Virus record (IMG/VR): IMGVR_UViG_3300037507_003457
Location: 1-51,746 of that record
From: a virus
DNA length: 51,746 bases
Strand: one strand, 5' to 3'
Shown here: piece after piece, positions 1 through 51,746 of the stretch
How the letters are laid out: each line of letters begins with the position of its first letter
Numbering within the stretch: the first letter of the stretch is position 1
Notes under the pieces: generated by a model
Told to the model about the DNA's origin: nothing
What the model saw: the letters and a program-made list of their open reading frames with translations, nothing else
Databases searched by the model: none
Made by a program: the position numbers and the translations under genes

Positions 1-20
1 AGTCTTGTTCTCTAGTGGGG

Positions 21-2549
21 TCAGCGGGCTCTTGAGTAATTAAATGGTGACTCTGCCCAAGCGCAGTAAATGTATGTTTGGCCAGACTGGTTGCGCCCAG
101 CAGTGGATGTTCTGATCTTGAATCCATTACTAAGGATGTCCCAGCCGACACCTGCCGTGCTTGCTCCGCTCGAATCTTGATTTTCAGAAACGCTACTATT
201 TGCGATTAGTTGAGTATCGCTAAGGTTGTATGTTGATCTGGCTGTGTCATGAATAATCCAGTCGTAACCTGAAGAGCCGCCAACCGAAGAAGACTTGACC
301 ATGATGTATCGCGGTCTAAACCCGGTATACACAAAGGGACCATCCGAGCTGCCGTTGCCGGTGTAGCTGCCAAAGCTAGAGTACCCGACTACTGGGGCGA
401 AGCAGTAGGCGACAAAGGTCGCAGAAGAACCGTTCACACCGCTCTCTGTTCCAAGTGAAAAAACTGTAGAAGACGGTGATGTAGTAAAAACAGTTCCCGC
501 ACCATCTGTGCGTTTTGCGCCAGTATCAAACTGAAAATAATCACTTGCCCAATTAAAACCAGAGAAAGTAAATCCAATGACCCAGCCTCCTGTTGCACTA
601 CGCTTTTTCACGATCACCATGCTAGGAGCAACACCCAAACCATGCCCCACCGTGGCATTAGCACCCGTCCCCGTATAAGTAACAATCGAAAACCCCGCAC
701 TCGCATTAGCCCGCACCTGACTAGAGATGGAGCCTGCTGTGTTGTTGGTGTCGGTGGAGCTTCCGGCGTCCCAGCACCAGGCCGCGTAGGTGGCTGAACT
801 GGTGTTGAGTTTGGCAAGACTGCCGATGGTGAAGGTGTTGGTGCCGAACGCTGTCAGACCAGTGCTTTGCGTTGTTTCTGCAGCGGTACTGTTGCTAGCA
901 AGATCCTTCTGAACATCACGCACCGCGTCGTAGAGCGCATGATCAGTTGCCCCGGACCGACCTTTGATCCACACGAGGTCCGGCGTAAAAGCAATACTGG
1001 TTGGGGTGCTGCTGGCGTAGGGAAGCGTCAGGCTTGACCCAGTGCCGGTGTAAAGCACCACATCCATCACCGTCGAAGGCTTTGTGACTAATGGCGCGGG
1101 CAGGTTTGCCGTGCAGAGCGCTTTGTAGCCACCCGAAGGAGGAGAATAAGCAAACGGTCTTTGGCCGCAGTTCAGATAGCCAGAGTTGCTGTAAGCATTA
1201 ACGACGAGGAACAGTTCAGCAGGCAGTGAGGTGAAGGTAGGATTTGAGCCGGTAGACGGATTGCCAGTTGTGCCACTAGACCCGTCACGCCAAGTATTGT
1301 TCTGTCCGGCCCAAGCACGATTATTTGCGGGGTCTACAGCAATCTGGATAATGTCTCCAGCAGCAAAAGACCCTGAGTAAGTATTGCCACCATCGTTACG
1401 GTTGATAATTATGGAACTGTAGCCGAAAAAATTCCACGAGTTAGACGCACTGCCCGCCACTGCATTTGTTGCGAGAGAAGCCGCACCCAAGCCAAAGCCA
1501 AGTCCAACCGATGAGTTAGTGGAGCTTCCGACAGTAAGTTCGGCGTACCAGAGTCCACTTGTCGGGATTGCAAAAGTGCTTTTGGCTAGACAATGGGCAG
1601 CACCCGCAGTGAAATCCAGATTGCCGTTTGAGAGTGTGCCGCCGTTGGTCAGCGGATTGAGAGTGCAGTAGTTGCCTCTTGTAGATCCGCCCGGATCGCC
1701 ACCTGTGCTAGCGGTGCCATTAGTGGGAACGTCTGTCACTGAATCGTTTCCTGCACCAGCGGTGACCGACAGGTTGTTCGGCGTCCAGTTATTCGCCGGG
1801 GAGTTGCCACTAGTGTCCTTCCCTAATGTGGTGGCGGTTGCTGCCGAGTTGTCCGCAAACTCCAGGTGGAAGCCGTTCACAGCCCCAGAGCCAACGTTGT
1901 AGCTGCCGGTGTATGCCTTGGGGATGAGCTGGCCGGTGGTGGCGTCGGTTTCGGTGAAGCTGCTGGGGGTTAGCGCTTGGCCGTCGATGAAATAGATGTC
2001 GGCTAAATAGCAGGTGCCTGCTGAAGATGCACCAATGTAGGGGAAGTAGTTGATATTATGGGCCAAGGCCGTATTAACAAGCCCTTCAAAATTTTGCGTG
2101 GGATAATCGTACGCACCTTCTAGTAATTCTGTTGAAATTAAACTTCCATTTACATAAAATTTCAATCGATCAGAAGCTGTAGCTGCCGTTGTGTCTTGAG
2201 CAATTACAACGTGCATCCAAGCAGAAAAATCTCTGAAAACTGCAATAGATTGCCTGCCATAGACGGCTGCACCACTAACTGCAACCCAGGAGAACTTATT
2301 CGTAGAACTAAATTGAATGTATGTATAGTTTGGATAAGAATCTTGCCCAAATAAACGAATTGCTTGGTCTGGTGTCGACTTTTTGATCCACCCCGCCCAG
2401 GTCCAGGTCTTGCGGTTGCCTGCTGATGCGGGAGTGCGGGACAAGTAGGCACTGTCACTACTATTGAATCTCAGACTCCTAGATATACCTCCAGCAGCTT
2501 CTTGCTGGGCATACGCTAATAAGAGCGGATTTTTAGAGAACAGACTCAT
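21..2549 (-). CDS. LamG/SPRY-type tail fibre or receptor-binding protein (copy A)
   Basis: 842 aa. The N-terminal third (about residues 22-215) reads as a concanavalin/LamG beta-sandwich: it opens with SRSLRFNSSDSAYLSRTP and has the WTWAGWIKKS and YFIDGQALTPSSFTETDA motifs common in marine phage fibres. Residues about 300-480 look SPRY-like. The C-terminal half contains three repeats of the type PDLVWIKxRSG...D..R (PDLVWIK, PSMVIVK, PRYIMVK). It ends NYSRAR, as copy B does. It is likely a carbohydrate-binding adhesin at the tail. It lies 7 nt downstream of a repeat-rich stalk gene and is paralogous to the gene at 4517-6913. The binding target is unknown. Confidence 0.85.
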   Translation of the reverse strand: MSLFSKNPLLLAYAQQEAAGGISRSLRFNSSDSAYLSRTPASAGNRKTWTWAGWIKKSTPDQAIRLFGQDSYPNYTYIQFSSTNKFSWVAVSGAAVYGRQSIAVFRDFSAWMHVVIAQDTTAATASDRLKFYVNGSLISTELLEGAYDYPTQNFEGLVNTALAHNINYFPYIGASSAGTCYLADIYFIDGQALTPSSFTETDATTGQLIPKAYTGSYNVGSGAVNGFHLEFADNSAATATTLGKDTSGNSPANNWTPNNLSVTAGAGNDSVTDVPTNGTASTGGDPGGSTRGNYCTLNPLTNGGTLSNGNLDFTAGAAHCLAKSTFAIPTSGLWYAELTVGSSTNSSVGLGFGLGAASLATNAVAGSASNSWNFFGYSSIIINRNDGGNTYSGSFAAGDIIQIAVDPANNRAWAGQNNTWRDGSSGTTGNPSTGSNPTFTSLPAELFLVVNAYSNSGYLNCGQRPFAYSPPSGGYKALCTANLPAPLVTKPSTVMDVVLYTGTGSSLTLPYASSTPTSIAFTPDLVWIKGRSGATDHALYDAVRDVQKDLASNSTAAETTQSTGLTAFGTNTFTIGSLAKLNTSSATYAAWCWDAGSSTDTNNTAGSISSQVRANASAGFSIVTYTGTGANATVGHGLGVAPSMVIVKKRSATGGWVIGFTFSGFNWASDYFQFDTGAKRTDGAGTVFTTSPSSTVFSLGTESGVNGSSATFVAYCFAPVVGYSSFGSYTGNGSSDGPFVYTGFRPRYIMVKSSSVGGSSGYDWIIHDTARSTYNLSDTQLIANSSVSENQDSSGASTAGVGWDILSNGFKIRTSTAGRNQSGQTYIYCAWAESPFNYSRAR

Positions 2550-2556
2550 CCCAGTC

Positions 2557-3378
2557 TTAAGCGATAGTGCCTGATCCGAAGTCTAGGAGAGCTGCTGCGT
2601 TGATTCGCGACGGATTAACAACGTAATACAGCAGCGCATCCACGCCGCTGGCCGTCGTAGTCAAATCGGGTGCAATATTGCTGGGAAAGCGCCAACCGCC
2701 GCTATAAGTTAAAAGCCGAGATCCGACGCTATCTTGGCGAAGAATAATGGTGCCGGTCTGACCGCCACTGGCGTTGGCGGGAGTAGCTAATGTCGAACTA
2801 GCCGCAGTTAAAACAACTTCAAAATTATCGCGAGCACCGAATGCCAGCGTAATAACACCAGATCCCTGAATAACTCCGCTAGGGGAACCAATAGTCTGCG
2901 ATTGAGCGACGACAGGACCCGAAATAGGACCGCCGGTTTTGTCATATTTATTTGCTACAGAACTGAGCGCTGCGTTACCTGATGCCTGGGCAGTAGCTGC
3001 AGATGAAAGAGCAGCATTACCGGAAGCAAGTGCAGCAGCAGAAGAAGTTAAAGCTGCGTTGCCGGAAGCAAGTGCAGTCGCCGACGAAACAAGAGCTGCG
3101 TTACCAGAAGCAAGTGCAGTGGAAGCTGATGCTAAAGCTGCATTTCCAGAAGCGATGGCAGATCCATCGATCCCGAGAGCATCGCCAACAAAAATAAGAC
3201 CGCTAGCAGCCGGAGCAATCGAAGCGTTAACTGTGACCGTTCCGCCAGTTAAGGCGCCGCCACCGTCAAGGCCGCTTCCAGCAACGAGAGTACCGGCATT
3301 AGTCCCAACGACCGTATCGCCAGAAGGAAGTTCTGAAGTAACCCCACTAACTAGAACTAACGGTCGACGTGATGCCAT
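2557..3378 (-). CDS. Fibre stalk-like protein with 14-residue ASGNAAL repeats (copy A)
   Basis: 273 aa. The middle holds at least five imperfect 14-residue repeats built on ASGNAAL, followed by NKYDKTGGPISGP and a C-terminal beta-rich domain. Low-complexity Ala/Ser/Gly repeats of this kind usually form an elongated trimeric fibre shaft. The same architecture, including NKYDKTGGPISGP and the ending FGSGTIA/YGSGTVS, recurs in the gene at 6910-7638. It sits directly before the LamG adhesin, so it probably forms the proximal shaft that partners it. Structural role inferred; no enzyme signature seen. Confidence 0.75.
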   Translation of the reverse strand: MASRRPLVLVSGVTSELPSGDTVVGTNAGTLVAGSGLDGGGALTGGTVTVNASIAPAASGLIFVGDALGIDGSAIASGNAALASASTALASGNAALVSSATALASGNAALTSSAAALASGNAALSSAATAQASGNAALSSVANKYDKTGGPISGPVVAQSQTIGSPSGVIQGSGVITLAFGARDNFEVVLTAASSTLATPANASGGQTGTIILRQDSVGSRLLTYSGGWRFPSNIAPDLTTTASGVDALLYYVVNPSRINAAALLDFGSGTIA

Positions 3379-3407
3379 CGCAGTATCCTCGTTATTTAAG
3401 TATAGCC

Positions 3408-3911
3408 TCAGTCGTAAAGAACAACAGGCGGTTCAATTTCGACTTGAAGCTCAGATGTACTTAGTGCCTGTCCAATGTTAACTAAAGCAGCGTATCCGCT
3501 GGCTAAGGTAACTAAACCAGAAGCGGTCGAATAACGAGTGAGCTGGCCGGTAAATTTCGATAAATAGTAGTATTCGCCGGGAACAAGTTGGGTATCACCC
3601 GTAAGGTTTGCGGATGAAACGACAGCGGTATCGTCCAGCGTCACAGCCACGGTGGCTGAAGTCGCGGCGGCTTGCGTGGTGATTCCGATTGCGTTGTACT
3701 GCGCAGGAGTAACTCCGCTAGCAGCACTCGCAGGCAGCACATATGTACCGCTTACATACACGACTTGGCCCTGAATGAGGGTTGCACCAGCCGTAAAGTT
3801 TTGAGTCTGGGCCGCTGACGTTGTAACCCCGGCACCATTAACCAACCAAACTTGTTGACCAGCTGGTGTGTAATCGGTGTACTGCCGATTAAAAATGGCT
3901 CGGGTTGTCAT
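3408..3911 (-). CDS. Fibre-module structural protein (copy A)
   Basis: 167 aa, beta-rich and Thr/Ala/Val-rich. It contains FTAGATLIQGQVVYVSG, LVPGEYYYLS and IGQALSTSELQVEIEPP. The same three landmarks occur in the 158-aa protein at 7641-8117 (FTAGEAISAGDTVFVSS, LTPGEYRYVS, VGRAVSTSALEVELSRP), so the two are paralogues. It is the first gene of the repeated fibre module (this gene, stalk, LamG adhesin). Likely a tail or fibre attachment or decoration protein; the family was not recognised by name. Confidence 0.65.
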   Translation of the reverse strand: MTTRAIFNRQYTDYTPAGQQVWLVNGAGVTTSAAQTQNFTAGATLIQGQVVYVSGTYVLPASAASGVTPAQYNAIGITTQAAATSATVAVTLDDTAVVSSANLTGDTQLVPGEYYYLSKFTGQLTRYSTASGLVTLASGYAALVNIGQALSTSELQVEIEPPVVLYD

Positions 3912-3916
3912 AACCG

Positions 3917-4450
3917 TCAGAGCGTAAGGGTGTCAAAGGACCCGGAATCAACGGTTCCCGTATCCGATAAAACGGTGCCTGAAGGCGGTGTGGGAGGATT
4001 CAGCGGAGGCCAAACGGGATACTCAGGACCCGTGATGTAAACAGCAAGCGAATCGGTTGAATCGGTGCTGCGAATCGAGACGACTTTTTGCTCACAAGCC
4101 GTACGGGTTTCTTGGCGCCAAACTTTGACACCGCTGGACATCGGCGTTCCGTTGTCGATTTCGCGAACGACCATCCAATCGCTAGGAGCCAGAAGTGTGT
4201 TCGCAGTTTGACGGGTTTGATCCACCCAACCCGACACCAGAACTCCGTGATCTTTAGGAATTAAGGTGCCACTAGCGGTATAACCCCAATAGAAACGTTG
4301 ATCCCAGGTCGGGGGATCAGGAACTTCTGTAATCCCCACGGCTGCACGATCATCCGGGGAGGATAAGCGGAGCCAGTTTGCAGGAAACAACGTTCCGTTT
4401 GCTTCAAACGGTGTATCCAGCGGTAAAGGTTTGCCGTCTAAAACAAACAT
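3917..4450 (-). CDS. Tail/fibre assembly chaperone-like protein
   Basis: 177 aa. It opens MFVLDGKPLPLDTPFEANG. The middle has the R-x-x-A-x-x-LLAPSDWMVVRE segment followed by a region ending in a W-R helix (VWRQETRTACEQKV), which resembles the conserved part of phage tail-assembly-chaperone proteins (Phage_tail_APC/Tfa-like). The C-terminus is Pro/Thr-rich. It lies between the two copies of the fibre module, in line with a helper role in fibre folding. It has no counterpart beside copy B, so it may serve both fibres or only copy A. Confidence 0.55.
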   Translation of the reverse strand: MFVLDGKPLPLDTPFEANGTLFPANWLRLSSPDDRAAVGITEVPDPPTWDQRFYWGYTASGTLIPKDHGVLVSGWVDQTRQTANTLLAPSDWMVVREIDNGTPMSSGVKVWRQETRTACEQKVVSIRSTDSTDSLAVYITGPEYPVWPPLNPPTPPSGTVLSDTGTVDSGSFDTLTL

Positions 4451-4516
4451 CGTCGACTATGTTTTTTTAAATTCTAACCGCTAATAATGCGGGCGGACAA
4501 ACTAAGTTTGCGGGGG

Positions 4517-6913
4517 TCAGCGGGCGCGGGCGTAGTTGAAGGGCGATTCGGCAAAGGCGGCGTAGATGTAGACACTGCCACTTGAGTTAAGCCCTCCAGA
4601 TGTGCTTCTGATTTTGAAACCATTACTGAGAACATCTAGGCTTGCGCCAAAAAATTCAGCATCTGCCAAGTTGGGATAAATCTGAGCGCCAGCAACGTTA
4701 TAGGTATCTCTGGCGGTATCATAAATAACCCAGACGTTGGTACCACTGCTGCTGTTCTTTAACAGTACCCACCTCGGGCGCATTCCCGTAAACACAAACG
4801 GCCCATCCGGGTTGCCGTCGCCGGTGTAGCTGCCGAAACTAGAGTATCCAACTACTGGGGCGAAGGCATACACAACAATCTTCTGATTTGACGCCGAAGC
4901 AATCGTTCCTTGGCGGATCCCGATGGTTGAGGAAGAAAAACTCCAGAGAGTCGAGCCACTTGTGGTTTTAGCTGCAGTGCTGTTTAGCTGCAAGTAGTCA
5001 CTTGCGGGGTTTGAAAAATCAGACCTGGCCACGTACCAAGCGTCAGAAATGTCCCTGTTCTTTGCAATGAACATCACCGGGGACACATTCAGGCCGTGTC
5101 CGACGGTATCAAGAGATGATCCATTACCGCCGGACGAGTATGTGATGATCGAGAACCCCGCCGTCGCGTTGGCCCTGACAGTGGAAGTTATGGAGCCTGC
5201 TGTGTTCGTGACGGTGGAGCTTCCGGCGTCCCAGGCCCAGGCGACATACGTTGAACTGCTTCCGTTGACCTCTGCGGTGTTGCCGACAGAAAACCCATTT
5301 GAATTAAAAGCCGTCAGTGTCTGAGCGTTGGTAGCCTCTGCGTTGGTGGAATTACTGAATAGTCGAGTTGTTGCTCCAACAATTGTATTAAACAGTGCGT
5401 TCCATTCACTCCCGCTACGTTGCTTCAGCCAGACAAGATCAGGGCTAAAACCGCCAGGCAATGTAATGCTTTGCGAGCTACCATTTCCGGTCCACAAAAC
5501 TGTATCGAAAACCGTATTAGGCTTGACGACTAATGGCGTTGTGAGGTTGGCCGTGCAGAGCGCCTTGAAGCCGCTGGGGGCCGTGTAGGCGAAGGCGCGT
5601 TGGCCGAAGTTCATGCTGGCCACGGAACTTCCCGACGTGTAATCTCCTACTGCTGAATAAAAAGTTCCTGACAGTGACGAGAATGCTGTCCCTTGACTTG
5701 TGTTGTTTTTGTAAAAAACTAAGGTTCCTGCATCAAGATCAAGAGCTATCCCAATCACATCATTTGATGTGTAGGATGCGCCATAGGCAGTTGAAGAACC
5801 GTTGTTGTACTTGTTACCAGATTGCAAATATGCATAACCATCTGCGGTAGATCCAAGCTCGGCATTTGTTCCACCGATTTTCAAAACGCCCACTGAAATG
5901 CTAGTGGCTGTTGTAGGGGTTACCTCCCAGTACCATTTCCCAGAGCTAACAGCAATGGTGCCAACAGAAGTGGCGCTTCCGGTGGTTGATGTTGTTACAT
6001 CCAGATTGCCATTGCTGAGTGTATTTCCAGAAACGAATAGGGGATTCAACGTCGCATAATTCCCCCTAACCTCACCCCCCACGCCCGTATCCGTCTGCGC
6101 CCCGTTAGTGGGCACATCTACGAGGCTGTCATTACCCGAACCAGCGGTGATACTTAAGTTATTCGGAGTCCAGTTGTTACCTAAATTGAAATTATCTTTA
6201 CCTAAAGTTGTGGCTGTAGCAGCAGAGTTGTCGCTGAAAGGCAGCCAGAAGCTGTTACCCGTATAAGTACCGGTGTATGCCTTCGGGATGAGCTGGCCGG
6301 TGGTGGCGTCGGTTTCGGTGAAGCTGCTGGGGGTCAGCGCTTGGCCGTCGATGAAGTAGATGTCGGCTAGGTAGCCGTCGAAATAACGAGCAGAGAGTAT
6401 AGATGCTCGTCCAATTTCATGCAGAGCCGCTTGATTAATGCCGTAGTCTTGGTTGCTGATGGACGCCCTATTGTCAATGCTGAAATCGGTAAGCTGGACG
6501 CTATTTACATACAGCTTAATCTTGTTTGCATTTGTTCCTTGTGTAGCATCAAAAGCCGCAACTATGTGATACCAAGCCGACACGTCCCTGTAGACAGAAG
6601 CGGAAACTAGGAAATTGCTAACAGCTCCAGCAACAGTCAACTTGTGATTATTGTCGATGTAGATACCCATAAAACCGGTATCGCTACTTGTAGTTCCACC
6701 GGTAAAAAGATTGACATCAAGTCCAGTCGATAGCGAAGCCCGCTTCACCCACCCCGCCCAGGTCCAGGTGCGGCGGTTGCCAGCAGATGCGGGGGTGCGG
6801 CTGAGATAGGCCGAATCGGCTGAGTTGAACCTCAGACTTCTACTAATACTGTATGCTCCGCCAGAAGCAGAAGCGGCTCCAAAAAACTCAGGAGTTGTAT
6901 TTCCCGGAATCAT
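4517..6913 (-). CDS. LamG/SPRY-type tail fibre or receptor-binding protein (copy B)
   Basis: 798 aa. Same plan as the protein at 21-2549: LamG N-terminus (SRSLRFNSADSAYLSRTP, WTWAGWVKRA, YFIDGQALTPSSFTETDA), an SPRY-like middle (GKWYWEVTP...VGVLKIGG), then PDLVWLK, PVMFIAK and PRWVLLK repeats and the ending NYARAR. The N-terminal dozen residues and many loops differ from copy A. Its start overlaps the end of the stalk gene by 4 nt, suggesting translational coupling. It likely provides a second receptor specificity. Confidence 0.85.
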   Translation of the reverse strand: MIPGNTTPEFFGAASASGGAYSISRSLRFNSADSAYLSRTPASAGNRRTWTWAGWVKRASLSTGLDVNLFTGGTTSSDTGFMGIYIDNNHKLTVAGAVSNFLVSASVYRDVSAWYHIVAAFDATQGTNANKIKLYVNSVQLTDFSIDNRASISNQDYGINQAALHEIGRASILSARYFDGYLADIYFIDGQALTPSSFTETDATTGQLIPKAYTGTYTGNSFWLPFSDNSAATATTLGKDNFNLGNNWTPNNLSITAGSGNDSLVDVPTNGAQTDTGVGGEVRGNYATLNPLFVSGNTLSNGNLDVTTSTTGSATSVGTIAVSSGKWYWEVTPTTATSISVGVLKIGGTNAELGSTADGYAYLQSGNKYNNGSSTAYGASYTSNDVIGIALDLDAGTLVFYKNNTSQGTAFSSLSGTFYSAVGDYTSGSSVASMNFGQRAFAYTAPSGFKALCTANLTTPLVVKPNTVFDTVLWTGNGSSQSITLPGGFSPDLVWLKQRSGSEWNALFNTIVGATTRLFSNSTNAEATNAQTLTAFNSNGFSVGNTAEVNGSSSTYVAWAWDAGSSTVTNTAGSITSTVRANATAGFSIITYSSGGNGSSLDTVGHGLNVSPVMFIAKNRDISDAWYVARSDFSNPASDYLQLNSTAAKTTSGSTLWSFSSSTIGIRQGTIASASNQKIVVYAFAPVVGYSSFGSYTGDGNPDGPFVFTGMRPRWVLLKNSSSGTNVWVIYDTARDTYNVAGAQIYPNLADAEFFGASLDVLSNGFKIRSTSGGLNSSGSVYIYAAFAESPFNYARAR

Positions 6914-7638
6914 GAGACAGTTCCCGAACCGTAATTAGCGGAAAGAATGGCGCTTACACGATTAGGGTTGATCACATAATACGTAAGAATATCCACGCCG
7001 CTGGCCGTAGTCGTAAGGGTAGGCGCCGTATTTCCAGCAAAACTCCAAGAGCCGCTATATGTAACTAAACGACTTCCCGTGCCATCCTGACGAATCGCAA
7101 TAGAACCACATTGACCACCACTGGCGTTTGTCGGAGACGCAAAAGTCGAATTATTAGTAAGAACAACCTCAAAATTATTACGAGTGCCGAAGTTAAAAAT
7201 GCAGACACCCGACGAGTTGATAGCGCCAGTAGTGCCAAAAGACTGAGATTGGACAACAATGGGACCGGAAATTGGGCCACCCGTCTTGTCGTATTTATTA
7301 GCTAAAGAACTTAGAGCGGCATTGCCAGAAGCCTGAGCAGTAGAGCCGACAACTAAAGCTGCGTTACCTGAAGCTTGAGCTGTAGAGCCAACAACTAAAG
7401 CTGCGTTACCTGAAGCCTGAGCTGTGGCGGCGCTCGTTAAAGCGGAATTGCCAGAAGCAAGAGCTTGATTAGCGGTCGATTGAGCAGCGACACCGCTAGC
7501 AGCGAGCGTAAACCGAGCATCAAGAACGCCAACTTCAACACGTTTATTTAGCGTCCCCGAAGCTTCAACGACAGGAAAGTAATCACCACTGGCTAACGTC
7601 GTGATCGCTGTAAATTGCGATATTTTCTGGCTAGCCAT
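6910..7638 (-). CDS. Fibre stalk-like protein with ASGNAAL repeats (copy B)
   Basis: 242 aa. The N-terminus MASQKISQFTAITTLASGDYFPVVEASG is a form common at the start of phage fibre proteins (KISxLxxxxxLxxxDxxPVV). Residues about 60-110 are four ASGNAAL-type repeats, two of which (ASGNAALVVGSTAQ) are identical, then NKYDKTGGPISGP and a beta-rich C-terminal domain homologous to copy A. It is coupled to the LamG gene by a 4-nt overlap. Interpreted as the shaft of fibre B. Confidence 0.75.
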   Translation of the reverse strand: MASQKISQFTAITTLASGDYFPVVEASGTLNKRVEVGVLDARFTLAASGVAAQSTANQALASGNSALTSAATAQASGNAALVVGSTAQASGNAALVVGSTAQASGNAALSSLANKYDKTGGPISGPIVVQSQSFGTTGAINSSGVCIFNFGTRNNFEVVLTNNSTFASPTNASGGQCGSIAIRQDGTGSRLVTYSGSWSFAGNTAPTLTTTASGVDILTYYVINPNRVSAILSANYGSGTVS

Positions 7639-7640
7639 GT

Positions 7641-8117
7641 TTATGCAGTCTCTAAGTCAATTGTAGACCCATCTTCTTGAAGCATAGCATCCAGAAGAAC
7701 ACCAGCGCTGGTTTCAAGAAGAATTACTGAAGTAGGGTTAACAACGAACGTAGGTCGCGATAATTCAACTTCAAGCGCAGAAGTTGATACAGCCCGACCA
7801 ACAGTAGTTAAATAAGCCCCTTCATACGCAGTCGCGGCTAAATCAGAACTCCAAGTGGAGTAAGAAACATTTACGCCCGAAGAAAGAATCGAAACGTAGC
7901 GATACTCGCCCGGAGTTAAACCACTTGCAGCCGTATATAAAAAGTCTCCGTTAACTCGAATAAGCGAGCCAGCGGAACCCGAATCGAGAGCCACGCCGAT
8001 TGCGCTGGCTTGATTCTGTAAAATTGCACTGGATTTATAAATAAACCCAGTAGAACTTACGAAAACTGTATCTCCAGCCGAGATGGCTTCTCCTGCTGTA
8101 AACGAAGTTAAAGCCAT
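7641..8117 (-). CDS. Fibre-module structural protein (copy B)
   Basis: 158 aa, paralogous to 3408-3911 over most of its length (FTAGEAISAGDTVFVSS, LTPGEYRYVS, VGRAVSTSALEVELSRP). It has an extra C-terminal tail (VILLETSAGVLLDAMLQEDG) absent from copy A. It is 2 nt from the stalk gene. Likely a fibre-base or decoration protein. Confidence 0.65.
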   Translation of the reverse strand: MALTSFTAGEAISAGDTVFVSSTGFIYKSSAILQNQASAIGVALDSGSAGSLIRVNGDFLYTAASGLTPGEYRYVSILSSGVNVSYSTWSSDLAATAYEGAYLTTVGRAVSTSALEVELSRPTFVVNPTSVILLETSAGVLLDAMLQEDGSTIDLETA

Positions 8118-8141
8118 CTCGACCTTTTAGATAATTCCAGT

Positions 8142-8267
8142 TTAGCCCTTACCTTGGCCTCTCGTCTTTTTCCTCCCGTGTGAGGCCTTACTGTGCATAC
8201 CCTCGCCCTGACGGGTTTTTTTAGGCTTGGATTCGATCTTGCTGAGGGGCGCTTTGGACTTAACCAT
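8142..8267 (-). CDS. Small basic phage protein (41 aa)
   Basis: Reads MVKSKAPLSKIESKPKK then TRQGEGMHSKASHGRKKTRG. It is very rich in Lys, Arg and Gly. The motif K-K-T-R-Q-G-x-G-x-H-S-K-A-S-H-G-R-K-K is, to my knowledge, a recurrent tiny protein in aquatic phages. It lies on the virion strand between two structural genes. The charge suggests nucleic-acid binding or packing inside the virion, but that is inference. Confidence 0.7.
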   Translation of the reverse strand: MVKSKAPLSKIESKPKKTRQGEGMHSKASHGRKKTRGQGKG

Positions 8268-8311
8268 GCGGATAGTGCAACCGCACAAGCTTAGGAAAAA
8301 ATACTAAATCG

Positions 8312-9220
8312 TCAAGTAACATCAATGTCGACCCAAGCAGAGCCGTTCCAAACCTTCAACCGGTTCGTATCGGAATCCAACCAGCCAGCACCTTGAACAG
8401 AGGGAGCAGGAGCAGTCGAACCGTAAGCAAACGAGCGAGAAGGCCCAGCTTCGTACCAGCCACTTGAAGTCGCGTCGTAAACAAACAAGTTTCCGAGCAA
8501 AGTATTGAACCAGAGACTTCCGTCTCGCGGTGGTGCGTTCAGACCAGTGCCTGAAGGTGCAACTTCACCTTTGAGAGCAAGTGCTTCAGCATTTGTTTGA
8601 TACCACGAGGGCGTCGAAACACCATTGCCGCTGGCATAAACGAACATGCGTCCCTGGTTGGTGTCGAACCAGAGAGCACCGTTGGCATAACCCGGACGCG
8701 GGGCGCCGGAAACAGTTATCGAAGCGGAATCTGCGCCACTAATCGCAACTAAACCGCCGTTATAAATTACAGAAGTGCTTCCTTCTCCATAAGCACCCAA
8801 ATTAAACTTGGTTCCGCCATCAGAAAGATACAGACCAGAACCAGCAGTAAACGCAACACCAGATGTAGAAAGGACAGTGGCGTTAATAAACGCATATCGG
8901 CCACTATAAGTTACGTAAATACCTGATCCGCCCTCAACAGCAGCGTTGACAACCGTAAACGCTCCGCTTGTGGTGGTATAGATACCGGAGCCAGCGATAA
9001 CAGCGCCGCCCGAGTTAACACCACTCAGTGTCCAGTTAAGATCCTCAATGACCTGGACTAATCCCTCAAAGTTGGCGGCATACCCTGACGGGTCAATGGT
9101 GAAAGATGCTGTTCCCACGCCGCTAATTGTGTAAATACATTCGACGAGGGCATCAACTGCCCCCCGAAAGTTGGGAGTGTGAAGACTATGACGAGACGGG
9201 TAGTGACCGCACGCGGACAT
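8312..9220 (-). CDS. Virion structural protein with C-terminal LWFDTxxGRxFVY repeats
   Basis: 302 aa. The first 180 residues are Gly/Ser/Thr-rich beta repeats (SGVNSGGAVIAGSGIY, GGSGIYVTYSGRY). The C-terminal part has three repeats of a small aromatic module: GALWFDTNQGRMFVYASG, GSLWFNTLLGNLFVYDAT and GAGWLDSDTNRLKVWNGS, each ending near a W. This module is common in phage fibre and baseplate proteins of marine phages. It is the first gene of the minus-strand fibre cluster. Structural role well supported; exact position in the virion not. Confidence 0.7.
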   Translation of the reverse strand: MSACGHYPSRHSLHTPNFRGAVDALVECIYTISGVGTASFTIDPSGYAANFEGLVQVIEDLNWTLSGVNSGGAVIAGSGIYTTTSGAFTVVNAAVEGGSGIYVTYSGRYAFINATVLSTSGVAFTAGSGLYLSDGGTKFNLGAYGEGSTSVIYNGGLVAISGADSASITVSGAPRPGYANGALWFDTNQGRMFVYASGNGVSTPSWYQTNAEALALKGEVAPSGTGLNAPPRDGSLWFNTLLGNLFVYDATSSGWYEAGPSRSFAYGSTAPAPSVQGAGWLDSDTNRLKVWNGSAWVDIDVT

Positions 9221-9237
9221 TAGTTTCCTTAAAAATA

Positions 9238-9600
9238 CTACCCTCCAACGTAAAGTCTAGCGCACTCGTTTATTTTTTCTTTGTTCAGCTTAGCCGAGAC
9301 CCTTTTTACAAAACTGACATTGCAGCCCAGATTTTTAGAGACCGTGTTGCAGCTGTGTCCCGCATTCAACTGAGCGATAACTTCCTTACCCAGGAATGTT
9401 GAAAGTGCCCGTTGTTCAATACGTTTACGAATTTCAGCGTACTGACCGGCAGAAGCAAAGCTTTTTATAATCTGCTGAACCCGTTGCTTCGAAATATTGA
9501 ATTTTTTACCTATTTCAGCGTAGCTCTTCCCCTCCATCAAATAATCGTAAATATCCGCAAAACGCTGTTTAGCTTCCGGCGAAGGACAAAGACGACCCAT
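9238..9600 (-). CDS. Helix-turn-helix DNA-binding regulator
   Basis: 120 aa. Residues about 24-48 (KSYAEIGKKFNISKQRVQQI) form a sigma-70 region 4-like helix-turn-helix. A second helical segment (CNTVSKNLGCNVSFVKRVSAKL) resembles another HTH near residues 80-105. It lies next to the divergent non-coding region with repeated AACG(T/C)(G/A)AATTTCG elements, so it is a reasonable candidate to bind there and control the plus-strand cluster. Target not shown. Confidence 0.7.
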   Translation of the reverse strand: MGRLCPSPEAKQRFADIYDYLMEGKSYAEIGKKFNISKQRVQQIIKSFASAGQYAEIRKRIEQRALSTFLGKEVIAQLNAGHSCNTVSKNLGCNVSFVKRVSAKLNKEKINECARLYVGG

Positions 9601-9624
9601 AATCAGCTTGAAACTGAGTCGACC

Positions 9625-9789
9625 TTACCCAGCATCTACTTTGGTGTCAACCTCACGATGCTGATAAAACTCTTCAGCTATACGCCAAGCTGGGATATTT
9701 AACTTCATAGCTCTGCGGCGACACTCCGCCCAGAACTCCTCATCAGACAGGTCTATAGCTGCACTTGGTTTTAAGCTTGCTGTAGGCAT
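9625..9789 (-). CDS. Small hypothetical protein (54 aa)
   Basis: ATG at 9789, TAA at 9625-9627. It encodes a helix-rich protein (IDLSDEEFWAECRRRAMKLN, then IPAWRIAEEFYQHREV). AGGGATGGG precedes the start at ribosome-binding distance. The hydrophobic/charged periodicity looks like a real small protein, possibly DNA-binding. No family recognised. It is the minus-strand gene closest to the divergent regulatory region. Confidence 0.55.
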   Translation of the reverse strand: MPTASLKPSAAIDLSDEEFWAECRRRAMKLNIPAWRIAEEFYQHREVDTKVDAG

Positions 9790-10174
9790 GACCCATCCCT
9801 AGAAGATGTTGTTCGTATATTACCAGATATTCCAGAAAAAGCGTAGTTTTGTACTCTTTGCCCTATAGTCGACAGTACGCGGGTTGCCACGGCTGCAAAA
9901 ACCAAAACACCGTGTTTCAAAACTATCTCCAGAAGCCCGTTTACTTAACGTGAATTTCGTTTTAAAACGTGCTTAGTTATATATTTAAAATTATATTATA
10001 AGTAATATGCGCTAACGCAAATTTCGCTGCAGTTAAATACTGTAAAACTTGCCGGTCAGGCGAAATTTACGTTAAGTAATCTAATGATTGAGGAGAAAAT
10101 CAAAAAAGGGAGCACGAACGGCTAAGCTACCTACATGGTGCGCTGTGTGCGTTCCGTGCGTTGTGTGAGCTCAA
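9790..10174 (+). promoter_or_regulatory. Divergent intergenic region; candidate origin/operator
   Basis: 385 bases without a convincing gene between the leftward and rightward transcription units. It contains a 19-nt inverted repeat, an additional direct copy of its core, an AT-rich stretch (about 9975-10010), a TTGCCCTATAGT element at 9858-9869 resembling promoter motifs elsewhere in the window, a small CAGT-5-ACTG hairpin at 10030-10042 and a GT-rich run just before the ATG at 10175. Very short ORFs at 10084-10125 and 10135-10218 could be leader peptides but are not supported. Confidence 0.6.
9941..10079. repeat. Inverted repeat with iteron-like core
   Basis: The left arm 9941-9959 (TTACTTAACGTGAATTTCG) and the right arm 10061-10079, read on the minus strand, match at 18 of 19 positions. 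A third copy of the core, AACGCAAATTTCGC, lies in direct orientation at 10014-10027. The consensus is AACG(T/C)(G/A)AATTTCG(T/C). The spacing and AT-rich centre fit a replication origin or a looped operator. Confidence 0.75.
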
Positions 10175-10861
10175 ATGAGTACATCCGTATTCCTAACCCA
10201 GTACCTCGGGATCCTTGAACCCGTCCTTTCAGAGCCTCCAGGAGGCATTCCGGACGAAACACGAGAGCTAGGCAACTTCGAGTTGGCTGTCTACGGGCAG
10301 ACCGGTGTCCTCCTCTGCCAGTGCGGGCGCCAGGACCCGATAGCCCTTCGGATGCGCGACGTGGCCCACGCTGCTCCGATTCGGGGCCTGATGGCCTGTC
10401 CTGCCTGCGTTGCCGAATCCCGCACCAACCCTGGTCGTTCGAAGCTGATCCAGGCTTGGTTCCGGCGCCGCAAACTGGCGATAAACCCTGATCAGCACTT
10501 ATATCTTCCTGAGTCCTTGCACCGCCTGGTCGACGACGAGGAGATCATGCGCCCGCGTCGCTACATATATAAGGTGTTTTTTGATTGCGACTTGACTACG
10601 GAAGATAAAGTTCTGTGTTCGTGCGGGGATCAATCCTGTTTAAATCCTTATCACATGATGATCGGTAAAAGTCCTGCGCGTAAAATGACACCAGAAATGC
10701 TGGAGGCTGTACAAGCATGGCTAAAGAACGGCAAAACGACCAAATCGGTGGTGGAATTGCTCAAAATAAAATTTCAAAAGTCGTTTTCTATTCGGACTAT
10801 ACAATTGCTAAAAAAAGAGTTTCAGCAATCAGGCTTTACGAAGAGCTCGTTCAGCTGTTAG
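10175..10861 (+). CDS. Zinc/HNH-like DNA-binding protein with C-terminal HTH
   Basis: 228 aa. It has three Cys-rich segments: LLCQCGRQ (about 47-54), ACPACVAE (about 73-80) and CSCGDQSCLNPYHM (about 147-160). The last is the C-x4-C-x-NPxH signature of HNH-type zinc folds. The C-terminus (KTTKSVVELLKIKFQKSFSI...) looks like an HTH. The usual HNH catalytic DH/EH pair is not evident, so it may bind rather than cut DNA. It is the first gene of the plus-strand cluster. A run of seven A near its 3' end may allow a -1 frameshift into the next frame. Confidence 0.55.
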   Translation: MSTSVFLTQYLGILEPVLSEPPGGIPDETRELGNFELAVYGQTGVLLCQCGRQDPIALRMRDVAHAAPIRGLMACPACVAESRTNPGRSKLIQAWFRRRKLAINPDQHLYLPESLHRLVDDEEIMRPRRYIYKVFFDCDLTTEDKVLCSCGDQSCLNPYHMMIGKSPARKMTPEMLEAVQAWLKNGKTTKSVVELLKIKFQKSFSIRTIQLLKKEFQQSGFTKSSFSC

Positions 10862-11049
10862 TATTTCGCCAACCTCTTTCCACGAAAGAGATACGCAGTG
10901 AGTTGTATTCACCTAAGGACAACTTACTGAGGGCTTTAAAATCCCTAGTACAACTTGATTTGGTACGAAAAATCTCTTTCGAAACGCATACGCTGTATGT
11001 GCTAAATGGAGAGTACAATTCGTTAATTAAAACTACACTTGGATTATGA
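10717..11049 (+). CDS. Winged-helix-like protein, possibly made by -1 frameshift
   Basis: Residues about 36-105 (VSAIRLYEELVQLLVFRQPL, STKEIRSELYSPKDNLLRAL, then KSLVQLDLVRKISFETHTLY) have the pattern of a winged-helix domain. The first 35 residues from the ATG at 10717 overlap the upstream gene by 145 nt and look unlike a folded domain. GGAGG lies about 12 nt before this ATG. No other start is present in frame between 10717 and the domain. A -1 shift at A-AAA-AAA (10810-10816) would instead fuse this domain to the upstream protein. The stop overlaps the next start (ATGA). Confidence 0.6.
   Translation: MAKERQNDQIGGGIAQNKISKVVFYSDYTIAKKRVSAIRLYEELVQLLVFRQPLSTKEIRSELYSPKDNLLRALKSLVQLDLVRKISFETHTLYVLNGEYNSLIKTTLGL
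10808..10817 (+). other. Candidate -1 slippery site (CTA AAA AAA G)
   Basis: In the frame of the 10175 gene the codons are CTA AAA AAA GAG. Slipping back one base on A-AAA-AAA gives AGA GTT TCA, which enters exactly at the start of the winged-helix region. The unshifted frame stops 14 codons later. No strong downstream stem-loop is obvious. Transcriptional slippage on the A7 run is an alternative. Confidence 0.4.
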
Positions 11050-11477
11050 ACACAGAACTCGATAAGAAGCCCTTTCGGTGGGATGACGAATACGTTATTG
11101 AAAATCTTCCTACATGGATTTACACAGATAATGATCAACCACGCTCGATAAACGAGTGCAGGGCCAAGATCTCCTCTGTCGAATACACAATCGAAGACAT
11201 CGACTTACAGATTCAGATACGAGATCTGGAATTAAAAACAGGTAACAGTCGTCATCAGTCCTCTTTCGATTTCGATAAGTGGAAAACTCAAGCGTTGCGA
11301 GCTAGGCAGACACATCTGTATCTTCTGAACGCTTATAAATACTGGTTGATCCTTAACGAAAAAGAACCGGATCCTAAGTATTTAGATAAAAAACTGAATC
11401 AGATCATTAAACTGCTAATAGAGGAGCCTGCTGATTTTGAACAACAACTCGCAGCACTCTACGATTTGCCTGCGTAA
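11046..11477 (+). CDS. Hypothetical helical protein in the plus-strand cluster
   Basis: 143 aa, highly charged. Residues about 35-75 (INECRAKISSVEYTIEDIDL, QIQIRDLELK) predict a coiled coil, followed by helices (YLLNAYKYWLILNE). It starts with ATGA overlapping the preceding stop and its 3' end overlaps the next gene by 41 nt, so it is part of a tightly coupled operon. No family recognised. Confidence 0.65.
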   Translation: MNTELDKKPFRWDDEYVIENLPTWIYTDNDQPRSINECRAKISSVEYTIEDIDLQIQIRDLELKTGNSRHQSSFDFDKWKTQALRARQTHLYLLNAYKYWLILNEKEPDPKYLDKKLNQIIKLLIEEPADFEQQLAALYDLPA

Positions 11478-11886
11478 CAGGAATCACATAAAAACCGATA
11501 CGGTTTGCGAGGAGTGCCTGAAAACAATAAATAATTTTGCCTGCGAACCACAGCTGCAGGACGTTGAGCCCGAACTCCGGGCTCTTTTTACGCAGCTAAC
11601 TGCTCAAAACCGAGACCTATATACGTGTTGGAAAAGCTCTTACAAAACAATTACGGTTCTTGGTAAACGCCTGAATATAGAGAACGTCTACTACAACTTT
11701 TATAAGGGTGACATCGGAAACTTTGCTTTAAAACGAATTTGCGGAACAATTGGGTGTGTAAATCCAGCTCACCACAAATCACGCTTTGAGGCTGAAACAA
11801 TCAAAAAGAAAGTGCAAAGTGGATTTAACAGAAAATTAAAAAACATGAGTGAGCTATCCACAGCGGAATGGCTGCGCCAACCTTAG
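11437..11886 (+). CDS. HNH-like zinc protein
   Basis: 149 aa from a TTG start at 11437 preceded by GAGGAG. It contains CEECLKTINNFAC (a CxxC knuckle) and CGTIGCVNPAH (about residues 105-115), the C-x4-C-x-NPxH signature also present in the 10175 gene. The pattern suggests an HNH/zinc fold, but without a clear catalytic histidine pair it may be only a DNA-binding relative. The 41-nt overlap with the previous gene, out of frame, supports co-expression. Confidence 0.55.
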   Translation: MNNNSQHSTICLRNRNHIKTDTVCEECLKTINNFACEPQLQDVEPELRALFTQLTAQNRDLYTCWKSSYKTITVLGKRLNIENVYYNFYKGDIGNFALKRICGTIGCVNPAHHKSRFEAETIKKKVQSGFNRKLKNMSELSTAEWLRQP

Positions 11887-12025
11887 ACTTCTGTCACTGG
11901 CTTTCGTAAGAAAGGCCGAAAGTCAGTATATTGGGGTACGCTCGGTTTTAGCCTTTTCCCGAGTGTGGCAACTGAACTCCATTGCCCGGCGCCGGGGGAT
12001 GGGGCAGCCCCAAATTACTTAAATT
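11887..12025 (+). other. Hairpin-rich leader between plus-strand genes
   Basis: 139 bases with no ORF and four strong hairpins or palindromes in tandem: 11897-11926 (10-bp stem CTGGCTTTCG/CGAAAGTCAG, one G-U), 11938-11945 with 11959-11966 (8 bp, one G-U), a perfect 12-nt palindrome CCCGGCGCCGGG at 11985-11996, and GGGGCAGCCCC at 12001-12011. No T-run follows, so a simple intrinsic terminator is unlikely. It could be a structured 5' leader or small RNA for the gene at 12026. Confidence 0.5.
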
Positions 12026-12349
12026 ATGGAAGTTGAATCCCGAGAACTCCTGAGTCTGCTGCAAAGCATCGATGTATCGCTGCAGATTTTGGCGCAAAAC
12101 AAAACAAAAGCAGCAAAAACTGTATTTGTGTCAAAGAAAGTGATCGCCTCTCGCTTAGGCGTGCCTCCTGTAACAATCGACAAGCTGATCTACCAAGGAA
12201 TTACATCAGGTGGTAAATCCGGCCTTGTTGAACTGCGTCATTACTGTAAGCTAGATCCGACAGAACAAAATACGTCTAACTTTCTGTTCGATCCCGTGCA
12301 AATAACCACGGACGCTTGGGCTTCTTTCACTAACTACGACAATGTTTAA
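12026..12349 (+). CDS. HTH-containing small protein
   Basis: 107 aa. An N-terminal helix (LLSLLQSIDVSLQILAQNK) is followed by KKVIASRLGVPPVTIDKLIYQGI (about 40-62), which has the spacing of an excisionase/MerR-type helix-turn-helix, and SGLVELRHY as a possible wing. Likely a small transcription factor. It is preceded by the hairpin-rich leader and overlaps the next gene by 8 nt. Confidence 0.55.
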   Translation: MEVESRELLSLLQSIDVSLQILAQNKTKAAKTVFVSKKVIASRLGVPPVTIDKLIYQGITSGGKSGLVELRHYCKLDPTEQNTSNFLFDPVQITTDAWASFTNYDNV

Positions 12350-12758
12350 TTCAAACAAAACAAAACAAGCATTTAAAAACGTCTTTGGATTCTCAGAAAT
12401 TCAAAATCGCATCGCTTTAAACACGGTCAAGATGATCGTGGGCGATATGGTGACTTTGTACTCAGAGTTCAAGAAAAATGAAGGGTCCGGAGCTCTGTTT
12501 TTTATCCCTTCGAATCCGAAGTGTTCACGCTATGTGACAATCTCGGACATCCAAAAAGACATCATTTTGTCTGAGGAGTTGATGGACAAACCTCTGACAG
12601 AATTTCTACGCAAATTGGGAAATATCGTCGAAAAACACGAAGACGAAGAGAAACCCATCGTGGTGCTGGTGACAGAGAGCGGTATGAGTATTCATATCGT
12701 TAATCCTGACGAAGTTTCTGACAACATCACGGATTATTTGACCGATGCCGCTAGCTAG
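12342..12758 (+). CDS. Hypothetical protein
   Basis: 138 aa, mixed alpha/beta (VKMIVGDMVTLYSEFKKN, KPIVVLVTESGMSIHIVNPD). No catalytic motif or family recognised. It overlaps the preceding gene by 8 nt and the following Dam-like gene by 14 nt, so it is clearly inside the operon. Confidence 0.6.
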   Translation: MFNSNKTKQAFKNVFGFSEIQNRIALNTVKMIVGDMVTLYSEFKKNEGSGALFFIPSNPKCSRYVTISDIQKDIILSEELMDKPLTEFLRKLGNIVEKHEDEEKPIVVLVTESGMSIHIVNPDEVSDNITDYLTDAAS

Positions 12759-13323
12759 TGTCGATTTTGTTTCCCCGCCAGAAGTTATTGCAACTACGAC
12801 GGCATTTTTTGACGGGGAAATAGCACTCGATCCGGCATCAAGTGTCAGTGCCAATAAGTTAGTCTGTGCATCTAAATTTTTTACGTACGAAGACAGCGGA
12901 TTAAATCAAATTTGGCGAGCTAAAAACGTTTATTTGTTTCCGCCACGGGATTTTTTATTAGGTAGCGAGCAACCGGCGGACGCCTACTTGTTTAGAAAGC
13001 GGAGGCGCTTTCAAAAGTCTGCACAGCGGGTGTGGCTAGAGGAATGCAAACGAAAGTATCTAAGACAAGAGTTCGACGAAGCGATCGTTTTTTTAACTTC
13101 TACAGAAGTGGCTTTGTTGACGACTCAAAAACTTGAAATTGACTTTCCGCTGTGCATACTTAGAGACAGACCAAATTTGTATATAGATACACCTGAGTTA
13201 AATAAACTTGATAACACAAGATGCCTTGGATTTGTTTATTACTTTCCCAGCTCTATAAACACTGAGAAACGTATATACGACTTTAGTAACCTCTATAGTA
13301 ACCTTGGTCGGGTGTTTGTTTGA
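12745..13323 (+). CDS. Dam-like N6-adenine methyltransferase family protein, catalytic motif altered
   Basis: 192 aa. The order of motifs matches phage Dam-type methylases: FDGEIALDPASSVSANKLV (DPAS at 29-32), FFTYEDSGLNQIW (about 45-57), NVYLFPPRDF (61-70), then a conserved C-terminal strand/helix region ending FSNLYSNLGRV. Active members have NPPY or DPPY at the catalytic loop; here it is F-P-P-R (65-68). The protein is therefore either inactive or uses a changed motif. Its 3' end overlaps the convergent gene at 13283 by 41 nt. Confidence 0.65.
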   Translation: MPLASVDFVSPPEVIATTTAFFDGEIALDPASSVSANKLVCASKFFTYEDSGLNQIWRAKNVYLFPPRDFLLGSEQPADAYLFRKRRRFQKSAQRVWLEECKRKYLRQEFDEAIVFLTSTEVALLTTQKLEIDFPLCILRDRPNLYIDTPELNKLDNTRCLGFVYYFPSSINTEKRIYDFSNLYSNLGRVFV

Positions 13324-13588
13324 TTGGATCAGGCGTATCGTAAGTTTCGTCTGGTCCAAACTTATCATTCGCTCCAAAACCTAATCCCACGGCGACGTTG
13401 CGCATTTTGCGGAACATTCGCGTACGCATTAATCTACGGGTTCTTTCGTCAGAACCTTCCGCCCAGACTTTACCGGCTAAACGAATATCGGATCGCTGTC
13501 GATAACGGTAATCATGTTTAGCAAACGGCGCTTCGGCGTGAAAATTAACTTCACGCTCATGAAACGAAGGACGTTTTACATTAAACAT
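13283..13588 (-). CDS. Hypothetical basic protein, virion strand
   Basis: 101 aa, Arg-rich middle (GSDERTRRLMRTRMFRKMRN) and a Gly/Asp/Tyr-rich tail. It begins MFNVKRPSFHEREVNFHAEA. No domain recognised. It overlaps the next minus-strand gene by 8 nt, which supports its reality, and overlaps the plus-strand methylase-like gene tail to tail. Confidence 0.55.
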   Translation of the reverse strand: MFNVKRPSFHEREVNFHAEAPFAKHDYRYRQRSDIRLAGKVWAEGSDERTRRLMRTRMFRKMRNVAVGLGFGANDKFGPDETYDTPDPIKQTPDQGYYRGY

Positions 13589-14138
13589 TATAGTCCGTGT
13601 ACTGCGAATAACCCAGCTTACCTCGATTCAACTCAGTCTTAATTGGAGGGTTAGTAGCTAACCTCATAATCTCGGGATCTAAAGCTAAATTAGTTGCGCT
13701 GCTTTCAGCCAAGCTTCGCGCTATTTGAGGACCCGCTAAAAGAGTGCGGTAAAGATCCGCAGAAGTCTTACGCCCCACATCACTTACACCTTGTGTAAAA
13801 GCTCCTGCAGATTGTAGAAGAGATTTATTTAAACCCTCAGCAGATTCTGAACCGATAAGTCCAGGTCTAAAATTTAATAATGCTGGTTCATATTTCTTTG
13901 TTAAATCCGCTAAATAATTTTTATAATCTTCACGGGTTCCAGTGACATATTCGGTCGGAGTTCTTCCGGCCATCGCACTTAAAACAGGAATAGCCTCTTT
14001 AGCTTTGGTTTCGTACGTAGTGGCTTTGTCACCAACGTCTTTTACAAGTTCTTTTTGACGTTCATAGGCTTCATTAGCAGCATTTTGAATTGCTTCTCGC
14101 GCAGCACGACTTTCTCTAACGGCTGGTGACTCGCCCAT
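13581..14138 (-). CDS. Hypothetical helical virion-associated protein
   Basis: 185 aa, long amphipathic helices with Ala/Glu/Lys (SRAAREAIQNAANEAYERQK, ATTYETKAKEAIP) and a less ordered C-terminus (NLALDPEIMRLATNPP). This composition is common in phage internal or ejected proteins. It lies directly downstream of the lysin gene on the same strand. Function inferred from context only. Confidence 0.55.
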   Translation of the reverse strand: MGESPAVRESRAAREAIQNAANEAYERQKELVKDVGDKATTYETKAKEAIPVLSAMAGRTPTEYVTGTREDYKNYLADLTKKYEPALLNFRPGLIGSESAEGLNKSLLQSAGAFTQGVSDVGRKTSADLYRTLLAGPQIARSLAESSATNLALDPEIMRLATNPPIKTELNRGKLGYSQYTDYNV

Positions 14139-14198
14139 GTGTACAAAAAACTCCTAGCTTTAGTTTACAGAAATTACCGATAAACAGTCGAGTTTCAC

Positions 14199-15446
14199 TT
14201 ATCCTCGTCCGCTTAAAGGACTTGATCCTCGGGTTAGGTGCAGCAGCTGCACTTCACCTTTTCCAGGAATCTGAACACCTACAGTGTACCCACCGGCTCC
14301 TGTATCGCCATAGCTCCTGACTAATTTAGCTCCACCTGTTGTATAAATAGGGGTTCCGGCACCGACACCTATGTCGATTCCTCTGTGAAACGAACTAGCA
14401 CCCGCAGTTGGGGCAGTTCGTGGACCATAAGGGCTGGTTAATGGAAGCTCGCTAGGGCGTTTATTTCCAATGAGTAAATACTGATCTAATTCTTGAGGCG
14501 AAATAGGTTGACCACTTGCGTATCGAATATCTAAATGTGGTCCCGTACTAACACCTGTACTACCTGTACGAGCGACAAACCCCATACCAGTCGTAGGTGT
14601 GTTTCTGCTAACTACATCATTCTCGTTTAACGATGCTTCAAGTTGAGCTGCTCGATCGTTAAACGATTTTACAGTCGCATAACCTTCAATCAGTTGTCCG
14701 GGTATCTGCGTAATACTGGAAACAAGATCCGTATCGTCTGCCCCTGCTGCTTGAATAGCCAACTGTTGATATTTCGCAGCAACTTCAGGATCTTCAGCAA
14801 GAGCCGCAGCTTGTAAATAATCAGCAGCTTTGTCGCCCACGGAGCTCTGAGGCCCCATCACCTTGGTGCCGAACTGTTTTAAAACATTCCCCATTGTCTC
14901 AACAAAGCTCATCCGAGGAAGTTTTGCGGGAGCTTTAGCCGTCGTAGTCGGTTGCCCTTCTAATCCGATAGGAGATGCCTGTCCGTAGACACGCTGTAAA
15001 TCACTAAAGGATTTAACAGGTTGGCCATAGTAGCTAGCACCACTCAATGTGGGTAATGACGCCCACTCTGGAGCTAATGCAGCGGACACTCGCGGACTAA
15101 AACCCTCTTTCTGAAGGACAGCGAGACCTCCTAGAGGCATTAAGCGGTTCCGGATACCACGCAGAGCTGCTAAATCTTGTTCACGCGGACCAAAAGATCC
15201 GAGACCAAGCGCTTTTGCGTGAGACTCCCAAGTTCCAGGAAGAAACTGATAGGCTCCAGCTGCCCTGCTTCTACCTTTATATAAAGTATTCGGATGACGG
15301 CTTAAATCCGATAAAGTTCCTCCACCAAAAGTAACAGCATATGGATTTTTTGCTCCGCCAGTACCTTCGGCATAACGAAGTACAGCCAATAACCGTTGAG
15401 CTTCAGGCGTAAATCGAGCTCGTTCTAATAACTCTTTTTCGGTCAT
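14199..15446 (-). CDS. Two-domain peptidoglycan hydrolase: lambda-R-like muramidase plus M23-like peptidase
   Basis: 415 aa. Residues about 17-110 match the lambda-type endolysin/transglycosylase pattern: LRYAEGTGG with a candidate catalytic Glu27, NPYAVTFGG, and RAAGAYQFLPGTW. A helical linker follows. The C-terminus has M23/LytM pieces in unusual order: TGPHLDIRY (302-309) comes before SPYGPR...FHRGIDIG (H354, D358) and QLLHL (H403). In ordinary M23 proteins the GxHLHF motif is last. It probably degrades peptidoglycan (glycan strand and peptide cross-link) during entry or lysis. No holin was recognised nearby. Confidence 0.8.
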   Translation of the reverse strand: MTEKELLERARFTPEAQRLLAVLRYAEGTGGAKNPYAVTFGGGTLSDLSRHPNTLYKGRSRAAGAYQFLPGTWESHAKALGLGSFGPREQDLAALRGIRNRLMPLGGLAVLQKEGFSPRVSAALAPEWASLPTLSGASYYGQPVKSFSDLQRVYGQASPIGLEGQPTTTAKAPAKLPRMSFVETMGNVLKQFGTKVMGPQSSVGDKAADYLQAAALAEDPEVAAKYQQLAIQAAGADDTDLVSSITQIPGQLIEGYATVKSFNDRAAQLEASLNENDVVSRNTPTTGMGFVARTGSTGVSTGPHLDIRYASGQPISPQELDQYLLIGNKRPSELPLTSPYGPRTAPTAGASSFHRGIDIGVGAGTPIYTTGGAKLVRSYGDTGAGGYTVGVQIPGKGEVQLLHLTRGSSPLSGRG

Positions 15447-15480
15447 TGCGTACCGTAACCTTTATCGCCGTAATTCGATT

Positions 15481-15741
15481 CTAGACGCTTTCAGTTTGCG
15501 GTTCTTCATCGTCAAAAATACTCATGTTGGTATCTATAAGGACACCAACTTCTTGCATCACCGTTTTATAAGCTCGCTCACGGCAGATAAGACGAAACAC
15601 CGTGGTCCAAAAGAAATTGTCGCGCTCGGGCCCAGATTTCAACGCGTGAGCCTTGCTTCGGATGCGTGTCAGCGTGAACTCGTCTTCCAGGGTCAGCCCG
15701 CAGGAGAGGTGGTTATGCCCCTTCGAATTTTTCCGGCCCAT
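15481..15741 (-). CDS. Hypothetical protein (86 aa)
   Basis: Helical, with GLTLEDEFTLTRIRSKAHAL and FWTTVFRLICRERAYKTVM, ending in an acidic tail. No family recognised. Located between the lysin and the conserved YWSCKMW protein on the same strand. Confidence 0.5.
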   Translation of the reverse strand: MGRKNSKGHNHLSCGLTLEDEFTLTRIRSKAHALKSGPERDNFFWTTVFRLICRERAYKTVMQEVGVLIDTNMSIFDDEEPQTESV

Positions 15742-15845
15742 GATCCGAGGTCATCTAAATACAGCATAGCTGTAACAAAAAATTTCCGCTCTAGCCGTAT
15801 ACTAACGTTTTCTTAGTATTTCTATTTAACACTACGTTGTTAAAA

Positions 15846-16103
15846 TTACCACATTTTACAAGACCAGTAACCTGGCGTTAGCTTGCTCTTCTTTTCATCA
15901 CAGTTATGACGTGCTCTAAAGTTCTTTCTACGTTCTGGGTCGTCACTACGGTTCTCCATGTTTGCATCACCGAAGCGAACTAAGCGCACCTGATCGCCTT
16001 CTTTTGCAGCCACAGCGTATTGTTTCCCGCCCTGAATATCACGCTTTGGAGAGTTGTAGTTTTTGAAAACTTCTCCAGCAAGACGAATTGTCATGAGACT
16101 CAT
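15846..16103 (-). CDS. Conserved phage protein with KQYAVAAKEGD and YWSCKMW motifs
   Basis: 85 aa. The body (KQYAVAAKEGDQVRLVRFGD, NMENRSDDPERRKNFRARHN, then CDEKKSKLTPGYWSCKMW) matches a small protein found in very many aquatic tailed phages, with an invariant RARHxCD...KxTxxYWSCKxW. The fixed Cys/His pattern suggests a small metal-binding or cross-linked fold. Its function is not established; it is often near head genes. Confidence 0.75.
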   Translation of the reverse strand: MSLMTIRLAGEVFKNYNSPKRDIQGGKQYAVAAKEGDQVRLVRFGDANMENRSDDPERRKNFRARHNCDEKKSKLTPGYWSCKMW

Positions 16104-16164
16104 GAGCTCCTAATTGATTATACCGATTGAAACCTTAAAAAGGCATTACGATCAACTTCTAACG

Positions 16165-16192
16165 TTGCAACACATGAAATCAGGGTTACTAT
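16165..16192 (+). promoter_or_regulatory. Candidate promoter for the HTH-dps pair
   Basis: TTGCAA (16165-16170), 16-nt spacer, TACTAT (16187-16192), 30 nt before the ATG at 16223. Each box matches the sigma-70 consensus at four of six positions, so this is only a weak candidate. Confidence 0.3.
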
Positions 16193-16222
16193 GTCACAGT
16201 TGCTTCCTGTTAAAAGCACCAA

Positions 16223-16492
16223 ATGACGGACAGTAAAACCCTTCTCACGATTGCGGAAACGGCAGAACTTCTTAATTGCAGCTCTGGGTTTGTCCGTAAG
16301 CGCATCGCGCTCTCTGAAGCCAACCAGCCCGGTGGGTGGCCTAAGTCGATCTATGTAAACCTTCAACCTAATGGTGCGAAGTCGCTGTATCGCGTTAATC
16401 GCACTGCTCTCGAAGAATACCTTCAAAACGCAGCACCCGCTAAAGTAGAAACGGAAGAAAACTTCGAACCCGCTGCAGCCTGCAGCTTCTGA
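16223..16492 (+). CDS. Excisionase/HTH_17-like DNA-binding protein
   Basis: 89 aa. TIAETAELLNCSSGFVRKRI (9-28) is a MerR/excisionase-type helix-turn-helix; YRVNRTALEEYL is the following wing/helix. It is the first gene of a two-gene plus-strand cassette with a Dps homologue 1 nt downstream, so it may regulate that cassette. No integrase is present, so an excisionase role is not supported. Confidence 0.7.
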   Translation: MTDSKTLLTIAETAELLNCSSGFVRKRIALSEANQPGGWPKSIYVNLQPNGAKSLYRVNRTALEEYLQNAAPAKVETEENFEPAAACSF

Positions 16493-16493
16493 A

Positions 16494-17033
16494 ATGGTTT
16501 ACTCAACTTCGAGCCCTGAAGATATTTCGGGGATGCTCCAACGGCAACCTGTTGCAGTAGAAACAATCGAAGTTGAAACGCAAGAAAGGGTCACAGTGGA
16601 GGGACTAGCTTCTCTCCTGGTGACCCTTTCATCTGCTCTAACACATTTGTACATACAATCACATTTAATTCATTTGAACGTTGAAGGGCCTTTATTTTTG
16701 CCCGTACACGAATTTTTAAAAGGGCAGTACGAATCCCACGTCGATCAGCTTGATAAAACCGCCGAGTTTGTTCGCACTCTCGACGTGTTCATGCCGATGT
16801 GCGAAAAAGGACTTTTAGGAGCGTGCAAGCCTTTTAAGCATGTTAAGAGCTACGAATGTCGCGATATGCTAATGACGTATTTAAAAAACTTAGAAGATAT
16901 TGGTATGCAGGCTAAGGACGTCGGTGAGTACGCGAAAGAACTAAAAGCTCCCGATGTTGAAAATTATATGGCCGAACTCGTGGGCGAAATGTTCAAAGCT
17001 GCTTGGTTTATCAAGAGCACTCTTCGGGGTTAA
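16494..17033 (+). CDS. dps: Dps-family ferritin-like protein
   Basis: 179 aa, close to the usual Dps length. SHLIHLNVEGPLFLPVHEF (56-74) followed by SHVDQLDKTAEFV (81-93) matches the Dps core. The four ferroxidase ligands known from E. coli Dps (H51, H63, D78, E82) fall at H60, H72, D87 and E91 with identical spacing; the usual Trp after the first His is Leu61. Dps proteins oxidise and store iron, protect DNA from peroxide and can coat DNA as 12-mers. In a phage this may protect the genome during infection or affect host iron. Its stop overlaps the convergent structural gene by 4 nt. Confidence 0.8.
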   Translation: MVYSTSSPEDISGMLQRQPVAVETIEVETQERVTVEGLASLLVTLSSALTHLYIQSHLIHLNVEGPLFLPVHEFLKGQYESHVDQLDKTAEFVRTLDVFMPMCEKGLLGACKPFKHVKSYECRDMLMTYLKNLEDIGMQAKDVGEYAKELKAPDVENYMAELVGEMFKAAWFIKSTLRG

Positions 17034-17623
17034 ACAAGCGCCCACGCGTTAGCCGCTCGCACATATAATCCGCTTGGAAAACTACCTGAAGTAACGGTTA
17101 AGTAAACCAAAGAACCTGACGGACTTGTGCTGGCAGCGGGAAGACCGCCAGGCAATACGGATGAAGTAACAATTGCTCCAGAAGCTGAAATAGCTCCTGA
17201 CGCCATGATTGCTCCAGAAGCTGAAATAGCTCCTGACGCCATGATTGTGGAACCAGCAACAGTAGCAAAGTTGGCGCTTCCTGCAGTTCCAGCAACCGTG
17301 GCCGAGTCAGCGATTAAAGCACCTACTTTTTGCCACGTTGAGCCCGTCCATACACGCAAGTAATAAGAACTTGTCGAGCTGTCTACCCACTGTTCCCCTA
17401 CTGAATTTCCGGCCAAACCGACGGGTGTTGAATTAGGTGCAGTAGCCCCATAATGCGTAGGGCCTACTTTTCGAATATTTCCTGCCGAATCTTTAAAGTA
17501 CGCACCCGGATCAGTGGCACCAAAACAGATTGCTGGTTCACCAGCGCTAACCGCCACGCCGCTTGGTCGATCCGAGGAATTACCTGATCTCTTTAATAAA
17601 ATAGTTACAGGAGTTGAAGTCAT
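17030..17623 (-). CDS. Virion structural protein with IMASGAISASGA repeats
   Basis: 197 aa. The N-terminus (TILLKRSGNSSDRPSGVAVS, AGEPAICFGATDPGAYFKD) is typical of phage fibre or neck proteins that start with a small beta domain. Then GEQWVDSSTSSYYLRVWTGSTW resembles the W-D-T...W modules of the 8312-9220 protein. Two exact 12-residue repeats follow. The end, SGLYVRAANAWALV, is again module-like. It is 1 nt from the next gene. Virion protein, location unknown. Confidence 0.65.
   Translation of the reverse strand: MTSTPVTILLKRSGNSSDRPSGVAVSAGEPAICFGATDPGAYFKDSAGNIRKVGPTHYGATAPNSTPVGLAGNSVGEQWVDSSTSSYYLRVWTGSTWQKVGALIADSATVAGTAGSANFATVAGSTIMASGAISASGAIMASGAISASGAIVTSSVLPGGLPAASTSPSGSLVYLTVTSGSFPSGLYVRAANAWALV
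17175..17246. repeat. Exact tandem repeat, 2 x 36 nt
   Basis: 17175-17210 and 17211-17246 are identical, each starting GCTCCAGAAGCTGAAATAGC. They encode the two IMASGAISASGA units of the structural protein. The absence of even silent differences suggests a recent duplication. Confidence 0.9.
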
Positions 17624-17624
17624 A

Positions 17625-19163
17625 TCAATAAGTTCCTCCGTTTATATAGAAAGATAAAGACGAAGGAGGTATCACAACACCGTTACTGTACTCGCCTCCA
17701 TCTAAAACTGCAGTAGAAGTTGTAACGGTAACGCCGTTCGAATACACTCCACCATCGTAAATATCTTGGGGTGTGCTAGCCGGGTTTAAAGGATTATATT
17801 GATCTAAAGTAAAAAGTTCAAAATTAGTATCTTGTAGCTCTGTAAAATCGTCTAACTGCCCGAAATTTAAAGTTTTTGCTACAACGTTATATTTGTCAGG
17901 ATACAGAAGATGTTTTGGTAAACCGCTAAGAGACGGACTGTAGCGTTGCCACCAGATAAAATCTTCATTGCGCTTTAAAAAATCTGTTTGTTTTTGTAAA
18001 TTCTTTTCAAACTTTTCTCTGTAATACTCGTTTAGAGGTTCATCAGCAGGTTGCGTTAGATTATACGAAGTGTTATTACTTAAATTAAACTTTCGCTGCA
18101 GATCCCAGAAAGCAGCGTAAATGTGCTTACACCATTTTGGTTGATAATAATATAAATTTACATCTGAATATATAGGCGTATCATCATACCGGGGAGTCCT
18201 GTAAGCATTAGTTAAATATATAAATCCAAATGTTCTTACGTATCCAGGAAAGTCATTTGACAGCGCAACTCGGTCACTGTCTAGTGAACCAGTGTCATAA
18301 AAACCTGGGTCTAAGTTTAAGATTTTTGTATAGGGATATCTCTGTTTAAGCGATAAATTATAAAAGTTAAAACTTTCTCGAGCTAAAAAATCTTGACACG
18401 TACACTGAGTGCGAATTTCCGTGGTTAAAAATTCGCCTACAGCAGGCGGACCTAAAGCAGGAACAGACAGCTGTGTACTATCTACAACAGTCCAACTATT
18501 ATCTTCAGAAAAAGATAAAAATAAAGTATTAAAATTTGGATCGACACTAGGTTCTTTAGGAACGCCGTTTAAACCCACAGCGATTACTGTGTAATTATTG
18601 TATCCGTACGGTTTTGCTGTGCCGTCAGCATTAAATCTATTTGAAAGAACTTCACCTTTAAAATATGAAATTGGAGAACCAAAATTTTGGCTCAGAATTA
18701 CGGCATAAGTATTTTCGTTATATAGACTCACAGAACTTACAGAAATACCAAAGTCCAAAAAATTAAACGTATCTCTGGGTCTAATACCTACTAAGTGCAT
18801 TCTCATATCCGCTCTTTTTGTTGGATATGCAAAAAATATCCCCGGTATGTATCCGCCAACCCCTGCGGTACCAGATACATAATATTTGAAAGACGAATAA
18901 ACTAAACCGGAATACGCTTGCTGCGTATACATGCTTAGTTCATAACCACGGCGCCAACGTGCCCACAATGACGCGTAATCATAATCACTAAGTAAACTGA
19001 AATCTTTTGTGTTTGTTGCTGGACGAAATCTACGTTCAAAATGAAGCGGACGTGAAAGTTGACCTTGATTATCTGCTCCAAAAACATCGTGAGGACGTTT
19101 AACGCCCTCGTTGGCCTTAAAAGAGTTGAAATTAAAGTTGTCCGATCCTTTTCGGCGGCTCAT
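17625..19163 (-). CDS. Large virion protein with SWIM-like zinc motif
   Basis: 512 aa, rich in Tyr, Asn and Phe. C254-T-C256-Q-D-F and, 89 residues later, K-W-C345-K-H347-I have the C-x-C...C-x-H layout of a SWIM zinc finger. The C-terminus has three short repeats (DGGVYSNGV, DGGEYSNGV, YINGGTY). The length and position among structural genes suggest a tail or connector component. The family function is unknown to me. Confidence 0.65.
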   Translation of the reverse strand: MSRRKGSDNFNFNSFKANEGVKRPHDVFGADNQGQLSRPLHFERRFRPATNTKDFSLLSDYDYASLWARWRRGYELSMYTQQAYSGLVYSSFKYYVSGTAGVGGYIPGIFFAYPTKRADMRMHLVGIRPRDTFNFLDFGISVSSVSLYNENTYAVILSQNFGSPISYFKGEVLSNRFNADGTAKPYGYNNYTVIAVGLNGVPKEPSVDPNFNTLFLSFSEDNSWTVVDSTQLSVPALGPPAVGEFLTTEIRTQCTCQDFLARESFNFYNLSLKQRYPYTKILNLDPGFYDTGSLDSDRVALSNDFPGYVRTFGFIYLTNAYRTPRYDDTPIYSDVNLYYYQPKWCKHIYAAFWDLQRKFNLSNNTSYNLTQPADEPLNEYYREKFEKNLQKQTDFLKRNEDFIWWQRYSPSLSGLPKHLLYPDKYNVVAKTLNFGQLDDFTELQDTNFELFTLDQYNPLNPASTPQDIYDGGVYSNGVTVTTSTAVLDGGEYSNGVVIPPSSLSFYINGGTY

Positions 19164-19166
19164 TTA

Positions 19167-19724
19167 TCAATAGAATCCGCCTTGCGACCAGATGGTAATA
19201 CCGGAAGGACTCAAACCACCCGAAACGGAGGTAGGTCCGTTACCGAGATAACCGGCACACAGAATGTAACCTTTTTCAAGGTATAAACCTTCACCTTTAC
19301 CGATCTGAATAGGAGCGATCAGCGTGGTATCCCCAACTTGAGGAACAGGAGCATTAACAGCAAAAAGTTGAATTGGAAGCGGATAACCAAAAGTGCTGCC
19401 ACTTAAACCGACTTCAAAGCGGCCAACCATCAAAGCAGCAGAGGTGGAGGGAGCTGCTTGGTTAGGCGCATAGACATACAACGCAATGTCAGCAGTACGG
19501 ATACCGCTGCGGTCCGGATAATCTTCGTTAGAAACGATAGTTATATCTTCTACAAAAGCACCATCCTCAGTTGGGAGGTCACCCACACGGACTAGCTGGA
19601 TCAGATCCCCAAGACTCGGACTGGAAGGATTAGAAACGGTCGAAGTCGCGTTAGTGATCCGAGCACCCCGTAAAAAAGGGCGATCAATCAGACAAGGAGA
19701 TTTGTTGGTGCTTGTTGTTGCCAT
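19167..19724 (-). CDS. Virion structural protein
   Basis: 185 aa, beta-rich (DLIQLVRVGDLPTEDGAFVE, TADIALYVYAPNQAAPSTSA, IGKGEGLYLEKGYILCAGYL). The pattern of a short ordered beta domain with an interface loop is like neck or tail proteins. It is 3 nt from the 512-aa gene, so the two are probably co-translated. Family not recognised. Confidence 0.6.
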   Translation of the reverse strand: MATTSTNKSPCLIDRPFLRGARITNATSTVSNPSSPSLGDLIQLVRVGDLPTEDGAFVEDITIVSNEDYPDRSGIRTADIALYVYAPNQAAPSTSAALMVGRFEVGLSGSTFGYPLPIQLFAVNAPVPQVGDTTLIAPIQIGKGEGLYLEKGYILCAGYLGNGPTSVSGGLSPSGITIWSQGGFY

Positions 19725-19733
19725 GATTAAATT

Positions 19734-20138
19734 TTAAACAGAGAAGGTGTCAGCAAACATACCCGATAAAAGCGGGCGGATAAGAGGGTTATTCGTAGCG
19801 CCTTGTTTTTGAGAAATTTGCGCCAACATTGCGGTTAGAGGATCTTGTTTCCCTTTATTAAGGTATCGTGCAAGGTTTTCTTGCGCCATACGCACCGGAG
19901 GGCCTCCACGGAGGGCGTTTCCTATTCCTTCAGCTAAAGCCCCTGCACCGTATAAAAAACCAGGAAAGTCAAATTTAGACTCTTCTGCTGTAGGCTTGAA
20001 AGATTGACTATAGTCTGTTTTTGGGACAGCATAGTAATCTACTAAGCCGGGATTTGGTCCGTAATCACGGTAGGCGTCATAATCAGCGCTACCGTAATTA
20101 TAAAAATTCGAACTGTTGTAGTTATCGAAATAGCCCAT
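19734..20138 (-). CDS. Hypothetical virion protein
   Basis: 134 aa. The N-terminal 50 residues are Tyr/Asn/Asp-rich and disordered; GFLYGAGALAEGIGNALRGG is a hydrophobic Gly/Ala segment that may touch membrane or pack in the virion; the C-terminus is helical. Such proteins are often minor internal components. Function unknown. Confidence 0.5.
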   Translation of the reverse strand: MGYFDNYNSSNFYNYGSADYDAYRDYGPNPGLVDYYAVPKTDYSQSFKPTAEESKFDFPGFLYGAGALAEGIGNALRGGPPVRMAQENLARYLNKGKQDPLTAMLAQISQKQGATNNPLIRPLLSGMFADTFSV

Positions 20139-20173
20139 AGTTTTTTAAAGTAAGGAATTTATCTACAGAAAGT

Positions 20174-21367
20174 CTAGTATCCCATAGGAATACGAGCTCG
20201 CGATAGAGCTATTGAGAAGTCGGTAGGAAGCGGCTTAAGGCTAGGAACTAATTGAGGCATAACAGTAGCTCCAATGTCAGAAGCTCCTTGTGATCCAAAT
20301 GCGGTACCTACAGCAGCCGAAGCAGACCCAAGAGCATTATTAGTAAAATTAGTACCCATTGGGGTAGAAATTTCAACGCCACGTGCCTGAGGCATTTGCT
20401 GCGAGGGCATAGCGCGATTTCCCTTCATCCGCTCTAATAATTCATAAGTCAACTCGGGATTAGAACCAGCCCAAGTGCGAATATCAGCCTCCGAATAACG
20501 GGGATCTTGTTGAGCTAATTCGCCTACGAGAGCGCGGGCAACATCGGGTTGATTAGCGTACCGTTCACGCTGAGCGTAATACGTAGCAATGTCTGGGTAG
20601 TTTTCAGCAGAGGGACTGCCAGGCATGAAGGGCATCTGCGAAGTTGCCTTGGCCTGTTGAATAGCTTGAATCAACTCACTCTGCCTAGTACGAGCAGCGG
20701 GAGTACCCATAAATCCGGGAGAAGGAAGTTGTTGACCAGCTCCCATGGGAGAGAAGGAAGCTTCAACAATGCCAGTAACCGCAGGAGTCAAAGGGCCGGT
20801 TTCCGGGGTAGCCGTGGGCTGACCCATCGGAGTTTGAGCTTGCTCAGCGTCGGGCCTAAAAGCATTAACTAAAGCAGCTGAACCTGCCATAGTTCCGGCA
20901 GAAGCAGCGACCAGACCAGCTCTACGCAAGAGTGAGCCGAGGTCTAATTGCTGAACACCACCGGCTGCATTTCCAAAAGCAACATCAACAGGAATATCTG
21001 CAGATGTCAGTGCTTGAGTATTAACAGTAAATTCCGGTTTAGGGGCCGGATTAATAGAAGTGCGGAAGTTGGGTTCTGGAGCGGGACGACCCATCGGAAC
21101 ATTCCGAGCAGGCATTGTCGTAGGACGAACAGCCCTAACACCACCTAAAGGAAGCTCTAACTGACCAGGAGAAGTTCGCATAACTTCTCTGGCGGGGGCT
21201 GCAACCGGACGGACATTCGGCTCAACAGGAGTCGTACGAATAAAGGGTGCGCTATTTCCTCTTACAGATTTCTTAAAGTTATAAGCTTCTCCTAGTGTGT
21301 TACCTGCTTCTCTTTTAAGAAGCTCACCTTGCATAAATCTGCGGACCTGATCTAAAAGACTTGACAT
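20174..21367 (-). CDS. Pro/Met-rich virion-associated protein
   Basis: 397 aa. After a basic N-terminal helix (LLDQVRRFMQGELLKREAG) the protein is largely low-complexity (Pro, Ala, Met, Gln), with one hydrophobic segment near residues 130-155 (GLVAASAGTMAGSAALVNAF). A helical part near 230-310 includes TYYAQRERYANQP. This looks like an internal or ejected protein rather than an enzyme. No family recognised. Confidence 0.5.
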   Translation of the reverse strand: MSSLLDQVRRFMQGELLKREAGNTLGEAYNFKKSVRGNSAPFIRTTPVEPNVRPVAAPAREVMRTSPGQLELPLGGVRAVRPTTMPARNVPMGRPAPEPNFRTSINPAPKPEFTVNTQALTSADIPVDVAFGNAAGGVQQLDLGSLLRRAGLVAASAGTMAGSAALVNAFRPDAEQAQTPMGQPTATPETGPLTPAVTGIVEASFSPMGAGQQLPSPGFMGTPAARTRQSELIQAIQQAKATSQMPFMPGSPSAENYPDIATYYAQRERYANQPDVARALVGELAQQDPRYSEADIRTWAGSNPELTYELLERMKGNRAMPSQQMPQARGVEISTPMGTNFTNNALGSASAAVGTAFGSQGASDIGATVMPQLVPSLKPLPTDFSIALSRARIPMGY

Positions 21368-21393
21368 CTAAGTACAAAAATCCTGTAGTTATC

Positions 21394-22014
21394 TTAGCGC
21401 CAGTTTGCATAGAAGTACAAACGATCAGATCGCGAAATATCAGGAGGTCCAGGTATAGCTTGAATAAATTCAGCACCACTACGTTCAAAACGATACCGAG
21501 CTGCCACGGGGTCTCTGTAATTTGGGACGTAGAGCATGTGCGCTAAACGATCACACTCATATAGATAATTTTCCCGCCAAATCCGAGCAGTTTCCCGCTT
21601 ATCTTGAATATTAATTGAACGACTAACGTCACCAAGAATTGTTTCCTGACGGCTAGTTGCTCGACCCGTGGCAAGCTCAGTTAGCCTCTCAGCTTCCTCA
21701 CAGCGCTCAATTTGCTGGACAATTTTATCGTAGTAGAATTCACTAGGAATACTATTACACGCTTCCATTAACCTGGCGTAATCACCAGCAGGAACAGTAG
21801 CGATGTTATATCCTAGGTGATATGCTGTACGACTAAAGTTAAAATCGTCAAGCCTATAACCAAATACCTGTGCCGGATTACGCGTTAGCTGATTAATCGC
21901 GGCATAAACTACTTCGCGCTTAGTAGCGTCTGTAGTATCAGGTTGAAAAACAACACCTTGCTGAGCTAGGTAACTTTGAATTTGTTCTAGCTCTTGCGTG
22001 CTTAACTGTGCCAC
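21394..22014 (-). CDS. Candidate head-tail connector/adaptor protein
   Basis: 206 aa, mainly helical, starting MAQLSTQELEQIQSYLAQQG, with YDKIVQQIERCEEAERLTEL in the middle and a Tyr/Arg-rich C-terminus. Helical proteins of this size near the capsid genes are often portal adaptors, but there is no diagnostic motif. Call based on context. Confidence 0.4.
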   Translation of the reverse strand: MAQLSTQELEQIQSYLAQQGVVFQPDTTDATKREVVYAAINQLTRNPAQVFGYRLDDFNFSRTAYHLGYNIATVPAGDYARLMEACNSIPSEFYYDKIVQQIERCEEAERLTELATGRATSRQETILGDVSRSINIQDKRETARIWRENYLYECDRLAHMLYVPNYRDPVAARYRFERSGAEFIQAIPGPPDISRSDRLYFYANWR

Positions 22015-22056
22015 GGGTGTTGTTATCCTCTTTTTTTATTCTAAATTACTTAAAAA

Positions 22057-22491
22057 TTATTCGACATAAACGTGATCGCCTTCTAAAACTTCGTCCCAGT
22101 TGATGTTTTTAATGGACTTCAACTGATCAAGTTTGGTAAAGCGCTCACCCGGTTGAGCTTGTTGTAGCTCCTTAATTTCAGTAGCGGTCTTCATTCCTAC
22201 GCCTTTAAGAACCTGCGTTAAAAGCTGCGGTGTGGCGCTATTGATGTTGATGCGGGTGAATGCTTGCACCTCCGGCTTAACTACCTGCCGACCACGACGT
22301 TGCTTAACGTGTTTTTCGCTCTCCTTGGTTTCTGTAACTTTTTCATCAATCTGGTTCTTGTGGGCAAAGAAAACTTTTCCAGTCGTTAAAGAACGCACCA
22401 TGAAGTATTCTCCTTCATCGTGTGAGCTGACAACCTCTACTTTTACACCGTTGGGGGTGTAAGTGAATTCTTTGGCCTGTGTAGCAGTCAT
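22057..22491 (-). CDS. Helix-hairpin-helix (ComEA-like) protein
   Basis: 144 aa. The N-terminal part is a small beta domain (FTYTPNGVKVEVVSSHDEGE). The C-terminus RININSATPQLLTQVLKGVG (about 80-99), then MKTATEIKEL...FTKLDQLKSI, is the ComEA/HhH1 non-specific DNA-binding fold. A DNA-binding structural or packaging accessory role is plausible. Confidence 0.75.
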   Translation of the reverse strand: MTATQAKEFTYTPNGVKVEVVSSHDEGEYFMVRSLTTGKVFFAHKNQIDEKVTETKESEKHVKQRRGRQVVKPEVQAFTRININSATPQLLTQVLKGVGMKTATEIKELQQAQPGERFTKLDQLKSIKNINWDEVLEGDHVYVE

Positions 22492-22549
22492 TATGTGAAC
22501 AGTATCTGTGACAATTTTACATTAAAATGACTTAAGAGCTTGAGAAAAA

Positions 22550-23074
22550 ATGCCTGCTTTTAAATTCGCGGGAAACTTGCGTGGACTATTAAGGGCTACT
22601 CCTGGTGTCGGTGACATATTAAATACAGTTTTGGAAGCAGCTGATCAAATTCAAGCTGGAGTTCCTATACAGAGAGCTGTAACTAGAGCAATTCCTGTTG
22701 GTGCAGTTGGATTAGCTACCAATATTTATGATCCGTTGGGAGTTACTAATATGGCACCTACGGTAGTTAGATTAGCTGGAGATGTTGCTAAGCAATTAGA
22801 TTTCGCAAAAAAAGCGCGATTACAAAGCCCTCCAATAACTTCAGGGAGAGATCCGAGAATTGTGAATGCTGCAGAAAATATTATGCTTCAAATGTGGCAG
22901 GATCCCCAAGAAGTTGAAAAAGCAGCAAAAGTTCTAGATAAATTTAACAGCGAAGCAGCAGCGCGTTATATTGTCGATAAAACTGATCCGTTAACAAAAG
23001 AAGGACAATTTTCCGCCGACCCTACTGAACGATTACAACAATTACAAGAATTTTTGTCCAGAACAAATAGATAA
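22550..23074 (+). CDS. Hypothetical protein, isolated plus-strand gene
   Basis: 174 aa. The N-terminal half is hydrophobic and Gly/Ala/Pro-rich (LLRATPGVGDILNTVLEAAD, then AVTRAIPVGAVGLATNIYDP); the C-terminal half is helical and charged. TTTACA-like and TTAAAAT sequences precede it, but no clear promoter. It ends just before a two-way terminator. No homologue recognised. Confidence 0.55.
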   Translation: MPAFKFAGNLRGLLRATPGVGDILNTVLEAADQIQAGVPIQRAVTRAIPVGAVGLATNIYDPLGVTNMAPTVVRLAGDVAKQLDFAKKARLQSPPITSGRDPRIVNAAENIMLQMWQDPQEVEKAAKVLDKFNSEAAARYIVDKTDPLTKEGQFSADPTERLQQLQEFLSRTNR

Positions 23075-23081
23075 TAAAAAA

Positions 23082-23099
23082 GCCCCTCCGAAGAGGGGC
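23082..23099. terminator. Bidirectional intrinsic terminator (UUCG hairpin on the minus strand)
   Basis: A 7-bp stem GCCCCTC/GAGGGGC with a four-base loop. Read on the minus strand the loop is TTCG and the stem is followed by TTTTTT; on the plus strand CTTTATTTT follows. It separates the convergent gene at 22550 (plus) and the capsid-region transcript (minus). Confidence 0.9.
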
Positions 23100-23119
23100 C
23101 TTTATTTTGCCGAAAATTA

Positions 23120-23998
23120 TCAGGCCGGGACAGTCGAAGTGTACACACTCGATTCCACGAGGCCGCCAGGCTGCAGGGCCAGATCGTCGCGCTTGGGCGC
23201 TTCGTCAGGAACCAACCAGCAAACTTCGCAAATAGCGAGAGCTTTGTTCTTACCAGACAGCTTACCTGCTTGAGCACGGGGGTCATAAACACCCGAAGCC
23301 AGAGTTAAGCCAGAGGCAACAACACCGCCAAGGTTGCGGGTGGCAAACAACTGCCAAGTCCTATCTGCAGTCAGAGCAGACAAGTTGTTGGAGTTGAAAA
23401 TGTTCACCGAATTGTTAGTGCCGTTAGTGATGCGGCTATTTAAACCGCTCACAGTGACACCAAACTGACCGGACACCACGGTGCCATCTGCACGGAGACC
23501 TTGGTTCATAGCAGGAACCAGCGTCAGGCAAGGCGAAGCCACACCGCCGCCAACACCGCTGCTGACCACATCGCCGCCGTCAACGCGGAGCGAAGCACGG
23601 TAAACATAAGCGCCCGAAGGAACAGTAATACCGTTCGCAATATCAGCCCGAACATCCTTATGGTAATCAGGAGAGGGGATGATGACGTTGGCGCTGCTGA
23701 ACGAACCGTTAGAACCGTTCAGACCGGAACCGTAAGGTTGAGCGTAATACTCAAGCTGGTTAACGCTACCAAGAGCCTGATAGGACAGGTCAACGTAGCC
23801 GATAGCCTGCTGAGCAATCCAGCCGGGCTGGAAGATAACACCAACAGGACCGCCAATAGGCTGGCTGGTCAGAGTTTGCGAAGTACCGTTCTCGTTCAGA
23901 TAAACGACGGACTTCTCTTCGTGCCAATAACGAAGAACGTTGGTGTAGTTACCAGGATAAATCTTGGCAACCGAGATTTGGTTGGGATTAACAGTCAT
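23120..23998 (-). CDS. Head protein downstream of the capsid gene
   Basis: 292 aa, beta-rich with Gly/Ser/Asn-rich loops; starts MTVNPNQISVAKIYPGNYTN. GAGGAGG lies 9-15 nt before the ATG, a strong ribosome-binding site, in line with high expression. It is 14 nt after the major capsid gene and just before the terminator. Position and expression signals suggest a head decoration or second capsid protein. No family recognised. Confidence 0.65.
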   Translation of the reverse strand: MTVNPNQISVAKIYPGNYTNVLRYWHEEKSVVYLNENGTSQTLTSQPIGGPVGVIFQPGWIAQQAIGYVDLSYQALGSVNQLEYYAQPYGSGLNGSNGSFSSANVIIPSPDYHKDVRADIANGITVPSGAYVYRASLRVDGGDVVSSGVGGGVASPCLTLVPAMNQGLRADGTVVSGQFGVTVSGLNSRITNGTNNSVNIFNSNNLSALTADRTWQLFATRNLGGVVASGLTLASGVYDPRAQAGKLSGKNKALAICEVCWLVPDEAPKRDDLALQPGGLVESSVYTSTVPA

Positions 23999-24012
23999 GA
24001 TTAATTACCTCC

Positions 24013-25068
24013 TCAAGCGTTGAATGAGTAGGCAATGGTGGCGAAGTCAGCGTTCAGGAGTTCGAAACCTGCGTACAGGCTCCAAATCATCATGATGAAA
24101 CGGCTGAAATCGTCATTGTTGTTGAGCAGCACTTGGGCGTTGTTACCGCCGATGCCGACACCAACAGATTGCGGACCGAAGAACATACCGATAGCAGACT
24201 CGTATGAAGACGAAGTACCGCCGATGGTCGCAGTTTGGCTCTGCGAAGGCATGTTGGTCGATTCGAAGAAGCGAACACCTTCGAACACGAAACCGGTCGG
24301 CATGATCGGCTCACCAGCCACGAAGGTGGCTTGGCCGAAGCCCTGACCCATGTAGATGGCAGCGTTGGGCTGCATCGAGGACATCAGGGGGTTGATCTGA
24401 CCATTGCCGGGATAACGAGCAACTTCACGGAAGTCGCTGTTCTGGCGCAGGTGCATCAGGAAGGTAGGATCGCAAACGCAGCGATAGAAACCATCCTGAT
24501 AGGTAGGAGTGTTCCGCTTACGCAGGCTCTTCACCACGCGCAGCAGGTCATCCTTAACGTCGAACTTAGCTTGCTCGGCGTTGGCGTAGGTGAGGCTACC
24601 GACGGCGAGATCACCGGGGTAGTAGTAACCACCTTGGCTGTCAGAAGACTGACCCTTGGAAACAGCTTTCAGGAGTTCGTTGATGAACACCCGATCACGC
24701 CAACGACGATAGTCGTCGAGCAGAGTCAGGGAGCCGATCGACTGGTGGAAAGCGGTCAGGTTACCGGTATCCAGCAGAAGACGCTGAGCAGTAATAAGGG
24801 TTTCGCGAGCAATCTTAAAGGTGCTCGGCTGAGTGGGATCGGAAGGGTCCGCAGGACCGGTGTACTCACGAAGAGTAACCAGCACTTTGTCCTTCACAAT
24901 GTTTCTGCTGTTGGCAGTACCGATGGTCTGCTCAGCAGTGCGCTCCCGAGACTCCTTAGAGCCAGGGTTGCCCCAGAAACGATAACGGTCAAGCTGAACG
25001 GTCTGGCCGGGTTGTTTGGAAAAGTCGTGAACAACACGTGTTAGGATTTGCGGGTTCAAATCCACTCT
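24013..25068 (-). CDS. Major capsid protein, exon 2
   Basis: About 351 aa, from RVDLNPQILTRVVHDFSKQP to the C-terminal AGFELLNADFATIAYSFNA. The sequence has the character of an N4 gp56/HK97-fold capsid protein: QTVQLDRYRFWG early, then LLRVVKSLRKRNTPTYQDGF, and a late beta domain. Codon use is the GC-rich, highly biased type of the abundant head genes. A GTG at 25065 is the first possible start in this open frame, but it has no ribosome-binding site and a stop precedes it; the true N-terminus is encoded at 26136-26255, before a group I intron. Confidence 0.85.
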   Translation of the reverse strand, partial: RVDLNPQILTRVVHDFSKQPGQTVQLDRYRFWGNPGSKESRERTAEQTIGTANSRNIVKDKVLVTLREYTGPADPSDPTQPSTFKIARETLITAQRLLLDTGNLTAFHQSIGSLTLLDDYRRWRDRVFINELLKAVSKGQSSDSQGGYYYPGDLAVGSLTYANAEQAKFDVKDDLLRVVKSLRKRNTPTYQDGFYRCVCDPTFLMHLRQNSDFREVARYPGNGQINPLMSSMQPNAAIYMGQGFGQATFVAGEPIMPTGFVFEGVRFFESTNMPSQSQTATIGGTSSSYESAIGMFFGPQSVGVGIGGNNAQVLLNNNDDFSRFIMMIWSLYAGFELLNADFATIAYSFNA

Positions 25069-26135
25069 CTGAGTTTTTCATCCTCAGAGCACTGACTATA
25101 TCTTGCTCCCAAAATGACTCGTTACAATCGTTTTTCTCCCGACCCTGCTGTTATTCGAGAGTTGGCATCAAAAATGCCAGATGTCGAAGCAGCAAAAATT
25201 CTAGGAGTAACAATGGTGACGTTCTATAAAGCTAGAAAGCAATTAGGTATTCCATCTTATTTTGAGCAAACAGGTAAACGAATAAGAAAATCAGGAGAAA
25301 CTTACTCTTTTATGAGTTATGATGACCGGTATTTTAAGGTCATCGATTCACCTGATAAAGCTTATTTTTTAGGTTTGCTGGCATCAGATGGAAACATAAG
25401 TCCTAGATTAACGGCTGTACGAATTGCTTTAAAAGAAGAAGATAGTCTAATTTTAGAGCAATTTAGAAAGTTTTTAGGTGAAGATGCACCTGAACTTAAA
25501 ACTAAGACTTCTAAGATAAATGGGAAGCTTAGTGCTCCTCAAAAAGTCTTAGCTCTTAGTAAAAAATCCATGGTAGAAGACTTGTTGAAATTAGGAATAA
25601 CTCCAAACAAATCACACACCTTAAAACTTCTTTGTGACCTCCGTGAATTTAAAAAGGACTTCCTCAGAGGCGTGTGGGACGGCGACGGATCCATAACAGA
25701 ACGACGCTTTAAAGTAACCACTGCTTCTGAAGAATTTGCCAACCAACTTCAAACTTGGATTCTCGATGTAAGTGCAGTCAAACTCCTTATAAAAAAGGAA
25801 ACTACACAACGTGGAAAACAATTGTTTAATCTTCCAGGTTACATCAGGGACGCTAAAGCAATTAGAGCTATTTACGGAGAATCTAAGTTAGGTATTGAAC
25901 GTAAATTAAAAAATTACGAACAATACTGGGAGCCCCGGCGCTAGTGGACTTCATAATCCGGTCTGGATCGTATGTCCTAGTCGATGAACCTTCCACTCAT
26001 TCCTGAGAGGCTTGGCTGCTGATTGCCCCAGAATCCAAACTTTTTAACCGTTCACGCTTACTGTCACCAGTTACGTTGTAGGGTTTGGATCTTTTAAGAA
26101 GGGTTTCCAGCAATTCACCGGGTTGTCACTTTCTG
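25069..26135 (-). mobile_element. Group I intron in the major capsid gene
   Basis: Reading the minus strand, the segment after exon 1 shows the conserved core in order: GAATTGCTGGAAACCC (26116-26101; P strand), AATCAGCAGCCAAGC (26024-26010; Q strand), GGTTCATCGACTAGG (about 25990-25976; R strand) and AAGATATAGTC (about 25104-25094; S strand). GACTA at 25982-25978 pairs with TAGTC at 25098-25094 to form P7. A P1-like hairpin CTTTCTGA-GTAA-TCAGAAAG (26148-26129) spans the 5' splice region. An antisense endonuclease gene fills the loop between the P7 strands. Splice points are estimates chosen to restore the frame and end the intron in G. Confidence 0.85.
25114..25944 (+). CDS. LAGLIDADG homing endonuclease, antisense within the intron
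   Basis: 276 aa. The N-terminal 50 residues contain an HTH (VEAAKILGVTMVTFYKARKQ). Two LAGLIDADG motifs follow: AYFLGLLASDGN (83-94, acidic D92) and DFLRGVWDGDGS (182-193, D191), so it is a single-chain two-motif enzyme that should cut a long asymmetric site. It is encoded on the strand opposite to the capsid gene, in the P8-side loop of the intron. It is more AT-rich than the flanking capsid exons, which suggests separate acquisition. No clear ribosome-binding site precedes the ATG. Confidence 0.9.
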   Translation: MTRYNRFSPDPAVIRELASKMPDVEAAKILGVTMVTFYKARKQLGIPSYFEQTGKRIRKSGETYSFMSYDDRYFKVIDSPDKAYFLGLLASDGNISPRLTAVRIALKEEDSLILEQFRKFLGEDAPELKTKTSKINGKLSAPQKVLALSKKSMVEDLLKLGITPNKSHTLKLLCDLREFKKDFLRGVWDGDGSITERRFKVTTASEEFANQLQTWILDVSAVKLLIKKETTQRGKQLFNLPGYIRDAKAIRAIYGESKLGIERKLKNYEQYWEPRR

Positions 26136-26255
26136 ATTACTCAGAAAGGCGGCTGGGTTGTCAACCGGTTCTGCAGCCATCTCTACAACATACGCGGGAT
26201 GCGGACGGTAGAGCTCTGCACCGAGCAGCTTCGGAAAATCATTGTCGACGAACAA
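26136..26255 (-). CDS. Major capsid protein, exon 1
   Basis: In frame on the minus strand: a TTG start at 26255, preceded by GGAGG at 26268-26264 with 8-nt spacing, encodes MFVDNDFPKLLGAELYRPHP, then AYVVEMAAEP and VDNPAAFLSN. This reads as the missing N-terminal arm of the capsid protein and would join FLSN to RVDLNPQ of exon 2 (about 391 aa total). After it the frame runs into the intron and stops at TGA. The exact last codon is uncertain by a few bases. Confidence 0.8.
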
Positions 26256-26336
26256 AGCGTCAACCTCCGAAAAACTACATACTTAATTTAACGAAAAAAC
26301 ATCTATGTGAACACTTTCTTGTCGCATTTTTAGCGT

Positions 26337-27086
26337 TTAACCTTTCTGATTGCTCGAATTAACAGACGCACTAAATGTCCTGACAAGGTTACGTACACCC
26401 TCAGAACCTTGGAAGTACACCGAACCCAAGTTCGAAACGTAACGCGTTGAGCCGCCACGATAGATGGTGCGGATTACAGCCGACATCAAGCCAGGAACTT
26501 GAGCCCTAGTGGCTTCCGTGTATGTACGGCAATAGACCGGAGGGTTGTATATCCAGTCAGCTCGTGTAGCAACACCCGAACTAACAGCCGTGGTCAGTAG
26601 ACCACCTTCGTAGCGACCGTGAGTTACCCCACCTCCTGTAATACCTTCAGCAACCGTATTGGAATCTGGTGTTTTATAAGGAGAGTAATCTTGATTATCC
26701 GGCGCAACACCTCCGAAATACGTGTAAGGCAATGTTTGCCGAACACCGAAGTTCGAACTAAAGGAAGTTTGAACTTTGGCGTATGCGATTGTTGAAAAAC
26801 CTAAAGGTCTATATCCTTCTTCAGCACTAAGAGCCCCGCTTGGTTGATACGCAACACCAGGGGTGTAATCAATCCAGTAACCCGAGACAGCCTGTGGAGC
26901 TACACGCCAGTCATCCGTTAAATACCAGGAACCGCTATTAGGGGGTCCCGGTGTAATGCGACCGAGATCAGCTCCGACATCAACGATGCCAGAAGATACA
27001 ACTAAATAAGATTCATGATTAGGTCCGCTTTGAATCTGATGCAGACCAGAATCATATTTATAGTTCGTCAGCGGAATGTATCCCAC
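26337..27086 (-). CDS. Virion structural protein upstream of the capsid gene
   Basis: 249 aa, Gly/Ser/Tyr-rich and beta-like (YKYDSGLHQIQSGPNHESYL, RPLGFSTIAYAKVQTSF). The C-terminus has GGSTRYVSNLGSVYFQGSEG. No catalytic motif. It lies between the small helical genes and the capsid gene, so it is likely a head component. Confidence 0.6.
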   Translation of the reverse strand: MGYIPLTNYKYDSGLHQIQSGPNHESYLVVSSGIVDVGADLGRITPGPPNSGSWYLTDDWRVAPQAVSGYWIDYTPGVAYQPSGALSAEEGYRPLGFSTIAYAKVQTSFSSNFGVRQTLPYTYFGGVAPDNQDYSPYKTPDSNTVAEGITGGGVTHGRYEGGLLTTAVSSGVATRADWIYNPPVYCRTYTEATRAQVPGLMSAVIRTIYRGGSTRYVSNLGSVYFQGSEGVRNLVRTFSASVNSSNQKG

Positions 27087-27126
27087 GAGGCTATGGCATA
27101 TAGCCTCATTCTAAGTTTTAACTAAA

Positions 27127-27297
27127 TCAGATTTGACCCGAAGCTGCAACGATATTGTTCAACGTGCTCATGTCGGCACTGATGTTCGCCATGTCGGCGT
27201 TGTATTGAGCTTTTAACAAATCCAGTTCCTGCTTCAGTTGTTCAACTTCCTGTGTAGAAGAAGTCGAAGACCGACGGCGACCAAGAGGATTCGGCAT
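27127..27297 (-). CDS. Small coiled-coil protein (56 aa)
   Basis: ATG at 27297, TGA at 27127. A basic N-terminus (NPLGRRRSSTSS) is followed by a coiled coil, EVEQLKQELDLLKAQYNADM. Likely a minor head or assembly protein. It is separated from the next small gene by only 4 nt, which supports co-translation. Confidence 0.65.
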   Translation of the reverse strand: MPNPLGRRRSSTSSTQEVEQLKQELDLLKAQYNADMANISADMSTLNNIVAASGQI

Positions 27298-27301
27298 GAA
27301 T

Positions 27302-27472
27302 TTATTTATTCTTAGATTCAGTATACTTCTTCGCTTTTTTCTTCGCCTTTACACGCTCAGGAAGATCGCCTTTAGTTTCTTTTTCATACTCCTCAACCTT
27401 GGCTTTAGATATTTCTCCCCGCTCAGACATCGCGTAAAATTTGCGTCTTTGGCTATCTGACACAAAGGGCAT
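27302..27472 (-). CDS. Conserved small phage protein (56 aa)
   Basis: Starts MPFVSDSQRRKFYAMSERGE, followed by ISKAKVEEYEKETKGDLPER and a Lys-rich tail. The pattern PFVSxxQRRKFYA...G.IS...VEE is a very common tiny protein in aquatic phages, usually near head genes. Function not established. It lies just downstream of the terminator at 27506-27529, so it needs read-through or its own promoter. Confidence 0.75.
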   Translation of the reverse strand: MPFVSDSQRRKFYAMSERGEISKAKVEEYEKETKGDLPERVKAKKKAKKYTESKNK

Positions 27473-27505
27473 AAAAACCTCTAACTGGTTTAATTATAAA
27501 AAAAA

Positions 27506-27529
27506 TCCCCGAGATTTTACCCTCGGGGA
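27506..27529 (-). terminator. Intrinsic terminator after the scaffold-like gene
   Basis: Stem TCCCCGAG/CTCGGGGA (8 bp) with an 8-nt loop. On the minus strand it is followed by a run of T (TTTTTTTTATAATT). It would end transcripts from the portal/scaffold region before the small genes and capsid gene, so head genes are in at least two transcription units. Confidence 0.85.
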
Positions 27530-27557
27530 CTCCCACGTTTCTTCCGAACAGATTCTA

Positions 27558-28469
27558 TCAGGCTTGATCCAGGAAAAGAAGCTTGCTGCGGAAAGCTTCG
27601 GGACCCATTTGGCTCAGGTAGCGCCAAGCTTGTTCGGGGCTCTGATTCATGACTTGGCCAAAGCCTTGCCATTGGATTTGGGGATCAGCGCTAGGAGCGC
27701 CAGCACCAGCCGAAGCCGGAACAGCAGGCAGCTGGTCGTAGCGGGGCTGGTAATTTTCGGTAGGAGCAGTCTCATCCACGGGGTAAACCTCGGTAAAGAA
27801 CCGATTGGTGTAATCGGCCAAATGATCCGGGTCAGTGAGGATGGTCTCCATAGCCAGACCGCGAGCTGCAACATTCTCCAGCACCGAGTGCTGCTGAATC
27901 AGTGCATCCTCAAGCACCGTGGCATACTGATTCAGAATGCCGGGAGCTTCAATGCCGAAGTGATTAACGACGGCGGTTGTTGCGGGACTTAACTGAGCGC
28001 TCTGTTGCGCGTCCGTAGAAGTCGGAGAGGAAGTTTGGGTCGTATACCCGTTGCTGTACGAGGTCGGCTGAGCCGATGGTGCCTGGTAAAGATACGGTTG
28101 GGCCAGTGAACTCTGACTGTACAGTTGAGTATCCGGCATTTGTGCCGGGCTCTGCTGATACTGTGCTGTCTGGCTGGGGGACGGGGAGAGGCGTGAGACC
28201 ACCCGTTCCAAACTGCCCATCGCTGCTTCCCACGGATTGGACGGGGAGTAAGCCGACGGATACTGGCTGGACTGGTTGCTGGTAGAAGGGGCCGTAACCT
28301 GTTGTACCGGCGACGGCGCTTGGGGCATAGTTGCCGAAGGCGCCCCCTGGGTAGTTGCCACCCATTGCGGGTAGGCGGTTGAGCCCATATCCGCCGAGGG
28401 AGCGGCCTGAGGGGCTGCTACCGCCGGGGAGACCGGGCTCGGGATCGAAGCTGGGATCTGCTGGCTCAT
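27558..28469 (-). CDS. Scaffold-like head assembly protein
   Basis: 303 aa. The first 170 residues are disordered and rich in Ser, Pro, Gln, Ala. The C-terminal 130 residues are helical (APGILNQYATVLEDALIQQH, PEQAWRYLSQMGPEAFRSKL). This plan and the place between portal and capsid fit a scaffolding protein. From the first ATG it overlaps the portal gene by 506 nt in another frame. A later ATG at 28220 (residue 84, preceded by GGAAG) would shorten the overlap to about 257 nt. No protease domain is seen. Confidence 0.7.
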   Translation of the reverse strand: MSQQIPASIPSPVSPAVAAPQAAPSADMGSTAYPQWVATTQGAPSATMPQAPSPVQQVTAPSTSNQSSQYPSAYSPSNPWEAAMGSLERVVSRLSPSPSQTAQYQQSPAQMPDTQLYSQSSLAQPYLYQAPSAQPTSYSNGYTTQTSSPTSTDAQQSAQLSPATTAVVNHFGIEAPGILNQYATVLEDALIQQHSVLENVAARGLAMETILTDPDHLADYTNRFFTEVYPVDETAPTENYQPRYDQLPAVPASAGAGAPSADPQIQWQGFGQVMNQSPEQAWRYLSQMGPEAFRSKLLFLDQA

Positions 28470-30201
28470 AGCTGCCCGAGTAAGTCAGTTCTTGCGCAAG
28501 GTGGTCAAACGTCCTATAAAGCAAGGGCGTTAGGTTTAGCCGAGGATCAGCCGCTAAGGGCGTATTCGGCGCGAGTGGATGTGGCGCTTGCAACATCTGA
28601 TTCAATAATAGTAGAAATTGCTGAAAAGCGCCCTGAGTTTGTTGAATCATTCGGAAGGGAAAACCCTTCAACATTTCTGCACGCTCAGTATCCGTTTTAT
28701 CCGGGAACAAATACTTCAGAGCTTCGACGCTATCAACACCAAGCTCCTGAAGATTTCGAACGACAATAGATTTTTGGTTGACGTCATAGGCGGTGTCTTC
28801 ATAAACATCACCTTGGAACCTATAAGTAACTTCCCGATCACCATCAGGTGGTAGACCGAAAACACCACGTGGGACTTTGTTCTCGGTGACAGCAGTCTGA
28901 ATAGCAACCGTAACTTGATCTTCGTACTTATTAATTTTCTTTTGATACCTAGCAACCGACTCTTCTGTTTCTTCTTTAGGTGCGTTAGGGGGCAGCATCC
29001 CCATAACCTGAATGAAACTCTCGCGGAAAACCTGCTCTTGATGGTAGAGAATCATCTCCAACAACTTGCAGAATCCGTAGGTCAAGAAGCTCTTGTTTTT
29101 ACGAAGAGCTGTCGCCTGAGCCCGACCCATCAGACCCTTAATCTCCGTGGCAGTGGCACCAGCCGAGATCGAAATCTCATCGACTCCACCTAAAGCAGTA
29201 CGAATCTCTTCACGCAGTAATAAAGCGTAACGATTCATGTCCCCGTTTACCGGGTCCGGAGTCATGTAGCCCACGCGGTCGGAGGGCTCGACGTTCGCAA
29301 TAATCCGAGGAACTCTTAATCCACCAAGAGCGGAATTAGAGCCGAACGGTTCAGATACCCGAGTAGACGGAGAATCGATGCCACCAAAACCACTTTGACT
29401 GCTGATTGTGGGCCTGAAAGTTCGATCAGCGTCAGATGCTTCGACAAGATCGCTACGTGGACGCGAACTAATCAGCGTGGGATTACCAAAGAACTCAATA
29501 TTCTTCGCAATATTCGAAACCATCTGATCATGAAGCACAATCTGCTCCATGAACGGTTCGAATTCTCCTTCGCCGTCTGTTCCGCTTGCGTTCGGCTTGT
29601 TTAAAACCTCAACCGCAGGAATAAATCCAAGCGTGTTTGGACGCCTATTTTTTGGCGTTAAAACAGTGCCAGGGTCGAGCTCAAAACTTAATTCACTATT
29701 GGATTCAAACTCAGAAATTGTATCTGCAGTAATCGACAGCCTTACATAGCGTTTATTTTGCCCGTAAGTCTCTGAAGGCAACCCGAGAGCCGAATTGCGA
29801 ACTTTATAGCTGTAGATAATGATTACTTCTTCAATCTCGCCGTTAATATCGTGATAAACCCTGTACTGGTTTTTATTAAAGAAATAAATTTGATATTTGA
29901 GCTTTTCATCTGGACGGAAGTAGAACAAACCGCAGCCGTCGATCAGAAAATTGCGGATAACGGCTGGAAAACGAATGTCCAGCTTGTTAAGCGCAATTAA
30001 ATCCTGTAAAAACTTGTTTCGAGCTTTGTAGGTGTCTTGCTCGCAATAGAAAAACAGACCCTTCTTCATCATCAGCAGCGTCATTTGCTGCAAATGACTC
30101 AGAACAACCATAGTGGCCGCCTGTTTACTGCGATCCTGAGTGCGAGCCGACTCTAGGATCTCATTAAAACGTTGACGGACACTAAGGTTGTCGGCAGGCA
30201 T
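27964..30201 (-). CDS. Portal protein
   Basis: 745 aa. The N-terminal part (MPADNLSVRQRFNEILESAR, LLMMKKGLFFYCEQDTYKAR) and the core (LDIRFPAVIRNFLIDGCGLF, VGYMTPDPVNGDMNRYALLL, EIRTALGGVDEISISAGATA) match the wing/stem/clip plan of portal proteins. The last about 170 residues are Gly/Pro/Ser-rich and overlap the scaffold-like gene in a different frame. A portal dodecamer forms the DNA channel at one capsid vertex and docks TerL. It lies downstream of TerL with several small genes between. Confidence 0.85.
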   Translation of the reverse strand: MPADNLSVRQRFNEILESARTQDRSKQAATMVVLSHLQQMTLLMMKKGLFFYCEQDTYKARNKFLQDLIALNKLDIRFPAVIRNFLIDGCGLFYFRPDEKLKYQIYFFNKNQYRVYHDINGEIEEVIIIYSYKVRNSALGLPSETYGQNKRYVRLSITADTISEFESNSELSFELDPGTVLTPKNRRPNTLGFIPAVEVLNKPNASGTDGEGEFEPFMEQIVLHDQMVSNIAKNIEFFGNPTLISSRPRSDLVEASDADRTFRPTISSQSGFGGIDSPSTRVSEPFGSNSALGGLRVPRIIANVEPSDRVGYMTPDPVNGDMNRYALLLREEIRTALGGVDEISISAGATATEIKGLMGRAQATALRKNKSFLTYGFCKLLEMILYHQEQVFRESFIQVMGMLPPNAPKEETEESVARYQKKINKYEDQVTVAIQTAVTENKVPRGVFGLPPDGDREVTYRFQGDVYEDTAYDVNQKSIVVRNLQELGVDSVEALKYLFPDKTDTERAEMLKGFPFRMIQQTQGAFQQFLLLLNQMLQAPHPLAPNTPLAADPRLNLTPLLYRTFDHLAQELTYSGSYEPADPSFDPEPGLPGGSSPSGRSLGGYGLNRLPAMGGNYPGGAFGNYAPSAVAGTTGYGPFYQQPVQPVSVGLLPVQSVGSSDGQFGTGGLTPLPVPQPDSTVSAEPGTNAGYSTVQSEFTGPTVSLPGTIGSADLVQQRVYDPNFLSDFYGRATERSVKSRNNRRR

Positions 30202-30239
30202 TCGAAATTAGAACCTAAAAAAGGTAAATATGTAGCTTT

Positions 30240-30380
30240 TTAGCCTTTTTGCTCCATTTTGCGCTTCATTTTAGCTTTTTTAGCTTTATGAAGAGCCTCT
30301 TTGTGCTTTTCTTTTTTGTCTTCTGAAGCGTTTTTCTCCTCAAAATGCTTACGGAGACCTTCAGGCATACGATCAGCCAT
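30240..30380 (-). CDS. Small Lys-rich protein (46 aa)
   Basis: Begins MADRMPEGLRKHFEEKNASE, followed by a Lys/Ala helix ending KMKRKMEQKG. Its ATG overlaps the end of the GT17 gene by 8 nt. Highly basic, so perhaps nucleic-acid binding; similar tiny Lys-rich proteins lie beside portals in many aquatic phages. Confidence 0.65.
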   Translation of the reverse strand: MADRMPEGLRKHFEEKNASEDKKEKHKEALHKAKKAKMKRKMEQKG

Positions 30381-31215
30381 TTGGAAGCAAATACTCTCTT
30401 ACACGATCTATCTTAAACAATTCTGGAGGCAAAAGATCATGCGAATACGGAACTAAAACGTGATCTTTACGCCCTAACGGGTCAGTCCCACCGGCTTCTG
30501 GTTGATATTGCTCGATAAAATCAAGCATTTCCTGGCTATAGGCGGGTGCTACAGCATTAGGGATGTCGTCATAGCAGTGAGAGAACGAAGTTACCTTACG
30601 TTTTTTACGATTTGCGTCGCCCATCCACGAGAAATGCCAACCTGCATCGCAGTCTCCAACGATATAGTCGTTTGGATTGCAACGAATTTGTGAGAGAGTC
30701 TGCTCCAGATGCTCGTGGAGCACAACTGTCCCACAAGTCCAGTTTGTCGGAGGTTTAGAGGAATCCTGTTCGGGATCAACAACCCTCAAATCCGCACGTC
30801 CATAAAACATAGGCATAGACAGTCGGATACAACGCTCGGGATTTGCTGTTGCAAGTTCGACTGCCTCTAACAAAGCTGAAGGTTTTGGAATCTCGTCTAC
30901 GTCACTAAAGAAGAAAACAGAATCCGGAGGCGTCATCCGCATACCCACAGCGAGTGCATCGCGCTGGGCGTACTCTCGCATCCAAGGATTAAACACTTCT
31001 TCGGGAGAAGGTAGTTCCACATGGAGAACCTGAAGTTTATCTTCAGGAAAACCAAGCTCACGAATTGTATCTACGCACGTAAAAGGCTTAGGATCGCCCT
31101 TAAATGTTCTGTTTGCGTCCGTAATAATAAAACCGTCTACAACGTCTTTGAGGATGTTGTAGCGAAGCTCTAACAGCTCTTTTTCGTCAAAATAAAGAAA
31201 GCAATCAAAGAGCAC
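30373..31215 (-). CDS. GT17-like glycosyltransferase
   Basis: 280 aa. MLFDCFLYFDEKELLELRYN, then DGFIITDANRTFKGDPKPFT, NPWMREYAQRD and VFFFSDVDEIPKP (DVDEIP near residue 105, metal and sugar-nucleotide binding) are characteristic of family GT17 (beta-1,4 N-acetylglucosaminyltransferase-like), which is sporadic in bacteria and phages. It would transfer a sugar, perhaps GlcNAc, to an unknown acceptor. It is on the virion strand between small structural genes. The donor and acceptor are not deducible. Confidence 0.85.
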   Translation of the reverse strand: MLFDCFLYFDEKELLELRYNILKDVVDGFIITDANRTFKGDPKPFTCVDTIRELGFPEDKLQVLHVELPSPEEVFNPWMREYAQRDALAVGMRMTPPDSVFFFSDVDEIPKPSALLEAVELATANPERCIRLSMPMFYGRADLRVVDPEQDSSKPPTNWTCGTVVLHEHLEQTLSQIRCNPNDYIVGDCDAGWHFSWMGDANRKKRKVTSFSHCYDDIPNAVAPAYSQEMLDFIEQYQPEAGGTDPLGRKDHVLVPYSHDLLPPELFKIDRVREYLLPNG

Positions 31216-31241
31216 GGTGCCGACATTTAACTGTCAACATA

Positions 31242-31553
31242 TTAGCTCATAGATTGGGTAGGAGTTCCGCCTCCAGCTCTGAATTTGATGCCGTTGGAAC
31301 CATTTTGCTGCGAAAGTGACTTACGGAGCATAAAACGTTTCATATCTTCTACACGACCATCATCTTCTTTATACGCACCGAATGCGCCGAACTTAGGAGG
31401 AACGGGACCACCAGTCGGTTGGGACGCAAGATCCGTGGCGTATCCGACATTTTCAACACCGGGCTGCTGCAGAAATTGTTGAGCATCCGCAGCTTGACTT
31501 TGAGCGTCAAAAGCCTGAGCGTAAAAATTAGCGGCGCGACGGAACTGATCCAT
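31242..31553 (-). CDS. Hypothetical protein (103 aa)
   Basis: N-terminal helix rich in Ala/Gln (FRRAANFYAQAFDAQSQAAD), a Pro/Gly-rich middle and a basic helix (DDGRVEDMKRFMLRKSLSQQ). No family recognised. Located among small virion-strand genes, 2 nt from the next. Confidence 0.55.
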   Translation of the reverse strand: MDQFRRAANFYAQAFDAQSQAADAQQFLQQPGVENVGYATDLASQPTGGPVPPKFGAFGAYKEDDGRVEDMKRFMLRKSLSQQNGSNGIKFRAGGGTPTQSMS

Positions 31554-31555
31554 GA

Positions 31556-31768
31556 TTAAGAGTTCTTTCTTTCAATGTACTTGGAAGCTTTACGTCTTGC
31601 CTCTTTAGCCTTCTCGGTATTGGAAACTTGAGTATTTACAGGTTTCCCACGGGTTGCGGCTTTCTTTTTTTCATCTGTAGCACGGCGTTCTTCTGCGGAT
31701 AAAGATGCCCACGCGGATCTAGGTAAATATCGTTCGGTTCTTCCGCCTTCGCGAGCCAAATCAGCCAT
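31556..31768 (-). CDS. Conserved small phage protein (ERYLPRSAWASLS motif)
   Basis: 70 aa from the ATG at 31768, chosen because it overlaps the preceding stop (TAATG) and gives the conserved start MADLAREGGRTERYLPRSAW. It continues SLSAEERRATDEKKKAATRG, then NTEKAKEARRKASK. A longer frame from 31795 exists but adds residues outside the conserved part. Small Lys-rich protein of unknown function common in aquatic phages. Confidence 0.7.
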   Translation of the reverse strand: MADLAREGGRTERYLPRSAWASLSAEERRATDEKKKAATRGKPVNTQVSNTEKAKEARRKASKYIERKNS

Positions 31769-32202
31769 TACTGTATCGGACCTCCATAAAGCCATGCGTC
31801 ACAAGTACGTCTGGATGCACACTTAAACTTAAATAACTGACAATATCCTAAATCAGCTAGCTCTTGAACATCCAAAGGATCAGCAGCATGTTTCTCATTA
31901 ATACCCTCAATAATGCAGCCGATAACCCGTTCAGATTGGTCGAAAGCTGCGCAATTACCGCACAAAGCACTTTGAACATGCTCTATATCCGTATTCCATA
32001 GTTCAGCTTTACGTTCCCAAAAAGATTTATCGGGGTAGTCTGGATTTAAAGGACCGTAAGCAAATTTTTCTATAGTCCAATTACGATTTTTTACGTTCTC
32101 TTCTACATTTAAAGTTGCCGAGGGACAAGTAGAGGATTTTTGCGTAATTTCCTTCTCTAAAAAAACTTTAGATCTACTGGTGTGTTCCATATCGCTATCC
32201 AA
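31768..32202 (-). CDS. Conserved cysteine-rich protein, HiPIP-like Cys pattern
   Basis: 144 aa. From residue about 80: ALCGNCAAFDQSERVIGCII, then ADLGYCQLFKFKCASRRTCD and AWLYGGPI. The six cysteines (CxxC, C, C, C, C) and the C-terminal GGP recur in many phages; the layout recalls high-potential iron-sulfur proteins, so an Fe-S or zinc site is possible. The start is TTG at 32202 after GAGGAG, or an ATG at 32190. Function unknown. Confidence 0.7.
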   Translation of the reverse strand: MDSDMEHTSRSKVFLEKEITQKSSTCPSATLNVEENVKNRNWTIEKFAYGPLNPDYPDKSFWERKAELWNTDIEHVQSALCGNCAAFDQSERVIGCIIEGINEKHAADPLDVQELADLGYCQLFKFKCASRRTCDAWLYGGPIQ

Positions 32203-32362
32203 TTAATTCTCCTCTCATAAGTTGGGAAGCTGCTTTTCTTAACAAATTTTCTTTTACACTAGGAACTAACACTGCGTAAATATCCTTAAATTCAGGTAGA
32301 CCACTTTTTTCTCGATAGGATTCACCTCCGGAAAGAGCGGTTATAAGAGTCGAAAGATCCAT
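32195..32362 (-). CDS. Small hypothetical protein (55 aa)
   Basis: ATG at 32362, TAG at 32195. MDLSTLITALSGGESYREKS is followed by PEFKDIYAVLVPSVKENLLR. Helical; overlaps the next start by 8 nt and carries that gene's ribosome-binding site in its own 3' end, so it is probably translated with it. No family known. Confidence 0.6.
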   Translation of the reverse strand: MDLSTLITALSGGESYREKSGLPEFKDIYAVLVPSVKENLLRKAASQLMRGELIG

Positions 32363-32387
32363 AGTGAGTTTTCTTTAATTTTAAACT

Positions 32388-32615
32388 TTATTTTTTAGAT
32401 GATTCATATTCTTCCCGAGTCTGCCAGTCTTCCTTACCCCACCGAGTAAGTCTGTTGCTTTCCGATTTTTTACCTTCATAACGTCCACCCATATCTTTAT
32501 AGTATTTTGTCGCGAGCTGCATAGCCCGAGCACTGTGGCCACCAAGCTTTTTCCGAGCTTTAGCTTTTGCTTGCGCCCATTTTTCAGGGTCGCGTTTTTT
32601 AGCGATTTCAGCCAT
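32388..32615 (-). CDS. Conserved small phage protein (MAEIAKKRDPEKW family)
   Basis: 75 aa. MAEIAKKRDPEKWAQAKAKA, then KLGGHSARAMQLATKYYKDM and GGRYEGKKSESNRLTRWGKE. A strongly conserved basic protein found near head and terminase genes in many aquatic phages. Likely DNA- or RNA-associated; role not established. Its ATG abuts the stop of the next upstream gene (shared base). Confidence 0.8.
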   Translation of the reverse strand: MAEIAKKRDPEKWAQAKAKARKKLGGHSARAMQLATKYYKDMGGRYEGKKSESNRLTRWGKEDWQTREEYESSKK

Positions 32616-32899
32616 TAGTAAAGAACAAAAACGCCATTAACAGTACCACTTATTAATGCTGTACAGGCTACAGGGAATAATTCGTCACCCTGTAGGTTAT
32701 TAACAGTAAGTTCTTGATTAGGAGCGTCAGCAAGTTCAACAACTAAAACATCTTTACCGGAATGACTTTTAGCTTCAATAAAGATTCCGCGACAGACGGG
32801 AAAGTTCTTTCTCCCAGACGCTGGAAGCCACTCAAATCCGCTGCCATAAGGAAGCGAAGAAGTTTGTCCGTATACACTTCCAAAAGCTTTAACGTCCAT
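32615..32899 (-). CDS. Small structural (spike/decoration-like) protein
   Basis: 94 aa, all-beta pattern: FPVCRGIFIEAKSHSGKDVL, VVELADAPNQELTVNNLQGD, then LFPVACTALISGTVNGVFVL. The phrase G-x-LFPV...I..GT......L is typical of small phage head-spike or decoration proteins. Tightly packed between neighbours (1-nt contacts). Confidence 0.65.
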   Translation of the reverse strand: MDVKAFGSVYGQTSSLPYGSGFEWLPASGRKNFPVCRGIFIEAKSHSGKDVLVVELADAPNQELTVNNLQGDELFPVACTALISGTVNGVFVLY

Positions 32900-32900
32900 A

Positions 32901-33179
32901 TCAACCGAGTGTTTCTAACAGTTTAACAAGATATTCAACAGCTTTTTCTAAATCCTGTTTTCCGTTTTTTTGTTCCCACCGCCAGAGATATTTTTGTGCA
33001 CAACCTTCAAGATAGCCTTGATACTTTACGAGCCCCATAGAAGCCCGTTGCACGTCGTAACACTCTAAACCTTCACGAACGTAGTAATTAGGTCGGACAG
33101 GATCTTCAACTGGGGTTGAACCAATAGACGACTCCTCCATTGTTTTCGACATACTTTCGTAACCGGTACGCATCTTCAC
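32901..33179 (-). CDS. DUF3310 protein
   Basis: 92 aa. PNYYVREGLECYDVQRASMG, then YLEGCAQKYLWRWEQKNGKQ and DLEKAVEYLVKLLE match the DUF3310 pattern (PxYY...gLEcid...G...KYlwR...K...DL.KA.wYL). DUF3310 proteins occur in many phages, sometimes described as nucleotide kinase-like, with no proven role. The N-terminal 30 residues are extra and variable. Confidence 0.85.
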   Translation of the reverse strand: MKMRTGYESMSKTMEESSIGSTPVEDPVRPNYYVREGLECYDVQRASMGLVKYQGYLEGCAQKYLWRWEQKNGKQDLEKAVEYLVKLLETLG

Positions 33180-33257
33180 GACTAATAGTCTCGCACTTAC
33201 GGAAGTTTTTTAGCACATAACAGACAGAAACAAAAGCCGCCCCACGGGAGACCACGA

Positions 33258-34127
33258 CTAGAGATCGAACATCTCCTTACAGTCTAAAACTCCACCTAAC
33301 TTTGTGTATAACTCTGGCGCGTATTTTGTGTCATCATGTTGTAACAAACACCAAGGATGCGGTTGATACACACCCTTCACCTTTTTAATTGGAACACACC
33401 GTCTGTGTTCATGCCCCGCAGGCAGATTCTCAAAAGCTAATCCCATTGAGCTCCGATCCGCTATCGGCCAGTTACGCACCCCGACAAGTTCATAACTCTT
33501 GTGGGGATCGAAGCTCTGAGATCGGATGTATTTATCTGCGTCCGTTTGATCCAGAATCATCGCTCCGTAATACGGATTAGCGACCTGAACAAACAAATCG
33601 AAATCGTGGCTGATAACCAAAATCTTCGGGACTTTAAATCCGATGTCGTGCCAGACGTTTTTAGTTTCTTTCGTTAGTGAATACTTTTGGTAGTTATCAA
33701 ATGGAACTTTTTTACCTTTGAAGTTTTCATACCGAATAAAGCCGGGTTCTAATTTGTAACGAGCTAGCGGTTGCTTCCACCGGAGCCAGTAATGAAAACT
33801 TTCGACCGGAATGATCATGTCATTTTCTTGATAAATATAAAAATCTGCTTCTTTACGTAAAACAGCTGTAGCTAGATCGTTTTTATGTGCCCAAGTTAAA
33901 TACCAGCCTTCATATCCTGGCGACGCCACAATCACTTCGGTTTTAAGCGAGCTAAAAGCCTCCAGAACAGTTTCTAACTGCTCCTGATCATTTTGAGAAT
34001 CGTAATCAATATAGATTTTTACAGTGATGTCGTACGGGTATTTACTGTAAGTATTTAAGACGTTTACAAGAGTATTAATGCGCTCTAAAGGCTTGTGGGC
34101 GGTTATGGCCAACCAAATTTTCTTCAT
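33258..34127 (-). CDS. Glycosyltransferase-like protein (GT-A type)
   Basis: 289 aa. KKIWLAITAHKPLERINTLV at the start, KIYIDYDSQND, then ADFYIYQENDMIIPVESFHY (a D-x-D-like acidic site, END at about 101-103) are features of nucleotide-sugar GT-A enzymes. The C-terminus GHEHRRCVPIKKVKGVYQPH...WCLLQHDD has His residues that may bind metal. It lies 48 nt from TerL. Donor and acceptor unknown. Confidence 0.7.
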   Translation of the reverse strand: MKKIWLAITAHKPLERINTLVNVLNTYSKYPYDITVKIYIDYDSQNDQEQLETVLEAFSSLKTEVIVASPGYEGWYLTWAHKNDLATAVLRKEADFYIYQENDMIIPVESFHYWLRWKQPLARYKLEPGFIRYENFKGKKVPFDNYQKYSLTKETKNVWHDIGFKVPKILVISHDFDLFVQVANPYYGAMILDQTDADKYIRSQSFDPHKSYELVGVRNWPIADRSSMGLAFENLPAGHEHRRCVPIKKVKGVYQPHPWCLLQHDDTKYAPELYTKLGGVLDCKEMFDL

Positions 34128-34174
34128 ACGCTCAGCCTAGAGTGACAGCACTTTAAAAGCAAAATCGAGACTCA

Positions 34175-35695
34175 TCAGTATTCGATAGAAAAATTTCCCC
34201 TCCTCTGTAAGAACGTAATCAACCACGTGTAGCTGTCCAGCAGATCATCGTGTGCGGTCGAACCGACGTTAATCAACTGATCAAACAAGGCGTCGAACTT
34301 GCGGTATTTGTTGAAGATAACTTTTTTGTTTTCGAGCAATCCCAGTGTGCCGCGAAAACGTGCGATCTTATCTCCACGGAAGCCTTTGACCTCGTGAATA
34401 TGGAGGTTGGTTAGCTCTCGTTCGTTCAATAAAACACGCCTTAAATCCGCCGCAAGCGAAGCCTGATACGCAACGGATTCGACCACAAGAGTCACCGTGG
34501 AATACGTAGGGAAATAAATATCGCCTTGTTTATTTAAGATCCCCCACTCCAACAACATGTCGCAAAGCAAATCAATTTTTTCTAGGTTTCCGATGCTTCT
34601 ACATTGGTGCGAATCGATAATGTAATATTTATCTTTTAGTCTTCCACCAAGCACAAACGCGGTGTAGTCGCTGGTTTCGTTTTTACTCGCCGAGAGGTCG
34701 ATACCGACGGCTAAGGTGTCAAATTCTGTTACAACCTCACCTTTAATAAGGAGATCTGGTGACACGACCAGATCCGAAGTCATGACGGGTTGCTGTTGAT
34801 ACTGGAACGCAAATGCGACCGGATCCAGCTCCTTTTGTCCAAGCAGATAATCCACGGACCACTGCTCTGGCCAGTACGAAACAGGTTCTCCTCGGTCGCT
34901 ATAAGTTAGTGCTTCTTGAACAACCTGTTTCCATCCTTTTGAGGGGATAAACATAGTTTTATGAATATCCAACGGGTGGAACCGAGTTCCCAAACAGATA
35001 GCCCGCCCACCTTCAAAAATAATTGGCGCGATAACTGAGCTCCAGTTCTGAAGCATTTCGTCCCGAATAGCTGGGTTGCGAATATCTGTACTACTTTTAA
35101 TAGGGTCATCTAGTAATACCAAGTGAGCCCGCTTACTGGTAATACTTCCACGCAGACCTGCTGCACGTAGAGTAAATTCTTCGTCACCAACACGAGGAAT
35201 ATCCGCGTAATCAAAATCAATCGACCAACCGATGTCGCTTTGCATCCCTGGCTTTAATCGGCACGACGGGAAGATTTTCTTAAAGGTTGAGCTGTCGACG
35301 ATCTGCTTAATAATCCGGCTTTTTGGGATAGCCGTAGCAATGTTGTACGACGTGTAAATAATTTGAAGGGGCTTCTTTGCTGCCGTATGCCGACCGATAC
35401 ACCACGCGGTAAACAGGTTTAAACACGTGGATTTGGCCGAACCACGCGGGCTGAGGATGTCAGTGTTTGGGCCAGCAATATCAAGCAGATAACGGTTACT
35501 CTCGCCAGTTATAAGTTCTCTGTGCCACTCCAGCATATGTCGTGCAGGAGGTTTCTCAAAGAGAGTACAAAACGTATGAAAGTTATTTGATGCTCTGTTA
35601 TATATCGAATCTACCGACTCAGAAAGTTCACCTTGCGCACGCAACGCATTCATTTGCGCTGTACGCCGATAAGCAAAACTTTCCCGACTAGGCAT
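34175..35695 (-). CDS. terL: Terminase large subunit
   Basis: 506 aa. ATPase: Walker A SPRGSAKST (82-90) and Walker B HLVLLDDP (191-198), then CLGTRFHPLDI as coupling motif. RNase H-fold nuclease: AVGIDLSAS with D333, VVES with E406, and DDLLD (483-487). It packages DNA into the prohead through the portal and cuts concatemers. Full length, no disruption. The minus-strand gene that looks like its small subunit is 2.3 kb upstream, separated by an opposite-strand glycan cassette. Confidence 0.95.
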   Translation of the reverse strand: MPSRESFAYRRTAQMNALRAQGELSESVDSIYNRASNNFHTFCTLFEKPPARHMLEWHRELITGESNRYLLDIAGPNTDILSPRGSAKSTCLNLFTAWCIGRHTAAKKPLQIIYTSYNIATAIPKSRIIKQIVDSSTFKKIFPSCRLKPGMQSDIGWSIDFDYADIPRVGDEEFTLRAAGLRGSITSKRAHLVLLDDPIKSSTDIRNPAIRDEMLQNWSSVIAPIIFEGGRAICLGTRFHPLDIHKTMFIPSKGWKQVVQEALTYSDRGEPVSYWPEQWSVDYLLGQKELDPVAFAFQYQQQPVMTSDLVVSPDLLIKGEVVTEFDTLAVGIDLSASKNETSDYTAFVLGGRLKDKYYIIDSHQCRSIGNLEKIDLLCDMLLEWGILNKQGDIYFPTYSTVTLVVESVAYQASLAADLRRVLLNERELTNLHIHEVKGFRGDKIARFRGTLGLLENKKVIFNKYRKFDALFDQLINVGSTAHDDLLDSYTWLITFLQRRGNFSIEY

Positions 35696-35710
35696 ATCAG
35701 TAAACTAACA

Positions 35711-35726
35711 GTGCTGCTATATTAAC
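35711..35726 (+). promoter_or_regulatory. Promoter-like motif before the GT4 gene
   Basis: GTGCTGCTATATTAAC ends 22 nt before the ATG at 35748. TATATT (35718-35723) would be the -10 box. The TGCTGCTAT...TATTAAC layout is shared with 42492-42510 and the GTGCT...TATA part with 50331 and 51492. No clear -35 box. Confidence 0.45.
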
Positions 35727-35747
35727 CGTATTAACAGCCAACATCAA

Positions 35748-36920
35748 ATGGCAAAGATTCTTTGGTACGGAGATGCCTGCAGTAATACGGGGTTTGGTAG
35801 AGTAACACACAGTGTTCTAGAGCACTTGTGCAAACAACATGAAGTTCATGTGCTAGGAATAAATTATAGCGGAGATCCTCATACATATCCTTACAAAATT
35901 TATCCTGCGGCAAATGTCCACTGCGGAGACCGCTTTGGGCTTCCACGGGTGCCTGAGCTCATCGAGAAAATATCTCCTGACGTTATTATCTGCCTTAACG
36001 ATATTTGGGTTGTAAATCAGTTCTGGGAACGAGCTCAGTTTCTGAAAGAAAAGCACAAATTTAAATTTTTAGCTTATTTCCCAATCGACAGCGAGCGTTA
36101 CTTTCCAGACATGCTGTCGAATATCCCGCACTGGGATATGGCGATTACGTTCACGATTCCGTGTGCTCACCGAATTCTGTCTCACGGAATTAAGCCAAGC
36201 AAGATCGGTGTACTTCCCCACGGTGTCGATAACACCCGTTTTTACCCGATCGACAAAAAAGAAGCTCGCCGTCAACTGCGTCTGCCAGAAGACAAATTCA
36301 TCATTTTAAACGCCAACCGCAACCAACCCAGGAAGCGGATTGATCTAACGATTCAAGCGTTTGCGAAGTTTGCTGTTGATAATCCGGACGCGATGCTGTA
36401 CCTGCACATGGGTACAAAAGACCTAGGTTGGGACGTCATGGCTCTGTTCCAACAGGAGATGAAGCGCCGTGGATTGGAGGACAGCAAGCGCCTGATCCTA
36501 ACGTCGCAAAACATTAACTACACAGACGCCCCACCGGATGAACTGCTGAACGTTATCTACAACGCTTGCGACGTCGGCTTAAATACCGCTGATGGCGAAG
36601 GTTGGGGACTGGTTAGTTTCGAACACGCAAGCTGCAAAAAACCGCAGATCGTTCCTAATCACACGGCGTGTGCTGACATTTGGAAGGAGGCCGGTGCTCT
36701 CGCCAACATTTCTACATGGATCATCGACAAAGATCTTGGAGTGGAACGCGGATTAGTCGACACTGACCACGTGGTTCAGCTCCTAGATGAGCTGCAAAGC
36801 AATCCGGACATTTACGAGGATGTGGCGCAAGCTTGCTATGACGTCACGCAACGATCGGAATACCGCTGGGAGCACATCGCTTCCGGTTTCTCTCAAGCTG
36901 TCGAAGACCTCCTGAGCTGA
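35748..36920 (+). CDS. GT4-family glycosyltransferase
   Basis: 390 aa. MAKILWYGDACSNTGFGRVT is the N-terminal Rossmann entry of GT-B enzymes. The C-terminal domain has FIILNANRNQPRKRIDLTIQ and the E-x7-E motif in DGEGWGLVSFEHASCKKPQI that binds the nucleotide-sugar. Retaining transfer to an unknown acceptor is expected. It is the first gene of a two-gene plus-strand cassette (1 nt to the next gene) inserted upstream of TerL. Confidence 0.85.
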   Translation: MAKILWYGDACSNTGFGRVTHSVLEHLCKQHEVHVLGINYSGDPHTYPYKIYPAANVHCGDRFGLPRVPELIEKISPDVIICLNDIWVVNQFWERAQFLKEKHKFKFLAYFPIDSERYFPDMLSNIPHWDMAITFTIPCAHRILSHGIKPSKIGVLPHGVDNTRFYPIDKKEARRQLRLPEDKFIILNANRNQPRKRIDLTIQAFAKFAVDNPDAMLYLHMGTKDLGWDVMALFQQEMKRRGLEDSKRLILTSQNINYTDAPPDELLNVIYNACDVGLNTADGEGWGLVSFEHASCKKPQIVPNHTACADIWKEAGALANISTWIIDKDLGVERGLVDTDHVVQLLDELQSNPDIYEDVAQACYDVTQRSEYRWEHIASGFSQAVEDLLS

Positions 36921-36921
36921 C

Positions 36922-38001
36922 ATGCAAACTACACATCGATTTTTTCACAAATACAGCAACGTCGTACACCCCGTACGGGTCGAACAACCCGGTATAGTCG
37001 ACGTCTATACGCAAGCGGAGAAGCTAGGCGGTACGTTCACTCGAATCGTCCACAACCTCCCCGAAAACTCCGTAGCTAATTTCAGCCCTTGCGTCATCAA
37101 ACATAAGGACACCACCTACATAGCGTGGAGGTCCCAGGAGCAGCCGTTTGGTTTCCGCTGGGACAACAAGTATTTCTATTTAAACGACACACCTACAGAT
37201 ATTTATATTGGGCATTTAGCTAATGACGAGACAATCTTAGGTGCAAAGAACATGCGTCCTAAGAAGCACCGACTCAGCTACGAAGACCCGAGGTTATTCG
37301 TAGGTCCCGATAACGAGTTGTACACCCAGTTCGTTGTTTCGGCTTACGCCAGTAAGTACGACAAAGGTCCGGAATCTAGATACGGTCAACCGAAGGTTGC
37401 TGTTTGCTACGTAGACGAAAACTGCGATGCGGTGTCAGCTGCGTTTCCCCCGATCGGTAATAACCGTAAAAAAGGAATAGCAGAAAAAAACTGGTGTTTC
37501 TTCAGCAAAGACGATTACCTTCACTGTCTGTACTCGACAAGACCCTTAGTTATTGAGCGGGAACAAGGTGAAAAGTTGACGGTGGACACGTCCGTACTAG
37601 ACGAAGTTACACAAAAATGTCCGACCTTTAACTCCACAGCTCCCATTAACCTGGGGTACGGCTACCTAGTGTTTTATCACTGGAAGCACATGGCAGCTAC
37701 ACCGACAGGGTTTAGCTTCCTTCTCTACCATTTGGGTGCTTACATCGTTGATAAAGATTTTACCAAGATCCTGTATGTGGATAAAGAACCCCTGTTTTCA
37801 GGCTCGTTAAACGATCAGGTAATTCAGTGGACAAACTATGCGGGACAACCTGTGTCCACACAGCCCGCAGTAATTCTGCCATTTGGTGGCTTTATAGAAA
37901 ACACAGATCTCGTGCTGTCGTTAGGCGTCAACGACGCATTTATGGGGATATTTAGGTGCCCGGTAGAGAAGATTATGAAGCGTATGACTAAAGTAAATTA
38001 G
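36922..38001 (+). CDS. Five-bladed beta-propeller, GH130-like glycoside phosphorylase/hydrolase
   Basis: 359 aa. NFSPCVIKHKDTTYIAWRSQ, IYIGHLANDE and YEDPRLFVGPDNELYTQFVV follow the blade pattern of GH130/GH43-type propellers; the E-D-P-R motif is typical. Later blades include NWCFFSKDDYLHCLYSTRPL and VIQWTNYAGQP. GH130 enzymes act on beta-mannosides, but the substrate cannot be read here. It is translationally linked to the GT4 gene and overlaps the convergent minus-strand gene by 4 nt. Confidence 0.7.
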   Translation: MQTTHRFFHKYSNVVHPVRVEQPGIVDVYTQAEKLGGTFTRIVHNLPENSVANFSPCVIKHKDTTYIAWRSQEQPFGFRWDNKYFYLNDTPTDIYIGHLANDETILGAKNMRPKKHRLSYEDPRLFVGPDNELYTQFVVSAYASKYDKGPESRYGQPKVAVCYVDENCDAVSAAFPPIGNNRKKGIAEKNWCFFSKDDYLHCLYSTRPLVIEREQGEKLTVDTSVLDEVTQKCPTFNSTAPINLGYGYLVFYHWKHMAATPTGFSFLLYHLGAYIVDKDFTKILYVDKEPLFSGSLNDQVIQWTNYAGQPVSTQPAVILPFGGFIENTDLVLSLGVNDAFMGIFRCPVEKIMKRMTKVN

Positions 38002-38528
38002 TTCTTCTCTTCTCGCTCTAACGTAGACCAGACCAAAATAGCGGCGTCGTCGACCAAGGTTTGCAGAGTGGGCTGACCATCGAGAGTCTGAATAAGCTCG
38101 CGAATACACCGGTCAGCCCCTGCAAGCAAAAGTCCACGGCGATCGAGACCGTCGGTAATTGAACGCACGGCTTGGATGTGGGACCGCAGCTCTTTCTGTA
38201 GCGCCGAAATTTTTGTCGCTGCAGTCGCGAAATCTAACATCCCCGTTGTAGTCATATCCCGCACGTTTTTAATGTCGTCGCTTATAGCGTCGATCTCAAT
38301 TAGGAGGACTTTACGTAAGTCTTGTTTAGGGTACTTTTCCTGTACCCATGCAGTCAAATCAGCAATACTGCCGTTATACCCAGGCTTTAAAAATCGAGCG
38401 TATAGATACGACTCAATGTCACTTGTAGCATTCTTTGCATAATGTACAAACGCATCTTTTTGTGACTTGTCTAAACTTTCAAGCCACGATGCAACTGTGT
38501 CAGAACATCCAATAATCGACTTAATCAC
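37998..38528 (-). CDS. Candidate terminase small subunit
   Basis: 176 aa, helical. An N-terminal segment with GSIADLTAWVQEKYPKQDLR is HTH-like, the centre (AATKISALQKELRSHIQAVR) is a coiled coil suited to oligomerisation, and RRGLLLAGADRCIRELIQTL follows. This order fits a TerS, and on the minus strand it is the nearest gene upstream of TerL apart from the opposite-strand cassette. No decisive motif. Confidence 0.45.
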   Translation of the reverse strand: MIKSIIGCSDTVASWLESLDKSQKDAFVHYAKNATSDIESYLYARFLKPGYNGSIADLTAWVQEKYPKQDLRKVLLIEIDAISDDIKNVRDMTTTGMLDFATAATKISALQKELRSHIQAVRSITDGLDRRGLLLAGADRCIRELIQTLDGQPTLQTLVDDAAILVWSTLEREEKN

Positions 38529-39301
38529 GCAAACATCCGCTGACCGGCAAGAGCCATACCGGCTCCGTACCGTTTCAGAGCTAACTGCCCTTCGATGTTA
38601 CCCCGCTGAACAGCAAGTTGACTACGGGTATTCTCTTGCATTTTTGAAATATCTAAATTAGTACGCGAGATGTCGCTCACCATCTTATTCCGAGTTTGTG
38701 CGGCGTCTAGCGTAGCCTGAGCCTGCGCTTGAGCCCCAGGCTGGAGAAGAGAAGTCTGACCCGCAAGTGCAGTCTTCTGTAAATCTCCCACGGTTGAAGC
38801 GTAAGTCTTAGCCAAACTCGCCGCAGTCTCAGGACCAAGAAGCTCTGTAGCTAACTTGGCTGAGCCTGCTTTCGACTGAAGATCCAGAACATTACTAGCG
38901 TATTGAGAAGCAATTCCAGCTTGAAGCGCACCTTGCGTGGTGTCACGAGTAGAGGCTTGCTGAAACTGGTCGTACGAAGTCTGAGCGCCAAACTGAAGTT
39001 GGCCTTGCAAACTAGAAACATAAGGAGCCATTAAAGCCCCCAGTTCCTGGCCAGCAATATTCAGACGAGTTGTTCCCGGAGCTAGCGCATTAGCGTATAA
39101 GGATGCGAAGTCTTGAGTTTGGAGTTGTCCGCCACCGCCTCCTCCAAAAATACTTCCGACACCTCCGACAAAACTACCAAGTCCTCCCAGAGTTGAACCT
39201 AAAGCACTTCCGGATAAAGCTCCGCCTAAAAAGCCCGCACCAGCTCCTCCTCCGCCTGTAAGCAAAGGCATAGCAAGAGCAGTAGCAAATGGAACCGGCA
39301 T
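38525..39301 (-). CDS. Virion protein, Gly-rich N-terminus (candidate internal/ejection protein)
   Basis: 258 aa. Residues 10-60 are Gly/Ala/Leu-rich with possible membrane-inserting character (GGGGAGAGFLGGALSGSALG, STLGGLGSFVGGVGSIFGGG). The rest is Gln/Ala-rich helix (AQAQATLDAAQTRNKMVSDI). This combination is common in phage ejection proteins that enter the host envelope. Its stop overlaps the next gene by 4 nt. Confidence 0.6.
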   Translation of the reverse strand: MPVPFATALAMPLLTGGGGAGAGFLGGALSGSALGSTLGGLGSFVGGVGSIFGGGGGGQLQTQDFASLYANALAPGTTRLNIAGQELGALMAPYVSSLQGQLQFGAQTSYDQFQQASTRDTTQGALQAGIASQYASNVLDLQSKAGSAKLATELLGPETAASLAKTYASTVGDLQKTALAGQTSLLQPGAQAQAQATLDAAQTRNKMVSDISRTNLDISKMQENTRSQLAVQRGNIEGQLALKRYGAGMALAGQRMFA

Positions 39302-39303
39302 AT

Positions 39304-40038
39304 TTAAGCCCTCCCAGTTAAAGTAATCGGCTTAAGAGCAGCTTGAAATGCCTGACTGACAACATTGGGATTCATTTGAGAGGAAGCCCAAACAGCTGAA
39401 GCCAATGCTGCCGCTTGAGTTGCATTTGCATTTATCTGAGCGACTCTAGCCTCACGCCACGCTTGGATATTTTCTTTTTCTATTTCGCGAGCAGTACGTT
39501 CTTTTGATTGTCGTTCAGCAAGGGCACTTGTAACTATGCTGCGTTCTAGGGCCGCACGATTTTGAATATCACTTATAGCCTGCAACGTGGCAGGATCTCT
39601 AATTTTTTTAATCTCTTCTAAAATTTGTTGAAATTCGTTAAGTTGTTGTTGTTTAATAGTGTCTTGCGGTTTATCCCCCGTAAGAACCGGAGGAGCAGGA
39701 GGAGTATACGGACCTGCAGTACCACCATACCCTTGACCACCAGTAGACGCGGGTTTTTTATCTTCCTTAGGAGCGGGCTCAAACCCCTTTGGATACCGCC
39801 CAGTCACTTTTCTAAAGCTTTCACCAGACTGAGGACCATAGCCAGGTATTGTATATTTAACATCACCATCGGGCATTTGAACAGGTTTACCTACCTGTGA
39901 TTCGTCATAACCATAAGGTAGTTCACCCCCAAAAACTTTTTCATCTAAAACGTTATAAGCCCGAGAGTGAAGACCGAAAGGGTTAAAAATAGTCCCTTCT
40001 AAAACGTTGTTTAAAAAACCAAGAGCATCGGGATTCAT
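39304..40038 (-). CDS. Virion-associated helical protein
   Basis: 244 aa. The middle is Pro/Gly-rich; the C-terminal half is a long charged helix (AALERSIVTSALAERQSKER, EKENIQAWREARVAQINANA) and an Ala-rich end. It is in a run of three similar helical genes (38525-40683), probably internal virion or ejection proteins. No family recognised. Confidence 0.55.
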   Translation of the reverse strand: MNPDALGFLNNVLEGTIFNPFGLHSRAYNVLDEKVFGGELPYGYDESQVGKPVQMPDGDVKYTIPGYGPQSGESFRKVTGRYPKGFEPAPKEDKKPASTGGQGYGGTAGPYTPPAPPVLTGDKPQDTIKQQQLNEFQQILEEIKKIRDPATLQAISDIQNRAALERSIVTSALAERQSKERTAREIEKENIQAWREARVAQINANATQAAALASAVWASSQMNPNVVSQAFQAALKPITLTGRA

Positions 40039-40047
40039 AATAACCTC

Positions 40048-40683
40048 CTATACAGCTGTAGCCAGCTGCTCAAGAACAGGGCTAGACGCAAGGTTTTCTT
40101 TAGCGTAAACAGTTTTTATGGCTTCATTAAACATGTTTTTGGCTGCGTCAAAACTAGATTCAACACGTTGTCGTTGAATGTCCCCTAAAGAAGATAACTC
40201 CTGCTTTCTAACACCAGCCTGTGCTTCCATTGCACGTGCCATGTAATCAAATTCTTTCTCGGCGCGAATTTTTTCAATCTCACGACGAGTTAAGTCTTGA
40301 GCTTGAATAAGTTGACGCTCAAGAGCTTTGTTAATAAACTCATCCGTACTAGGAAGTTCGCCAAAAATATCGCCACGCCCGAAAATATTTGAAATAAAGT
40401 TATAAAGTTCTCGTTTGGGTATTTGCTCTAAAAGTAACTGCTCATACCCAGCCGCAGGTTCAGTACCTAAAAAATATCTTCCAACTGGAGCAAAACCAGC
40501 AGATTGAGGGCTAGTTGCTTGGTTAACAGCACCAACTGCGCCAGGAATTTGATTAGCTAAAATTTCCGCAAGAATCTCTAAACCGGCTTGACCTGCAAAC
40601 CGCTTAAGTCCAGCACCAGCAGCGGAAGCTCCACCAGCCTCTAAAACTCCAACGCCAGCAGGTAAAACAGCAGGTGCAGCCAT
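40048..40683 (-). CDS. Virion-associated helical protein
   Basis: 211 aa. The N-terminus is hydrophobic and Gly/Ala-rich (GVGVLEAGGASAAGAGLKRF), followed by LLLEQIPKRELYNFISNIFG and a long helix (IQAQDLTRREIEKIRAEKEF) with DIQRQRVESSFDAAKNMFNE. Similar in style to its two downstream neighbours. It overlaps the 77-aa gene by one base. Confidence 0.55.
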   Translation of the reverse strand: MAAPAVLPAGVGVLEAGGASAAGAGLKRFAGQAGLEILAEILANQIPGAVGAVNQATSPQSAGFAPVGRYFLGTEPAAGYEQLLLEQIPKRELYNFISNIFGRGDIFGELPSTDEFINKALERQLIQAQDLTRREIEKIRAEKEFDYMARAMEAQAGVRKQELSSLGDIQRQRVESSFDAAKNMFNEAIKTVYAKENLASSPVLEQLATAV

Positions 40684-40916
40684 TAATAAGAGGCCGGATT
40701 ATCGAATCCGGTTCCAGTCCTAACCTTCTTAAATTGTACATCCTTTGAAGAACCTTGTGGATAAACTCCAAGGTCCTTCTGTTCCTTAGAAGGAAGCGCA
40801 GCAGTTTGAGGAAAAGTAGAAGCGACGTACATGTCTAAAAAAGACACAGGATCCAACGGAGGAGCCGTCTTTCTTACATCGTTTTCCTGCAACTGGGCTA
40901 ATCGATTCATGATCAA
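40683..40916 (-). CDS. Small hypothetical protein (77 aa)
   Basis: MIMNRLAQLQENDVRKTAPP then DPVSFLDMYVASTFPQTAAL. Overlaps both neighbours by 1 and 4 nt, so it is part of the same operon. No family recognised. Confidence 0.6.
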   Translation of the reverse strand: MIMNRLAQLQENDVRKTAPPLDPVSFLDMYVASTFPQTAALPSKEQKDLGVYPQGSSKDVQFKKVRTGTGFDNPASY

Positions 40917-41416
40917 CCTAACTCTTGATACTCAACCGAAGGCGGAAGAGAACTATTTGAAGGAGCGTTTAATAACGAATACTGCCCACCGTAGTTCGGA
41001 AGATCGTATTCGGCTGGACGCTGACGACTGAGGTATTCAGCTCCGTCTTCAGCCATTTGATTTTCGTTCTTTATAAACTCTAAAAATGCAGCGATAAGCT
41101 CGGGATCCTCCATAATAATCTGAAGGAGCTCGGCTGTTTCTTCTTCCGAAATATCATTTGTTACACCAGCCTGCAAGCGCCGTTCAAGCTGAACCTTAGC
41201 TTCAGGCTGACTCACCATCGGATACGCATTCAACGAGCGAGTAGCTGACGTATTAACGCCTTCACCCTCAAACCCAGGCTGAGGTGCAGGCATACGGTAG
41301 TAGCTACGCAGAATCTGCGAAACCAGAGGGGCGGCAGCGGCTTGCTCAGCTGGAGTCCTGGGAACAGGTAACCCAGTTAAGCGAGATGCGAGCTCATAAT
41401 CGCTTGAACTAAACAC
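40913..41416 (-). CDS. Hypothetical virion-strand protein
   Basis: 167 aa. YELASRLTGLPVPRTPAEQA is followed by a long loop and an acidic helical part (SEEETAELLQIIMEDPELIA, AFLEFIKNENQM). The C-terminus is Pro/Tyr/Asn-rich. It may be a minor structural protein. It overlaps the XRE-like gene by 8 nt. Confidence 0.5.
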   Translation of the reverse strand: MFSSSDYELASRLTGLPVPRTPAEQAAAAPLVSQILRSYYRMPAPQPGFEGEGVNTSATRSLNAYPMVSQPEAKVQLERRLQAGVTNDISEEETAELLQIIMEDPELIAAFLEFIKNENQMAEDGAEYLSRQRPAEYDLPNYGGQYSLLNAPSNSSLPPSVEYQELG

Positions 41417-41678
41417 CCGAACACACCACCATTACTGATTCTATTGTAGGCGTAATACTCAAAATATCGCCAGGCTGAACATTTAAAACGATACAGATCT
41501 TCTCTAAAACATCCGGTGAAGGAATGTATTTTTCATCCTGATAAATTTTCCTAGTTGTTGTTGGAGAAAGCTCCGAAATTTTACTTAATTTGAAAGATGT
41601 AAGATTTTTAGAATCCAACAAGGACTTCAGATTATTAATTAACCGCCCGCAAGATGTATAAGACGAGTAGTAGGGCAT
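41409..41678 (-). CDS. XRE/Cro-family HTH protein
   Basis: 89 aa. LINNLKSLLDSKNLTSFKLS, then KISELSPTTTRKIYQDEKYI and PSPDVLEKICIVLNVQPGDI give the five-helix Cro/C1 fold with the recognition helix near residues 38-47. Such proteins repress or activate nearby promoters. It is the first gene of the helical virion-protein group and overlaps the next gene, so it may control that transcript. No integrase or partner regulator accompanies it. Confidence 0.8.
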   Translation of the reverse strand: MPYYSSYTSCGRLINNLKSLLDSKNLTSFKLSKISELSPTTTRKIYQDEKYIPSPDVLEKICIVLNVQPGDILSITPTIESVMVVCSGV

Positions 41679-41714
41679 CGTATTACTATGCTGCTAACTT
41701 TACATAGTTTAAGG

Positions 41715-42491
41715 TTAAAAACCTAAATTTTTCTGACGAACAAACTGCAAATTATACGTAGTGAAGTCTAGAGGAATCTCTGCGTTGTTAAAAGGGTATT
41801 CGTACACCTCCCCCTCTACATGAGCCTGCCACGCTGGGCTCCACTTGGCATGGAGATACGTCTTATTCAGCTCATGAGCGATGTGGATTTTGTGGGCCAG
41901 CTCCGGCTCCGAACGCCAGGTCTGACTCCCGTCCGCGTAATCCCCGCTTGTTTCACCGTGGTAGTAAGGCACGCCAACGGATAGGCAACGCTTCAGATCC
42001 TTATGCTTAAACCGCATACCGTAGTCCATGTCCTCGCAGTACGCCGGATACAAGTTTTCATCGAATAGTCCAAAATCTTGTACAACCCAGTCCTTCATCA
42101 AGAAGACATCCCAGCTTCCGTTTTCTCCGTGAACTATACCGATTTCTGAATCTTGCGCGTGCGCCACCATGCGCTCCAGAAACCCAGGGGTAAACATGAT
42201 GTCATGATTCACAATGACCCAATACGGGCACATCATGTAGCACTTAATAATTAAGTTCCAGTATCCGCTACACCCGATATTAGAAGGCATGTGGCACACG
42301 ACCACCTTCTTCACATACTTGTGGGGGACCTTGGTCAGCAGATCTAGCTCTTCGGTTATCTGATCGCGCCCGTTATTATCGAATACAACAAAAGTATCTA
42401 CAGGATAATCTATGCTATACAGTAACCTGTATACCCAATGAGGAGCATTAACACATGCTGTACCGATAACGGGTATGCTCATACCACTCAA
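41715..42491 (-). CDS. GT2-like glycosyltransferase
   Basis: 258 aa. IPVIGTACVNAPHWVYRLLY, DTFVVFDNNG, then PSNIGCSGYWNLIIKCYMMC and YWVIVNHDIMFTPGFLERMV follow the GT2/GT-A order (asn-guided sugar-nucleotide site, H-D-I-M acidic site). GLFDENLYPAYCEDMDYGMR is the typical acceptor-side ED motif of bacterial GT2 enzymes. Donor and acceptor unknown. It is divergent from the FkbM gene, 34 nt away. Confidence 0.8.
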   Translation of the reverse strand: MSGMSIPVIGTACVNAPHWVYRLLYSIDYPVDTFVVFDNNGRDQITEELDLLTKVPHKYVKKVVVCHMPSNIGCSGYWNLIIKCYMMCPYWVIVNHDIMFTPGFLERMVAHAQDSEIGIVHGENGSWDVFLMKDWVVQDFGLFDENLYPAYCEDMDYGMRFKHKDLKRCLSVGVPYYHGETSGDYADGSQTWRSEPELAHKIHIAHELNKTYLHAKWSPAWQAHVEGEVYEYPFNNAEIPLDFTTYNLQFVRQKNLGF

Positions 42492-42510
42492 ATGCTGCTA
42501 TTATATTAAC
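42492..42510 (+). promoter_or_regulatory. Promoter-like motif before the FkbM gene
   Basis: ATGCTGCTATTATATTAAC; TATATT at 42502-42507 would be the -10 box, 18 nt before the ATG at 42526. Shares TGCTGCTAT and TATTAAC with the motif at 35711-35726. Confidence 0.45.
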
Positions 42511-42525
42511 ACTTAAGTTTCGAAA

Positions 42526-43227
42526 ATGGCTACTTATTATTGGTTGCCGGAGAAAAACGAAGCGATTCCCACCGAAGGCCCAGCATTCTTAATGCATGAT
42601 GACCCATCCGGTCGGGCTCAGATGTTCCACATCGGGATCCCGGAGTTAGCAATTATCGAATGGGCACGTCGATTCTGCGATAAAAGCAAAACCTTCATCG
42701 ACTGTGGCGCCCACATGGGCTCATACTCGATAATGCTGGCTGACGGATTTAAATATGTAGAAGCTATAGAAGCGCAGCGCCGGACGTACTACCAACTGTG
42801 CGGCAACATCTTCGCCAACGAAAAGTACAACATCCACCCGCAAAACGTTGCGATCACGTCGCACCAAGAAGCAAACGATGAAGTAACCCTATCAATCGTT
42901 TCAGAAGATGGCGGTGGTTCAACAATCTGTGAAACAAACGAAAAGGTCTTAAAAACGGAAGTCGTACGCACTAAATCAATCGACGGCCTGATGCCCACGA
43001 ACGTCGGACTGATCAAACTCGACATCGAAGGCAACGAGTTAAAAGCCCTCAAAGGCGCCGACTGGACAATCAAACGCGACAAACCTCCCATCATCTTCGA
43101 GTCCAACAACACGCCCGAATTCCCCGAGCGCCGAACTGAATTATTTAAATATTTGCAAACTATAAATTACTCGATCTCCGAAATCCGCCCGTTCGAAAAC
43201 ATGTACTTCGCTGAGTTCAATCAGTAG
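42526..43227 (+). CDS. FkbM-family methyltransferase
   Basis: 233 aa. FIDCGAHMGSYSIMLADGFK (about 64-83) is the SAM-binding motif I, followed by VEAIEAQRRTYYQLCGNIFA and IKLDIEGNELKALKGADWTI, both hallmarks of FkbM methyltransferases, which O-methylate sugars or polyketides. In this context a glycan hydroxyl is the likely acceptor. A single-gene plus-strand cassette with its own promoter-like motif; convergent with the deaminase (11-nt overlap). Confidence 0.9.
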   Translation: MATYYWLPEKNEAIPTEGPAFLMHDDPSGRAQMFHIGIPELAIIEWARRFCDKSKTFIDCGAHMGSYSIMLADGFKYVEAIEAQRRTYYQLCGNIFANEKYNIHPQNVAITSHQEANDEVTLSIVSEDGGGSTICETNEKVLKTEVVRTKSIDGLMPTNVGLIKLDIEGNELKALKGADWTIKRDKPPIIFESNNTPEFPERRTELFKYLQTINYSISEIRPFENMYFAEFNQ

Positions 43228-43669
43228 GGTAATCCAACAGCACAAAATCAACCTCAGCTTCCCTAAGCATTTCTTGCGAGAGCGAAAAGCTCGTGTGCCA
43301 GCGATCTGGGATCGGGTGATTAGGTGCTACCACGCGGCGTATACCCGACTGAATAAGCAACGTGCAGCAGTTCGCACAAGGCATGAACTTCCAAACATAA
43401 ATACATGCGCCGCGCAAACTGATGCCATCCTTGGCAGCGTGAGCAACTATGTTCGCCTCAGCGTGTACGGTGCGCAGGAGCTTCTCTTCGCGGTTGTTGA
43501 GCCGACCTGGAAGGTCTCCGATGCGATGCGGGAACCCGTTGTAGCCGGTCGCAAGGATCCTGCGATCCCGCACTGCGATTGCACCAATCTGACTTGACGG
43601 ATCTTTACTCCACGAGCTGATGCACTCAGCCAATTTTAAAAATCTGTAATCCCACTTTGTATCGTTCAT
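43217..43669 (-). CDS. dCMP deaminase
   Basis: 150 aa. Zinc motifs HAEANIVAHAA (H-A-E, catalytic Glu) and PCANCCTLLIQSGIRRVV (PCxxC) define the cytidine/dCMP deaminase family; the N-terminus WDYRFLKLAECISSWSKDPS and YNGFPHRIGD are typical of dCMP deaminases. It makes dUMP for dTTP synthesis, supporting phage DNA replication. It neighbours an NrdR-like regulator-type protein, so this is a small nucleotide-metabolism patch. Confidence 0.9.
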   Translation of the reverse strand: MNDTKWDYRFLKLAECISSWSKDPSSQIGAIAVRDRRILATGYNGFPHRIGDLPGRLNNREEKLLRTVHAEANIVAHAAKDGISLRGACIYVWKFMPCANCCTLLIQSGIRRVVAPNHPIPDRWHTSFSLSQEMLREAEVDFVLLDYPTD

Positions 43670-43672
43670 CCG

Positions 43673-44065
43673 TCAATCCTCGTCGTTATCACGCGGATCA
43701 AACCAGTTACATTCGTCTGCTTCTTCAGTTCCAGCTTCTGGGAACTCATAATCACAGATGTTTTTACGGTAATGAAGACACCCGAAACACTTTATGTCGA
43801 ACTCTGAGCTGCTGTTTTCTTCCACGTGGCTGTCGAGTAACGGCCGAATTAACTTTAAAGCTTTCTTTTTAAACTCAAGGGCTTCAGCAAACTCCTTATA
43901 CATTTTCTCCGTCAGTTCAAACGTGCTAAACCGGTGTCCACAATGACCGCACTGCATTCTCCTTCTAAGACCAATCTTAGATCTGCGAATCTCGAGGACT
44001 GAACTACGTTGTTCAAGGCAATTAGGGCACGAGGTTTTTACTCGTTCGTTAATAACGGGGCTCAT
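43673..44065 (-). CDS. NrdR-like zinc-ribbon protein
   Basis: 130 aa. CPNCLEQRSSVLEIRRSKIG then RRRMQCGHCGHRFSTFELTE is the NrdR N-terminal zinc ribbon (CPxC...S.V.e.R....RRRr.C..Cg.RF.T.E). The ATP-cone domain of NrdR is missing; instead there is a second Cys-rich part (CFGCLHYRKNICDYEF). It may be a truncated regulator of deoxynucleotide genes or a general DNA-binding protein. It is 3 nt upstream of the dCMP deaminase gene. Confidence 0.7.
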   Translation of the reverse strand: MSPVINERVKTSCPNCLEQRSSVLEIRRSKIGLRRRMQCGHCGHRFSTFELTEKMYKEFAEALEFKKKALKLIRPLLDSHVEENSSSEFDIKCFGCLHYRKNICDYEFPEAGTEEADECNWFDPRDNDED

Positions 44066-44081
44066 TTTCAGCTATTTAAAT

Positions 44082-44267
44082 TTACAGATTGTGAGGATCT
44101 TCGTCTAAAGTTTTTATATTCTCAAGAATTACCCGAGAATCGCGAGTTTGTTCATACTGTTTAATAACGTCAGTAATAGCCCAAAGCACGGAGGTACTGT
44201 CTTTATATGCGAGTAACCAATTAACCATGTGTTTTTTTACTTCTCGATAAAAGTCATCGCTGTTCAT
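44082..44267 (-). CDS. Small hypothetical protein (61 aa)
   Basis: Helical: MNSDDFYREVKKHMVNWLLA, YKDSTSVLWAITDVIKQYEQ. Overlaps the next upstream gene by 14 nt. No family recognised. Confidence 0.5.
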   Translation of the reverse strand: MNSDDFYREVKKHMVNWLLAYKDSTSVLWAITDVIKQYEQTRDSRVILENIKTLDEDPHNL

Positions 44268-44421
44268 GATTCAAAATTGGAGAAAGAAGTTCAAGTAGGT
44301 CTAACAAATACGCGGAAAACTCCACGTGGGTTGTGATCAGGTCGTCAGACGGTGCTGATAAATGAGGATAAGTATCTTCCCACCAATCTAAAAACGCTGC
44401 TTTAATCGATGTTTTGTTCAT
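44254..44421 (-). CDS. Small hypothetical protein (55 aa)
   Basis: Start set at the ATG at 44421 (MNKTSIKAAFLDWWEDTYPH); an in-frame ATG at 44478 would lie deep inside the upstream gene. The rest, HVEFSAYLLDLLELLSPILN, is helical. It overlaps both neighbours by 14-20 nt. Unknown function. Confidence 0.45.
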   Translation of the reverse strand: MNKTSIKAAFLDWWEDTYPHLSAPSDDLITTHVEFSAYLLDLLELLSPILNHEQR

Positions 44422-44692
44422 TGTTGGCTGTAGCCAGTGGGTATTCATAAATAATGTTTGACAGAGTGCCGCCAGCATCCTCTCGAAGATTCAGCTTTCG
44501 TCTGCCCTTGAGAAGGTAGCCCCAATCGCGGGTCTCTGTCACGGGAATGTCCTCCCTCCCGCACACATCACACACATCTTTGTATACAGAAGAACATCCG
44601 ACGCTATACGTCCCGTACTTCTCACCACACGATGTGCAGCACTTGTACGCATCTTTTAGACGTTGTTCCAGGGAGAGTTCAGGTTTAAACAT
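44402..44692 (-). CDS. Zinc-ribbon-type small protein
   Basis: 96 aa. Two CxxC knuckles, CCTSCGEKYG (about 18-27) and CDVCGRED (about 41-48), with an extra Cys between, suggest a zinc ribbon. It is just downstream of the tRNA pair and may share their transcript. Possible DNA- or RNA-binding role; not named. Confidence 0.6.
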   Translation of the reverse strand: MFKPELSLEQRLKDAYKCCTSCGEKYGTYSVGCSSVYKDVCDVCGREDIPVTETRDWGYLLKGRRKLNLREDAGGTLSNIIYEYPLATANNEQNID

Positions 44693-44711
44693 GTGACTGA
44701 GTAACTTAGTA

Positions 44712-44794
44712 TGCCTCCGGCGGGATTCGAACCCGCAAGCTTTTTAGGGCGGCGCATTTTAAGTGCGCTATGTCTTCCATTCCATCACAGAGGC
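44712..44794 (-). tRNA. tRNA-Leu (UAA)
   Basis: 83 nt, class II. Acceptor GCCTCTG/CGGAGGC (one G-U pair), D-arm region ATGGAATGGAAGACAT, anticodon stem GCGCA/TGCGC around CTTAAAA (anticodon TAA), a moderately long variable region, T-arm GCGGG-TTCGAAT-CCCGC, discriminator A. No encoded CCA. Phage-borne tRNAs supplement host codon use. Confidence 0.95.
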
Positions 44795-44798
44795 GATG

Positions 44799-44871
44799 TG
44801 CGCGTCGTGAGGATCGAACTCACCTTCGTCCGATTATGAGTCGGAAGCAGTCACCAGATTGCTAGACGCGC
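44799..44871 (-). tRNA. tRNA with CAU anticodon (Met or Ile2)
   Basis: 73 nt. Perfect acceptor GCGCGTC/GACGCGC, D-arm GCA...TGC, anticodon stem TCCGA/TCGGA with loop CTCATAA (anticodon CAT), T-arm GTGAG-TTCGATC-CTCAC, discriminator A, no CCA. Whether it is elongator Met or lysidine-type Ile2 cannot be told by eye. It overlaps the end of the upstream zinc-protein gene on the same strand by 38 nt. Confidence 0.93.
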
Positions 44872-45076
44872 TTTCGACACGCCGAAGGAACTGTTCCCGG
44901 CGAGTAGCAATAGCAAACTGGACGTTTGCTTTGCCTGAGCAACGATAGTTGCAATAGGGGCCACGGATGGTTGGATTGCGGTTTTTCTTAATCAGCCAAA
45001 GCCGGAGCTTTCGTCCCTTTAAAAAAAACTCAGTGTCGCAAGAAGGGCAGATGAAAGAAGTCTTTTGACCCGGCAT
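44834..45076 (-). CDS. Small zinc-finger protein whose end overlaps a tRNA
   Basis: 80 aa. CPSCDTEFFLKGRKLRLWLI, then GPYCNYRCSGKANVQFAIAT give CxxC and CxxxC knuckles like HNH-associated or adenylation-type zinc fingers. The last 12 codons plus the stop lie inside the tRNA(CAU) gene on the same strand, and TAA falls in the anticodon loop. RNase P processing of the tRNA would cut the mRNA before the stop. The 3' end of the real protein may therefore be different. Confidence 0.55.
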   Translation of the reverse strand: MPGQKTSFICPSCDTEFFLKGRKLRLWLIKKNRNPTIRGPYCNYRCSGKANVQFAIATRREQFLRRVESASSNLVTASDS

Positions 45077-45141
45077 GAGGTGCGTGGAACCTCTGGTAGT
45101 AAACCACGCCGATCAAAAGCCCGCAAGCACCTGTGCGAGTC

Positions 45142-45459
45142 TTACAACGACTGCTTATAGAGCGTGGCCTGACTTTTGCAATATTTCAAGATGTCGTAGC
45201 CGTCGGCTCGCGGATGCTCGATTTGCACCTGCGCATAACAAGAATCATAAAATTCCTGTGCTTTGCGGGTCTTTTCACTAAAAGCAGGAGCTTCCGCCAA
45301 GATGGGCACGGAAAGAACAAGTCCAAGAAGACCGACAGTACCTCCTATGGCTACGCCAAAAAAGATCCGGAGGATCTCAGGAGCTTTCCAAGCTAAAGCC
45401 GTGGTGGCGAGATGAACTGTGTTGGCGTCGAGTTTGAGGTTGGAGTTCGGTTTACGCAT
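45142..45459 (-). CDS. Small membrane protein
   Basis: 105 aa. A hydrophobic segment ILRIFFGVAIGGTVGLLGLV...LSVPIL (about 30-54) is one transmembrane helix or signal anchor, followed by a charged part with two cysteines (FYDSCYAQVQIEHPRADGYD, ILKYCKSQ). It could be a spanin-like or holin-associated protein, but no signature supports that. Unknown. Confidence 0.55.
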   Translation of the reverse strand: MRKPNSNLKLDANTVHLATTALAWKAPEILRIFFGVAIGGTVGLLGLVLSVPILAEAPAFSEKTRKAQEFYDSCYAQVQIEHPRADGYDILKYCKSQATLYKQSL

Positions 45460-45551
45460 CGGTTTAGAGCGGTAGTGTGCTCACCAGCAATCCTACACTA
45501 GAACTAAACGCGAGAAAAGCTGGTAACCTAAATTTGTCCTGAAATCCCATC

Positions 45552-46169
45552 ATGGTTTTTAAATTAGATAAAAAGTACCAGATTACACACGAGTGGTACC
45601 ATCAACTTTTAAACGGCTACAAAGTAATTACAGAAGAACCACGGGCGAGGAAACTAATTTTCGACCCGGCAAAACAACGCACCATTCTGGAGATCGGCGT
45701 TTACGAGGGCGCATCAACCTGCTGGTGGTCTGACAACTTCTTGAATCACCCAGACAGCAGACTGTACTCAGTCGATCCATTTACAGGAAACGACGAATAC
45801 AAACAAAACCGCGCCAGTTTCCCCACGCTGGATCACATCGAAGTGATCGCTCGTTCAAACGTAGCTAAATCAAACAACGCAGGCAAAGTTGACATCCGTA
45901 AAGGATGCTCCTGGGATCTATTTCCCGCTCTAGCTCAGGAGCTTAAAGCGGGCGTAGACATTTTGTATGTAGACGGCGAACACACTTCGAACGCCGTGGT
46001 ACGCGACTTGTCTCTGTATTATCCACTATTAAAATCAGGTGGCGCTTTAATCCTGGATGATTATGGTAACGAAGAGGTAAAAAAAGGTGTTGACGGAGCG
46101 CTAAGCGCATTCGGAGGAATAGAGAGCGCATTTTTCACAGGGTGGCAGTTGTGGTTGGTTAAGGCGTAA
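45552..46169 (+). CDS. Class I SAM-dependent methyltransferase (Methyltransf_24-like)
   Basis: 205 aa. TILEIGVYEGASTCWWSDNF (about 46-65) is motif I, SVDPFTGNDEYKQNRASFPT follows, then DILYVDGEHTSNAVVRDLSL and GGALILDDYG, the ILxxDxxH...GG...DD order of the class I family related to catechol/sugar O-methyltransferases. It probably methylates a small molecule or glycan. A single plus-strand cassette; its end overlaps the convergent 2OG gene by 11 nt. Confidence 0.85.
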   Translation: MVFKLDKKYQITHEWYHQLLNGYKVITEEPRARKLIFDPAKQRTILEIGVYEGASTCWWSDNFLNHPDSRLYSVDPFTGNDEYKQNRASFPTLDHIEVIARSNVAKSNNAGKVDIRKGCSWDLFPALAQELKAGVDILYVDGEHTSNAVVRDLSLYYPLLKSGGALILDDYGNEEVKKGVDGALSAFGGIESAFFTGWQLWLVKA

Positions 46170-46941
46170 AGTAAAGCCTATAGTGCTTACTTAAAGCAAA
46201 CTTTGTACCTTGTTGCACAGGCGCTTCCCCGTGAAGCGTCTTTTTATTTGGTTTACCTTCGATTGTGAGATTGTTCCAAAGAACAACTAAACCAGTCTTT
46301 GGTTGAATCTCAACTTTCAACTCAGGAAAAAATAAATCACCTCCGATAACATCTTCATTTAAAAACGCGTGGATACTCCACGTGCGCTGACCTCCTTCTT
46401 CGAGCGAACCTTGTCTAAGCAACTCGGCTGAGTCAAAGAAAGAAAATCGAGGAGTAGAGCCGTCACCGATGTACGTACATTGTCCGTACATAGTCTCTGC
46501 CGACCGACGCGGCAATTTAGCGAAGACCTCAAACAGATCTGTGATGTTTTTATCTAGTTCTGCCAGATCTTTTGTGAACTTGACGTAAAAATTTTGATCA
46601 GATTTGAAACAGTCCTCCGAAACCGGGGACGACTCATCAGCGCGGGAACGAATATGGTCACAGAGGTAAGAGCAAAAGTCGGGAGAAAGAAAGTCTTTAT
46701 AAATATAGAGTTGAGTTTCGTCGTTTGAGACCTTCACAAAGTTGTTATGGAGACTTCGGTTAGCCACCACAGCGAAGTCGGCCTGAAAAGGTGACTTTTC
46801 TGCCTGCAAAAGCTCTAAAATATTTAAAATTTCTGACTCAGAGTATCCCCTAGAGTCTAATTTCAAGATAATTTGCTTTTTTGTAGCCCGATTGCGAATC
46901 CAATCATTGACTTCAGAAAGAATTTCGTTGTCGATAATCAT
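46159..46941 (-). CDS. 2OG-Fe(II) oxygenase-like protein with first iron ligand missing
   Basis: 260 aa. The C-terminal half follows the prolyl-4-hydroxylase type: CTYIGDGSTPRFSFFDS (155-171), RTWSIHAFLNEDVIGGDLFF (186-205), LHGEAPVQQGTKFALSKHYR (236-255, distal His237 and Lys247). The HxD motif is expected at 168-170, but the sequence is F-F-D. The N-terminal 60 residues are a helical extension. Either the iron ligand set is altered or the protein is not catalytic. Confidence 0.7.
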   Translation of the reverse strand: MIIDNEILSEVNDWIRNRATKKQIILKLDSRGYSESEILNILELLQAEKSPFQADFAVVANRSLHNNFVKVSNDETQLYIYKDFLSPDFCSYLCDHIRSRADESSPVSEDCFKSDQNFYVKFTKDLAELDKNITDLFEVFAKLPRRSAETMYGQCTYIGDGSTPRFSFFDSAELLRQGSLEEGGQRTWSIHAFLNEDVIGGDLFFPELKVEIQPKTGLVVLWNNLTIEGKPNKKTLHGEAPVQQGTKFALSKHYRLYFTP

Positions 46942-47145
46942 ATAGAACTATGTAAGACACCCAGAAAAGCTCTGGGAGCCTACTGTAAAGCAAGTTTTTT
47001 AATAACGCAACCGCATAACGTGCTGTATATGCGCTACAGCACACAAAATAGGGGATAGATGGATCCGGTGTGAGCGGGGTGGGGGCTCCCGGCAGGGACC
47101 GGACCTCTATCGAGAGAACTGTAGCACCGAAAACGAGCTTGTTGC
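46942..47145 (-). other. GC-rich structured intergenic region
   Basis: 204 bases between two minus-strand genes, no ORF seen. It has a perfect 8-bp inverted repeat GTGCTGTA/TACAGCAC at 47020-47042, a CCGGT...ACCGG pair flanking a G/C-rich core (about 47065-47105), TCCC-GGCA-GGGA within it and CTCT-ATCG-AGAG at about 47104-47115. It may be a small RNA or a complex terminator after the 1036-aa gene; nothing more can be said. Confidence 0.4.
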
Positions 47146-50100
47146 TTAACGTCCGAATAAAAGTTCGGATAAACCAAACTCGCCACGGCGGGGGTTAAAC
47201 CGCTCTTTAACTAAATCGATACGTTTTTGAATTTCGTTTCGATTGTCCTGACGCGTTAGTTCTGACCGTTGAGATGACGTTAACGGTTTGAGTGTCGCAG
47301 TAAGCGGTTTTTCACCTGTTCGAGGTTGTGCTGTTGCACCTGTGCGAGGAGCCGTTCCAATAAACTGACGCAATTTTGGAACAATACCTTCACCCGTCTC
47401 TTGACGAACAACTTCATTTAAAGCACGTGCACCGGCAGTACCAACAAGACCCGCACCGACTCCAGGAGTAAACAGTGCTGCCAACGGTGCTACCAGAGGA
47501 GTGGATAAAACACCAGCTGTTCCTGCTGTTATCGGTAAACTTTGTAAAAACTCTTGTCCTATTTGTCTACCCATGGCCACGGGTCCTCTAGCGTAACCGG
47601 TTTGAATTGCTTCAGGACTAGGAATAAGGTCAGCAGCACCGGGGAGAAGAGCAGAAGGAGTGCGGCGTAACGCACGTATAAGTTCTAATGCGCCAGGACC
47701 GGTACTTGCGACCGGATCTGTAGATAAATATCTCGGTGCGCCACTAAGGGGTAAAACGTCTTGATCAACCCTAAACTGTTCACCTGCCCGTGTAACCGTT
47801 CCCCTCAAAGCCGGTTCGGCTCTTTTTGGTTGAAGCGGTATTACGTTTCCTTGTAGATCCACATAAGCATATTGCGTTCTTGCGCTATCTACAGGACCAA
47901 AACCGGCAGACATATATGCAGCTCCGCGTAAATTCGGAAGGTTTTGATTTTTAGTTTTAAAAGGTATAAGTTTACGAACAGTGCTGCTTGTGTCAGCGGT
48001 CTCTCCTTCTTTAAGTCGTTCTTTTAAAAGATCATCTGAAGGCATAGGAGAGTTATACACTAGAGTTCCTGGACGTGTCTCAGCCATAGCACGATTGCGA
48101 ATAAACTGTTCAAACTTATCTGTAACTTCCTTAGGTAAATCTGTTGAAGCTATATAATTTGCCCAACCCTCATTAGGTTTGCGAGTATCAAAACTAATAT
48201 CAGCTTTTCCTGTTACAGGATTATTAGCTAAAAACCTTAAAGTGTTTAATGAAATCTCGTCCGTAGAACCACTTAAAATATCGTTTATTCTTCTAACTAA
48301 AAATCCTTGAGGATTAGCGGGAGAAACTTTAACTTCATAAGCGTCAGGGTCTCCAATTGCAGCAGGCATAACCTCTTTAGTATCTGGATTGAAACTAAAA
48401 GCTGCGTTTGTCGGTAAATTAGTCGAAGACCGCGCTAATCCAGGAAATTGTTGTTCCAATAAATTTGGACCAAGAACATCCAAAACTTGTTTATAAGCAT
48501 CATTAAATTTTCGCGCTCGCTTATTAATACGATCAGTGAGATTTCTTACTTCTTCTTCATATTCGGGTTCCGATCTAGAGGGATCATAAACGTTTACATA
48601 CCCTCCGCCGCCCACGATGGGTCGTTGCGGACGAAAAGCATTTTGTTCAATTGCCCGTAATTCGTTTTCAAATCCTTGTGCACGAATTAAATCTCTAGCT
48701 AGCGCTTGAGATTTAGGATCTCCAGAACTATATAAATCTTCAATTGGAGATAAAATATTAAGACCTACTTTTTTTAATTCAGGGTCACCATAACTCGACA
48801 ATATTTTATTGTATAAAGCTGCACGATCAGCAGGAGTGGATATGGTTTGTTCAGTATCTACGTATTGCATGTAGGGCTTAAACAGTTCCTGTTTAACCCT
48901 TTGCCGTGGATTTTGGTTTTCAACCCCATAAACAAGATCTTTAAGTTCAGGAAATTCCTGTAGAACTTGTTTAAAGTTTTCTAAACTTTCACTTCCGCGT
49001 TCAAGACGAGCGTCGTTAAAAACTCTAGAAAGATCTTCTTGAAGTCCCGGAATAATTCTTTGTCTACTTCTTGTGGGCATATCAAACGGCTCATCAAGTT
49101 GGACCTCTCTCAATGGAGTTTGTTGTATATTCTCTAATGCTCTTTCAATTAATTCACGTTGTTCACCTGGACGCATTCTCGCTGCTGCTCTGTTTGCACG
49201 CTCAGCTAACCTCTGAGCAAACAATAAAGGATCAGCATCTGCATCACTAATAGGGGTATTTTGTCGAGTTCTAGATTCTTGATAAACCCGCCTAGCAGCG
49301 TTAATAGCTGCATCTTCACCAATCACTCTACGAACAGATGGAAGTACATCAGAAGCATAATCTTGACCAGAATTAATTCTGCGAGCATAAGGTGATGTAG
49401 TGTCAAAAGTAGATAGATCTCTTTGAATTTGATTAAGAATATTACGTTGATCTAACGCATCTTGAAGAGTAGCCGGAATCGTTTCTGATGGTACACGAGA
49501 ACTTATCTCATCTAACCGATCATATAACTGTGGAGTAAATAAAGGATCACTTTCACGTGAAATTTCATTAAAACGACGATCAATAGTATCTCTTATAGTA
49601 TTACGTTCCGTTTCTAAATTAGAAGGCAAATCAGCAATAAGACGTAAACGATCTAAATCTTCCTCTGCTGCAGTAAAACCTTCGTAAATATCACGATCTA
49701 ATCCTTCACTACGTCCACGGGTTCCTTCTCTTTCGACAAAATTTGCTGCTTCCCATTCAGAAAACCCCGGAGAATTGTCGTTTAAAACATCAGATCTAAA
49801 TGATTCACGTAAAGAATCTAAATCACGTCTATCTAATCGTCCAGTTATGACATCTTCATAAACGCGATCTGAGAGTTCAGGAGAAGTATCAGGGTTATTT
49901 TGTAAGTAGTTAATAAAAAACTGTCTCGCTTTTGGATCTTGACCAGCTAAGCGATAAGCATCGTACCTTTCATTATCGGGATCAACGTCAAGCTCGTTAA
50001 AAGGTATTTCGTCACGTAAATCTTCTACTGTAAAAAAATTACGAGCTTGATCTGGATCTACATCTTCAACATAAATACGTTCCTGCTCAGCTATTTGTTC

Positions 50101-50256
50101 TGCAGCAAGATCATCAAGTTCACCTGCATCTCTAGCTCGATTGAATAAAGCGCGTCTAGCATCAGAAGAAAAATAAGGATATGTATAATCTTCTTCCTCT
50201 ACAGCATCCGCTACCTTACGAATTAATTCGGGCGAATAAAAATCAGGAACCGGCAC
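47146..50256 (-). CDS. Very large virion-associated protein (1036 aa)
   Basis: Starts MPVPDFYSPELIRKVADAVE. The first about 560 residues are a charged, Arg/Asp/Glu-rich helical region (LREVQLDEPF, RANRAAARMRPGEQRELIER). A mixed middle has GGGGYVNVYDPSRSEPEYEE. Near the C-terminus is a hydrophobic stretch (FLQSLPITAGTAGVLSTPLV, APLAALFTPGVGAGLVGTAG) that could cross a membrane, then a basic tail. The composition fits an internal/ejection protein or an atypical tape measure. AT-rich codon use resembles the 13-21-kb virion genes. No enzyme motif seen. Confidence 0.6.
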   Translation of the reverse strand: MPVPDFYSPELIRKVADAVEEEDYTYPYFSSDARRALFNRARDAGELDDLAAEQIAEQERIYVEDVDPDQARNFFTVEDLRDEIPFNELDVDPDNERYDAYRLAGQDPKARQFFINYLQNNPDTSPELSDRVYEDVITGRLDRRDLDSLRESFRSDVLNDNSPGFSEWEAANFVEREGTRGRSEGLDRDIYEGFTAAEEDLDRLRLIADLPSNLETERNTIRDTIDRRFNEISRESDPLFTPQLYDRLDEISSRVPSETIPATLQDALDQRNILNQIQRDLSTFDTTSPYARRINSGQDYASDVLPSVRRVIGEDAAINAARRVYQESRTRQNTPISDADADPLLFAQRLAERANRAAARMRPGEQRELIERALENIQQTPLREVQLDEPFDMPTRSRQRIIPGLQEDLSRVFNDARLERGSESLENFKQVLQEFPELKDLVYGVENQNPRQRVKQELFKPYMQYVDTEQTISTPADRAALYNKILSSYGDPELKKVGLNILSPIEDLYSSGDPKSQALARDLIRAQGFENELRAIEQNAFRPQRPIVGGGGYVNVYDPSRSEPEYEEEVRNLTDRINKRARKFNDAYKQVLDVLGPNLLEQQFPGLARSSTNLPTNAAFSFNPDTKEVMPAAIGDPDAYEVKVSPANPQGFLVRRINDILSGSTDEISLNTLRFLANNPVTGKADISFDTRKPNEGWANYIASTDLPKEVTDKFEQFIRNRAMAETRPGTLVYNSPMPSDDLLKERLKEGETADTSSTVRKLIPFKTKNQNLPNLRGAAYMSAGFGPVDSARTQYAYVDLQGNVIPLQPKRAEPALRGTVTRAGEQFRVDQDVLPLSGAPRYLSTDPVASTGPGALELIRALRRTPSALLPGAADLIPSPEAIQTGYARGPVAMGRQIGQEFLQSLPITAGTAGVLSTPLVAPLAALFTPGVGAGLVGTAGARALNEVVRQETGEGIVPKLRQFIGTAPRTGATAQPRTGEKPLTATLKPLTSSQRSELTRQDNRNEIQKRIDLVKERFNPRRGEFGLSELLFGR

Positions 50257-50330
50257 GACCGTAAATTAACCCATATACCATATTAGCCTCTTCCTTACAA
50301 GAAATAAAAACCCGCAGGCCCGCGCACGTA

Positions 50331-50342
50331 GTGCTATACTAA
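50331..50342 (+). promoter_or_regulatory. Promoter-like motif before the DUF6717 gene
   Basis: GTGCTATACTAA; TATACT at 50335-50340 is 22 nt before the ATG at 50363. Same GTGCT...TATA-N-T element as at 35711, 42492 and 51492. Confidence 0.4.
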
Positions 50343-50362
50343 GCACGCAATACCAACATCAC

Positions 50363-50743
50363 ATGCAAAACGCTATGTACGTCATTGAAATCTACCGCCA
50401 CGCGGGCACGTGGTGTTTCACAGACGACAAACGAGGCTTGGTGCACGAACCTTTTGTACTCGGAATCCCTGAATTCATTGACGAAGTTATTGATTTGTTG
50501 TCTTTAGGTGAACTAAACGGCACCTACAAGGTAATTTTCTCCGAAAAAGTATTCCCGGCCTACCAAGGTTGTCTCTCTTTTAAAGAAACAGAGCACGGAG
50601 GCGCGTGGTACAGGATGTCTGTACTTAACCAAGACGCCAAAAACAGCGAAAATGGACGCGGTTGGCTCTGTCCGGCGACTTTAAAGTTCTTTGAATACTT
50701 TCCGCCCGAGATTTATTTCAAACTAGAGGCGCTGAAAGCTTAA
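50363..50743 (+). CDS. DUF6717-like protein
   Basis: 126 aa. YRHAGTWCFTDDKRGLVHEP, FVLGIPEFIDEVIDLL and AWYRMSVLNQDAKNSENGRG...WLCPATLKFFEYFP match a small family (DUF6717) that occurs in bacteria and phages, function unknown. A single-gene plus-strand cassette with a promoter-like motif; convergent with the phosphoesterase gene (21-nt overlap). Confidence 0.7.
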   Translation: MQNAMYVIEIYRHAGTWCFTDDKRGLVHEPFVLGIPEFIDEVIDLLSLGELNGTYKVIFSEKVFPAYQGCLSFKETEHGGAWYRMSVLNQDAKNSENGRGWLCPATLKFFEYFPPEIYFKLEALKA

Positions 50744-51244
50744 TTTCACGTCTTCCCACGCAATCGGAGCATAATTTGTCTGTTCGACACAGACACAAAG
50801 GTATCGCGGGTCGATTTTGCCTTCACAAAGGACCCGACCCGCGTGCAGGTGTCCGTGAACGTTGCCCTTAAATCGCATTAAAGCGTCCGGGTGCACAGGT
50901 ATGTGTGAAAAGGAGTAGTTATCCATTACCCAGTACGCTCTAATGTCGCGAAACCTAGGGTAATAGTCTGCAATTTTAAAGGTGTCGTGATTACCTTTAA
51001 TCAGAATCTTGTCACCGTTAAGGCGATCAAGCACTTGCAAGCCTTTTCGTTGAATCGCAACGTCACCTAAGTGGTAAACCTTGTCGTTAGGTTTAACAAC
51101 TCGGTTCCAATGTTCGACTAAAGCCTCGTCCATTTCATCAACATCACGCCACGGGCGTAAAAAGGACCCGTCCGGTGTTGTAAAAGTGCAGACTTTAGCG
51201 TGAGAGAAATGAGTGTCGGCTGTTAAAAAGATGTTCACGTTCAA
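50723..51244 (-). CDS. Calcineurin-like metallophosphoesterase
   Basis: 173 aa. The five metal motifs are present in order: ADTHFSH (D10, H12), GDVAIQ, GNHD, HIPVH and GHLHAGR. This is the small MPE/YfcE-like phosphoesterase common in phages, cleaving phosphodiesters such as RNA ends or cyclic nucleotides; the substrate is unknown. Complete, no missing ligand. Confidence 0.9.
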   Translation of the reverse strand: MNVNIFLTADTHFSHAKVCTFTTPDGSFLRPWRDVDEMDEALVEHWNRVVKPNDKVYHLGDVAIQRKGLQVLDRLNGDKILIKGNHDTFKIADYYPRFRDIRAYWVMDNYSFSHIPVHPDALMRFKGNVHGHLHAGRVLCEGKIDPRYLCVCVEQTNYAPIAWEDVKLSFQRL

Positions 51245-51281
51245 TATTCACATTATTAATAATTGGAATTTACTTAAAAAT

Positions 51282-51440
51282 TTAATAACCGCCCGAAATT
51301 TGACGCATTTTCTTGATGGCTTCTTCTGTCGCTCGATTACGTTCTTGTAGCTTGTCGGCTACACTCTGCGCTTCTTGCACAAACCCACCGGGATTAACCA
51401 GCGCGCCGATGTATTTACGTAAAAAAGTGAGCGGGTCCAC
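51282..51440 (-). CDS. Small helical protein (52 aa)
   Basis: GTG start at 51440, TAA at 51282. MDPLTFLRKYIGALVNPGGF, then VQEAQSVADKLQERNRATEE and a basic end. No ATG is available in frame. The sequence has the look of a short conserved phage protein near DNA-metabolism genes. Unknown function. Confidence 0.6.
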   Translation of the reverse strand: MDPLTFLRKYIGALVNPGGFVQEAQSVADKLQERNRATEEAIKKMRQISGGY

Positions 51441-51491
51441 GGCGCTGCATGACGGTCTGAACTAAGTCTATCAAGTGAGCGCCGAAAGTTT

Positions 51492-51504
51492 GTGCTCCTA
51501 TAGT
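51492..51504 (+). promoter_or_regulatory. GTGCTCCTATAGT promoter-like motif
   Basis: Fourth plus-strand copy of the GTGCT-N-CTATA-N-T element. No gene starts directly after it, so here it may be a pause or regulatory site, or drive an RNA. Around it, CGGCGCT (51440-51446) and AGCGCCG (51478-51484) form a 7-bp inverted repeat. Confidence 0.3.
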
Positions 51505-51617
51505 GCTACCCAAAAAATTTTTTACCTAGTTTGCCAGCAAAATTAATTTATTGTTCTCGCCGCCCCCGTCGTCGAAAGTCTATATATAAAAAAAAGGGCA
51601 AATTGCGGGCAGATTTC

Positions 51618-51646
51618 TTTACACATTGCGGGTCGCTAAGTATAAC
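51618..51646 (+). promoter_or_regulatory. Strong sigma-70-type promoter, rightward
   Basis: TTTACA (51618-51623), 17-nt spacer, TATAAC (51641-51646): five of six matches in each box and ideal spacing. Transcription would begin near 51653, at the start of the alternating GC/GT tract, and run out of the window. It is the best promoter visible in the window. Confidence 0.7.
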
Positions 51647-51649
51647 GAA

Positions 51650-51738
51650 CCTCGCGTGCGCGTATGTGCGTGCGCGTGCGTATGCGTGTGCGCGTGTGTG
51701 CTCGCGTGTGTGCGCGGGCGTGCGCGTATGTGTGTTTC
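51650..51738. repeat. Alternating purine-pyrimidine (GC/GT) tract
   Basis: About 90 bases composed almost only of TG, CG, TA steps (for example GCGTGCGCGTATGTGCGTGC), with few breaks (near 51702 and 51716). Such tracts can adopt Z-DNA under negative supercoiling. It directly follows the promoter at 51618-51646, so it would also be the first part of that transcript. No coding capacity seen in it. Confidence 0.85.
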
Positions 51739-51746
51739 ATTTTACC

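Follow-up and report, generated by a model that had tools for sequence, protein, structure and literature searches.

A conserved inverted-repeat element with promoter-like sites beside an HTH gene in uncultured phages related to Synechococcus phage S-EIV1

Introduction

In the middle promoters of bacteriophage T4, the MotA box overlaps the -35 region and sigma is appropriated by MotA and AsiA (PMC2988021). The T4 origins oriF and oriG have a minimal length of about 100 bp, within which a middle promoter is followed downstream by an A+T-rich DUE (PMC3016281). In P2-like phages, promoters that face each other at a distance of 40-60 bp occur (PMC7498355). These are the closest described systems for the intergenic element that we analyse here.

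The element is part of a 51.7-kb virus record (51,746 nucleotides), which was analysed as a whole and is hereafter called the window. Its structural genes are syntenic with those of Synechococcus phage S-EIV1 (KJ410740), the closest isolate, with identities of about 52% in the large terminase and 67% in the presumed major capsid protein. Because of this synteny and these identities, we regard the window as an uncultured S-EIV1-related phage, and its host is presumably a cyanobacterium. To our knowledge, gene regulation and the start of replication have not been described for the S-EIV1-related phages.

Results

The scans for the neighbouring genes of the element returned 26 and 10 viral loci on partly overlapping contigs, and 17 HTH-bearing loci were taken as representatives. 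The lineages are deeply divergent: in a tree built from the product of the gene starting at 10175, inner branches reach about 1 change per column. No relatives were confirmed in genome_contigs. The window also has two adjacent tRNA genes, Leu(TAA) and Met(CAT), at 44712-44871, and a ferritin-like (Dps-type) gene at 16494-17033 with about 51% identity to its S-EIV1 counterpart.

The first-pass annotation had reported a 19-nt inverted repeat in the divergent region of the window, with a third copy of its core in the spacer. We found that the repeat is real and deeply conserved. The arms lie exactly at 9941-9959 and 10061-10079, are complementary at 18 of 19 positions and enclose a 101-nt spacer, and the third core copy is present at 10013-10026, where it pairs with the right arm as well (15 nt, 93%). 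When 19-nt inverted repeats with no more than one mismatch and a spacer of at most 150 were counted, the real window contained exactly one and 12 second-order Markov shuffles of the window contained none. A search for the core elsewhere in the genome, which had been recommended, returned three exact copies of the 13-nt core in the record, all within the element. Searches for similar DNA in plasmids and for similar genes in isolated phages found none. The bare 7-mer CTTAACG was not enriched genome-wide, and an apparent excess of the CTTAACG pattern over a reversed-pattern control was compositional.

The left half-site CTTAACGTGAATTTCG (9944-9959, plus strand) is situated inside the arm 9941-9959 and has the same position and orientation in all 17 HTH-bearing loci. 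The third site GCTAACGCAAATTTCG occupies 10011-10026 on the plus strand, and the right half-site CTTAACGTAAATTTCG (10061-10076, minus strand) is inside the arm 10061-10079. The functional unit appears to be longer than the repeat, because the conserved unit begins with CTTAACG (at 9944-9959 and 10061-10076), and after every copy comes a -10-like hexamer. A structured-RNA stem was considered and rejected: there was no Rfam match at the element, and the right arms often retain CTTAACG but not the remaining complementarity, a loss that suits protein sites.

Inverted copies of CTTAACGnnAnTTkC flank an AT-rich core in the same intergenic region in 17 of the 17 HTH-encoding representative loci. In the window, a conserved 54-aa gene (9628-9789, minus strand) lies between the element and the HTH gene (9238-9600, minus strand), and on the other side starts the first gene of the rightward operon (10175-10861, plus strand), which is Cys-rich and has a CLNPYHM motif. 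The left site is 25-28 nt from the AT core in the HTH-bearing loci, and the left-right distance ranges from 113 to 150 across loci with no helical phase between the arms. Despite this variable spacing, in 12 of 17 loci exactly 46 nt separate the right site from a conserved TGCTATnCT-type sequence. The distance is 44 in the window, in which the counterpart of the relatives' rightward TGCTATnCT (extended -10) promoter is degenerate (GCTAAGCTACCTA, 10121-10133, plus strand). A candidate leftward extended -10 promoter, TGGTAATAT (9817-9825, minus strand), was recognized by eye in the aligned relatives upstream of the small gene and the HTH gene. Unlike in the window, these searches found in S-EIV1 neither a site above the threshold nor a homologue of the HTH gene or the 10175 gene.

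Two further sequence patterns were seen near the sites. A conserved CGTGGnA motif occurs on the leftward strand to the left of the left site, at a distance of about 50-56 nt (L024-L057), and in the right-arm flank of L030, L036, L037, L039 and L056 the -10-like hexamer is replaced by GTCTC/GTCGC words repeated at 10-11 nt.

Inverted arms around an AT core could also be read as an attachment or recombination site, and in one relative, G004, a tyrosine integrase (G004:35618-36073) is found about 2 kb from the element. This is true of that relative only; no integrase was found in the other eight contigs searched, and we consider this function most improbable.

Position 33 is 17 nt after the AATTKC half of a site, and TA at this position was taken as the -10 element. 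It was found in 11 of 16 left sites, 7 of 16 right sites and all three third sites; in five right arms, TA is missing from positions 32-35. In the window, the candidate -10 elements are TATATA for the left unit (9978-9983, plus strand), with a spacer of 19 here and of 17 in 11 of the 16 loci counted, TAAAAC for the third site (10043-10048, plus strand; spacer 17) and TACAGT for the right site (10039-10044, minus strand; spacer 17), whose TA is common to the third-site -10 on the opposite strand. Because only positions up to 16 went into the site matrix, lone matches elsewhere provide an independent test of the spacing. Among strong lone sites (>15 bits, outside the training set), TA was present at position 33 in 12 of 21 (57%), compared to about 5% at other positions, and about 6 of 14 classes had it when orthologous lone sites were merged by hand. 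Several of the lone sites are antisense to genes. The sites thus combine, with exceptions, a conserved box and a fixed distance from a -10 element, like a MotA-box-like promoter class. A consensus sigma-70 scan gave one match, no more than in shuffles, and no TTGACA-like -35 was seen at the sites. In a search for a T7-type RNA polymerase there was no match, and the positive controls were equally silent.

Sites between divergent genes and units facing each other might also be the operators of a repressor, in which case the HTH protein would repress the divergent early promoters and its own gene in a face-to-face switch of the P2/186 type. However, the constant distance from site to -10 and the lack of a TTGACA-like -35 suit positive control, and with no integrase in eight of nine contigs a lysogeny switch is unlikely for most of these phages. 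We regard repression as an unlikely role of the sites.

The HTH gene encodes a 120-aa protein with two HTHs, the first of which is like sigma-70 region 4, and this protein is the candidate binder of the sites. Pfam Sigma70_r4 matched 17 of 17 HTH proteins (best 6.5e-13), as did generic HTH families, and region 2, expected beside region 4 in a sigma factor, had no match in the 120 aa. In the AlphaFold model (mean pLDDT 81, pTM 0.53), a long helix connects two HTH units. A comparison with solved structures gave weak matches, to sigma region 4 for the first HTH and to LuxR-type HTHs for the second, and a Foldseek structure search likewise gave weak matches only (E above 0.1). The two HTHs of one chain would fit the bipartite site, in which CTTAAC and AATTKC are about one turn apart.

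All 17 loci with the HTH gene also have the CTTAACG sites, and five loci (L044-L048) have neither; all five retain both flanking genes, namely the 54-aa gene and the 10175 homologue. Three of these HTH-less loci (L044, L047 and L048) were read closely; they have no HTH gene beside the 54-aa gene, and the CTTAACG sites are missing. A profile search of the available sequence of three of the HTH-less contigs found no HTH homologue elsewhere. The co-occurrence amounts to one evolutionary contrast and not five, because it corresponds to a single change on the tree (support 100/99). L048, which is without the HTH gene, has three sites (L048:4846-4987) whose orientations are the same but whose upstream half is different (TTTTRCYnYM-AAATTTCG). 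The AAATTTCG half is common with the HTH-bearing loci, and -10-like hexamers follow at a spacer of 16. Because L048 keeps three sites without the HTH gene, some other factor must act there, and the swapped upstream half suggests a change of regulator. It appears from this pattern that the architecture outlives the HTH gene, whereas the CTTAACG half is lost along with it. The earlier proposal of an operator bound by the adjacent HTH regulator has therefore gained indirect support, from the joint presence of sites and HTH gene, counted as one contrast, and from the promoter-element-like layout of each site.

The AT core (9976-10008), whose sequence is conserved, is a candidate unwinding element. 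The AT-rich stretch had been pointed out in the first-pass annotation, and we found it to be the least stable part of the window at lengths of 30, 45 and 60 bp. By nearest-neighbour stability over 30 bp, the core was the least stable stretch in 10 of 12 contigs and ranked second and eleventh in the remaining two; over longer windows (60-100 bp) it was often not the first. The core is likewise the least stable part of the 12-kb HTH-less locus L048, but not of L044 or L047. The suggestion of an unwinding element is thus strengthened by its rank in 10 of 12 contigs, but the iteron origin to which it had been attached found no support in the form proposed. Instead of an iteron array, with several direct repeats in phase, there are two inverted sites and at most one more, their spacing varies without helical phase as described above, and lone copies recur elsewhere in related contigs. 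Cumulative GC skew, which had been put forward as a check, had no extremum at the element in eight contigs, although these contigs are incomplete and the skew also follows gene orientation. Repeated sites do stand beside an easily melted stretch, and yet an iteron-type origin with the HTH protein as its initiator is very unlikely.

A transcript-primed origin like T4 oriF is a tentative possibility. The HTH-dependent promoter would fire into the AT core, and an R-loop would prime leading-strand synthesis. As far as layout is concerned, a phage promoter with an A+T-rich DUE just downstream is what we found, the low stability of the core in most contigs and in the HTH-less L048 locus is consistent with it, and relatives encode DNA polymerase A. 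On the other hand, the skew has no extremum at the element in the eight contigs, similar lone promoter units occur elsewhere without a demonstrated AT core, and the L044 and L047 loci are without such a core. An origin of this type is compatible with a promoter controlled by the HTH protein. That a single element serves both to initiate a class of phage transcription and to prime phage DNA replication, with a promoter driven by the sigma-70-region-4-like two-HTH protein firing into the most meltable DNA of the genome, seems rather doubtful to us.

The lone site S2, CTTAACGTGTTTTTCG (22303-22318, plus strand), is accompanied by TAACTT at 22335-22340. It sits on the strand opposite to a structural gene and reads towards an isolated reverse-strand gene (22550-23074, plus strand of the window), the presence of which matches that of S2. 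All six contigs with both the reverse-strand gene and the HTH gene have S2; it is absent from six relatives without the reverse-strand gene, from S-EIV1, and from G009, which has a candidate reverse-strand gene and no HTH gene. By the tree, the pattern reflects at least two concordant changes. The coding linker in which S2 lies is variable and Lys/Glu-rich, and because such a linker contributes part of the S2 bases, S2 is taken as support and not as proof. The reverse-strand gene itself, which stands alone in the structural cluster, has homologues in G002, G005, G007, G010 and G014 and a candidate one in G009, and a Pfam scan of it was negative. Another recurrent lone site was noticed in the replication module (G001:775, G002:77156, G003:50103 and G008:50524), where it is antisense and beside a short FDVFAKKGK-type gene.

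Discussion

We suggest that the element is probably a promoter/operator control region through which the HTH protein governs a phage-specific regulon. The same layout is kept in distant relatives, and this is therefore probably the place where a phage protein turns genes on. From the observed sequence, conservation, spacing and co-occurrence of the sites, we infer binding, promoter activity and activation over repression. We favour activation since the site stands in for a recognisable -35 and stays at a constant distance from the -10.

Each CTTAACGnnAnTTkC copy would be the upstream part of a phage-specific promoter, in which the bipartite site places AATTKC at the -35 position and is followed, after about 17 nt, by a TAnnnT-type -10. 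The HTH protein is the likely binder, and its effect would most likely be positive, in replacement of the usual -35 contact of the host RNA polymerase. Two units would read right into the 10175-13323 operon and one left into the 54-aa and HTH genes, so that they are partly face to face, and the units would lie between apparent divergent host-type promoters. Lone sites, S2 among them, would be further targets of the HTH protein.

This arrangement is similar to that of the T4 middle promoters (PMC2988021) in that a phage-specific box covers the -35 region, a host-type -10 lies downstream and a small phage DNA-binding protein is the candidate activator. It differs in the sequence and length of the box by inspection (16 nt, bipartite), and the putative activator here is a two-HTH sigma4-like protein, unlike MotA. 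As in T4 oriF and oriG (PMC3016281), a phage-specific promoter and the A+T-rich unwinding stretch behind it fit into about 100 bp; unlike those origins, the element has three units, one of them reversed, and no skew signal, and it is a putative origin by its layout. Facing promoter-like units between divergent genes are also a feature of the P2/186 early promoters (PMC7498355), from which the element differs in its regulator, its sites and probably the life style of the phages, most relatives being without an integrase.

S-EIV1-related phages occur in many of the contigs searched here. With a site, a spacing, a named candidate regulator and S2 as a second target, these phages may have a small regulon that is directly testable, and the AT core offers a concrete place to seek the origin.
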